A stretch of 40,249 bases of DNA from Candidatus Poribacteria bacterium. Its GTDB lineage: Bacteria > Poribacteria > WGA-4E > GCA-2687025. Each line of letters begins with the position of its first letter. Within the stretch, counting starts at the first letter, position 1. Where the stretch lies: contig VGLH01000018.1 of the NCBI GenBank assembly GCA_016866785.1, positions 1-40,249 on the forward strand, read 5' to 3'. Of this stretch, positions 1 through 40,249 are shown in pieces. Both the position numbers and the translations under genes were made by a program. The notes under the pieces are model-generated. The model did no database searches. It saw only the letters and a list, made by a program, of their open reading frames with translations, and was not told where the DNA came from.

Positions 1-48
1 ACGAACCCGCTCGTCAGAAGGCGCAGAGAACCCGCGCGACTCGACCGT

Positions 49-77
49 TTGCCGGAGTACGGGCGGTCTGTTAGCAT
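49..77 (+). promoter_or_regulatory. Putative sigma-70-type promoter for the 117-4623 gene cluster
   Basis: TTGCCG (49-54) and TAGCAT (72-77) are separated by 17 bases, each matching four of six consensus positions. The predicted transcript would start near 84 and reach the TTG start at 117 with a short leader. The hexamers are weak, so this is tentative. Confidence 0.3.
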
Positions 78-116
78 GCGCCGATACCACTGAAATGACA
101 CGGATGGGGGCGCGGC

Positions 117-890
117 TTGGCGGAGCATCGGCGCATTCTGGTGACTGGTTCGGCTGGCGCTCTGGGGAGGGCGGCGTCGGTGGCGCTGCTGCAGCGAGGG
201 CACTGGGTCCGCGCCTTCGACCGCGTGGCGTCTCCACACGCGTCGGAGGTCCGCGTCGGCGACCTGACCGACAAAGACGCCGTGGAGCGCTCCGTCGAGG
301 GAGTGGACACGGTCGTCCATCTCGGAGCGACGCCGGATGAAGCCGACTTCATCGCCGAGCTCCTGCCGAATAACATTGTCGGGCTCTACCGAGTCTGTGA
401 GGCGGTGCGCGCCGAGGGCGTCCAACGACTCGTGTTGACCAGCTCGGGACAAGTTGCTTGGGGCAGTCCGAAGTACGGCGAGCAGGGATACGAGCCGATC
501 GCCGTCGAAGACGGCATCGCTCCGGTGAACATGTACGGCATCACCAAAGTGCTCGCCGAGGCGATGGGAGAGATGTACTCCCGCTGCCACGGGCTTTCGG
601 TCGTCGTTGTGCGACCCGGGTGGCTTCCTCGTGAACCGTGGCACGTGGCGGCGATGTCGCGAAGCCGCCAAGCGCAGGCGCAGTATTTCAGCCCCGGCGA
701 TGTGGGACGCTTCTTCGTCCGCGCCGTGGAGACGCCGGGCATCCGCATCGCCGTGGTAAACGCCACCAGCCGACCGAACGGGCCCGCCGTCTGGGATATC
801 ACGACAGCCAGAGAGCTATTGGGGTACGAACCCGAGGACACCTACCCACAAGGTTTGCCCTTTCCGCCACCGGAAGCATCCCAAGCATGA
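117..890 (+). CDS. NAD-dependent epimerase/dehydratase family protein
   Basis: A 257-residue extended-type short-chain dehydrogenase/reductase. The nucleotide-binding glycine motif TGSAGALG lies at about residues 10-17. The catalytic pair is visible as YGITK (Tyr140, Lys144), with serines at 109-110 on the expected strand. Family members oxidise, epimerise or dehydrate nucleotide sugars or related substrates; the substrate cannot be read from the sequence. The start is TTG at 117 because the Rossmann strand begins five residues later; the G-run just upstream is a poor ribosome site. Its TGA stop overlaps the ATG of the next gene (ATGA), so the two are probably translationally coupled. A second family member lies at 15723-16559, with a different glycine-motif sequence. 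Confidence 0.88.
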   Translation: MAEHRRILVTGSAGALGRAASVALLQRGHWVRAFDRVASPHASEVRVGDLTDKDAVERSVEGVDTVVHLGATPDEADFIAELLPNNIVGLYRVCEAVRAEGVQRLVLTSSGQVAWGSPKYGEQGYEPIAVEDGIAPVNMYGITKVLAEAMGEMYSRCHGLSVVVVRPGWLPREPWHVAAMSRSRQAQAQYFSPGDVGRFFVRAVETPGIRIAVVNATSRPNGPAVWDITTARELLGYEPEDTYPQGLPFPPPEASQA

Positions 891-2524
891 TTGCGCCTCG
901 GAGCCCTTGGCTGCTGCACGTGCTCGCGTGTGTCGCGGCAGCATGGCTTGCTCACGGGGCGCACGGCGAAGGGTCGCGCGCCTGGTGGGTGTTCCTGCGC
1001 TCCCCCTTGGATTCGAGTTCCATCGCGGCTGTGGAACGCACCGGCGCGACGATTCGGACCCGCAGCGAGTGGTTTCGGACGATCAGCGTCGAGGCGGATG
1101 ACGCCTCTCTGCGCGCCCTCGAGCGGCTCCCGTTCGTAGAACGCGCGGAGCCGGTCGCGTCGTTCGTCCGAGCGCTGCCCGGGGCGGAACCGGCGTCGGC
1201 TCCGGCGTTGGCGCTGGAGGCGACCTCGTTCCAGCTCGCGTTTGTCGGCGCAGATCGGCTCCACGAGCGTGGGCTCACGGGCAAGGGCGTCCGTATCGGC
1301 GTGCTCGACACCGGCTTCGACACGTCGCACGTCGCTCTGCGGTCGGCGCGCATCGGCGGAACCTATGATGCGATTCACTCGGATGATGTCGTCCACGACG
1401 AGCCGGGACAGGACGACGCCTTCGAGGATTCGCACGGCACGCAGGTGTTGTCGATCTTGGCAGGGAAGGCTCGTGGAGAGTTCGACGGAGTGGCTCCCGA
1501 CGCCGAGTACTTCCTGGCGAAGACGGAGGATGTGACCCGGAACGGTCGGACCTTCGAGTCAGTGATCGAAGAGGACTACTGGGTCGCCGGTCTCGAGTGG
1601 TGTGTGAAGAACGGCTGTCGAGTGGTCAACTCCTCGGTCGGATACCCGCTATTCTACGCGTTCAACCAGTTGGACGGGAAGACGTCGCTCGTGTCACGGG
1701 CGGCGAACGAGGCGGCGGCGCGGGGCACGCTCGTCGTCTGCGCCGCCGGGAACACGGATGGACTGCCGCCCCGGGACAACACGACTGCGGGGAGAGTCGG
1801 TCCGCCAGCGGATTCGCCTCACGTTCTCGCTGTCGGGAACGCGGCGCCGGATGGGACTGCGTCGCGCTTCTCGGCGCAGGGCCCCACGTTCGACGGGCGC
1901 ATCAAGCCGGACGTGATGGCGCTGGGAACGCAGGTCGCGGTGGTGTCGGCGTTCGACGCCGTGTCCTATGCGCGCACAGCCGGAACCTCGGTGGCTTCGC
2001 CGTTCGCCACGGGCGTCGTCGCGCTGCTCCTGCAAGCGTTCCCGCTGGCGACGCCCGCCGAGGTGGCTGCCGCGATTCGGGCGACCGCATCGAATGCGGT
2101 CAAACCGAACAACCGGTCGGGATTCGGTGTTATTGATGCCGAGGCTGCCTGGAGCGCACTGGCGGATCGGCACGCGCCCACCGACGTCGACGCGGAGGCG
2201 GAGACCTTTCCCACGACGCTGGGGCATCTCAGGGCGACGTCACGGTACGGCTCGCTGGGAGCCCCATACCCGAATCCGGCGACCGACGTTGTCGCAGCGT
2301 CGATCACGATGGCGCGGGAAGCGGCAGTGCGTGTGTGCGTGTTCGACGGTCTCGGAAGACGAGTCTGCGTCCTCTCCGAGACGTCGCTCGGCGTCGGGCG
2401 GCACGCCATCCCGTGGCGAGGCGTCGATTTGGATGGGCTTCCGGTTCCCAGCGGCATCTACTTCGTCGTGTTGTCGCTACCCGATGCGCGTCTGGTTCGC
2501 AGAATCCTCTGGAGGGCGCGATGA
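887..2524 (+). CDS. Secreted subtilisin-like serine protease (S8) with C-terminal sorting-type tail
   Basis: 545 residues starting at ATG 887, which overlaps the upstream stop; the open frame further upstream is read-through inside the epimerase gene. Order of parts: signal peptide (about 1-27), an inhibitor-I9-like propeptide region (about 32-97), then the S8 catalytic domain with Asp141 (VLDTGFD), His183 (DSHGTQV), oxyanion Asn289 (CAAGN) and nucleophile Ser368 (GTSVASP). The last 85 residues begin near YPNP (461-464) and end with a GxxVPSGIYF-type strand pattern. This resembles the FlgD-like Ig or type IX secretion sorting tails of Bacteroidetes, Poribacteria and Latescibacteria. The protein is expected to be exported and cell-surface or extracellular. 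It is coupled by ATGA overlap to both neighbours. The full triad suggests it is active. Confidence 0.93.
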   Translation: MIAPRSPWLLHVLACVAAAWLAHGAHGEGSRAWWVFLRSPLDSSSIAAVERTGATIRTRSEWFRTISVEADDASLRALERLPFVERAEPVASFVRALPGAEPASAPALALEATSFQLAFVGADRLHERGLTGKGVRIGVLDTGFDTSHVALRSARIGGTYDAIHSDDVVHDEPGQDDAFEDSHGTQVLSILAGKARGEFDGVAPDAEYFLAKTEDVTRNGRTFESVIEEDYWVAGLEWCVKNGCRVVNSSVGYPLFYAFNQLDGKTSLVSRAANEAAARGTLVVCAAGNTDGLPPRDNTTAGRVGPPADSPHVLAVGNAAPDGTASRFSAQGPTFDGRIKPDVMALGTQVAVVSAFDAVSYARTAGTSVASPFATGVVALLLQAFPLATPAEVAAAIRATASNAVKPNNRSGFGVIDAEAAWSALADRHAPTDVDAEAETFPTTLGHLRATSRYGSLGAPYPNPATDVVAASITMAREAAVRVCVFDGLGRRVCVLSETSLGVGRHAIPWRGVDLDGLPVPSGIYFVVLSLPDARLVRRILWRAR

Positions 2525-3825
2525 TCCATCGTCTAGTCGCCGCGTTCGCGTGCATCGTCATCATCGCGGGTTGCGGCGGCGATCCGGTCGAACGGGCATG
2601 GGCTCAGGCGAGGAGCGGCGATATCGACGGAGCTCGCGCAGCCCTCACATCCCTTGCGGCGATACGCCGCTGGACGTCGCGCGCCGAAGCGACGTTGGGC
2701 GAGCTCGAGTTGAGCCAGATGCGGGCGCAGGAGGCTGCGCACCATCTGTCGCGGGCTGCCGCAGCCGACCCGAACGACACGATGGCGCTCGCCCGGTACG
2801 GTGAGGCGTTGCTGCTCCTCGGTCAGGAGGTCGATGCGCTGGACGTGTTCGCCAAAGCGCTGTCGATCTCGCAGTCGGGTCCGCACGTGGTCTACATCGC
2901 GGGTCTCATCGGAGACGCTTACGAGACGACTCGGCTGACGAGCTCCGAGGTGGACAGCTACGCCCCGAGCTTTTCGCCAGACGGCACGAAGCTCGTCATG
3001 ACACAGCACGCGGACGGCAGCGCGGAGCTGTTTCTGATGGACTTGGCATCGAAGCGGTCGGAACGCCTCACGGACATGCCGACGACCAACGAATACGGCG
3101 CGACGTTCTCTCCGGACGGGAAGAACCTGCTGTTCGGATCGACGCAGCATCGGACCGACGCGGCGATGATCAACTTGCAGGCGAGCGGCAGCACGCCCCG
3201 CAGCGAGATGATCTACACGATGGACCTGGCGACCCGGACGACCATCCCGCTGACCACCAGCCCCGCCGCCGTCGGGAATCCGGCGTTCACGCCAGACGGC
3301 AAGACCGTGCTGTTCGAGGCGACGGTCGATGGCAACATGGACATCTGGTCGATGGCTGCCGACGGCTCGCAACGCGAGCGGCTGACATCGGAGCCATCCG
3401 ATGACGGTCACGCCGTCGTGTCTCCCGATGGCAGGCAGGCCGTCTACGTCCGAAGCCTGGATCGTGCGTTCGACCTGTTCGAAGTGAGGCTCGACGGATC
3501 GTCGTCTCGGCAGGTGACCTTCACCGAGGCGACCGAGTACGGGGGCGCGTTCCTACCGGACGGCAAGGAGTTTCTGTTCGTGCGGAACCAGGGTGCGGGC
3601 TACGAGCTGGCGCTGACGGACTGGCAGAGCGGGCACGTTCGACCGGTGTCGAGTCGATACGGCGACGTCATCCATCCAGCGGCCTCGCCGGACGGGAAGC
3701 GCGTCGCCTTCGCGAGCAACCGAAGGGACTACCTGGATATCTACCTGATGGACCTGACGAAGCCGATGTCGGGCCCCGCGCTGGAGCAGCGCATTCGCAC
3801 CATGCTGGCTCAGATCGGTCGCTGA
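2521..3825 (+). CDS. Lipoprotein with TPR-like N-terminus and TolB/PD40 beta-propeller
   Basis: 434 residues from ATG 2521, overlapping the protease stop by four bases. The N-terminus has a short hydrophobic stretch and a lipobox ending at Cys18 (IIAGC), so a lipid anchor is likely. Residues about 24-120 are alanine-rich helices with TPR-like spacing. From about 140 onward the motif (S/T)PDGK or a close variant recurs roughly every 40-50 residues (about 152, 198, 259, 302, 347 and 390). This is the PD40/WD40-like signature of TolB-type propellers. Such propellers act as periplasmic or surface protein-binding platforms. Coupling to a secreted protease suggests a joint role at the envelope, which is inference. 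Similar folds occur next to peptidases (dipeptidyl peptidase IV type), but no hydrolase domain is present here. Confidence 0.85.
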   Translation: MIHRLVAAFACIVIIAGCGGDPVERAWAQARSGDIDGARAALTSLAAIRRWTSRAEATLGELELSQMRAQEAAHHLSRAAAADPNDTMALARYGEALLLLGQEVDALDVFAKALSISQSGPHVVYIAGLIGDAYETTRLTSSEVDSYAPSFSPDGTKLVMTQHADGSAELFLMDLASKRSERLTDMPTTNEYGATFSPDGKNLLFGSTQHRTDAAMINLQASGSTPRSEMIYTMDLATRTTIPLTTSPAAVGNPAFTPDGKTVLFEATVDGNMDIWSMAADGSQRERLTSEPSDDGHAVVSPDGRQAVYVRSLDRAFDLFEVRLDGSSSRQVTFTEATEYGGAFLPDGKEFLFVRNQGAGYELALTDWQSGHVRPVSSRYGDVIHPAASPDGKRVAFASNRRDYLDIYLMDLTKPMSGPALEQRIRTMLAQIGR

Positions 3826-3846
3826 GCGAGCCGAAGGAGAGTTGAT

Positions 3847-4623
3847 TTGAAGGCGTACATCCTGACGGACCTGGAAGGACCTGCTGGCGTCGCCAAGTGG
3901 GACCAGACGCGCGTCGACGCGTCGGAGATGAAGAGCGTTGCGATGCGCCTGCTGACGCGCGAGATCAACGCGTGCGTCGACGGCATCCTCGACTACGACG
4001 CGAAGGCGGAAATCGTCGTGCTCGACGGACACGGTTCCGGCGGAGTCGATCTGGAGCGGTTCCACCCGAAGGCGAAGCTCATCTTCGGCAAGGGGTTCAA
4101 GCCGCCGACGGGTCTGGACGACGCCTTCGACGCGCTCCTGTTCGTCGGGCAGCACGCGATGGCAGGCACGCCCGACGCCCCGCTGTGCCATACCTACTCG
4201 TCACTCACCGTCGAGTACTATCGGCTCAACGGCAAGCCCATCGGCGAGTTCGGCGCGCGCGCGGCGCTTGCGGGGCTCTATGACGTGCCGACCATCTTCC
4301 TGGCTGGCGATGACAAGGCGTGTGAAGAGGCGCACGCGCTGGTTCCGGGGATCGTGACTGTGGCGACGAAGGTCGGCATGGGGATCGAGCTCGCGCAGCA
4401 CCTGTCGCCGAAGAAGGCTCGGAGGGCGATCCGCAAGGCGACGCGTGAGGCGTGTCAACGGGCGAAGAGCATCGAGCCCGTGCGGATCGATCCGCCCTAC
4501 GAGCTGGAAATCCGAGTCTACGAAGGCAAGAGCGTGGAAGGACAGGTTCGGCGCGGAGCGGAGCAGATCGACGAACGGACGTGCATCTACCGGACGAACG
4601 ATCTGCTCTCGCTCCCGATCTGA
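3847..4623 (+). CDS. dppA: D-aminopeptidase, M55 family (DppA-like)
   Basis: A 258-residue M55 metallopeptidase. The zinc ligands expected from Bacillus subtilis DppA are visible: Asp8 and Glu10 in TDLEGPAGV, a His in DGHGSGG (His62), a His in GQHAMAGT (His103) and Glu134 in GEFGARAA; His115 in CHTYSS is also conserved. The family releases D-amino acids from D-Ala-containing peptides and forms a decameric ring. The start is TTG 3847, preceded by AGGAG (3835-3839) at a good distance. It follows the lipoprotein after 21 bases and is probably the last gene of the protease operon, which would suit peptide or peptidoglycan-fragment scavenging. No peptide transporter genes accompany it here. Confidence 0.93.
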   Translation: MKAYILTDLEGPAGVAKWDQTRVDASEMKSVAMRLLTREINACVDGILDYDAKAEIVVLDGHGSGGVDLERFHPKAKLIFGKGFKPPTGLDDAFDALLFVGQHAMAGTPDAPLCHTYSSLTVEYYRLNGKPIGEFGARAALAGLYDVPTIFLAGDDKACEEAHALVPGIVTVATKVGMGIELAQHLSPKKARRAIRKATREACQRAKSIEPVRIDPPYELEIRVYEGKSVEGQVRRGAEQIDERTCIYRTNDLLSLPI

Positions 4624-4640
4624 CCACGCGGCGGATTCCG

Positions 4641-5615
4641 CTACACCGTGCTGAAGATCGGCTTCAGTCCGGCGGCGAGCTCCTTGAGCTCGGAATCCTC
4701 CTGCGTCGTCAGGGGCTTGAAGCGCTCCGCCAAGTCGCATGCCAGGCGGAACAGAGACTCCTCGCCCGGCGGAATGGCAGCCGTGATCGGCTGGCTCAAC
4801 GTGAACCGGAGTCCGAGCTCCGCCTCGCGCGGATCCGTCAGGGGCTGGTACCAGCACTTGCCGTACTTCTGGCGCAGCGGGTCATCCTCGGGCCACTGCT
4901 GTCGCGCCAGTGCCTTGAGCGCCAACCGTGCGACGCCTTTGGACTTCGCCTTCTCCATGATCTGATGCCCGAACTCGCCCTTGTGCCAGTTCGCGAAGTT
5001 CACTGGGAAGAGAACCGAGTCGAAGTCGAAGCGATCCATCGCCGCCGTCGCCGCTTCGATGGAGTGCGCTGAGAACCCCAGATAGCGAATGGCTCCCTCC
5101 TGGCGCTTCTCGATGAGGAAGTCCATCACGCCGCCGGACAGGAACACCTTATCGACGTCGTTCTGCACGTTGGTGATGCCGTGCAGTTGGTATAGATCGA
5201 AGTGGTCGGTGCGCAGGCGCTCGAGCGAACGCGCGAACTCCGCCTCGGCGCCGGGACGCTCACGCTGACCGGTCTTGCAGGCGAGGAAGATGCGGTCCCG
5301 GAACGGCTCGATGGCGGGCCCGAGCTTCTCCTCCGCGTTGCCGTAGCTGGGAGCCACATCGAAGTAGTTGATGCCCCGCTCGACGGATTCCGCGACGACG
5401 CGGTTGGCGTGATCCTGCTCGGCGTTCATGACGACGATGCCGCCGAACCCGATGATCGACAACATCTCACCGGTCTTGCCGTACTCGCGCTTGGGGAACC
5501 CGGACGCCTTGTCCGGCGCGTTCATGGAGTCTCCTTTTCCAGCAGGTGCAGTGGCGTCGATCGCCAGGGCGGCTGTGGACACCGCCGCGGTTTTGAGAAA
5601 GTCCCTGCGTTTCAT
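4641..5615 (-). CDS. Tat-exported aldo/keto reductase
   Basis: 324 residues from ATG at 5615, chosen because GGAGGAGG lies just upstream and the protein then begins with MKRRDFLKTA, a twin-arginine signal (RRDFLK). The AKR barrel follows, with the catalytic tetrad visible as Asp86 and Tyr91 (FDVAPSYGNAEEKLG), Lys114 (ACKTG) and His145 (YQLHG). The family reduces aldehydes and ketones with NADPH; a Tat-exported form implies that cofactor is bound before export. The C-terminal part is less conserved and lacks the iron-sulfur cysteine cluster seen in some long members. It faces the D-aminopeptidase tail to tail across 17 bases and probably shares a minus-strand operon with the two DUF4139 genes upstream. 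Confidence 0.88.
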   Translation of the reverse strand: MKRRDFLKTAAVSTAALAIDATAPAGKGDSMNAPDKASGFPKREYGKTGEMLSIIGFGGIVVMNAEQDHANRVVAESVERGINYFDVAPSYGNAEEKLGPAIEPFRDRIFLACKTGQRERPGAEAEFARSLERLRTDHFDLYQLHGITNVQNDVDKVFLSGGVMDFLIEKRQEGAIRYLGFSAHSIEAATAAMDRFDFDSVLFPVNFANWHKGEFGHQIMEKAKSKGVARLALKALARQQWPEDDPLRQKYGKCWYQPLTDPREAELGLRFTLSQPITAAIPPGEESLFRLACDLAERFKPLTTQEDSELKELAAGLKPIFSTV

Positions 5616-5658
5616 ACCATCCTCCTCCGCTCTGACTGTCACCCTATCTTAGCACGGC

Positions 5659-6765
5659 TTAGCGTTCTAGCGCCCATCCCTGCTGTCGGTTTGTACCCCT
5701 GAAGTCGAGTTTCACCGACTCGGTTCCCGAAGCGGCGACGCGGAGCGAGACCTCTGACGTCGCGGCGTCCCTGCGCGTCAGCAGCGTGAGTGGCGCGTCC
5801 GTCGTCCACTCGCCGTTCGGTCGCAGCGTCAGTCGGACCTCTGCCGGTTCCTTTTTGCGGTTGATGACCTCCAACGCCAGCGATTCCAACGTGTCGAAGA
5901 GCACGATCGCCCCGGCGCGGTTCCGACGGATATCGGTCCGGTCGCGTTGGTCGAAGCGCGACTTCACCTCGATGTCTTGTGCCTTGCCGACACCGAGCTC
6001 GATCTCCTTGCCCGCAGGCGTCAGGGGCAGCGCCGCTTCACCGATGAGCTCCAGTTGGTGACTTTCGCTCTCCCGGACGATCCGCACCTTTCCGGACGGA
6101 AGGGCAGAGCCATTGCCCAGTCGGAGACCATACCGCGCCGTGACGGTGGGCGATTCGACGAGCGGATCGGAGACGACATAGGTCTTGGCGATTGGCACGT
6201 CTGCGTAGGACGCCGCGGGCACTTCGACACGTTCACCTCGTCGCACCGTCAAGCGAGCCTTCGTACCGAGCGGAAGCATCCACTCGGCGTTCTCATAGTC
6301 CTCGCCCGTGTCGTTGGCGATGAGTAGCGATGCTCGGAAAGAGAGCGTCCGTTCGTCCTTGGACACCACGGCGATGTAGCGCGCCTGCGCCGAGATGCCG
6401 CCGACTCGATAGGTCAGCTCGATCGGCAGCTCGCCTGCGGTCTCGCTGTCGGCTTCGACGACCAGTGTTTGTGGGGCAGACGGTGGAACCGTGAGCGCGA
6501 AAACACTGAACTCGTCGGTTCGGTCGGCTGCGTCCAGATGGACCGTCCTCGTGTCGACCTGCATGTTCGCGAACGATATCTCGATGCGGTTCCGTCCTGG
6601 GGAGATGGTGATGGCGCGCACTTCACGCACGAAGGCGATGCCGGAGGCGTCGGCGGAGATCGTCAACGATTGGCGCTGCGGGACCGGCGTCAGCTCGACG
6701 CGGGCGGACGCGCCCCACGAGACGACGCACAACAGGATGCCCAGCGGGATGGTTGCGTGTCGCAT
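5659..6765 (-). CDS. Secreted DUF4139-type protein (second of a tandem pair)
   Basis: 368 residues with a signal peptide (about 1-21, ending at ASA). The motif NDTGEDYENAEWML near the middle, in a beta-rich protein, matches the DUF4139/mucoidy-inhibitor-A-like family. In that family a signature of the form xNxTGEDW precedes the C-terminal beta domain. The biochemical role of the family is unknown. The gene follows a related one (6776-8026): the upstream TAG stop is part of TAGGAG, which also serves as this gene's ribosome site, 10 bases before the ATG, so coupling is likely. It lacks the long coiled-coil segment found in the middle of many family members. No catalytic residues are evident. 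Confidence 0.7.
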   Translation of the reverse strand: MRHATIPLGILLCVVSWGASARVELTPVPQRQSLTISADASGIAFVREVRAITISPGRNRIEISFANMQVDTRTVHLDAADRTDEFSVFALTVPPSAPQTLVVEADSETAGELPIELTYRVGGISAQARYIAVVSKDERTLSFRASLLIANDTGEDYENAEWMLPLGTKARLTVRRGERVEVPAASYADVPIAKTYVVSDPLVESPTVTARYGLRLGNGSALPSGKVRIVRESESHQLELIGEAALPLTPAGKEIELGVGKAQDIEVKSRFDQRDRTDIRRNRAGAIVLFDTLESLALEVINRKKEPAEVRLTLRPNGEWTTDAPLTLLTRRDAATSEVSLRVAASGTESVKLDFRGTNRQQGWALER

Positions 6766-6775
6766 GCGTCGGCTC

Positions 6776-8026
6776 CTAGTCTGCCATCTGGCGGATGCGG
6801 TAGTTGATCTGGCGCGACGTGGTCGGCTCGACGCGGACGCGGAACTCGATCTCTCTCACGCCCTTGCGTTCGTGCGACGTGTCGGTATCGAGCAACTCCC
6901 ATCGACCCGAAATGGTCTCCGGGATCAGGAGATCGATCGGGCGACTCCCGTGGTTCGTCACGTCGAAGCGGAACGCGGTCTCAATGTCTGCCGCGGCAAG
7001 GTCGCCTGACTCGGTGAACCGGAAGTTCGTCCGACGCCATTCCTGGATGGTTCGCTCGACGACGATGTCCTTATCGGGCCCGACATCCAGCCGGATCTCC
7101 TTCCCAATCGGTATGTAGTCCATCTGAGCAGACCCCACGAAGGAGACCGTACCGTCACTGGTCCGGCGGAGTACCGTCACGGGACCTGCGGGAAGTGGAC
7201 TGTCGCCCACCTTGTGCTTGGCGTCGTTGATGAAGGTGTATTCAGCGCGAACCTCTCCGCCGTTCCAACGATGGACGAGCCGGACCGGGACGCCAGCAGC
7301 GCTCAACGCGGGCAGCGCGCTCGTGCCGCCATTCTTGATATCGGCGGGTTGTGTCAGCGAAAAGACGTGGTGCTCGCCGAGATCCTCGGCGGCAAGTGCG
7401 ATACCTGCGGATCGGTCGGCTTTGCGGAGCTGACGTCCTGCATACGGAGCAGCCTTGGTTGCGTCCGCCAACGCCTCCGGACGCGCCTCGGGGACCGTCT
7501 GCAGCACGCCGACAACAAGCCGAATCTCCGCCCCCTCGAAGTCCTCGCCGCTCGCGTTGGTCACGGAGAACCAACTGACGAGCCGCGTTTGAGAGTCGTC
7601 GTCACTCACCCACGCCATGTAGTGGGTTGACCAGCCAAAGCCGGACGCGTAGAACGCGACCTCCATATCTGCCTCGCGATCGGCGTCGGCGTGAACGTCC
7701 CACTGGATCGCGTTCTGCTGCCCGCTCGGGAAAGTCGCGCTGCCTACGCTCACGCCCGTAACGCCCGGCGCAGGACGCAGGAGCAGACTGAATCGGTCGA
7801 TCTCAGAACCGGACCATCGGAACTGCACGGTGTTGGAGCCCTTGTGGAGTCGGACGGATCGGCTCTGCGTCACCAGAGCGATGCCGGCACCGTAGATATC
7901 GATGCCGACGCGTCCCGGCTTTGGAAGCGTCGTTAACTGGACCTGCGAAACGGACGTCGACGCGACCAGAGCGATCGCTGCGGTCGCAGCGATGACGCTC
8001 CAGCGGCGGGGTCTGCATGTTCTCAT
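6776..8026 (-). CDS. Secreted DUF4139-type protein (first of a tandem pair)
   Basis: 416 residues from ATG 8026, with GGAG eight bases upstream. A basic N-terminus (MRTCRPRRW) and a hydrophobic core to about residue 27 form a signal peptide. The strand pattern then runs parallel to the downstream protein. It includes NASGEDFEGAEIRL, equivalent to NDTGEDYENAEW in its neighbour, and a shared ending of the type 'IxYRxR'. The two are probably paralogues that arose by tandem duplication and then diverged strongly. Function is unknown; the family is beta-rich and exported. The gene is transcribed away from def across a 152-base gap. I saw no clear minus-strand promoter in that gap. Confidence 0.7.
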   Translation of the reverse strand: MRTCRPRRWSVIAATAAIALVASTSVSQVQLTTLPKPGRVGIDIYGAGIALVTQSRSVRLHKGSNTVQFRWSGSEIDRFSLLLRPAPGVTGVSVGSATFPSGQQNAIQWDVHADADREADMEVAFYASGFGWSTHYMAWVSDDDSQTRLVSWFSVTNASGEDFEGAEIRLVVGVLQTVPEARPEALADATKAAPYAGRQLRKADRSAGIALAAEDLGEHHVFSLTQPADIKNGGTSALPALSAAGVPVRLVHRWNGGEVRAEYTFINDAKHKVGDSPLPAGPVTVLRRTSDGTVSFVGSAQMDYIPIGKEIRLDVGPDKDIVVERTIQEWRRTNFRFTESGDLAAADIETAFRFDVTNHGSRPIDLLIPETISGRWELLDTDTSHERKGVREIEFRVRVEPTTSRQINYRIRQMAD

Positions 8027-8099
8027 GGGCGTTCTCCATGGTTCCAGGAAGGGAGCTTCGGGTCAGCTAGCAAGTGTCGTGCCATCAAGTGCGTGTTTC

Positions 8100-8129
8100 T
8101 TGACCAATCGCCTCGGATCGTGGTAGAAT
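8100..8129 (+). promoter_or_regulatory. Sigma-70-type promoter of def-larE
   Basis: TTGACC (8100-8105) and TAGAAT (8124-8129), 18 bases apart, each match five of six consensus positions. Transcription would begin near 8136. The ATG at 8128 lies inside the -10 box, so it cannot be the start of peptide deformylase. That leaves GTG 8161 or, more likely, ATG 8179. Confidence 0.6.
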
Positions 8130-8178
8130 GAACGGAGTGTTTGCGCCGACCGGGCGCATCGTGTGGTCATGCAAAGGC

Positions 8179-8691
8179 ATGGATGTGCTGACGGTTCGGT
8201 TGTACGGCGATCCGGTGCTCCGAGAGAAGGCGAAGCCGATCATCTTTGTGACGGACGAAATCCGCGCCCTGGCGCGGGAGATGCTCGTCACGATGTACCG
8301 TGAGAAGGGCGTGGGTCTCGCCGCCCCGCAGGTCGGGGTACTCAAGCGGCTCATCGTCGTCGATCCCGAACCGAGCGAAGGCGAACGGCAACCGGTCGTG
8401 CTGATCGACCCGGTGATCGTCGGCAGCAGGGGCAGGATCGTGGACGAGGAGGGCTGCCTCAGCTTTCCCGACGTGTACGCCGACGTCGCGCGCGCCGTGG
8501 AGGTCGACGTCGAGCATCTCGACCCCGAAGGCGAGAGCGCGATTTTGCACGCGGACGGTTGGCTGGCGCGCGTCATTCAGCACGAGATCGACCACCTCGA
8601 TGGCGTTCTGTTCATTGACCACCTGAGTCGAATGCAGCGGCAGGTGCTCCGAACTCAACTCCGCAAGGTAACCCTGAGCCGCCCATCATAG
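8179..8691 (+). CDS. def: Peptide deformylase
   Basis: 170 residues. The three family motifs are intact: GVGLAAPQ (44-51), EGCLS with metal-binding Cys93 (91-95), and QHEIDHLDG with the two His ligands and catalytic Glu (134-142). The enzyme removes the formyl group from the initiator methionine of nascent proteins in the cytoplasm. The start ATG 8179 gives the standard N-terminus (MDVLTVRLYGDPVLR) and follows the predicted transcription start by about 43 bases; an earlier ATG overlaps the -10 box. No strong Shine-Dalgarno lies at the right distance, and GTG 8161 is an alternative. larE follows after nine bases, so the two share a transcript. The usual neighbour fmt is absent. Confidence 0.95.
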   Translation: MDVLTVRLYGDPVLREKAKPIIFVTDEIRALAREMLVTMYREKGVGLAAPQVGVLKRLIVVDPEPSEGERQPVVLIDPVIVGSRGRIVDEEGCLSFPDVYADVARAVEVDVEHLDPEGESAILHADGWLARVIQHEIDHLDGVLFIDHLSRMQRQVLRTQLRKVTLSRPS

Positions 8692-8700
8692 GAACGAGCG

Positions 8701-9567
8701 ATGTCTCTGCCTGACGAGATCGCCCAGAAGCACGCGTTGGCGTCCGCGCGGCTGCGCGAGCTCGGAGAAGTCATCGTCGCTTTCTCAGGCGGCGTCGATA
8801 GCACGCTGCTTGCGAAGCTGGCGTATGACGCGCTTGGCGAATGCGCCCTTGCCGTCATCGCCGTCTCCGAATCGTTGCCGAAGCGGGAGCTCCGGGAAGC
8901 CATCGAGCTCGCCGATGGGATCGGTATTCGCCTGGCGCAAGTCCGATCCGAGGAGTTGGAGGACGAGCGCTATGCCAGCAACCCCGTGAACCGATGCTAC
9001 TTCTGCAAGTCCGAGCTCTTCACCCAACTCGAATCGGTCATGCGTGAGACCGGCATCCGCAGCATCGTCTACGGTGCGAACGCGGATGACACGGGCGACT
9101 ACCGTCCCGGCATGGACGCCGCCAAGGAGTACGGTGTCCACGCCCCGCTGCTGGATGCCGGCATGACCAAGGACGACATCCGCGTTCTCTCTCGCGACCT
9201 GGGATTGCGGACTTGGGACAAGCCCGCATTCGCCTGTCTTTCGTCGCGGTTCCCCCATGGAACGCCGATCTCCGCGCAGAAGCTGACCCAGGTGGACGAG
9301 GCGGAAGAGTGTCTGTTCGATCTCGGGTTCCGCCAGTTCCGAGTGCGACATCACGAGGACATCGCGCGAATCGAGGTGCCCGTCGAGGAGATGCCGCATT
9401 TCCTCGACGACGGCGTTCGCGAACGGGTCGTGGCGAGGTTCCGCGAGCTGGGATATCGGTTCGTGTCCCTCGACCTGGCGGGCTACCGGTCCGGGAGTCT
9501 GAACGCGGAGCTGCTGTCGCTGACGCCCATGCCCTCGGCACGAGGTTCCGTCGAGCGACAAGGCTGA
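8701..9567 (+). CDS. larE: ATP-dependent sacrificial sulfur transferase LarE
   Basis: 288 residues. The PP-loop SGGVDS (29-34) binds ATP. NRCYFCKSELF (Cys99, Cys102) and ACLSSRFPHG (Cys179) are LarE signatures; the latter holds the cysteine that donates sulfur in single-turnover LarE enzymes. LarE adenylates and thiolates the nicotinate-derived carboxylates during assembly of the nickel-pincer cofactor of lactate racemase and related LarA enzymes. The partners larB, larC and larA are not in the window, so this copy stands alone with def. Whether it serves a distant lar locus or another sulfur-transfer role cannot be told. Three cysteines could instead hold a [4Fe-4S] cluster, as in some catalytic LarE proteins; the CxxC spacing here leaves that open. 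Confidence 0.9.
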   Translation: MSLPDEIAQKHALASARLRELGEVIVAFSGGVDSTLLAKLAYDALGECALAVIAVSESLPKRELREAIELADGIGIRLAQVRSEELEDERYASNPVNRCYFCKSELFTQLESVMRETGIRSIVYGANADDTGDYRPGMDAAKEYGVHAPLLDAGMTKDDIRVLSRDLGLRTWDKPAFACLSSRFPHGTPISAQKLTQVDEAEECLFDLGFRQFRVRHHEDIARIEVPVEEMPHFLDDGVRERVVARFRELGYRFVSLDLAGYRSGSLNAELLSLTPMPSARGSVERQG

Positions 9568-9713
9568 CCAGCAGAGGATTGGTCGCAGCAGCCGACTGTC
9601 GGACGCCGCATGTGAACGCGCGGCGTCGATTCGTCGTTCATCTAGAATGTCGCTGGCTGCCACGACACGGTGAGGTGCGGGCAATACCTTCGGTACCCGG
9701 ATAGGAGACTCCT

Positions 9714-10775
9714 ATGCCCTCGAAGCGGTCATCGTCGCCTCGCGATGCAGGGACGCCAGTTCGCCGCGTCGCCGCGTCCTCGATCCCGACGATCGGTCGC
9801 ACGGATAGGGCTCCTGCGAGAGGCGACCGAGCCGGGATGGCGCGGGTCGGCGCGTCGTCCGGAGCCTCCCGCAAAGTCCGCAAGCCCGCGGGACCGCCGG
9901 AAGTCGCGAGCGACGCGCTCCGCATGTGGATGCGTGACATCACCAAGACGCGACTGCTGACGCAGGCAGAAGAGGTCGCGCTCGCCAAGCGAATCGAGGC
10001 GGGCGACAACGACGCCCGCGAGATGCTGGTTCGCTCGAATCTCCGTCTGGTCGTCAGTGTCGCGCTCAAGTACCGCGGTCACAACGTCCCCGTGTCCGAT
10101 CTGATCCAGGAAGGCAACATCGGCTTGATGCGCGCCGTCGAGAAGTTCGACTATCGGCGCGGCTTCAAGTTCAGCACGTACGCGATTTGGTGGATCCGCC
10201 AGGCGGTCATGCGGGCGCTGGACAACTACGCTCGGGTCATCCGCCTGCCCAGCTACGTCGTCGCCAAGATCAGCAAGTTCGATGATGCCGCAGGGCGTCT
10301 GCGACAGGAGCTCGAGCGCGATCCGACGACGCAAGAGATCGCCGACATGCTGGATGTGCCCGAGGCGCGCGTGCGCGAGATTCTGACCTTGTCCTGCGAT
10401 CCGCTGTCCCTCGAGATGCCGCTCGGAGAGGAGCGCGAGACATCTCTGCTCCGCGACTTCATCGAGGACCCCGCCGGCGAGTCCCATCGCGAGGTCCTTT
10501 CGGACGCCATCATGGAGCAGGAGATCGAAGGGCTGCTCGACAAGCTGCCGACGCGCGAGCAGGAAGTGCTGCGTCTGCGGTTCGGTCTGGACGACGGTCA
10601 GGAGCGCACGCTTCGCGAGATCGGTCTCCAGTTCGGCGTGACCCGCGAGCGGATCCGCCAGATCGAGGCGGACGCCCTGCGACACCTACGACAGTGGAGC
10701 CAGTTCCGCGACACGGCTCCGTCCGACGAGATCGCTGCTGGCGCCGAACTGCCCGCGACTGCCGTGAGCGGTTAG
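9714..10775 (+). CDS. RNA polymerase sigma factor, sigma-70 family (group 1/2-like)
   Basis: 353 residues from ATG 9714, with AGGAG five bases upstream. Residues 1-65 are a basic, low-complexity extension without region 1.1. Then come region 1.2 (about 66-98), region 2 (about 103-173, with [18 protein letters not shown] and the melting segment [16 protein letters not shown]), region 3 (about 183-260) and region 4 with its helix-turn-helix (about 298-326). In region 2.4 the Gln that reads the -12 base is kept (Gln163), but the Thr at E. coli 440 is Met166, and NYARVIRLP replaces DQARTIRIP. This looks more like a group 2 (RpoS/Hrd-type) factor than the main housekeeping one. A TAGAAT at 9643-9648 may be its -10 box, but no good -35 is visible. 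It heads a four-gene run ending with threonine aldolase. Confidence 0.92.
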
Positions 10776-10797
10776 TCGGCGGCGGTCGCTCGAGCAG

Positions 10798-11433
10798 ATG
10801 GAGAGACGCTTGGGTCCCCACACGTGGGCTCGTCGCGAATGGATCCTGGCGGCGGGCTCGGTGCTCTGGTACGGGATGATCGTGTCCGTCAGCCAGAGCG
10901 CTGACGGGGGCAGACCCAGCCTTCCCTCCGACCTTCTGTGCGGCATCGGCGCCGCGTTCCCCACCGTCAGCCTACCGACACGTCCGGCGCGTCATACCCC
11001 GTCCATTGCCGAGGCGAGAGCCCGTCTAGAGCGCACGCTCCTGATTCTCGCGCTCTTGCTGCCACTGTGGTCCACAGCTTCCTGGGGAGCGTCTTGGCGC
11101 GGCTTGGTCTGGCTCGCGACAGTCGCCACGTCGGCGGGCGTGATGTGGTCGGGCATTTCGGCGGTTCTGAGGACGCCGCTCACATGCCTCGGAGCCGTCG
11201 CCAGCCTGTGGATCGCGCGATGGGTTCCGCCGATGGGAGCTGGGGACGGACTCGGAGTCGCCTCCGAGGTTGCGCGGATGGCAAGCCCGGTCTACGCTAG
11301 TCGCGCCACCGGCTGGGGGCGTCCGGGGGCGTGCATCGCCTATGTCGTTGTCGGCCTGGTGTGTTTGATTGTGTGCGCCAGACGCGATGACTCGCTTGAC
11401 TCCCACCGACTCGAAGGAGACTGTGCGATATGA
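10798..11433 (+). CDS. Integral membrane protein of unknown function
   Basis: 211 residues with five hydrophobic stretches (about 15-32, 80-97, 101-123, 126-143 and 178-194), several starting near Trp/Arg boundaries. The loop at 35-78 is Pro/Ser rich. I do not recognise a family. It starts 22 bases after the sigma gene and its TGA overlaps the ATG of the next gene (ATGA), so it is probably co-transcribed and coupled. Its place next to a sigma factor is suggestive of a regulatory or anti-sigma role, but no anti-sigma domain (zinc motif or RseA-like helix) is visible. The ribosome site is weak and ATG 10798 is the only convenient start. Confidence 0.6.
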   Translation: MERRLGPHTWARREWILAAGSVLWYGMIVSVSQSADGGRPSLPSDLLCGIGAAFPTVSLPTRPARHTPSIAEARARLERTLLILALLLPLWSTASWGASWRGLVWLATVATSAGVMWSGISAVLRTPLTCLGAVASLWIARWVPPMGAGDGLGVASEVARMASPVYASRATGWGRPGACIAYVVVGLVCLIVCARRDDSLDSHRLEGDCAI

Positions 11434-11906
11434 CCGAAGAGAACGATGCTGTGGACGCGGCTGAAGCGCCGGAACCGAAGCCAGAACCGAAGGGAAAGTC
11501 CGCATCGCGGTCGTCGAAGAAGGCGGCGGAACCGAGCACCGGGTCCGCCGCTGCCGGTGAGGGTCCGGAACCCGCGAAGAAGCCGGCATCGAGGAAGTCG
11601 GTGAAGAGCTCGGCGATCCTCGAATCGGAACCACCGTCCGGGTTCGAAGCCTACCATCGCGGAGACTACGAGGATGCGGCCTCGCTGCTCAAGGCTCTTG
11701 CCGAAGATGAGTCGGTCGAGGAAGGGCTTCGCGCGCGGGCTGCCTACCGGTCGGCAGAGGCGTTGATCCAGCTTCAGCGTTCTCAGGAAGCGATCGCGGC
11801 GTTGCGGTCGCTCGCGGATCGGTTCCCCCTGCAACCCCTTTCCAGCGCAGGACAACGGCGCGCCGACGCCGTCGAGAAGCATCTCGCCACGTTGGTCGAC
11901 GGATAG
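11430..11906 (+). CDS. Small TPR-like protein with charged N-terminal tail
   Basis: 158 residues. The first 70 are low complexity, with acidic/proline segments (EPKPEPKGKS) followed by lysine/serine-rich ones (KKPASRKSVKSS). Residues about 72-155 form two to three helical hairpins of TPR type (YHRGDYEDAASLLKALAED, then YRSAEALIQLQRSQEAIAAL). This suggests a protein-binding adaptor. No signal peptide is visible, so it is probably cytoplasmic. It overlaps the membrane protein gene by four bases and has AGGAG (11415-11419) ten bases before its ATG. Function unknown. Confidence 0.65.
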   Translation: MTEENDAVDAAEAPEPKPEPKGKSASRSSKKAAEPSTGSAAAGEGPEPAKKPASRKSVKSSAILESEPPSGFEAYHRGDYEDAASLLKALAEDESVEEGLRARAAYRSAEALIQLQRSQEAIAALRSLADRFPLQPLSSAGQRRADAVEKHLATLVDG

Positions 11907-11923
11907 TCGGAGACGGAGCCCCC

Positions 11924-12985
11924 ATGCGACGCGTCGATCTGCGGAGCGATACGATCACTCGACCGACGGCGGACATGCGACGAGCGATGGCGAACGCCGT
12001 CGTGGGAGACGACTGCTACGGCGAGGACCCGACCGTCGCCGAACTGGAGCGTTACGGCGCGGAGTTGATGGGCAAAGAGGCGGCGGTATTCGTCGCCAGC
12101 GGAACCATGGGCAACGCCTGCGCTCTGATGGCGCACACGCGTCCGGGCGATGCCGCCCTACTCGATGCCGAGTGCCATATCTACGTCTACGAACAGGGCG
12201 GCCTGGCTGCGCTCTGCGGCTTGCTGCCGGTGTTCTGGGATGCACTCAACGGGTGCCCATCGCCCGAAATCGTGCAGTCGATGATCGACCGGAACCCGCG
12301 CCAGTACCCTCCGCTCGGCGTCATCTGCCTGGAAAACACGCACAACCGCCGAGGCGGACGAGTGATTCGACCCGACGAGATGGCGGCTGTCCGTGCCGTC
12401 GCGCAGCACGCCGGTGTGCCTCTGCACCTCGACGGGGCGAGGATATTCAATGCCGCGACGGCATTGAGTATCTCCCCGCGCGAGATCGCCGATCAGGTCG
12501 ATACGGTGCAGTTCTGCCTGTCGAAGGGCTTGTGCGCTCCCGTCGGCTCGCTTCTTGCAGGTTCCCATGGGTTCGTGGAGCGGGCTCGTCGTGCCCGCAA
12601 GCGGCTCGGAGGATCGATGCGGCAGTCCGGCGTCATCGCTGCGGCGGGCTTGGTCGCGCTCCGCGACATGCCCTCGCGCTTGTCGGAGGACCATGCCAAC
12701 GCGCGGATGCTAGCGCAGGCGCTGAGCAAGCTCGATCCGCTCGGAGTCGATCCCGACGAGTTCCCGACGAACATCGTCATCCTCCGAACCGACGCGCTCG
12801 GGATCACGGCTCACGAGTTGGCGTCGATGCTGGCGAAAGAGGGCGTGCTCATCACGGTCTACGGGCCCAAGATGGCGCGGTTCGTGACGAACCACGACGC
12901 GAGCACGGAGGATGTCGAGTACGCCGCTGAAGTCGCGGTTCGCGTCTGTGGGGACTTGTTGCAGAGATCGCCCAACAGCGGCTGA
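11924..12985 (+). CDS. ltaE: Threonine aldolase family PLP enzyme (low-specificity L-threonine aldolase)
   Basis: 353 residues of fold-type I PLP enzyme. It begins with the family N-terminus DLRSDTITRPT. It has the GTMGN phosphate-binding turn (60-64), His85 in the position that stacks on the cofactor, HLDGAR with Asp170 pairing the pyridine nitrogen, and the Schiff-base lysine in CLSKGLCAPVGS (Lys201). The reaction is reversible cleavage of L-threonine or L-allo-threonine to glycine and acetaldehyde; some members act on other beta-hydroxy amino acids. It ends the sigma-factor gene run, 17 bases after the TPR gene, with a weak ribosome site. The nested inverted repeat begins eight bases after its stop and may end transcription. 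Confidence 0.92.
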   Translation: MRRVDLRSDTITRPTADMRRAMANAVVGDDCYGEDPTVAELERYGAELMGKEAAVFVASGTMGNACALMAHTRPGDAALLDAECHIYVYEQGGLAALCGLLPVFWDALNGCPSPEIVQSMIDRNPRQYPPLGVICLENTHNRRGGRVIRPDEMAAVRAVAQHAGVPLHLDGARIFNAATALSISPREIADQVDTVQFCLSKGLCAPVGSLLAGSHGFVERARRARKRLGGSMRQSGVIAAAGLVALRDMPSRLSEDHANARMLAQALSKLDPLGVDPDEFPTNIVILRTDALGITAHELASMLAKEGVLITVYGPKMARFVTNHDASTEDVEYAAEVAVRVCGDLLQRSPNSG

Positions 12986-12992
12986 GTGGTTC

Positions 12993-13116
12993 GTTTCGTA
13001 GATCGGTTACGATACGTAGGGGCGACCCGACGGGTCGCCCTCGTCGTGAAACGAGGCAACGCACCGCGTCGCCCCTACTCCACGTCGTCCGTTGATTGGA
13101 CAGATTTCTACGAAAC
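12993..13116. repeat. Nested inverted-repeat element, MITE-like
   Basis: Two perfect inverted repeats are nested. The outer arms are GTTTCGTAGA (12993-13002) and its complement (13107-13116). The inner arms are GTAGGGGCGAC (13016-13026) and its complement (13068-13078). Inside lie a hairpin of 9-base arms with a 3-base loop (13020-13040) and a second 6-base stem (13039-13044 with 13051-13056). No open frame is present. The inner unit of about 63 bases resembles small non-coding elements dispersed in Poribacteria, Chloroflexi and similar genomes (from memory). No other copy occurs in this window. It could also act as a terminator for threonine aldolase. Confidence 0.7.
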
Positions 13117-13151
13117 AGGCCACTGAGGCTGCCTACACTAAGGAGCATGGC

Positions 13152-14387
13152 GTGAACCGACTCCTTCCGTATGCGTCCGTCGTGCTGATCGTCGTTGCCT
13201 TCTTCGCGGGTAGGCTGACCTCGAGTCCGGGCTCGAAAGCGAGTGGCGATTACTACGCGACGGCGGCTGAGCTCTATCAGCAGGCTGCCGACCTCGACTC
13301 GCCCCCTGCCGATGCGACGGACCTCGAACGCTGGCAGAAGGTCCTCGCCGCCTATCGCGTCGTGTTCGACGAATACCCGGACAGTCCGTATGCCGATGAC
13401 GCGCTCTTCGCCATCGCCTCGCGAGTCGATATGCAGGACCAGGCGGACACCGGGTTCGCGCTCTACAGACGCCTCCTCAACAACTACCCCGACAGCGAGC
13501 ACGCGCCCGACGCGCTGAATGCCATCGGGGTGGCGCACTTCCAGCGCGAGACCTACGACCGCGCGGCGGTCCTGTTCCAGCAGCTCATCGACCAGTATCC
13601 GTCGAGCCCGCTGCGCGAGACGGCGACGCTCAATCTGGCGATCTGCCAGTACAAGCGCGGCAGTTACGATGAGGCGCTGACGCAGCTCGTCCGGTTCTCC
13701 GAGGAGTTCCCGGCGAGCGAGCACATCGCGGCTCCCATCTTCTATACGGGCATGGTGCTGTTCGACAAGCAGGACTATGACAACGCGCGCGTACGGTTCC
13801 AGAACATCGTCGATCTCGCCGACCCCGAGTACGCTCCCGCGGCGCAGTTCAACATCGGGCAGACCTACTTCGATCAGCGCAAGTACGACGAGGCGATTGC
13901 CGCTTATCGCCGCGCGATCACCGCTTACGCCGATAGCGAGTACGCTCAGGAGGCGAACTTCCGAATCGGGTGGGCTTTGGAGCGGCAGACGAAGTACGCG
14001 GAAGCGGTTCGCGAACTGAAAGCCGCCATCGAGAAGTATTCGACCAGCAAGAACGCCCCGGCAGCGCAGATATTCGTCGCGCAGATCTACGCCGAGGGTC
14101 TCAAGGACACCGGCAACGCCGTGGCAGCGTACCGCGCCATTGTGGACGGAACCGTCAACGTCGAGGCGATTGAGACGGATGCCCGGTCTGCCTATGATAT
14201 CCGCCGCGACGCGCAGTACCGAATCGGCAAACTCTACGAGACGAAGGGCGATACACCCAACGCCATCACCGAATACGAGAAGCTGCTGAAGGACTTCCCG
14301 GAACCCCACTCGGTCGCCAACCATCGATCCAATGAGATCGACGAAGCCTACATCGTCGACATGAAGGCTGGGGCGACGCGGAACTAG
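13152..14387 (+). CDS. Membrane-anchored TPR protein (YbgF/BamD-like repeats)
   Basis: 411 residues from GTG 13152, chosen because AGGAG (13141-13145) sits six bases upstream and the protein then opens with a short basic start and one hydrophobic helix (about 4-21) acting as an uncleaved anchor or signal. The rest is a series of TPR-type hairpins, roughly 34-38 residues each. Motifs such as YPDSPYADDALFAIA, YPDSEHAPDALNAIG and YPSSPLRETATLNLA are typical of the YbgF/BamD group of periplasmic TPR proteins, which act as assembly scaffolds. The longer open frame upstream runs into the inverted-repeat element and is not expected to be translated. ndk follows after 25 bases. Confidence 0.85.
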   Translation: MNRLLPYASVVLIVVAFFAGRLTSSPGSKASGDYYATAAELYQQAADLDSPPADATDLERWQKVLAAYRVVFDEYPDSPYADDALFAIASRVDMQDQADTGFALYRRLLNNYPDSEHAPDALNAIGVAHFQRETYDRAAVLFQQLIDQYPSSPLRETATLNLAICQYKRGSYDEALTQLVRFSEEFPASEHIAAPIFYTGMVLFDKQDYDNARVRFQNIVDLADPEYAPAAQFNIGQTYFDQRKYDEAIAAYRRAITAYADSEYAQEANFRIGWALERQTKYAEAVRELKAAIEKYSTSKNAPAAQIFVAQIYAEGLKDTGNAVAAYRAIVDGTVNVEAIETDARSAYDIRRDAQYRIGKLYETKGDTPNAITEYEKLLKDFPEPHSVANHRSNEIDEAYIVDMKAGATRN

Positions 14388-14412
14388 TCATCCCATCTTC
14401 GAGGGAGAGGAC

Positions 14413-14862
14413 TTGGAAAGAACGCTTGTCCTGTTCAAGCCGGACGCCGTCCAGCGCGGGCTCGTGGGTCGCATCCTGTCGCGGTTCGAAGACAAGGGAA
14501 TCAAGATCGTCGGGCTGAAGATGCTGCAGGCATCTGACGAACTGGCGCGCCGTCACTACGCCGAGCACGCGGGGAGGGAGTACTACGAGCCGCTCATCGG
14601 CTTTTTCACGTCGTCACCCATCGTCGCCGTGGCGCTCGAGGGGACGAACGTGATCCGTCGAGTTCGGTCGATGGTCGGCTCTACTCAGCCGGACGCCTCG
14701 GAGCCCGGTACGATCCGCGGCGATTTCAGCTCTCACGCTCCCATGAACCTGATCCACGCCTCGGACGCTCCCGAGACGGCGGTTCGTGAGATGGCGCTCT
14801 TCTTCGACGACGCGGAGTTGTCGGACTACACGCGGTGTGACGCGCCGTGGATCGGTCTGTAA
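14413..14862 (+). CDS. ndk: Nucleoside diphosphate kinase
   Basis: 149 residues, the usual length. FKPDAVQR (Lys9 region), the GxT..PDASEPGTIRGDF nucleotide-binding segment (90-105) and the phospho-acceptor His115 in NLIHASD are all present. It transfers gamma-phosphate between nucleoside triphosphates and diphosphates through the phosphohistidine. The start is TTG 14413, with GGGAGAGG just upstream; no ATG gives the conserved N-terminus. The last codons and stop are part of an 11-base tandem duplication (14851-14872). It converges on pspA across 24 bases. Confidence 0.96.
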   Translation: MERTLVLFKPDAVQRGLVGRILSRFEDKGIKIVGLKMLQASDELARRHYAEHAGREYYEPLIGFFTSSPIVAVALEGTNVIRRVRSMVGSTQPDASEPGTIRGDFSSHAPMNLIHASDAPETAVREMALFFDDAELSDYTRCDAPWIGL

Positions 14863-14872
14863 TCGGTCTGTA
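14851..14872. repeat. 11-base tandem duplication across the ndk stop
   Basis: ATCGGTCTGTA occurs twice head to tail (14851-14861 and 14862-14872). The first copy encodes the last residues of Ndk and the start of its TAA stop; the second copy brings a TAG in another frame. Confidence 0.85.
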
Positions 14873-14879
14873 GAGGCGG

Positions 14880-14899
14880 GCGGAACCTAAGCGGAACCT
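14880..14899. repeat. Short direct repeat across the pspA stop
   Basis: GCGGAACCT occurs at 14880-14888 and 14891-14899, separated by AA, at the 3' end of the minus-strand pspA gene. It lies eight bases beyond the ndk duplication. Confidence 0.7.
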
Positions 14900-15648
14900 G
14901 AATCGTCGCCGGGAGGGAGCGGCGTCGAGCCGCCAGGAGCGAGCGCCTTCGCCTGCTCGACGCGCTGAAGGAACTTCGCACGTGCCTGCCCTGTCCGAGC
15001 GCGCAGTCGATAGGCTTGCAGCTTGTCTTCGAGCGACTTCCCACGCATCTCCTCGGTCATCATCGCCTGCGCGTGCAGCCTACCCATCGAGTCCCGGAGC
15101 TCGTTCAGCGACTGCTGGTCCGAATCGATCGACATGCCACTGAGCTGACGGTTCAACTGAATCGTCATCTTGTCGGCAGCCGCCTGAGCGATCGCGTTGT
15201 CCTTCTCCGCCTCGAGCTCTTTGATCCTGCCCTGGAACTGAACCAGCTTGTTCTGGTACTCCTCGATCCGGGCGTTGGCGGCGTCGCGGCTTTCCGTGAG
15301 CTGAGCGATCCGCTGCGTTAGCGCATCCTCTTGCTGCTGCAGGGCTTCGCCGATGGTGAGGGCTTCTTCGGCGGTGGCGCGGTCGTCGGATTGCGCGTCT
15401 CGCACAGCCTGGTCTAGCATCGCTATGACATCGTCGAGCTCGCGGCGGTTGTCTTCGATGTCCTTGTTCAGCTTGTTCCGATTATAGACCAGTCCTGAGA
15501 CAGCCTCCTCCATCTTCCGATATTTATCCTTCTCGCGGCGTAACGCCTGCTCGTAGACGACCTTCGGCTGGGTCGCTTCGAGGGCGCTCTGCTGGCTGTG
15601 GAGCCATCCCGTCATGAAGTTCCAGAAACGCGAGAAGATGTTCGCCAT
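14887..15648 (-). CDS. pspA: PspA/IM30 family membrane-stress protein
   Basis: 253 residues from ATG 15648, with GGAGGGAG just upstream. It begins with an amphipathic helix (MANIFSRFWNFMTGWL) used by the family to bind stressed membranes. An almost unbroken coiled coil follows from about 35 to 235, with the alanine/glutamine-rich heptads of PspA/Vipp1. These proteins form ESCRT-III-like rods and rings that stabilise the inner membrane. No PspF or PspB/C partner is present; the gene has its own promoter and sits downstream of the rex-hemL cluster. A short proline/glycine tail (STPLPPGDDSGSA) is specific to this member. Confidence 0.88.
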   Translation of the reverse strand: MANIFSRFWNFMTGWLHSQQSALEATQPKVVYEQALRREKDKYRKMEEAVSGLVYNRNKLNKDIEDNRRELDDVIAMLDQAVRDAQSDDRATAEEALTIGEALQQQEDALTQRIAQLTESRDAANARIEEYQNKLVQFQGRIKELEAEKDNAIAQAAADKMTIQLNRQLSGMSIDSDQQSLNELRDSMGRLHAQAMMTEEMRGKSLEDKLQAYRLRARTGQARAKFLQRVEQAKALAPGGSTPLPPGDDSGSA

Positions 15649-15686
15649 CTCACTCCCTCCGGCGACACCGCGCCGTCCCTGGTTCG

Positions 15687-15715
15687 ATCCTAGCACCTCG
15701 AATCCGGCGGGTCAA
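15687..15715 (-). promoter_or_regulatory. Sigma-70-type promoter of pspA
   Basis: Read on the minus strand, TTGACC (15715-15710) and TAGGAT (15692-15687) are 17 bases apart. The predicted transcript starts near 15680, about 30 bases before the pspA ATG. The promoter lies between the epimerase stop and pspA, so pspA can be expressed apart from the upstream genes. Confidence 0.5.
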
Positions 15716-15722
15716 CGCTCCA

Positions 15723-16559
15723 CTAGAAGCGAGGTTCGTATCCCAGCACGCGCATCAGACGCCTCGACGATCCAGCGCTGCCCCATGTCGATGGGAACCC
15801 CTCACGCAGTTCGATGCCCTTTGGGAACGCAGCCTCGATGATGGCGTGCGTCTGCTCTTCGGACTCACGGGAACCGTCGGCGTTGTAGCGCCATCGCGAT
15901 GAGACCGAGAACGCATGACATCCTTCGAGGGTGCTCTCGACCGCCAAGCGAAACGCCTGCGCCGCGTCGAGCGGATGGAGCGTCGCGAAGACGACCGTCG
16001 GATGGTGCAGGATGCCGAGACCTTGCCTCTCCGCGTCGCGCACGTTCCAAAGCCGCATGGCGATGGCGGCGTCGAGGAATCCGTGATGATAGAACATCCT
16101 CGCGGTCTGTTCATTCACGGCTTTGGACAGGGAGTAGGGTTCGTCCGCATCGACCGTCGCGTCTTCGTCGAACGGGAGGTACTTCGGCGCGGGGCGGTAC
16201 TTCCAGTTGCACACGCCGCCGATGACGCACGCGCTCGACGCGTAGACGATCCGGCGCACGTTGTGGCGAGCCATCGCCTCCAGGACGGCGTACGTGCCCC
16301 CGATGTTCACGTCGATGATGGCGGGCCAGTCCTCGCGGGGTCGGGGAGCCGGGATCGCCGCCAGATGGCAGACGACGTCGACGCCTTCGACCGCCGATTC
16401 GAGCGCCGAGAGGTCGCGCAGGTCGCCCATGATCCACTCGACGCCAGGGATGCCCGCCTGTCGTTGGTCGAACCCACGCACCGAGTGGTCTCGGCTCAGA
16501 AGCTCCCGAGCGACGTACGCGCCGACGAACCCGCCGGCTCCTGTCAATAGGACCCGCAC
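15723..16559 (-). CDS. NAD-dependent epimerase/dehydratase family protein
   Basis: 278 residues of extended SDR. The glycine motif TGAGGFVG is at 6-13, serines at 118-119 (YASSA) and the catalytic pair Tyr142/Lys146 in PYSLSK. The start is GTG 16559; AAGGAG lies about eight bases upstream, and the Rossmann strand MRVLLTGAGG begins directly. The substrate is not evident. It follows the polyprenyl synthase gene by 23 bases on the same strand. It differs from the epimerase at 117-890 in motif sequence and in length of the substrate domain. Confidence 0.88.
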   Translation of the reverse strand: MRVLLTGAGGFVGAYVARELLSRDHSVRGFDQRQAGIPGVEWIMGDLRDLSALESAVEGVDVVCHLAAIPAPRPREDWPAIIDVNIGGTYAVLEAMARHNVRRIVYASSACVIGGVCNWKYRPAPKYLPFDEDATVDADEPYSLSKAVNEQTARMFYHHGFLDAAIAMRLWNVRDAERQGLGILHHPTVVFATLHPLDAAQAFRLAVESTLEGCHAFSVSSRWRYNADGSRESEEQTHAIIEAAFPKGIELREGFPSTWGSAGSSRRLMRVLGYEPRF

Positions 16560-16582
16560 GGCGATTCACTCCTTCGCGGATG

Positions 16583-17560
16583 CTAGAAGTCGCGTTCGAT
16601 GAGGAAATCGATCAGGTCGTGGAGCGCGTCGCGCGCAGGCGTGTCGGGCAGGACGTCGAGGGCTCGATGCGCGCCGGACGACATCTCGCGCGCCGTCGAG
16701 AACGCGTCCTCGGCGCCGCCGTACCGCAGGACGAGGTCCGATATCCACGCGATCTCGTCCGCGTCGCGCGTTTCCTGCATGTAGAGCCGCTTCAGGCGCT
16801 CCCGCTCCGATGGCTCGCAGCGGTCTCGCACGCGCATGATCGGCAGCGTGATCTTGCCTTCCCGGATGTCGTTCCGGGTGGGCTTGCCGAACTTCGACGG
16901 CTGACCCACGACATCGAGGACGTCGTCCACGATCTGGAACGCGGTTCCCACGATACTGCCGTATCGGTGGAGCGCCTCGAACTGCGCCGGAGTCGCGGAG
17001 CCGAGCTCCGATCCGACGTCGCAGCAGGCGGCGATGAGCCCGGAGGTCTTCAGGTCGATAATCCGGTAGTAGTCGTCCAGATCGAGGTCGAAGTCGCCCG
17101 ACTTGTACGCCCCGATGACTTCGCCCTCGCACATCGCCTGGGTCGCGTTGGCGACGGTCTTGAGCACCCGATCCGTGCATCGACATGCGACGAGGATCGA
17201 CAGCACGCGGGAGTGCATGTAATCGCCGACGAGAACGGCGACCTTGTTGCCGAACTTCGCGTTCAGCGTCTCACGGTTGCGCCTCAATCCGGCGTCGTCG
17301 ATCACGTCGTCGTGGACCAGCGAGCCGACGTGGATCAGCTCCATCGCGGCGGCGAGGTCGAACATGTCGTCGGCGTCGTACCCCAGGCTTCGTGCCGCCA
17401 GGATCACCAGCGCTGGGCGAAGGCGCTTCCCTCCTCCCGAGATGACGTGCTGCACCGCCAGGTCGACGAACTCGTAAGAGCTCGCCGTGCGCAGGAGCAG
17501 AACCTGCTCGACACGAGCGAGGTCTGACGCGAGATATGCATCCAGCGGTCGGGTGTTCAT
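16583..17560 (-). CDS. Polyprenyl diphosphate synthase (long-chain, trans-type)
   Basis: 325 residues from ATG 17560; ATG 17569 (three residues longer) is an alternative. The motifs are GGGKRLRP (42-49), the first aspartate-rich motif LVHDDVIDD (81-89), and the second, QIVDDVLD (209-216). FGKPTRNDIREGKITLP, which closes the active site, follows. The residue five positions before the first motif is Gly79, a small one. In this family that goes with long products (octaprenyl to decaprenyl), which serve as quinone side chains. The enzyme adds isopentenyl diphosphate to allylic diphosphates. Being grouped with hemL and rex suggests a respiratory-chain supply operon. The long open frame further upstream is antisense-free read-through inside hemL and is not coding. 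Confidence 0.93.
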   Translation of the reverse strand: MNTRPLDAYLASDLARVEQVLLLRTASSYEFVDLAVQHVISGGGKRLRPALVILAARSLGYDADDMFDLAAAMELIHVGSLVHDDVIDDAGLRRNRETLNAKFGNKVAVLVGDYMHSRVLSILVACRCTDRVLKTVANATQAMCEGEVIGAYKSGDFDLDLDDYYRIIDLKTSGLIAACCDVGSELGSATPAQFEALHRYGSIVGTAFQIVDDVLDVVGQPSKFGKPTRNDIREGKITLPIMRVRDRCEPSERERLKRLYMQETRDADEIAWISDLVLRYGGAEDAFSTAREMSSGAHRALDVLPDTPARDALHDLIDFLIERDF

Positions 17561-17601
17561 CGCAATCATCCGCTCACGCGTATGGCGGTACCGAGGATAC
17601 G

Positions 17602-18897
17602 CTAGGCTGACCGACTCGCTTCGAGCGATGCGCGGATCGCCTGGACGGTCGTTGAGATGTTCTCGTCCGTGTGCGCCGTCGATACGAAGAACGTCTCGTA
17701 TTGCGACGGCGGGAAGTAGACGCCGCGACCCAGGAGCTCGTGGAAGAACCTGCCGTACCGGGCGGAGTCGGACGTCAACGCGCTGTCGTAGTCGCGGATG
17801 GGCCCCGGCGCGAAGAACAGGCAGACCATGGAACCGACGCGGGTTACAGCGCCCACGGTTCCCGTCTCGGCGATGGCTTCGCGGATGCCTGCTTCGAGCG
17901 CCGCGCTTCGCGCTTCGAGGGTCTCGTACGCGGTTCCGGAGCGGAGCTCCTCCAGCGTTGCGATGCCACCGGCGGTCGCCAACGGGTTCCCCGAAAGCGT
18001 TCCTGCCTGATAGACGGGTCCGTCCGGGGCGACCTGCGCCATGATGTCGGCGCGTCCGCCATAGGCTCCCACCGGCAGTCCACCGCCGACGACCTTCCCG
18101 AGGCACGTCATGTCGGGGACGACGCCGTAGCGCTCCTGAGCGCCGCCGTACGCGACTCGGAAGCCGGTCATCACCTCATCGAAGATGAGGAGGATGCCGT
18201 GCTTCGCCGTGATCTCGCGCAGCGCGGCGAGGTATCCGGGCTCCGGTGGAACCAGACCCATGTTGCCGGCAATCGGCTCGAGGATCATGCACGCGATGTC
18301 ATCGCCTTGCGACGCGGCGAGGTCCGCGACGGCATCCGCGTCGTTGAAGGGGACGGTCAGCGTCTGCCGGGCGAATTCCGCAGGGACGCCGGCGCTCGTC
18401 GGAACGCCGAAGGTCGTCGCGCCGGAGCCTGCCTTTACCAACAGATAGTCGCCGTGCCCGTGGTAGCACCCGGCGACCTTGATGATCCGGCTCCTGCCCG
18501 TGAACCCGCGAGCGACCCGGATGGCGCTCATCGTCGCCTCCGTGCCGGAGTTGACGAGGCGCGCTCTGTCGAGCGACGGAACCGCCTCGATGAGCATCTC
18601 CGCCATCACGACTTCGGCTTCGGTGGGAGCTCCGAAGCTGGTTCCGTCGCGCAGAGCGCGCTCAAGAGCCGCCTGGACGCGCGGATGGGAGTGGCCCAGG
18701 ATGAGCGGACCCCACGACCCGACGTAGTCGAGATACCGCGTCCCGTCGACATCCTCGACGTATGCCCCGAATCCGCGCCGCATGAATCGTGGCGTTCCGC
18801 CGACGGACTTGAAGGCGCGCACCGGGCTGTTCACGCCGCCGGGCATCAGTTCGCGGGCTCGGTTCCACAGCGCTTCGGATCGTGTCACGTCAGTCAT
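17602..18897 (-). CDS. hemL: Glutamate-1-semialdehyde 2,1-aminomutase
   Basis: 431 residues, the normal length. The N-terminus has the family hallmark MPGGVNSPVRAFKSVGG, then NSGTEATMSAIRVARG, YHGHGD (147-150 region) and EPIAGNMG. FDEVMTGFR follows, and the PLP lysine is in CLGKVVGGGLPVGAYGG (Lys268). It converts glutamate-1-semialdehyde to 5-aminolevulinate, the C5 route to tetrapyrroles. The start is ATG 18897 with GGAG five bases upstream. It lies 82 bases downstream of rex, which in several bacteria controls respiration genes. The rest of the heme pathway is not in this window. Confidence 0.97.
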   Translation of the reverse strand: MTDVTRSEALWNRARELMPGGVNSPVRAFKSVGGTPRFMRRGFGAYVEDVDGTRYLDYVGSWGPLILGHSHPRVQAALERALRDGTSFGAPTEAEVVMAEMLIEAVPSLDRARLVNSGTEATMSAIRVARGFTGRSRIIKVAGCYHGHGDYLLVKAGSGATTFGVPTSAGVPAEFARQTLTVPFNDADAVADLAASQGDDIACMILEPIAGNMGLVPPEPGYLAALREITAKHGILLIFDEVMTGFRVAYGGAQERYGVVPDMTCLGKVVGGGLPVGAYGGRADIMAQVAPDGPVYQAGTLSGNPLATAGGIATLEELRSGTAYETLEARSAALEAGIREAIAETGTVGAVTRVGSMVCLFFAPGPIRDYDSALTSDSARYGRFFHELLGRGVYFPPSQYETFFVSTAHTDENISTTVQAIRASLEASRSA

Positions 18898-18979
18898 GTC
18901 GCTCCGTGCCGTCTGGTCTTGAGGTTCGACGCATGAACGCGCTCGGCGATGGACTCCGCGTTGGTGGAACCGCCAGCGG

Positions 18980-19672
18980 TCAGGGCGGGTCCGACGACGC
19001 GATCCTGCCGATCCGCTCCTGTCGCCGCTCTAGGAAATAGGACAGATGCTCCAACTCGACGGAGAGATCGACATTGCGGACCTGCACTCCGTCCGGTACA
19101 CTGAGCTGGGTCGGGGCGAAGTTGAGCAGCGCCTTGATGCCAGCCCTGACGGCTGCATCGGCGCAGTCCTGAGCGGCGACTGCCGGAACGGCGAGCACGG
19201 CGATTTCGATATCCGTGTCTGCGACGACCGCTGCGATCTCGGACATCGCGTAGATCCGCACCCCTTGCGCGTACGTGCCAACCTTCTGTCGGTTCGCGTC
19301 GAACGCGGCGGCGAACTCGAAGTTGTGTTCGCGGAATCCGGTGTACCCGAGCAAGGCGAGTCCCAGGTTCCCCGCGCCGATGAGAGCCGCTCTGCGGGTG
19401 ACATGGACGCCGAGGATGACGTCCAGTTGGCGGCGAAGGTTGGTGACATCGTAGCCCTTGCCGCGCGTGCCGAACTGACCGAACCATGCGAGATCGCGCC
19501 GGATCTGCGCTGCGGCATACGGCGTGTGGCGGGCGAGACCGGCGGACGAGATCGTCTCTCGACCGGATAGCTCAAGGCTGCGCAACACGCGCGAGTAGAT
19601 CGAGAGTCGCTCGATCGTGACCTCCGGGACTGCCCTCTCCGTACCGAATACGGTCAGCGTGCTTGCTGTCAC
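18980..19672 (-). CDS. rex: Redox-sensing transcriptional repressor Rex
   Basis: 230 residues. The N-terminal winged helix (about 18-85) contains ISSAGLARHT and AAQIRRDLAWFGQFGTRGKGYDV, diagnostic for Rex. The NAD(H)-binding Rossmann domain follows, with IGAGNLGLALLGY (98-110). Rex binds DNA when NAD+ dominates and releases it when NADH rises, controlling anaerobic and respiratory genes. GTG 19672 is the only usable start before the domain, and the predicted transcript begins about 43 bases upstream of it. A much longer open frame reaches upstream through antisense of moaC and sbcD and is not coding. Rex heads the minus-strand run with hemL and the polyprenyl synthase. It may control that run, though I see no clear Rex operator. 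Confidence 0.95.
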   Translation of the reverse strand: MTASTLTVFGTERAVPEVTIERLSIYSRVLRSLELSGRETISSAGLARHTPYAAAQIRRDLAWFGQFGTRGKGYDVTNLRRQLDVILGVHVTRRAALIGAGNLGLALLGYTGFREHNFEFAAAFDANRQKVGTYAQGVRIYAMSEIAAVVADTDIEIAVLAVPAVAAQDCADAAVRAGIKALLNFAPTQLSVPDGVQVRNVDLSVELEHLSYFLERRQERIGRIASSDPP

Positions 19673-19697
19673 AGGTGTTCTACCCGCTCGAGTCGTC

Positions 19698-19726
19698 CAG
19701 ACACTTGGAGTCCGGCGGCGTAGTAT
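19698..19726 (+). promoter_or_regulatory. Putative promoter of moaC
   Basis: CAGACA (19698-19703) and TAGTAT (19721-19726), 17 bases apart, each match four of six consensus positions. Transcription would begin near 19733, about 75 bases before the CTG start of moaC. Its -10 bases are shared with the opposing rex promoter. Confidence 0.4.
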
Positions 19727-19750
19727 ACGTGATGGGTGTTCTTGAGGCAA
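19722..19750 (-). promoter_or_regulatory. Putative promoter of rex, overlapping the moaC promoter
   Basis: On the minus strand TTGCCT (19750-19745) and TATACT (19727-19722) are 17 bases apart, matching four and five of six positions. Transcription would begin near 19715. Five of its six -10 base pairs are also the -10 of the moaC promoter read the other way. Confidence 0.5.
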
Positions 19751-19794
19751 ACGTACGAGGCGTCGCGCGCTCGATGGCGCGGCTGCCTTCTTGC

Positions 19795-19810
19795 GGGAGG
19801 CAGTGCTCTG
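19795..19810 (+). promoter_or_regulatory. Ribosome binding site that fixes a CTG start for moaC
   Basis: GGGAGG (19795-19800) precedes CTG (19808-19810) by seven bases. No ATG, GTG or TTG exists in frame between here and ATG 19850, which would cut off the conserved N-terminus and has no ribosome site. Confidence 0.6.
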
Positions 19811-20296
19811 AGTTCCCTGACTCACTTCGACGACCGCGGCGCGGCGCGGATGGTCGATGTCACCGAGAAAGCCGTGACCGATCGCGTTGCCGTCGCGCGC
19901 GGCAGCGTCAGCGCACACCCGGAGACGCTTCGCCGCATCCGCGACGGCGAGATGGCGAAGGGTGACGTGCTCCAGATCGCCCGTCTCGCCGGTATCATGG
20001 GCGCCAAGCGCACGAGCGAACTGATCCCCCTGTGCCATCCGCTGCCGCTCTCCGGCGTCGAGGTGGACCTGTCGGTGGACGAAGACAACGGCTCCGTCCG
20101 CATCGAGGCGCAGGTGCGCGTCACGGGCAGGACGGGCGTCGAGATGGAAGCGCTGACCGCCGTCTCCGTCGCCGCGTTGACCGTGTACGACATGTGCAAG
20201 TCCATCGACCGAGGCATGCGTATCGAGCGCGTCGAGCTGGTCGAGAAACGCGGCGGCAAGAGCGGGACCTTCATCCGCGAGAACGGCGACACCTAG
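19808..20296 (+). CDS. moaC: Cyclic pyranopterin monophosphate synthase MoaC (CTG start)
   Basis: 162 residues if started at CTG 19808, which matches the family length of about 160. The N-terminus (x)[17 protein letters not shown] lines up with the conserved MoaC start (MSxLTHIDxxGxAxMVDV). Further motifs are [29 protein letters not shown] and the C-terminal MCKSIDRGM with EKRGGKSG. MoaC, with MoaA, turns GTP into cyclic pyranopterin monophosphate, the first step to molybdenum cofactor. The only earlier starts in frame are GTG 19736 and TTG 19742. They would add a non-conserved, arginine-rich stretch of more than 20 residues and lie three to nine bases from the predicted transcription start. 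The nuclease gene follows after three bases; no other moa gene is present. Confidence 0.93.
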
Positions 20297-20299
20297 CCC

Positions 20300-21655
20300 A
20301 TGCGACTCGTCCACTGCTCCGATGTCCACCTGGGCAAAGCCCCCTACCAGCTCGATGAGCGATTCGACGACTTCTGCCGCGTCTTCGAGCATATTGCCCG
20401 GCGCACCATCGAGCTGCGAGCGGACGCATTGCTCATTGCCGGCGACCTGTTCGACCGTCGGACGATCAACGCCGCGACGCTCAGCGCCGCGACTCGCTCG
20501 CTGGCGCTGCTGCAGGCAGCCGGCGTGCCCGTCTTCGCCATCGAGGGGAACCACGACAAGGCGTTCCTCCAAGACCGGTCGTCGTGGATGCAGTACCTTT
20601 CGGACTCCTGGCTCCTCCACCTGCTCGACATCGTCCGCGACGAAGGCTCCGACCCGCGAGCGCTGCCGTGGAATCCCGAATCGCGACGGGGCACCTGGTT
20701 CGACCTGGCTGGCGTGCGGATCGCAGGCGTCGGCTATGCCGGGTCGGAGACGGAGCGCCTGGTCGCCCATCTCGCGGAGGAGCTCCCGGCTGATCGCGAC
20801 GGATTCACGGCGCTGATGTTGCACTGCGGCGTCGGATCGGGGGACGGTCGCCCGGAGTTCGCTTCCGTGGCGTGGGAATCGCTGGAAGCTCTCCGCGGAC
20901 GAGTGGACTACGTGGCGCTGGGTCACTGGCATCGCAAGGTGCATCGCGACCTGGGCGAGGCGCCGACGTTGACCGTGACGATGCCAGGTTCCCCCGAAAT
21001 CTGCGACATCCAAGAGCTCCAGCACGACCACGGCATTTTCATCATCGGTACCCCGGCGTCGCCGGACGAGACGGTGACGGTCACGTTCGAGCCGATGCCG
21101 CATCGGCACCATCGGCGGATCGCCGTCGATCTCTCCGAATGCGGTACGCTCGACGCCGCACTGTCGCGCGTTCGGGAGACGGTCGCTGCGAGCGACCTGG
21201 CGGCGCTGTCCGAACCGGTCGTTGAGATCGTCCTGTCGGGAACCATCGGATTCAGCGCTTTGGACATCCCGTCGGAAGACGTTCGCGCTGTCGTCCGAGG
21301 TCTCGCGACGTGCCTGCACATCGCCGTCGAGAACAACGCGAACATGCCCTCTGTGGGCGACGTGTCGGGTGAAGCCTACGCGGATCGTGGCGCTCTGGAG
21401 CGGCAAGTGCTCCTCGACCTCGTCGCCGAGAGCGAAGCGTATCGCGACGACGCGGACGCCATCGCGGATCTCGTGGGCGAGTGGCGGAGCCTGGTCGCTA
21501 CTCACATGGACTCGGACGACATCACGGGAGAAGCGCTCGCCAGGCTCGAGCGAGCCCTCGAAGCGATCGACGCCCGAGCCCGTGCTGCGTCACAGCGATC
21601 CGGTCGGCTCCCTGGTTTCGAAGCCCTCGACAACCCGTCGACGGACGGTCAGTAG
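20300..21655 (+). CDS. SbcD/Mre11-like DNA repair exonuclease
   Basis: 451 residues starting three bases after moaC. The five metallophosphoesterase motifs are visible: DVHLG (Asp8, His10), AGDLFD (Asp49), GNHD (Asn84, His85), LMLHCG (His175) and GHWHR (His209, His211). SbcD/Mre11 proteins process DNA ends and hairpins together with the ATPase SbcC/Rad50. No SbcC-like gene follows; instead an enolase-superfamily gene overlaps on the other strand by seven bases. The C-terminal 170 residues are helical and variable, as in the YhaO branch, which pairs with YhaN. The partner may be elsewhere. Classification as SbcD rather than YhaO is uncertain. Confidence 0.85.
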   Translation: MRLVHCSDVHLGKAPYQLDERFDDFCRVFEHIARRTIELRADALLIAGDLFDRRTINAATLSAATRSLALLQAAGVPVFAIEGNHDKAFLQDRSSWMQYLSDSWLLHLLDIVRDEGSDPRALPWNPESRRGTWFDLAGVRIAGVGYAGSETERLVAHLAEELPADRDGFTALMLHCGVGSGDGRPEFASVAWESLEALRGRVDYVALGHWHRKVHRDLGEAPTLTVTMPGSPEICDIQELQHDHGIFIIGTPASPDETVTVTFEPMPHRHHRRIAVDLSECGTLDAALSRVRETVAASDLAALSEPVVEIVLSGTIGFSALDIPSEDVRAVVRGLATCLHIAVENNANMPSVGDVSGEAYADRGALERQVLLDLVAESEAYRDDADAIADLVGEWRSLVATHMDSDDITGEALARLERALEAIDARARAASQRSGRLPGFEALDNPSTDGQ

Positions 21656-22755
21656 TCCGCCACGGATCCGTCGCGATGCCGATGGTCGGGCCATCGGAAG
21701 CTACGGTCCGGGTCCAGGCTCGCACCGTCCAAGCCGGACTCGATCACCTCGACGCCGAGACCGGGCCCCTGCGGCAACGATGCGTAACCCTCCGCGTCGA
21801 GCTCCCACGTCTTGCGGACGACCGTCTCCGGCAGGACATCGGCGTATCCCTCGTGGATGAGGAACATCGGTGTCGATGCTGCCACGTGCAGACTGGCGGA
21901 GAGTCCGAGACTGGACATCGTGCAGTGCGGCGCGATGGGCACGAAGTGCGCCTCCGCGAGCGAGGCGACCTTCCGCATCGGCGTGATCCCGCCACCGTGA
22001 CCGCAGTCGGGCTGGAGGATGTCGATGACCTGCGCCTCCAAGATCTCGCGGACCTCCCAAACCGTCCGGTCGCGTTCGCCGGTCGCCAACGGCACTCGCA
22101 CAGACGCCCGGATGCGCCGCATCGCGTCGATGTTGCCGGGAACCCAAGGCTCTTCGAGAAAAAGAAGTTCGTCGGAACGGAGGGCGTTGGTGAACTGGAT
22201 GACCGTCGCGGGCGGCAGGCAACTATGGGCGTCGAACATGACGGCTCCGGCGGGTCCAACGCGCTGCCGCGTCTGACGGACCCGATCGACCAGCGCCTCG
22301 ATTTCGGCTGGGGTCGCCGAGAAGGGCAGGGGTCCGCCGGGCCCGGTCTTGATGGCGGTCGAACTCGGATACATCCAGATGCGCTCGCGGCAGGGCCCGC
22401 CCAGCAGTCGATACACGGGCGTGTCCCACGCCTTGCCCGCGATGTCCCACAGCGCCATGTCGATGGCGGCTATCGTGTGGAGCATCAGCCCGCCGCCGCG
22501 AAGGTTCCTGTGGGCCCGGAACATCCGCTGCCAGAGATGCTCTGTGCGGGTCGGGTTTTCGCCGATGACGACTTCGCCGAGCGACTCGGCGAGGGCGCAT
22601 GCGACGCGTGTTTCGACGTTATTGATCTCGCCCCATCCGACGAGCCCTGCCGCCGTATCGATGCGTACGAAGCCCTTCATTCCCAGCGGGTACGCCTGGA
22701 CGGACGTGATGCGCAGGCTCGCGGCTCTGTCTGTGAAGTGCGTTGCGTCCGGCAC
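21649..22755 (-). CDS. Mandelate racemase/muconate lactonizing enzyme family, GalD-like acid-sugar dehydratase
   Basis: 368 residues of enolase superfamily, starting at GTG 22755 with GGAGGAG six bases upstream. The metal ligands are Asp175 (FDAHS), Glu201 (LEEPW) and Glu227 (TGERD). His177 follows the first ligand by two, and the Asp250/His277 dyad sits on the last barrel strands. From memory, E. coli galactonate dehydratase has Asp183, His185, Glu209, Glu235, Asp258 and His285, so every catalytic residue is kept with identical spacing. Dehydration of a sugar acid to the 2-keto-3-deoxy acid is therefore the best guess; the substrate is unknown. It converges on the nuclease gene with a seven-base overlap and diverges from the PhyH-family gene. 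Confidence 0.9.
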   Translation of the reverse strand: MPDATHFTDRAASLRITSVQAYPLGMKGFVRIDTAAGLVGWGEINNVETRVACALAESLGEVVIGENPTRTEHLWQRMFRAHRNLRGGGLMLHTIAAIDMALWDIAGKAWDTPVYRLLGGPCRERIWMYPSSTAIKTGPGGPLPFSATPAEIEALVDRVRQTRQRVGPAGAVMFDAHSCLPPATVIQFTNALRSDELLFLEEPWVPGNIDAMRRIRASVRVPLATGERDRTVWEVREILEAQVIDILQPDCGHGGGITPMRKVASLAEAHFVPIAPHCTMSSLGLSASLHVAASTPMFLIHEGYADVLPETVVRKTWELDAEGYASLPQGPGLGVEVIESGLDGASLDPDRSFRWPDHRHRDGSVADY

Positions 22756-22850
22756 TGGCTTCTCCTCCCCTACAGTTGTGGTAGGCGGATGCCGTCGGTC
22801 GGAGCGGCTTCGCGCGCCTCGGCGGGTCTCATCGGTTCGACAGATGCGTG

Positions 22851-22879
22851 TTGCCGTGAGCCGACGGTGCTTCTACAAT
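22851..22879 (+). promoter_or_regulatory. Putative promoter of the PhyH-family gene
   Basis: TTGCCG (22851-22856) and TACAAT (22874-22879) are 17 bases apart, matching four and five of six positions. The transcript would begin near 22886, giving a leader of about 70 bases. Confidence 0.45.
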
Positions 22880-22958
22880 CTCCCCGCCACACGAGCCGGT
22901 CCGGCTGTGGATCCGAAACCCACCCGATGCCGTCAGAGGTCCCTTGGAGCCGAAGTCG

Positions 22959-23636
22959 ATGAGCTCTCGCCCGTTGTCCGGCGATCAGGTCACCCACTAC
23001 CGCGAACACGGATGGGTCCTCGTATCGGGATTGATCGGCGACGACATCGTCGCGAGCGCCGCCAAGACGCTGTGGCGGCTGATGAACGCGTCGGCCGACG
23101 ATCCGTCCGGCTGGGTTCCGACGCCGTCGCCGTCTTCGCACTCGCGCGATCCGGCGCTGCTGGCGATCTACACGCCGGAGTTCCTCGGCGCAGCCGCGCA
23201 GTTGGGCGGGGGCGATCCAGCGACGTATCGGGCTCCGGGATCGATGTTTCCCCTCAACTCTTGGCCCACAAAGGAACCCTGGCGCCATCACGGACCCCAC
23301 ATCGACCACGCGATCCGAGAACACGGACACCGCACGTTTCCGCTGCCGGTCCGGGTCGCCACGATGACGTACCTGAACGACGTGTCGCCTCACGGCGGCG
23401 GAACCGTCGTATGGTCCGGCTCGCACACCAAGATCGCAGCCCTCGCAGAGAGCGACCGGACGCGCTACGAAATGATGTGGCGGCTGAACCAGGACCTCCA
23501 CCTCGCGGAGATCGGCGAGCCGACAGAGCTGACGCCGCGTCTCGGCGACGTGCTGTTCTACCACATCTTATCGGCGCACTCCGGCAGCCTCAACGCCACG
23601 GAAACGCCACGGCTTGCATTCAACACGAAGTGGTGA
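22959..23636 (+). CDS. Phytanoyl-CoA dioxygenase (PhyH) family protein
   Basis: 225 residues from ATG 22959, with GGAG nine bases upstream; TTG 22944 is an alternative five codons earlier. The iron ligands of this Fe(II)/2-oxoglutarate oxygenase are visible as His114-Ile-Asp116 and the distal His207 in AHSGSLN. Arg218 in ETPRLAFN is placed to bind the 2-oxoglutarate carboxylate. The family hydroxylates or halogenates diverse small molecules and is greatly expanded in Poribacteria and other sponge- or marine-associated bacteria. At 225 residues it is shorter than the typical 260-300, mainly through a compact N-terminus. The substrate is not evident. The transporter fusion follows after 38 bases and may share the transcript. 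Confidence 0.88.
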   Translation: MSSRPLSGDQVTHYREHGWVLVSGLIGDDIVASAAKTLWRLMNASADDPSGWVPTPSPSSHSRDPALLAIYTPEFLGAAAQLGGGDPATYRAPGSMFPLNSWPTKEPWRHHGPHIDHAIREHGHRTFPLPVRVATMTYLNDVSPHGGGTVVWSGSHTKIAALAESDRTRYEMMWRLNQDLHLAEIGEPTELTPRLGDVLFYHILSAHSGSLNATETPRLAFNTKW

Positions 23637-23674
23637 CGAGTCGCGAGCTGGCTCCGCATCGCCTCAGGTAGACC

Positions 23675-26600
23675 GTGACGAACTTCGCCGAGCGCTATTT
23701 CGGTATCCGAGCCCAGGAACGCAGTCGGGCGTTCCTCATGCTCGGATACTACTTCGTCTGCGCGTCGACGATGGTTCTCGTCGACATGACGTCGAGCGCC
23801 CTGTTTCTGACGCGCTTCGCCGACTCGAACCTGATGGGCTTCCAAGGTGTCCGGGCCCTGCCTCTGCTGTGGATCGTCAGCGGACTGGTGGTCGTCCCAG
23901 CCGTGTCCTTGGTGCGTTCGCGCATCGGCAGCGGCTTCGGCTCTGGGCGGCAGCCGTCCGCGGTCTGGATCATCCTCGGCTCTACAGCCTTCCTCGGCGT
24001 TCTGATCCTCGCGTTCAGGCTCGCCTTCGGGATCGCCTCGGCGCGTGAGTCGTGGATCATCGCGTTCCCGCTGTTCCTGATCGCCGCCGAAGTCGTGTTC
24101 ACGCTGATCACGCTGAACATGGAGACGGCAGCGAATCAGCTCTTCAACATCCGCGAAGCCAAGCGCGTCTTCGGGTTCATCGGCGGCGGAACCGTCATCG
24201 CCGACATCGTCGCCGGATTCGCCGTGACCGGCTTGGTACGCGTGCTGCCGTCCGTCGCCGATCTGCTCTACCTGATTCTAGCGCTGATCGCTGCTTCGGG
24301 AGCGATGTTCGCCGTGATCGCGCGGCGCTACCGGCACGCCTTCACTCCCAGCGACGCATCGGGCGCCGGCGACTCGGAGGAGCCGCCGGCTCCCCTCTGG
24401 AAATCGCGATACGTCCTGCTCATCACCGCGTTCGTGCTCGCATCGCAGCTTGCCTACTATTTCGTCGACTACCAGTTCAAGACGGCGGCGGAGGCGCGCT
24501 TCATCGGCAGAGAGGAGGAGTTGGCGAGTTTCTTCGGGCTCCTCTTCGGCGCGCTGGGCTTCGTGAAGCTATTCATACAGCTCTTCGTGACGAACCGCGT
24601 GCTGGCGCGCTTCGGCATCTTCGGGGCGCTCTTGGTTCTCCCAGTCGGTCTGGCGGTCGCGGGTGGTGTTACGGCGGCGAACGTCGGGGCTTTGTTTGCG
24701 CTCCTATGCGTCGTCAAAGGCCTCGACAACACGTTCCGGTGGACGTTCATATCGTCCGCGCAACCGCTGCTCTATCAGGCTCTGCCCGACGGCATCGCGC
24801 GGCGTGCGCAGAACGCCATCACCGGAGCCATCGATCCCGTTTCCGTCGGGCTGTCGAGCGTGGTTCTGATCGCCGTCACGACCTCGTTGGTGAGCCGCGA
24901 GAGCATCCACCTGCTGAGTTTCGGGCTGGTCGGCATCGCTGCGGGATGGCTCGTCGTCGTGTGGCGGCTCAAGCGGTCGTACTTGTCGACTCTTGTGGAG
25001 TCGACCCAGCGTCGGCGCGTTCAGGTTGCGCTGGACGTAAGCGATCCGACCCTCGTCGCGGAGCTCTTCCGGTACCTTAGGAACGGCAGCCCGGTCCAGG
25101 TTCTGTCGGCGGCGCGCATCCTCGAGCGGTTCCGCCCGGAGGGTTTCTTCGACCAACTGGTTCCGCTCATGGAGCATCCGTCGTCTGAGATCCAGGCGAT
25201 GGCGCTCGACCTACTGGCTCTGCGTCCGGGGGCATCGAGCGATGAGCTCATCGAGGCAGTCGCGGCGCGTCTCCCGGGACCTGCGCACACGGCGGCTCCG
25301 GCGTGCTTCGATATCGCCGTCCAGGCGAGCGCCGTACGCACCTACTGTCTCCTGATGACCGAGGCTGCAGTCGATGATGTGACGCATCTCCTGTCGCATC
25401 CCTTGCTGCCGCTACGGGCGGCGGCGGTCGAGGGCTGCCTGCTGGCGGGAGGCATCGAGGGCATTCTCGCGGCGGGGCCCGTGCTGCGACGAATGCTGAA
25501 CCACTCGTCCGAGGACGAGCGCGTGGCGGCATGTCGGATCATCGCGAGCTCGAACCTGCGACCTCTGTACCGACCGATGGTGGCGCTGATCCGCGACTCG
25601 GATCCGGTCGTTTCGCGTGAGGCGATCCGCCGGGCTGGTCAGGTCGGGGAACTCCGTCTGATCCCGGCGATCATCGACGCGCTGGGCGATCCCGACGCCT
25701 GGGACGACGCGGTTACGACGCTGTCCTCATCGATCGGCATCCCCGCCGTCGAGATGCTGCGAAACCGCGTCAGCGACCCCGGATCGACGGTGCTGCTCCG
25801 GCGCCACGCAGCGCGAGCGTTGTCGCAGATCGACGCCGAGCCGGCGGTTTATGCGCTCGTCGAGGCGCTGGATGTCTGCCATGAGGTCGTTCACGCCGAG
25901 GTGCTGGAAGCGCTGGCTTTCGTGCGACAACGCGGAGGGCTGTCCACCAGCCCGCCGATGCGCGAGGCTCTCCGACGTGTGATCGAGGGACTCTACACGA
26001 CGATCCGACTCGCCGCGCCGTCGGACCCGCGCCCGGAACTGCGCTACTTGAGCAGCGCGTTGTCCGACCGGCTTCGGGCAGGACGGCAGCGCGTCCTGAC
26101 ATGCCTCCAGCTCGTCTACCCGGTCGACGCGGTGGGCAGCGCGGAGCAGTATCTGTCGAGTGAGTCACCGGCGCTGCGTGCGAAAGGGCTGGAGCTCCTC
26201 GACACGATCCTCGATGACGAGCACCGCTCGGATGTCGTGACCGCCTTTGACGACATCGATCCGGCGCGGCAGATCGAGCACGGAGAAAGCCGATTCGACC
26301 TGCCGGAGGCGACCATCGACGCGCTGCTCACGGACGTTCTGCGCGCCGACGACGTGACGTACTCGGCTTGGATGGTTGCCGTGTGCATCCGAACAGCCGT
26401 CCTGACGGGCGCGCCGCTTCCCAGCGCGTACCTGACCAGCATCGCGAAGTCGAATCGAGCGGATGTCGCTCGCGAGGAGGCGATCCGGGCAGCGTTCCAC
26501 CAAGGAAGCCAGGATGCCATCTCCGAGCTGAAGGAAGCAGCCATCGCCGACCACTCACTGCCGGGCATCACGCTGCGGAGTCTGCTATCTGGAGACGGAT

Positions 26601-27199
26601 CCATGCTGTCGACGCTGGACAAGGTGATGTTCCTGAAGAGCGTGTCGCTGTTCGCCAGCGTTCGTGACGAACGCCTGCTCGAAGTCGCCGTCCGATCGAG
26701 GGAGGAACGGTTCACGGCATCGCGGCCGATCCTGCGCAAGGACGAGATCGGCGACTCGATGTACGTCGTCGTGTCCGGTCGCGTTGCCGTCCACATCGGC
26801 GACCAGGAGTTGGTGCAGCTCGGAGAACGGGCGTTTTTCGGCGAAATGGCGGTGATCGATGCCGAACCACGATCGGCCGACGTGACGGCAGTTCAGGACA
26901 CGATCACTCTGCGGATCGGACAGAAGGACCTGACATCCGCAATGGCGTTGGAGCCGGATATCGCGCGGGGCGTGATGCGCGAGTTGTCGCGGCGAGTTAG
27001 GGCGCAGAACGAACTGATACAGCGGGCCCGGTTCCGCGACGCATTGACCTCAGCGTGGCTCGACGGGTCGGTAGATCAGGACGAGCAAAGCGTGCTCGAC
27101 CAGCTTCGGGAAAGCCTGAAGGTGTCGGAGGAACACGCCTGCGAGATCGCGGACGAGGTGCGCCAGAAGATGGAGCGCTACCAGATCGCTTCGAGGTAG
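23675..27199 (+). CDS. Nucleotide-transporter-like (Npt1/Npt2, MFS-type) protein fused to HEAT repeats and a cyclic-nucleotide-binding domain
   Basis: 1174 residues from GTG 23675. Residues about 20-435 carry about a dozen hydrophobic helices. They include a central ETAANQLFNIREAKRVFG segment and the following glycine-rich helix, typical of ATP/ADP-antiporter-like (TLC/Npt) proteins. Residues about 448-975 are HEAT-type helical repeats (for example RAAAVEGCLLAGGIEGILAA, DPVVSREAIRRAGQVGELRL). Residues about 985-1100 are a cNMP-binding domain whose phosphate-binding cassette FFGEMAVIDAEPRSADV keeps the Glu and Arg needed to hold cAMP or cGMP. The last 60 residues (DGSVDQDEQSVLDQL...) resemble a TerB-like helical hairpin. 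This suggests a membrane protein gated or scaffolded by a cytosolic nucleotide-sensing tail. Transport itself is inferred. It overlaps the next gene, on the other strand, by 22 bases. Confidence 0.82.
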   Translation: MTNFAERYFGIRAQERSRAFLMLGYYFVCASTMVLVDMTSSALFLTRFADSNLMGFQGVRALPLLWIVSGLVVVPAVSLVRSRIGSGFGSGRQPSAVWIILGSTAFLGVLILAFRLAFGIASARESWIIAFPLFLIAAEVVFTLITLNMETAANQLFNIREAKRVFGFIGGGTVIADIVAGFAVTGLVRVLPSVADLLYLILALIAASGAMFAVIARRYRHAFTPSDASGAGDSEEPPAPLWKSRYVLLITAFVLASQLAYYFVDYQFKTAAEARFIGREEELASFFGLLFGALGFVKLFIQLFVTNRVLARFGIFGALLVLPVGLAVAGGVTAANVGALFALLCVVKGLDNTFRWTFISSAQPLLYQALPDGIARRAQNAITGAIDPVSVGLSSVVLIAVTTSLVSRESIHLLSFGLVGIAAGWLVVVWRLKRSYLSTLVESTQRRRVQVALDVSDPTLVAELFRYLRNGSPVQVLSAARILERFRPEGFFDQLVPLMEHPSSEIQAMALDLLALRPGASSDELIEAVAARLPGPAHTAAPACFDIAVQASAVRTYCLLMTEAAVDDVTHLLSHPLLPLRAAAVEGCLLAGGIEGILAAGPVLRRMLNHSSEDERVAACRIIASSNLRPLYRPMVALIRDSDPVVSREAIRRAGQVGELRLIPAIIDALGDPDAWDDAVTTLSSSIGIPAVEMLRNRVSDPGSTVLLRRHAARALSQIDAEPAVYALVEALDVCHEVVHAEVLEALAFVRQRGGLSTSPPMREALRRVIEGLYTTIRLAAPSDPRPELRYLSSALSDRLRAGRQRVLTCLQLVYPVDAVGSAEQYLSSESPALRAKGLELLDTILDDEHRSDVVTAFDDIDPARQIEHGESRFDLPEATIDALLTDVLRADDVTYSAWMVAVCIRTAVLTGAPLPSAYLTSIAKSNRADVAREEAIRAAFHQGSQDAISELKEAAIADHSLPGITLRSLLSGDGSMLSTLDKVMFLKSVSLFASVRDERLLEVAVRSREERFTASRPILRKDEIGDSMYVVVSGRVAVHIGDQELVQLGERAFFGEMAVIDAEPRSADVTAVQDTITLRIGQKDLTSAMALEPDIARGVMRELSRRVRAQNELIQRARFRDALTSAWLDGSVDQDEQSVLDQLRESLKVSEEHACEIADEVRQKMERYQIASR

Positions 27200-27642
27200 C
27201 GCAGCCTGCCATCGACGCTGTAACAGACCGCTTCGCGCGGGTCCGCCAGCGTCTCCCGCTTGACGAGATCGCACACTTCCATGACCGCTCCGGGCCCGTA
27301 GACACGCCGCAGGCAAGTGGCGGCGTTCAGGTCGGGATCGGGGAGGTACCGCCGCGAGTCGAAGAGCACCTGGGGGTCCAGGTAGAACGAGTGCATCTCG
27401 TCGAGGGGACGCCCCGACAGCTCGACAATCGCCTCGCTTTGCTCGTCCGAGAGAGCCGCGACGAACCGGGCGTGCATTCGCCGGACGATCCCCGCGAACC
27501 ATCTCTTGTGATCGGGCAACTCCCACTCCGACGGCGGGATGACGCCACGAATCGACTCGTTGACGATGTACAAAGCGATCCCGACCGGAAGCGGTCGAAG
27601 GCTCACGGAACGCTCCAGTGGGATCAGGTCCAGGCTCATCAT
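27178..27642 (-). CDS. Protein of unknown function upstream-linked to coaX
   Basis: 154 residues from ATG 27642; TTG 27675 would give 165. I do not recognise a family. It appears cytoplasmic, with no signal peptide or membrane helix. It has mixed alpha/beta character and several conserved-looking polar patches (PPSEWELPDHKRWFAGIV, HSFYLDPQVLFDSRRYLPDP). Two or three cysteines are scattered rather than in metal pairs. It lies 52 bases after coaX on the same strand, so it is probably the last gene of the cyclophilin-coaX run, and its 3' end overlaps the transporter gene by 22 bases. The long overlap and weak ribosome site lower confidence somewhat. The reading frame is clean and the residue composition is protein-like. 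Confidence 0.6.
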   Translation of the reverse strand: MMSLDLIPLERSVSLRPLPVGIALYIVNESIRGVIPPSEWELPDHKRWFAGIVRRMHARFVAALSDEQSEAIVELSGRPLDEMHSFYLDPQVLFDSRRYLPDPDLNAATCLRRVYGPGAVMEVCDLVKRETLADPREAVCYSVDGRLRYLEAIW

Positions 27643-27694
27643 CGAGACACGCGCGCCTCCCGCACGGACGCGCAAGTGACAGGCCGTGAGTCTG

Positions 27695-28462
27695 TCACTC
27701 GGTTCCCCTGTCGGCGACGATCCGTATCCCGTTGAGGGTCAGCCGGTCGTCAACCACGTCGATGGACGTGAGGTCTGGCGCGATCCAGCGCGAGAGCCCG
27801 CCCGTGGCGATCACCGTGGGCTCGCCGGGAATCTCCGCGACCGTCTCCGTGAGGACGCGCTCGACCTGACCCAGAAAGCCGTAGTAGAAGCCGGAGCGGA
27901 TACAGTCCGCCGTATTCCTGCCGATGGCGCGGCGCGGCTTCGATAATTCGACCGCCGAGAGCTGCGCGGCGCGCTCGTAAAGAGCCGCCATCGAAATCTG
28001 GATGCCCGGCAGGATCGCCCCGCCGATGTAGGACGGACCCTCGAGGACGACGTCGAACGTCGTCGCCGTGCCGAAGTCGATGACCACAGCCGGTGTGCCA
28101 TGTAGAGCAGAGGCGGCAACCGCGTTGACGATGCGGTCTGCTCCGACCTGCGAGGGAAGCTGTACGTCGAGCCGCACTCCCGTGTCGGTTTCGTAGTTCA
28201 CCCACCGCATTTCGCAGCCGAAGTAGCGCTGCGACACGGCGGAGAACCGCGCGTTCAGGGCAGGCACGACGGACGCTCCCCACACGGAGGCGACGTCGGC
28301 GGGCTCGCGCCCGGCGCTGCGCAGCATGCCGCGCATGAGCGTGCCGTACTCGTCCGACGTTCTGCCGACATCGGAGCGCAGGCGCCACTCGCCAACCAAC
28401 TCGGCTCGCTCGAACGCGCCGACGGTGACGTCGGTATTGCCGATGTCCAACGCGAGGAGCAT
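27695..28462 (-). CDS. coaX: Type III pantothenate kinase
   Basis: 255 residues, the expected length. The ASKHA-fold motifs are in order: phosphate loop DIGNTDVTVGAF (6-17), GADRIVNAVAA with the catalytic region aspartate, DFGTATTFDVV, and GGAILPGI. It phosphorylates pantothenate, the first step of coenzyme A synthesis. The type III enzyme needs a monovalent cation and is not feedback-inhibited by CoA. No birA gene is next to it, unlike in many Firmicutes and Proteobacteria. It starts 16 bases after the second cyclophilin gene and belongs to that minus-strand run. Confidence 0.95.
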   Translation of the reverse strand: MLLALDIGNTDVTVGAFERAELVGEWRLRSDVGRTSDEYGTLMRGMLRSAGREPADVASVWGASVVPALNARFSAVSQRYFGCEMRWVNYETDTGVRLDVQLPSQVGADRIVNAVAASALHGTPAVVIDFGTATTFDVVLEGPSYIGGAILPGIQISMAALYERAAQLSAVELSKPRRAIGRNTADCIRSGFYYGFLGQVERVLTETVAEIPGEPTVIATGGLSRWIAPDLTSIDVVDDRLTLNGIRIVADRGTE

Positions 28463-28478
28463 CGAAGCTGCCTCTCGG

Positions 28479-29099
28479 CTAGGGGCTCTCGACGATATCC
28501 ACCCGTTCGATCACGTCCCCGACGGCGATGCTCGACAGCACGGACAAGCCCCTCGCGACGCGTCCGAACACGACGTAGTCGCCGTCGAGCTCCGGCAGCG
28601 GTCTCAGGCAGATGTAGAACTGGCTGCTCGCCGAGTTGCGGTCGTCGCCGCCACGCGCCATCGCGATCGATCCGATCAGGTGCCGGCGGTCGTTCGCCTC
28701 GAACGGGATCGTCCATCCGGCTCCGCCGGCTCCGGTTCCGGTCGGGTCGCCGCCTTGAATGAGCGTGCCAGGCTCGACGCGGTGGAACCGCAGGCCGTTA
28801 TAGAAGCCCTTCTGCGCTAAGCGGATGAAGTTCTCGGCGGTCTTGGGGGCGTCCTCCGCGAAGAACTCGATCTTCAGCTCGCCGCGGCTGGTGACAATCA
28901 CGCCCTTGGCGCGATGGATGTCGATCTGCGGCTCAACCGGCTTGGCTGCGGGCTGTGGCGCTGCCCGAGAAGCCGAGGGTACGGCAGGCGTCGGCGGCGA
29001 TGGAGGCGCGGATGCCGGCGACGTCTGTTGGGCGTCAGACCGGCATCCGTACGTCATGGCGACTGCGAGGGCGAGGACTGCGAGCCGAACGCGGATCAT
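28479..29099 (-). CDS. Cyclophilin-type peptidyl-prolyl isomerase, lipoprotein (second of pair)
   Basis: 206 residues. A signal peptide ends at a lipobox-like TYGC with Cys19, followed by a proline/alanine-rich linker to about residue 55 and then a compact bacterial cyclophilin domain. The active-site core is visible as LRFHRVEPGTLIQGGDPTGT, with the catalytic Arg after FH, and later SSQFYICL and VVFGRV. It should speed cis-trans proline isomerisation in exported proteins, anchored at the membrane face. Its ATG overlaps the TGA of the preceding cyclophilin gene (ATGA), so the two are coupled. Confidence 0.93.
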   Translation of the reverse strand: MIRVRLAVLALAVAMTYGCRSDAQQTSPASAPPSPPTPAVPSASRAAPQPAAKPVEPQIDIHRAKGVIVTSRGELKIEFFAEDAPKTAENFIRLAQKGFYNGLRFHRVEPGTLIQGGDPTGTGAGGAGWTIPFEANDRRHLIGSIAMARGGDDRNSASSQFYICLRPLPELDGDYVVFGRVARGLSVLSSIAVGDVIERVDIVESP

Positions 29100-29881
29100 T
29101 GAGCGTGGGACGAGCGCGGTTCCAGCGTCGCGCGGCGGATCTCGTCGCCGACACGCAGTTTCTCGACGCTATCCATGCCGCCGATTACCTGCCCGAAGAC
29201 CGAATACGCGCCGTCCAGGGCGGGCAGATCGTCGAGGCAAATGTAGAACTGACTGCCGCTGGATTCGCGCTTTGGGTTCACGTTGTCGCCCAGACGGGCT
29301 GCGGCAACAGCGCCCTTCACGTGCTTGCGCTTGATCTCGGCTGGAACCGTGTAGCCAGGTCCGCCCGTGCCGGCACGCTGACGGTCGCGACCCAGCGGGT
29401 CGCCGCCTTGGATCACGAACCCGGGCTCGTAGCGGTGGAACACCGACGCGCGGGCTTCGTAGAACCGCTGCTGCACGAGCTTCTTGAAGTTCGCGACGTG
29501 CTGCGGGGCGTCGGACGGGTACAACTCGATGACGATCCGCCCTTTCGTCGTGTCGATGACGACGATTTCGCTGTCCGGCTCATCGGCTGGAGGCGCGGGC
29601 CGCGACGACGAGGGAGCGAGGAGCGAGGGTTCCGCGGGAGCCGCTGGCGCAGCGGGCTTGGGAGGCGTCTTCTGTTCCGTGGCAGCCACAGCGGGCTCCT
29701 TTGGCTTCTGCGCTTCTTCGGTGACTTCCGGCTTGTCCATCGTCTCCTCTGCCATCGTTGCTTCCTCGGCAGGAGGCGCGCTCTGGACTGCCGGAGCTTC
29801 CTTCGCGGCGCAGCCGATCCACGCGAGCAGGCACACGACGGCCGCAGCGCCGGTCGCTACACGGGAAATCGTGAATGCCAT
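29096..29881 (-). CDS. Cyclophilin-type peptidyl-prolyl isomerase, lipoprotein (first of pair)
   Basis: 261 residues from ATG 29881, with GGAG eight bases upstream; the longer frame has no ribosome site. A signal peptide ends at IGC (Cys24), so it is a likely lipoprotein. A long Ala/Pro/Glu/Lys linker (about 25-105) follows, then the cyclophilin domain with SVFHRYEPGFVIQGGDPLG and SGSQFYICL. Compared with the downstream copy it has an insertion after the GGDP motif (GRDRQRAGTGGPG). The pair probably arose by duplication, and both act outside the cytoplasm. The strong promoter at 29945-29973 drives this gene, its partner, coaX and perhaps the unknown gene. Confidence 0.93.
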   Translation of the reverse strand: MAFTISRVATGAAAVVCLLAWIGCAAKEAPAVQSAPPAEEATMAEETMDKPEVTEEAQKPKEPAVAATEQKTPPKPAAPAAPAEPSLLAPSSSRPAPPADEPDSEIVVIDTTKGRIVIELYPSDAPQHVANFKKLVQQRFYEARASVFHRYEPGFVIQGGDPLGRDRQRAGTGGPGYTVPAEIKRKHVKGAVAAARLGDNVNPKRESSGSQFYICLDDLPALDGAYSVFGQVIGGMDSVEKLRVGDEIRRATLEPRSSHAQ

Positions 29882-29944
29882 GGGCGTACTCCAATAGAGC
29901 AGTGCCGCACATGCGGCGGTGCAATCGGGCAAAGACCGTTGGGC

Positions 29945-29973
29945 ATTATAGACCGGCGTGGAACGTCCCTCAA
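29945..29973 (-). promoter_or_regulatory. Strong sigma-70-type promoter of the cyclophilin-coaX run
   Basis: On the minus strand, TTGAGG (29973-29968) and a perfect TATAAT (29950-29945) are 17 bases apart. Transcription would begin near 29938, about 57 bases before the first cyclophilin ATG. Confidence 0.55.
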
Positions 29974-30042
29974 GGTCGGGCTCGCCCGTTACGGCTGTTT
30001 CGCGAACGGGTCTCGCCGCCTGCTGCGCGGTCCAACACGGCT

Positions 30043-30101
30043 CGTCGTTCCCGCGTAAGCAGGATTCCGGATTCTACGCTTCCGCTTCCGCGGGAGCGAC
30101 G
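30043..30101. repeat. Small inverted-repeat element between operons
   Basis: CGTCGTTCCCGCG (30043-30055) and CGCGGGAGCGACG (30089-30101) are inverted copies with one mismatch, enclosing a 33-base loop. The gap 29882-30133 holds no open frame. The arms recall dispersed elements with arms of the type CGTTCCCGCG/CGCGGGAACG found in many GC-rich genomes. It might instead act as a terminator for the DUF1501 gene, but it stands 5' of the cyclophilin promoter and lacks a T-run. Confidence 0.5.
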
Positions 30102-30133
30102 GCGATAGAGGGTCAGCGCCTCGACGGGATAGC

Positions 30134-31447
30134 CTATCCTGCCGCTGGGAGGAACTCCGGGATGAGCGTTCCGCCGTCCACGATCTTGATGGGCCTGCCG
30201 ACGCGCGAGTAGTTGACGTGAGCCGGATCGATCCCGAAGAGCGCGCACAACGAATAGAAGAAGTCCGTCGTGCTGACGGGCGAAGAGACGACGTTCTCGC
30301 CGGCTTCGTCCGTCGCGCCGATCACCCGGCCTCCTCTCAAGCCGCCTCCCGCCATGGCGACGGTCCACCCGTTGGGCCAGTGGTCGCGCCCGTCATTGGC
30401 GTTGATCTTCGGCGTCCTGCCGAACTCGCCCATCCAGAGAACGAGCGTGTCCTTGAGCAGGTCGCGATCTGCGAGGTCGCGAATCAGCGTTCCCATCCCG
30501 GGATCGACGTTGCCAAGGAGCCGCTTTACGGCTTCGAAGTTGTTCTGGTGCGTATCCCACCCGTCCAAGGAGACCTCGACGAAGCGCACACCGGACTCCA
30601 CGAGTCGGCGCGCCATGAGACATCCCTGACCGAACGCGTTCATGCCGTATGCCTCGCGGATTGCCATCGGCTCCTGGTCGAGCTCGAAGGCGTTCGTCAG
30701 AGGCGAGTGCATCATCTTGTCGGCTTTGACGTAGACGGCGTCGCGGTCGCTCGAAGTGCTCGATACGCGTCTGGCGAACTCGCCGTTCAGGAACGAGACG
30801 AGCTCCATGCGCGCGCGGAAGCGTTCCCGGTACGTCTCCGGCGCGTAGGACAGGTTCTCGACCCCCTTCAGCGGATCCGGCACGTAGAACGGATCGTGCT
30901 GAGCGCCCAGATAGGCGGCATCGAATGCCGGAGAGTTGATCGTGACGGCGTTCGGCAGGTCGAAATCGCTGTCGCCGATCTCCGCCGCGAGGATCGACCC
31001 GATGGTCGGGTGCTGCACCGAGTTCGTCGGCGCGTAGCCGGTGTGCATCAGGTATCGGGCTCTTGAGTGGTTCCCTTCCTTGGTGACCATCGAGCGGATG
31101 AGCGTCAGATGGTGCGCCTGCTCAGCGACTAGCGGGAGATGCTCGGACAGTTGGATGTCCGGCGCGCTGGTCTTGAGCGCCCGGAACGGACCGCCGTTCG
31201 ACGTGCCAGTCTTCGGGTCGAACGTGTCGGTCTGGGTGGGTCCCCCGTTCATGAATAGGAGGATGCAGTGCTTCGCCTTGGCAGGGCTCTGGGGCGTGCT
31301 CAACGCCGAGAGAGTTCTCGTCGGACCGAGGAGCGCAGCCGAAAACATGCCGTAGAGCCCGCTCTTGATCAGGCTCCGACGTGTCAGGTGCGTGTCGAGC
31401 AGGTGATTCGCCGCGACTGGATCGGATGGACGTCTCGTGCGTGCCAC
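30134..31447 (-). CDS. DUF1501 family exported protein
   Basis: 437 residues from GTG 31447, with GAGGGG seven bases upstream. The N-terminus TRRSLIKSGLYGMFSAALLG is a twin-arginine-like signal. The DUF1501 pattern is clear: LLFMNGGPTQTDTFDPK near the start, SLDGWDTHQNNF, LWMGEFGRTPKINAN, GRDHWP and the AGGGLRGGRVIGATD segment near the end. The fold is related to alkaline phosphatase/sulfatase, but the substrate is unknown. In Planctomycetes and Poribacteria these genes are routinely paired with a DUF1549/DUF1553 gene, as here (10-base gap). The pair is thought to act on exported or surface polymers, which remains unproven. Confidence 0.93.
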   Translation of the reverse strand: MARTRRPSDPVAANHLLDTHLTRRSLIKSGLYGMFSAALLGPTRTLSALSTPQSPAKAKHCILLFMNGGPTQTDTFDPKTGTSNGGPFRALKTSAPDIQLSEHLPLVAEQAHHLTLIRSMVTKEGNHSRARYLMHTGYAPTNSVQHPTIGSILAAEIGDSDFDLPNAVTINSPAFDAAYLGAQHDPFYVPDPLKGVENLSYAPETYRERFRARMELVSFLNGEFARRVSSTSSDRDAVYVKADKMMHSPLTNAFELDQEPMAIREAYGMNAFGQGCLMARRLVESGVRFVEVSLDGWDTHQNNFEAVKRLLGNVDPGMGTLIRDLADRDLLKDTLVLWMGEFGRTPKINANDGRDHWPNGWTVAMAGGGLRGGRVIGATDEAGENVVSSPVSTTDFFYSLCALFGIDPAHVNYSRVGRPIKIVDGGTLIPEFLPAAG

Positions 31448-31457
31448 GGCAAGCCCC

Positions 31458-33890
31458 TCAGTGATTCGTCGCGAACTCGGCGGAGTTCAGCAGACCCCAA
31501 TAGAGGTCCTCGAAGCACTTGTCCGAGTCTCTGTACGAGCTCGAGTCTTGGTATCGTTTGAAATAGCTCCGCTCTGCCGGCGTTGGCAACCGCGACAAGA
31601 CGGAGACGTAGATCGCTTCGACGCGGCGGTCGCGCGTCGTCGCCGTCGTCAGGATGCGGTCGAGTCGCGTCCCGCTCCGGCGGCGGCTTCCCTCGTTGAC
31701 GATCTCGCCGTTGAGCATCATCAGCGCCTGTGAAATGGTCGCTTTGTTGATGACCTCGGCTTCGTCCTCATCGTTGCCGAAGAGGAACCGGTACTGGCGC
31801 ATGTATGCCTGTTTCTTCGACTCGAAGTCGCGCTGCCGTCGCTTCTCGCTGCTTTCGATGTTCGTCGCCGAGAGGATCGAGTCGAACAACTGTTCAGCCG
31901 TCAGCGGTCGGGTCAGCGCGTGCGTCAGGTAGAGGTCGTCGTCCTTGTTGCGCTCCGTCGTCTGAGACGATCGCTGGTAGGTCTCGGTGTTGAGCAGAAC
32001 GCGAACCAGGTATCGCAGGTCGTACCGGTGCGCCGCGAAGTCCTTGGCGAGGAAGTCGAGCAGCTCTGGATGCGTCGGCTGATGTTGGTCGCCGAAGCCA
32101 TCCACGGGTTCGACGATGCCCCTGCCCATGAAGTAGGACCAGATGCGGTTGACCGCTGCTTTGGCGAAGTATGGGTTCTCCGGGCTCGTGATCCAAGCCG
32201 CGTACGCCGCGCGAGGGCTCTGCTTCGGCGAGAGCGCCGGAGAGTCGCCGGTGAGGAACGTCGGCGGAACCGACACGCCCTTGCCCGGAATGCCCACCGT
32301 CTGCGGCTGTTGGTCGCGCAGATAGACGCCCAACGTCCGTCTCTGTCCCGACGCGTCTGCGGGCGTGGACTCGTCGTAGATCGGATCGCGGCGCATGGAC
32401 GAGAAGAACGCCGCGACGCCGAAGAAGTCTGCCTGCTTCCAGCGCTCCGTTCGATGGTCGTGGCACTGAGCGCACTGCATGGGCAGACCCAGGAAGAAGC
32501 GCGACGTGCGCGCCGCGATCTCCACGGGATCGGTGTCGTAGCGCAACAGGTAGCTCGCGGATCCGTCGATGTGCGACGGCCCTTCGGAGGCGATGAGCTG
32601 CCGGGCGATGGCGTCGTAGGGCGCGTTGCGCGAGAGGGCGTCGCGCATCCACCCGCGAAGCCTGCCCCACTCCTGCGGATGCTCGTCCTGGGCTCCGATG
32701 AGCCAGTCGGTCCACACTTTCGACATCCGGTCGAGTGATGCAGGGGCGGCGAGGAGCTCGTCGATCTTGCGCTGCCGTTTCGAGAAGGTCTTACCGATGA
32801 TGAACGACGCGGCTTCGTCCGGGTCGGGGATCATGCCGGTCAGATCGAGGCTGATCCGGCGTAGGAACTCGGCGTCGTCCGCCTGGGGCGACGCTTCGAG
32901 ACCCAGCTCGTCGATGCGGGCGCGGACGAGGGCGTCAATCCGGCGAGCCGTGCCGTCGATCTCGTCGTCGGTGTGCTGGGCTGTCGGGCGCGTTGGCGCG
33001 ATGGCGGCGGAGCCCGGCAAGGGGATGAACTCGGCGGGCTTTGCGACGGATGTTCGAGCTCGCGGCTGGGACATCGGGTCCGCTGATGGGGCGTTCGTCG
33101 CAGGCGTCATGCGGTCGACGGAAACGGTCGCCAGCTCGCGCGAGGACTCGGGGGCGGCAGCCTCGGCTTCTGGAGTGTTCACCTGCCAGTCGCGGCGAGG
33201 AGCTAGCTCAATGTCCGGGGCGGGCCCTGCCAGCGGCGTTAGCATGGGCGTCCTGATCGGCGCGGATCGGCTCGTGATGGGAGCCTTCGCGGATCCCATC
33301 TCCGTCGTCGCTGCGGACGTTTCCGAGGGCGGTCGCGCCTCAATCGTCTTGGCGGGAGCATGGGCCCGGAGACGTATCTGCTCGATGCCCCGCAACGCCG
33401 CTGTTCTCACCGGAGGGGACGAGTCCGATGTCGCGACGGCTCTCAGGAGCGCGTTGTCCTGGGCGTCGCCGATGCTTCCGAGGCTGCGGGCGGCTTCGCT
33501 GCGAACGCCCCAGCTCGAGTCTCGCAGCGCGGCTCGAAGCGCGGTTCTCGACGTGTCCAAGTCCGACTGGGCGAGGGCGGCGGCGGCTTCCCAGCGTACA
33601 GCTTCGCTGCTGTTTCCGAGCAGATGGGTCAATCCCTGTGATCCGGGCGCACCCATTCGAGCGAGCGCCTCTGCCGCCCGCGTCCGTTCGACTGGCGAGC
33701 TCCCGGTCGCTGCCTGGATCAGCGAGCGCACGTCGGCGGTCAGCGTGGCGAGTTCGACCTTGGGAAGGCGCGGAAGATCGTCCCGCGAGGCTGCCGCCGC
33801 GATTCCAGCGGCAAGGACCGCGAGCGCCATCACAACCGACAGCCACATATAACGATGGCGAGGAGGCGTTTCGAGGTAGACGCGCTTCAT
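31458..33890 (-). CDS. DUF1549/DUF1553 protein with N-terminal HEAT-like repeats
   Basis: 810 residues. An N-terminal membrane anchor (about 14-34) is followed by four or so HEAT-type repeats (about 55-170: RTRAAEALARMGAPGSQGL, RWEAAAALAQSD, RSEAARSLGSIGD). A disordered Pro/Ser/Thr/Ala linker runs from about 180 to 315. DUF1549 (about 315-530) contains FLRRISLDLTGMIPDP and MQCAQCHDHRTERW, a CxxCH motif of the type that can bind heme c. DUF1553 (about 565-800) contains NRIWSYFMGRGIVEPVDGFG and HPELLDFLAKDF. Most planctomycetal members begin instead with a cytochrome-c-like domain; here HEAT repeats take that place. It precedes and partners the DUF1501 gene. Confidence 0.9.
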   Translation of the reverse strand: MKRVYLETPPRHRYMWLSVVMALAVLAAGIAAAASRDDLPRLPKVELATLTADVRSLIQAATGSSPVERTRAAEALARMGAPGSQGLTHLLGNSSEAVRWEAAAALAQSDLDTSRTALRAALRDSSWGVRSEAARSLGSIGDAQDNALLRAVATSDSSPPVRTAALRGIEQIRLRAHAPAKTIEARPPSETSAATTEMGSAKAPITSRSAPIRTPMLTPLAGPAPDIELAPRRDWQVNTPEAEAAAPESSRELATVSVDRMTPATNAPSADPMSQPRARTSVAKPAEFIPLPGSAAIAPTRPTAQHTDDEIDGTARRIDALVRARIDELGLEASPQADDAEFLRRISLDLTGMIPDPDEAASFIIGKTFSKRQRKIDELLAAPASLDRMSKVWTDWLIGAQDEHPQEWGRLRGWMRDALSRNAPYDAIARQLIASEGPSHIDGSASYLLRYDTDPVEIAARTSRFFLGLPMQCAQCHDHRTERWKQADFFGVAAFFSSMRRDPIYDESTPADASGQRRTLGVYLRDQQPQTVGIPGKGVSVPPTFLTGDSPALSPKQSPRAAYAAWITSPENPYFAKAAVNRIWSYFMGRGIVEPVDGFGDQHQPTHPELLDFLAKDFAAHRYDLRYLVRVLLNTETYQRSSQTTERNKDDDLYLTHALTRPLTAEQLFDSILSATNIESSEKRRQRDFESKKQAYMRQYRFLFGNDEDEAEVINKATISQALMMLNGEIVNEGSRRRSGTRLDRILTTATTRDRRVEAIYVSVLSRLPTPAERSYFKRYQDSSSYRDSDKCFEDLYWGLLNSAEFATNH

Positions 33891-33958
33891 GGCTGAACCT
33901 CACCGGATTCAGGCTGGGTCTGCATCTCACAACGTCGGGAATCCCCAACGTGTTCAGG

Positions 33959-33987
33959 AGTGTACCACCGCGCTCCCCCACAATCAA
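33959..33987 (-). promoter_or_regulatory. Putative promoter of the DUF1553-DUF1501 pair
   Basis: On the minus strand TTGATT (33987-33982) and TACACT (33964-33959) are 17 bases apart, four of six matches each. Transcription would begin near 33952, about 60 bases before the ATG. Confidence 0.4.
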
Positions 33988-34056
33988 ACATCGGGAAAGC
34001 GGTACGGCTCTACGCTGACGAACCGTGACCGTGATGAGCCATCGGTTCTCCGTGTC

Positions 34057-34085
34057 TCGACAGGCGCGCTGGAGGGCGGTAGACT
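34057..34085 (+). promoter_or_regulatory. Putative promoter of the UroD-like and methyltransferase genes
   Basis: TCGACA (34057-34062) and TAGACT (34080-34085) are 17 bases apart, matching five and four of six positions. The transcript would begin near 34092, leaving a leader of about 39 bases that contains the AAGGAGG site (34119-34125). Confidence 0.45.
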
Positions 34086-34130
34086 GACGTTGTCCATCGC
34101 CACAGATGATGCCCGCAGAAGGAGGCGCGA

Positions 34131-35138
34131 ATGACCGCGCTCGAGACGATGCAGGCGTTGTTCGAGGGCAGACCGGCGGAACGAATGCTGGTTCAGCCCA
34201 TCTGCATGACGTTCGCTTCGCGCATCGCTGGCAAGGAATACCTTCCGTACGTGACCGACTACCGCGTGCTGGTCGAGTGTCAGCTTCGGTGCGTCGAGGA
34301 GCTGGAGATCGACATCGTGACGCTGTGTTCGGACCCGGCGCGTGAAGCCGCCGACTGCGGCGTGGAAGTGCGGTGGTTCCCGGATCAGCCCCCAGCCCAC
34401 GATCCGCAGAACCCCCTGATCCGCGAGAAATGGCAGCTTCGGAGGCTGGAGCAGCCCGATCCGCTGGGTGGCGGACGCATGCACGACCGCGTCAAAGGGG
34501 CGGAGCTCTTCCGTCGGGAGCTAGGCGGCGACATTCCGATCCTCGGTTGGATCGAGGGCCCCATGGCGGAAGCAGCCGATCTGCGCGGGATCAACGAGAT
34601 CATGCTCGACGCCGTGGACGATCCGGCGTTCGTTCGCGACCTCTTCGAGTTCATCTGCGAGATGGAGATCGCCTTCGCACGCGCGCAGGTCGAGGCGGGC
34701 GTTGACGTGATCGGGATCGGGGACGCCGCTGCGTCGTTGGTGAACCGGCGCATCTACCACGAGCTTGTGCTGCCGTATGAGCGGCGGATCATCGACGCGA
34801 TCCACGAAATGGGATGCCCAGTGCGGCTCCACATCTGCGGGAATGTGAACCACCTGCTCGACGACATCGCCACGCTCGATATCGACATGATCGACATCGA
34901 CTGCCTCACGGACATCGAGCTGGCGCGGCAGAAGCTGCGTCCTGGGCTGGCGATCCTGGGGAACATGGACCCGGTGCGCTACCTGCTGGCGGGCACGCCG
35001 GACGAAGTGCGCGAGAAGCTCGCGTTCGATCACGCGACGATCGGGCAGGGATACGTCGCAGGGCCCGGCTGCGAGGTCCCGCCAGCGAGCCCCATCGAGA
35101 ACGTCCGCGCGATGGTCGAATACGCTCGCAGTCTGTAG
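34131..35138 (+). CDS. Uroporphyrinogen decarboxylase-like protein (zinc-dependent methyltransferase type)
   Basis: 335 residues with a strong AAGGAGG site five bases before the ATG. The UroD barrel is present, but the arginines and aspartate of true uroporphyrinogen decarboxylase near the N-terminus are absent. Instead it has the zinc motif HxC...C of MtaA/MtbA-type corrinoid methyltransferases: His234 and Cys236 in RLHICGN, and Cys314 in GPGCEVPP. It therefore probably moves a methyl group or demethylates a substrate rather than making heme. No corrinoid protein gene is adjacent. A SAM-dependent methyltransferase gene follows after 17 bases. Genes of this family are abundant in Poribacteria and related lineages. 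Confidence 0.87.
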   Translation: MTALETMQALFEGRPAERMLVQPICMTFASRIAGKEYLPYVTDYRVLVECQLRCVEELEIDIVTLCSDPAREAADCGVEVRWFPDQPPAHDPQNPLIREKWQLRRLEQPDPLGGGRMHDRVKGAELFRRELGGDIPILGWIEGPMAEAADLRGINEIMLDAVDDPAFVRDLFEFICEMEIAFARAQVEAGVDVIGIGDAAASLVNRRIYHELVLPYERRIIDAIHEMGCPVRLHICGNVNHLLDDIATLDIDMIDIDCLTDIELARQKLRPGLAILGNMDPVRYLLAGTPDEVREKLAFDHATIGQGYVAGPGCEVPPASPIENVRAMVEYARSL

Positions 35139-35155
35139 CCGAGGCAACCGATCCC

Positions 35156-35953
35156 GTGAACCGATCCGAATACACGTCGGCGAACCGGCGGGGCTGGAAC
35201 CAAGCCGCCCCGGTGCACCGCGCGTCGCAGTTCGAGACGCTTCGGGAGCGCTTCGCGGCTCCCGGCTATTCGTGTCTCGACGACCTAGCGACATCGATCC
35301 TGACGGAGACCATCGGCGTCGAGGGCAAAGCCGTCGTGCAGCTCTGCTGCAACAACGGGCGCGAGCTCCTCTCGGTCAAGAACCTGGGCGCGAGTCGGTG
35401 CGTCGGGTTCGACATCGCGGACGCGTTCATCGCCCAGGGCAGGGAGCTCGCAACGGCGGGCAGACTTGACGCCGAGCTCGTCGCGTCGGACATCTACGCG
35501 ATTCCGCACGAGTACGACGGTACGTTCGACGTGGCGTTCAGCACCATCGGTGCGCTGGGGTGGTTGCCCGATCTGACGGGCGCGTTCGCCGTCTGCGCTC
35601 GGCTGCTGCAAGCCGGCGGCGCGTTCTTCATCTACGACGAACACCCATTCCTTGGCATGTTCGAGGGCGACGACGCGCCTCCACCCTCGCTCCGGTACTC
35701 CTACTTCGACAAGGGACCCCATCGGTCCGACGACGGGCTGGACTACTTCGAGTTCGCGTCTTACGAATCCGATCCCGTCTACTGGTTCCAGCACACAGTC
35801 TCCGACATTCTGACGGCGTGTCTCGACAATGGGCTGGCGCTGGAGCACTTCCGCGAGTACGAGCACGACATCGCCAATGTCTACCGGGGTTTCGAGCGTC
35901 AGCGCGAGCAACTGCCGCTCTGCTTCACGCTCATTGCGAGGCAGACGAAGTGA
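35156..35953 (+). CDS. Class I SAM-dependent methyltransferase
   Basis: 265 residues from GTG 35156, the first start after the upstream stop that leaves the conserved region intact. The Rossmann core runs from about 58 to 165. Motif I is VVQLCCNNGRELLSV, where the usual DLGCGxG is replaced by QLCCNNGR; a form of this kind occurs in a subset of small-molecule methyltransferases. The acidic residue after strand two is in VGFDIAD, and FDVAFSTIGALGWL is motif IV. The last third (FDKGPHRSDDGLDYFEF...) is the substrate part. The substrate is unknown. Its close spacing with the UroD-like gene suggests linked methyl-group chemistry. Confidence 0.85.
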   Translation: MNRSEYTSANRRGWNQAAPVHRASQFETLRERFAAPGYSCLDDLATSILTETIGVEGKAVVQLCCNNGRELLSVKNLGASRCVGFDIADAFIAQGRELATAGRLDAELVASDIYAIPHEYDGTFDVAFSTIGALGWLPDLTGAFAVCARLLQAGGAFFIYDEHPFLGMFEGDDAPPPSLRYSYFDKGPHRSDDGLDYFEFASYESDPVYWFQHTVSDILTACLDNGLALEHFREYEHDIANVYRGFERQREQLPLCFTLIARQTK

Positions 35954-36058
35954 GCGCGATCCGCTCGCACAGCGCTCGGTAGATTCCTGACTTGCGAGCC
36001 ATGTGGCACCGTGCGTTTGACGGCTTCGTGGTTGGCGGTCAGATAGGCGGCACGACGG

Positions 36059-36481
36059 ATGCAGGTTGAGCTGTTGCAGGCCCGCGATGGGACGCTACTC
36101 GATGCCTTGCGCGCGGCGTTGCGCTGGGCGGACTCCGCATATATGGCGGTCGCATATGGGTCCGTCGGAGCATTCGCGCTCGTGCGAGATGACGCCCAAT
36201 CCTTCCTCAGGAGGAACGGACGGCTACGAGTCTTGCTCGACCTCGACGAACGTCTGACGGACCGCCAAGTCGTCGAGGAATTCGCCACGATCCCAGGCGA
36301 CTGCACCTGCAAGATTCACATCTCGCCTTCAGGAGCCCGGTCTCGAGGCGTATTCCATCCGAAGCTCTACCTGTTCCGCGACGATGTCAGGTACTGTGCC
36401 ATCCTCGGTTCATCGAACCTCACAGTCGGGGGTCTGCAACACAATATCGAAGCCAACCTCGCAATCCTGGCGAACCACTAG
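36059..36481 (+). pseudogene. Truncated PLD-family nuclease, BfiI/NgoFVII-like restriction endonuclease remnant
   Basis: 140 residues. The active-site set of the one-motif phospholipase-D-type nucleases is complete: His100 and Lys102 (FHPKLYLF), Asn120 in GSSNLT, and Glu131 in NIEANLAIL. From memory, BfiI uses His105, Lys107, Asn125 and Glu136, so the spacing is identical. BfiI is about 358 residues, with a DNA-recognition domain after the nuclease part. Here the protein stops nine residues past the Glu, so target recognition is missing. The facing gene is a DNA methyltransferase, and the two TAG stops share the bases CTAG (36478-36481). A functional short nuclease or a toxin cannot be excluded, but truncation is likelier. 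Base composition is more AT-rich than the flanks. Confidence 0.6.
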
Positions 36482-37374
36482 GATGTGTTGCTTCCACGAC
36501 TGGCAGCGATTGGCTTGCGCAGGATCAAGATGTACTCATGTGCCTTGTTGATGCGGAACACGGCGGGATACCCGAGGGGACGCATGTTGTTGTATTCGTG
36601 CCGTCGATCCCAGATGATGAGATCATCGTAGGTAAAGCCAATCTCCTGCATGAATGCGGCTACATCGCTGTGGAAAGGATAGAAACGGTCTTTCTTGCGG
36701 ATATCCATTAGAACGACGCAGCAGTACGCACCGTCGCACATAGAACTGGAAACGAGTCGAAAGACCTGCTGAAGGGCTCTGAGGAACTCGCCGTAGTCGG
36801 CGATCTTCCCGAAGTCTTCGGTGTCTGCGCCATAGGTGCGGTTGGCTTTTTGGTCCGCCGTACGTTTGGCCTCCAGCACATTCCAGTATGGTGGGGACGT
36901 GATCACCAGGTCTACGGAGTGATCCTCCACGAACTCGCCAAGCCTAAGCGCGTTAGCCGTATAGATGCGCGCGGTTCCTCTGTCGGATGACTGCAGGTCG
37001 AACAGAGATCCGCCGTCGCATCGATGGCGGGCGATCTCGGCGAACTCTGATGACAGCTCGATGCCAATGCCGTGCTTGCCCAGGTTCTTGGCAGCTAGGG
37101 CTGTCGTCCCAACGCCCACAAACGGATCAAGGACTATCTCCTGGCTGGCGTTCGTGAACACTTGGATCAAGCGTTCCGCCAGTACAACTGGGAACATCGC
37201 CGGGTGTCGTAGGGCAGTCTCCTCCGCTGTTCGCCGGATGTCACTCCAGATGGAGATCGAGTAGCGCGTCCACATCTTGCCATCGAGGCCGTTCGCACGC
37301 CGTCGTGGCTGCTTGCGAGGAGTCTGCGAGCCGCCAGTGAGTGGTATGAGTAGTTCGTCAGCTTGCAGCGCCAT
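36478..37374 (-). CDS. DNA methyltransferase (N4-cytosine or N6-adenine type), restriction-modification
   Basis: 298 residues from ATG 37374. The motif order is X (HPAMFPVVLAERLIQVFT, 57-74), I (VLDPFVGVGTTALAA, 81-95) and IV (ITSPPYWNV, 158-166). SPPY at the catalytic motif favours N4-cytosine methylation, though SPPY also occurs in some adenine enzymes. The region 170-280 should hold target recognition; no separate large recognition domain is visible. It faces the nuclease remnant and would have protected against it. Codons such as ATA, CTA, GTA and TTT, rare in the rest of the window, are common here, which suggests horizontal gain. With the nuclease damaged it may persist as an orphan methylase. 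Confidence 0.88.
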   Translation of the reverse strand: MALQADELLIPLTGGSQTPRKQPRRRANGLDGKMWTRYSISIWSDIRRTAEETALRHPAMFPVVLAERLIQVFTNASQEIVLDPFVGVGTTALAAKNLGKHGIGIELSSEFAEIARHRCDGGSLFDLQSSDRGTARIYTANALRLGEFVEDHSVDLVITSPPYWNVLEAKRTADQKANRTYGADTEDFGKIADYGEFLRALQQVFRLVSSSMCDGAYCCVVLMDIRKKDRFYPFHSDVAAFMQEIGFTYDDLIIWDRRHEYNNMRPLGYPAVFRINKAHEYILILRKPIAASRGSNTS

Positions 37375-37420
37375 CGGAGGTTGTTCCTTTGGTTGCTCAC
37401 GCCGTCGGCTCGTTCACAGG

Positions 37421-37449
37421 ATGATACGTCGCTGGACGAGGTCTGTCTA
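37421..37449 (-). promoter_or_regulatory. Sigma-70-type promoter of the DNA methyltransferase
   Basis: On the minus strand TAGACA (37449-37444) and TATCAT (37426-37421) are 17 bases apart, five of six matches each. The transcript would begin near 37414, 40 bases before the ATG. Confidence 0.5.
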
Positions 37450-37482
37450 CAGCCACTGTGCAAATCAGTGTGGAGCCGTTCG

Positions 37483-38535
37483 ATGAGGATCGCCCTGATC
37501 GGCTGCGGGCGCATCGCCCCGGCGCACCTGGAAGCTCTCGGCAAGCTGGCGGACCGTGCCACCGTGGTGGCGATCTGCGATCCGCGCGACGCGCTGCGGC
37601 AGGAGCGCATGTCGGCGTACGGAGTCCCGCACGGTTTCGCGTCGCTGGATGACCTTCTCGATTGGGGCGCGTTCGACATCGCGGCGTGCCTCACTCCGCC
37701 GGACACGCGCGCGGCGGTCTGCCTGCCGATCCTGAGCGCGGGCAAACACCTGCTGGTCGAGAAGCCCTTCACGCATTCCGAAGACGAGGCTAGGACCATC
37801 GTTGACGCGGCGAAGTCCTCGCGCGTGACGCTCGCCGTGAACCAGAACTTCCGCTGGATGCCACCCGCGTTCGAGCTTCGCGAGCGCATCCTCGGCGGGG
37901 AGATCGGCGATGTGCTGAGCGTTCTGCTGGTCGATGCCGTGTGGCGGGACGAGTCCGAGGGATGGCGGAACACGACGGATAAGCTCGCACTCAGCGTGAT
38001 GGGCGTCCACTGGCTCGACCGCATCCGTTGGGTCACGGGGCTCGATGGAACATCGGTCTACGCGTCCACATCGGTGAGCGGATTGCTCTCATCGACCGGC
38101 GAAGACATCAGTTCCGTGGTCATCCGGCTCGACTCCGGCGCGATTGCCACGCTCGTCCACCACTGGGCGTCGCACGCGAGGGGCGCGAGCAACACGCTGC
38201 AAATCGATGGCACGGAGGGTTCGCTGGTCGTGAGGGAAAGCCGCATCACACGGTCGAGCCATCACGCCGTTCAGTGGTCAGAGCCCGTGCCAGCGGGACA
38301 TCTGCCGGACTCGATGGCGGCGAGCTGGACGGAACTGCTGGACGCGATCCGGGAAGGACGCGAGCCGTGCCACAGCGGAAACGACAACCTGAAAACCGTG
38401 GCGCTCCTGCTGGGAGCCTACCGGTCGGCGGAGACGGGTGCGTCATGGCTCTCGAATGACGCCGCCACTCGGGATCACGTACGGGATCACGTAAAGGAAG
38501 GGGAGTACCGATGCGAGCTCGCTTCACGGGGCTGA
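37483..38535 (+). CDS. Gfo/Idh/MocA family NAD(P)-dependent oxidoreductase
   Basis: 350 residues from ATG 37483, with GGAG (37472-37475) seven bases upstream; the longer open frame has no ribosome site. The Rossmann motif IGCGRIAPAHLEAL (5-18), the family EKPFTH segment and GVHWLDRIRW (bearing the conserved active-site His) are present. The family oxidises or reduces sugars, inositols and related polyols, often in catabolic clusters. The C-terminus RDHVRDHVKEG comes from a 12-base duplication. It overlaps the LamG gene by 25 bases, in another frame, so coupling is likely. The substrate is unknown. Confidence 0.9.
   Translation: MRIALIGCGRIAPAHLEALGKLADRATVVAICDPRDALRQERMSAYGVPHGFASLDDLLDWGAFDIAACLTPPDTRAAVCLPILSAGKHLLVEKPFTHSEDEARTIVDAAKSSRVTLAVNQNFRWMPPAFELRERILGGEIGDVLSVLLVDAVWRDESEGWRNTTDKLALSVMGVHWLDRIRWVTGLDGTSVYASTSVSGLLSSTGEDISSVVIRLDSGAIATLVHHWASHARGASNTLQIDGTEGSLVVRESRITRSSHHAVQWSEPVPAGHLPDSMAASWTELLDAIREGREPCHSGNDNLKTVALLLGAYRSAETGASWLSNDAATRDHVRDHVKEGEYRCELASRG
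38470..38493. repeat. 12-base tandem duplication near the end of the Gfo/Idh/MocA gene
   Basis: CGGGATCACGTA occurs twice head to tail (38470-38481 and 38482-38493). It is in frame and adds the second RDHV to the protein, just before the ribosome site of the LamG gene. Confidence 0.85.
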
Positions 38536-39347
38536 ACGCCTTGCCGGCGACCGTCGTCGCGCTGTTGATCGTCGCTTCGCAGGCGCACGCCAGGATCGAT
38601 GCGTCGACGCTGATGGGCATGTGGCTCTTCGACGAGAACAAAGGGGATGCCGTTGCCGACGGCTCCAAGAACGCCCTCAAGGGAACCCTTACCGGCGATG
38701 TGAAATGGACGGCGGGCAAGATCGGGTCCGGTGTCGAGTTCCGCGCGACCTCGTTCGTCGATGTGGGAGCGCAGCCCGCGCTGGACGCCGGTCGCGACGA
38801 TCTCTCGGTCGTCGCGTGGTTCCGTTACTCCGGCAAGCCGCCCGACTGGCACGCCGTTCTAGTGCATAAGGCGGTGTTCGCCGCACCTCGCCACGGCTAC
38901 ATCCTCTGCGTGCGTGGCAATCTCGACGCGGGGAACGTCGGGAAGCCGCTGTGGTGGATGGGTCTCGGCACGAATGACGGCATCCACCTCTTCGGAACCA
39001 GCACGATCAACGACGGAAAATGGCATCACCTGGCTGGCACGGCAGACCGCGACGGCAAGATGCGCCTCTATCGCGACGGCGTTCTCGAGTCGGAGTTGAG
39101 CATCGTCGATAAGGTCAAGGAGAACGAGGACAACACGTCGGGGTTCTACATCGGCGGCGAGAAGGCGACACGAACGCTCGAGAGCGGGGCGATGGACGAG
39201 GTCGCCGTGTTCCGCACGCTGTTGTCGGATGAGGACATCGCGCTGATCGCCGACCGAGGGTTGGAGTCGGCGCTCGGGCTCAAGCCGGTGTCCCCGGTCG
39301 GTCGGGCGACGGTCGCGTGGGGTCGGCTGAAGGGGTGGGCGCGATAG
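38511..39347 (+). CDS. Secreted LamG-like (concanavalin A-like lectin/glucanase) protein
   Basis: 278 residues. A signal peptide (about 1-28, ending AHA) is followed by a single jelly-roll domain with the LamG/Laminin-G-3 signs: MWLFDENKGDAVADGSKN near the start, WTAGKIGSGVEF, LSVVAWF, and the closing DGKWHHLAGTAD...LYRDGVL followed by GAMDEVAVFRTLLSDEDI. Such domains bind glycans or proteins and are very common in Poribacteria, where they decorate the envelope or secreted enzymes. There is no catalytic domain. Its ATG, preceded by GGGAG, lies inside the end of the oxidoreductase gene. Confidence 0.9.
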   Translation: MRARFTGLNALPATVVALLIVASQAHARIDASTLMGMWLFDENKGDAVADGSKNALKGTLTGDVKWTAGKIGSGVEFRATSFVDVGAQPALDAGRDDLSVVAWFRYSGKPPDWHAVLVHKAVFAAPRHGYILCVRGNLDAGNVGKPLWWMGLGTNDGIHLFGTSTINDGKWHHLAGTADRDGKMRLYRDGVLESELSIVDKVKENEDNTSGFYIGGEKATRTLESGAMDEVAVFRTLLSDEDIALIADRGLESALGLKPVSPVGRATVAWGRLKGWAR

Positions 39348-39382
39348 GCAGCCGCCAGACTCGTTCGGCGTGGGAACCGACG

Positions 39383-40192
39383 CTACCTCGCGTCGCCATC
39401 GTTGGGGAGCGCGTTCTGGCGTCGTAGCGGAATCGGCGCCAACGCGGACGTCAGGAAATCGTCGATCTGGAGCCAGACGTTCGCCGTGCCTGACTGTCTC
39501 GGCACGTTCGGGCTCCCGGCGTCCTCGAACACCGGCGCAGCCTTGGGGTAGATGGCAACCTGCGCGTCTTTGCCGAGGTTGCGCAGCGTCTGCTCGAACT
39601 GACGGACGCGCTCCACGGGCACGTCGGACCCGCGACCGCCGTAAAGGGCGAGCAGACGCGCTTGTAGCCGCTCGTAGCTGGCATTCAGCCGAACCTGCCG
39701 AGCTCCGCAGAGAACCACGGCGCGCAGGTCCGTCTGCTCCAACGCGAACGTTAGCGCGTAGTCGGCTCCCATGCCCCAGCCCACTACGGCGATGCGCGTC
39801 GGGTCCACGTCCCTTCGCGCCTTGAGGTATTCGACCGCGCTGCTCAGGTCGCGCAGCACGGCTCCCTCGGTCAACGCGCTCTCGACTGCGCTTGGCACGT
39901 TTCCATGGTAGAGGTTCACCGCGAGGACGACGAAGTCATCCGACAGCGCCAGCCGGCGTGCACTCGCCTGGATCGCGTCGTTCGTGCCCTGCCAGTCGTG
40001 CACGACGACGACCGCCGGGTGGGGTGGAGTCCCTCCTTCAGGCAGCGTCAGATAGGATCGAGCGGTCTCATCTCCGCTCCCGTAGGATACGATGGACGAC
40101 GTCGGTCCCGCCTTCGCCTCTGTCCTTCGGACGGCGATGTGCCGGGGCACGGCGACGCCGAAGGTCATCGTCGCGAAGAAGAGCACGATCAC
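39383..40192 (-). CDS. Dienelactone hydrolase family protein, probably catalytically inactive
   Basis: 269 residues from GTG 40192, the first start after an in-frame stop. A short hydrophobic N-terminus (about 1-16) may be an export signal. The alpha/beta-hydrolase course of a dienelactone hydrolase is clear: VVVVHDWQGTND, a central helix after RIAVVGWGMGADYAL, LYGGRGSDVPVERV and IYPKAAPVFEDAG. Two catalytic positions are changed. The nucleophile elbow GxCxG reads GWGMG, with Gly140 in place of Cys or Ser. The late His of Y(P)GAxHxF reads KAAPVF, with Pro220. The protein is thus expected to lack hydrolase activity, and may bind ligands instead. It converges on the LamG gene with a 35-base gap. 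The N-terminal 57 bases beyond 40192 hold no obvious promoter. Confidence 0.8.
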   Translation of the reverse strand: MIVLFFATMTFGVAVPRHIAVRRTEAKAGPTSSIVSYGSGDETARSYLTLPEGGTPPHPAVVVVHDWQGTNDAIQASARRLALSDDFVVLAVNLYHGNVPSAVESALTEGAVLRDLSSAVEYLKARRDVDPTRIAVVGWGMGADYALTFALEQTDLRAVVLCGARQVRLNASYERLQARLLALYGGRGSDVPVERVRQFEQTLRNLGKDAQVAIYPKAAPVFEDAGSPNVPRQSGTANVWLQIDDFLTSALAPIPLRRQNALPNDGDAR

Positions 40193-40249
40193 TCACGTCA
40201 GCATCGACCCCTCGCCTCGCATCTTCGCAGTCGAGTGGAACCGTCGTGG

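Follow-up and report, generated by a model that had tools for sequence, protein, structure and literature searches.

NTT-HEAT and NTT-HEAT-cNBD proteins, in which a nucleotide transporter (NTT) domain is joined to HEAT repeats with or without a cyclic-nucleotide-binding domain (cNBD), were described across bacteria by Major, Embley and Williams in 2017, who left their function open (PMC5381601). The cNBD is sometimes encoded in an adjacent gene, and the set includes one poribacterial NTT as well as members from Chlamydia trachomatis and oomycetes. The NTT-HEAT proteins were found to be monophyletic and cAMP control of nucleotide uptake was suggested; the text of that paper makes no mention of key transporter residues (PMC5381601). 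In Arabidopsis NTT1 (AtNTT1), K155 and K527 are required for normal ADP/ATP binding, which is abolished or strongly weakened by their mutation, and E245 is required for translocation (PMC3306366). E385 is the fourth conserved charge (PMC4256464).

The gene described here encodes a divergent member of this family. It lies on a contig of Candidatus Poribacteria bacterium that was analysed in its entirety (the window, 40,249 nucleotides) and that belongs to a genome of 4.35 Mb in 291 contigs, estimated to be 95% complete. No second NTT-type protein was found in this genome. The fusion gene is an uninterrupted GTG-start frame on the forward strand (23675-27199, stop codon included) encoding 1174 amino acids, and the features given below are on the same strand. 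The N-terminal part (residues 1-440; 23675-24994) is an NTT-type (TLC, MFS-like) membrane domain, with a Pfam TLC match (PF03219) over residues 130-330 at 31.8 bits (cut-off 21, E 9e-8). It is followed by an arm of HEAT repeats (residues ~446-975; 25010-26599), for which the HEAT_2 match (PF13646) has an E-value of 3.5e-19, and by a cNBD (residues 985-1112; 26627-27010) with a cNMP_binding match (PF00027) at residues 1011-1090 (57.6 bits, E 1.3e-15) and phmmer matches to other cNBDs. All three Pfam matches exceed their cut-offs.

The membrane sequence alone had no match in the PDB. A profile built with its relatives matched Chlamydia NTT1 (9j3n, E 5e-43) and AtNTT1 (9j3j, E 1e-34), and no other structures. 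An AlphaFold2 model from 63 sequences (pLDDT 86.4, pTM 0.78) superseded a poor earlier model from 7 sequences (pLDDT 69). By Foldseek, the membrane part of this model resembles Chlamydia NTT1 (9j3o, TM 0.62 over 499 columns) and Arabidopsis NTT1 (TM 0.55), and the cNBD resembles MlotiK1 (TM 0.78, rmsd 2.8) and CRP-like proteins. Matches in a viral fold library were limited to generic MFS-type ones and a single CRP-like one. The modelled HEAT arm has about 30 helices. In a 12-helix assignment made manually on the basis of the model and the alignment, 22 Lys/Arg fall inside and 5 outside, placing both termini of the membrane domain, and hence the HEAT arm and the cNBD, in the cytosol. A sequence-only reading of the locus had proposed a single 1174-residue frame with an Npt1/Npt2-like membrane part, some 500 residues of HEAT repeats and a cNMP-binding domain that retains its cassette Glu and Arg. 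All of this is borne out: the membrane part does match ATP/ADP antiporters, and the pocket persists in the model. That reading was also right that the architecture is known in outline from bacteria. Its description of the family as unannotated does not hold, because the 2017 paper (PMC5381601) gave the family a name and mapped it.

Used alone, the protein sequence retrieved no relatives from viral or genome contigs. A scan with motifs derived from the alignment, which under-samples diverged members, found 80 relatives or loci in many phyla, including Poribacteria, Acidobacteriota, Bacteroidota, Myxococcota, Desulfobacteraceae, Omnitrophota, KSB1 and Marinimicrobia. Family HMMs, built with the poribacterial sequence included, score it at 523, 361 and 167 bits, and NTT, HEAT and cNBD follow in this order on one chain. 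With these HMMs the cNBD is fused in 12 loci and encoded by a separate nearby gene in 15; the others have none in the stretch fetched, which was in some cases incomplete. Fused or next-gene cNBDs occur, as in the published set, in Poribacteria (L046, L054) and in other phyla. The closest relative is L046 from another poribacterial genome (G043). In the membrane-domain tree the two proteins group together (98/89), but both are long branches and the grouping may be false; the canonical NTTs fall inside the sampled set of this unrooted tree. The best match of the cNBD also belongs to L046 (43% over 138 aa). At that locus (G043:C152) two cNBDs are encoded in an ORF of their own after the NTT-HEAT gene, and the second of them is the one closest to the cNBD of the fusion protein in the window.

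Although the membrane fold is that of the canonical transporters, many of their functional residues are missing. With AtNTT1 numbering fitted to the 9j3j chain, the alignment, which at 25-30% identity may be one helical turn out, equates K155 with W66, E245 with E139, E385 with D265 and K527 with V391. Of the four canonical charges one is therefore kept, one is replaced conservatively and two are lost. W257, K515 and D519 are shared by both canonical NTTs and by 82, 83 and 84 of 84 relatives, respectively, but are replaced here by E150, Q379 and T383. Two conserved prolines have become G338 and A369, and altogether 7 of 18 near-invariant residues of the membrane domain are changed, while K269 (AtNTT1 K389) is retained. 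Some of this is shared by L046, which also has Gln at position 379, has Glu for D519 and has lost R133 and D137 as well. Across the family, 85 of 90 aligned rows (a few of them duplicates of the same gene) have Phe, Tyr or Trp at the K155 position, the E385 position is Asp or Glu in 89 of the 90, Thr is commonest at K527, and E245 is mostly Ala or Ser. This family-wide change of K155 to an aromatic residue, together with the loss of K527, K515, D519 and W257 in the poribacterial protein, is new relative to PMC5381601. It is likely that nucleotide handling has been lost; this is not proven, because R376, R377 and D387 lie within one helical turn of the lost K511, K515 and D519 and could stand in for them. 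As the residues of ATP/ADP exchange are largely missing, nucleotide transport should not be assumed, and the label “nucleotide-transporter-like” given by the sequence-only reading is apt for fold and descent only. The NTT-HEAT(-cNBD) proteins at the 80 loci owe the name “nucleotide transporter” to their fold, and the missing lysines suggest that it may mislead for the fusion family generally.

The phosphate-binding cassette of the cNBD, FFGEMAVIDAEPRSADVTA (residues 1054-1072; 26834-26890), holds Glu1057 and Arg1066 and keeps the whole FGEMA...PRSA pattern. When it was compared with 28 other family cNBDs, fused or separate, only 8 of the 29, this one among them, were found to retain both Glu and Arg; in the remaining 21 one or both are missing, with Glu mostly replaced by Thr, Ala or Val. 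The poribacterial pocket has thus not been retained by default. That the pocket Glu is lost from most family cNBDs yet intact here likewise goes beyond PMC5381601. The fold and the cassette are those of MlotiK1 and CRP-type domains, and the Arg-Ser of PRSA resembles Arg82-Ser83 of CRP. Unlike those proteins, the poribacterial one carries its cNBD on the far end of a HEAT arm and not attached to a channel or a DNA-binding domain.

The same genome offers a putative source of ligand. Three of its proteins match class III cyclases. Two of these (L133, L134) have the metal Asp, Lys/Asp and Asn/Arg motifs when read by eye and are apparently complete, whereas both domains of the third (L135) appear incomplete. 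Five further PF00027 proteins are encoded in the genome, so cAMP would have additional readers. One frame of 937 residues (L048, 6662-9472 of G000:C38) combines a cNBD, a NapC/NirT stretch and numerous motifs of multihaem cytochromes. The fusion protein may bind cAMP or cGMP, judging from its pocket. The view of the sequence-only reading that this is a membrane protein controlled by a second messenger agrees with the anatomy, i.e. a cytosolic C-terminus, an intact pocket, a modelled cNBD and cyclases in the genome, although the control itself is a prediction.

A tail of 62 residues (1113-1174; 27011-27196) follows the cNBD, and no equivalent was found in the fused relatives compared. It is helical and weakly TerB/DUF533-like. 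In the model two helices (1137-1148 and 1152-1173), at a low pLDDT of about 35-73, occupy the stretch for which a TerB-like hairpin had been proposed. Its best match when searched alone, DUF533 (a member of the Pfam TerB clan), is not significant (E 0.025, 14.6 bits, cut-off 29.6), and the TerB-like nature of the tail is only suggestive.

The poribacterial protein is built from the three parts of the bacterial family of PMC5381601, arranged in the same order, but differs in lacking near-universal NTT residues, in keeping a pocket that is mostly lost and in having an extra tail. It shares with canonical NTTs the membrane fold and acidic residues at the E245 and E385 positions, and differs from them in the lost residues and in carrying HEAT repeats and a cNBD. 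The sperm Na+/H+ exchanger SLC9C1 ranked first by Foldseek E-value, but with a TM-score of about 0.1 there is no overall structural match and it was rejected as a homologue. SLC9C1 has a different transporter fold and a voltage sensor. It serves as an analogy for how such a protein might work, in that a secondary-transporter domain is combined with a cytosolic cAMP-binding cNBD.

Our preferred explanation, for which we see about equal grounds for acceptance and doubt, is that this is a cAMP-responsive membrane protein of NTT descent that has probably lost ATP/ADP exchange. On its cytosolic side, a 12-helix membrane domain would continue into a long and spring-like HEAT arm bearing a CRP/MlotiK1-type cNBD. 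A cyclic nucleotide, most likely cAMP from the cell's own class III cyclases, would bind at Glu1057/Arg1066, and the HEAT arm would relay the resulting change to the membrane domain, or act in reverse. The membrane domain might then move another solute, or serve as a membrane sensor or anchor. Since residues kept by working ATP/ADP transporters are lost, the protein may be a sensor and not a nucleotide pump. In the boldest form of this idea, which we put forward only tentatively, the NTT domain has become a pseudo-transporter, a membrane sensor or gate that no longer transports nucleotides and is worked by the cAMP-binding domain through the HEAT lever. If true, free-living bacteria would here have built a cAMP signalling device out of a transporter. 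Transport of a different, non-nucleotide or uncharged solute under cAMP gating is a narrower form of the preferred explanation and, taken by itself, seems rather unlikely. The cationic phosphate-binding residues would have been exchanged to suit the new substrate, and membrane-domain Lys/Arg are indeed lost while the fold and most structural residues stay; but the neighbouring genes give no hint of a substrate, and this reading does not account for the new acidic E150, whose helix otherwise has an almost invariant Trp.

Major et al. (PMC5381601) proposed a genuine nucleotide antiporter under cAMP gating, in which cAMP would report ATP status and adjust nucleotide uptake or exchange. The NTT fold, seen by profile and by Foldseek, the acidic E245 and E385 positions and the retained K269 are all in keeping with it. 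We nevertheless consider it improbable here, given the absence of K155 and K527, both important for ADP/ATP binding in AtNTT1 (PMC3306366), the additional loss of K515, D519 and W257, and the lack of K155 across nearly the whole fusion family. It is similarly doubtful that the cNBD is structural or protein-binding and does not bind cyclic nucleotides, as is probably the case for the many family members without the Glu. The 21 incomplete cNBDs show that the family tolerates a non-canonical pocket, but the poribacterial protein keeps its entire cassette. A decaying gene with a drifting membrane domain could account for the long branch and for the 7 altered residues; 1174 codons free of stops, a model that is confident across all domains, the intact pocket and the recurrence of some losses in a second genome (L046) make this very unlikely. 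Combining an intact pocket with a membrane domain that is among the most altered of those compared, the protein is a good case for testing signalling against transport.

The neighbours of related genes point to signalling or envelope roles. Response-regulator or histidine-kinase genes adjoin NTT-HEAT and cNBD genes in loci from Poribacteria, Marinimicrobia, Acidobacteriota and one unassigned bacterium, with the cNBD gene beside them in L054, L058, L113, L130 and L132, consistent with a signalling role. Of 44 upstream genes scanned, 21 are of beta-lactamase fold, a frequent neighbour 5' of NTT-HEAT in Bacteroidota, and 5 are Omp85 genes, which are often nearby in Omnitrophota and Poribacteria. 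The former is a Beta-lactamase2 gene (PF13354) of ~305-330 aa directly 5' of NTT-HEAT, e.g. at 4003-4941 of L071 and in many Bacteroidota loci. In L053, L056, L059 and L060 (Poribacteria, Omnitrophota) two genes precede NTT-HEAT, the first of ~440 aa and Omp85-like where tested, the next of 550-600 aa and with no Pfam match. Fused NTT-HEAT-cNBD genes of Holophagae and of the poribacterial genome G043 have calcineurin-like phosphoesterase genes as neighbours (L067, 8273-9640, and relatives; L094, 2885-4165).

None of the response-regulator, histidine-kinase, beta-lactamase-fold or Omp85 genes lies beside the poribacterial fusion gene in the window. Its upstream neighbour is a PhyH-type dioxygenase ORF on the same strand (22944-23636; PF05721, 35 bits), separated by 38 bases, and co-transcription of the two is possible. 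Another ORF at 22349-23671 (+) was rejected as the upstream gene; it has no Pfam match and is antisense to a mandelate-racemase-like gene. Downstream, on the opposite strand, is a pantothenate kinase gene. Neither the PhyH nor the kinase gene is informative on signalling. An Rfam search of the window gave no match. Elsewhere in the window, on the reverse strand, two cyclophilin-type isomerase genes lie side by side with a 4-base overlap (28479-29932). HEAT repeats also occur N-terminal to PSCyt2/PSD1 domains in the product of 31458-33890 (-), which adjoins a DUF1501 gene. An N6_N4_Mtase DNA methylase (PF01555; 36478-37374, -), next to an ORF without a Pfam match (37167-38036, -), has two matched stretches. 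In the better one the end of the profile falls on residues 40-115 of the protein, resembling the arrangement of a circularly permuted methylase.
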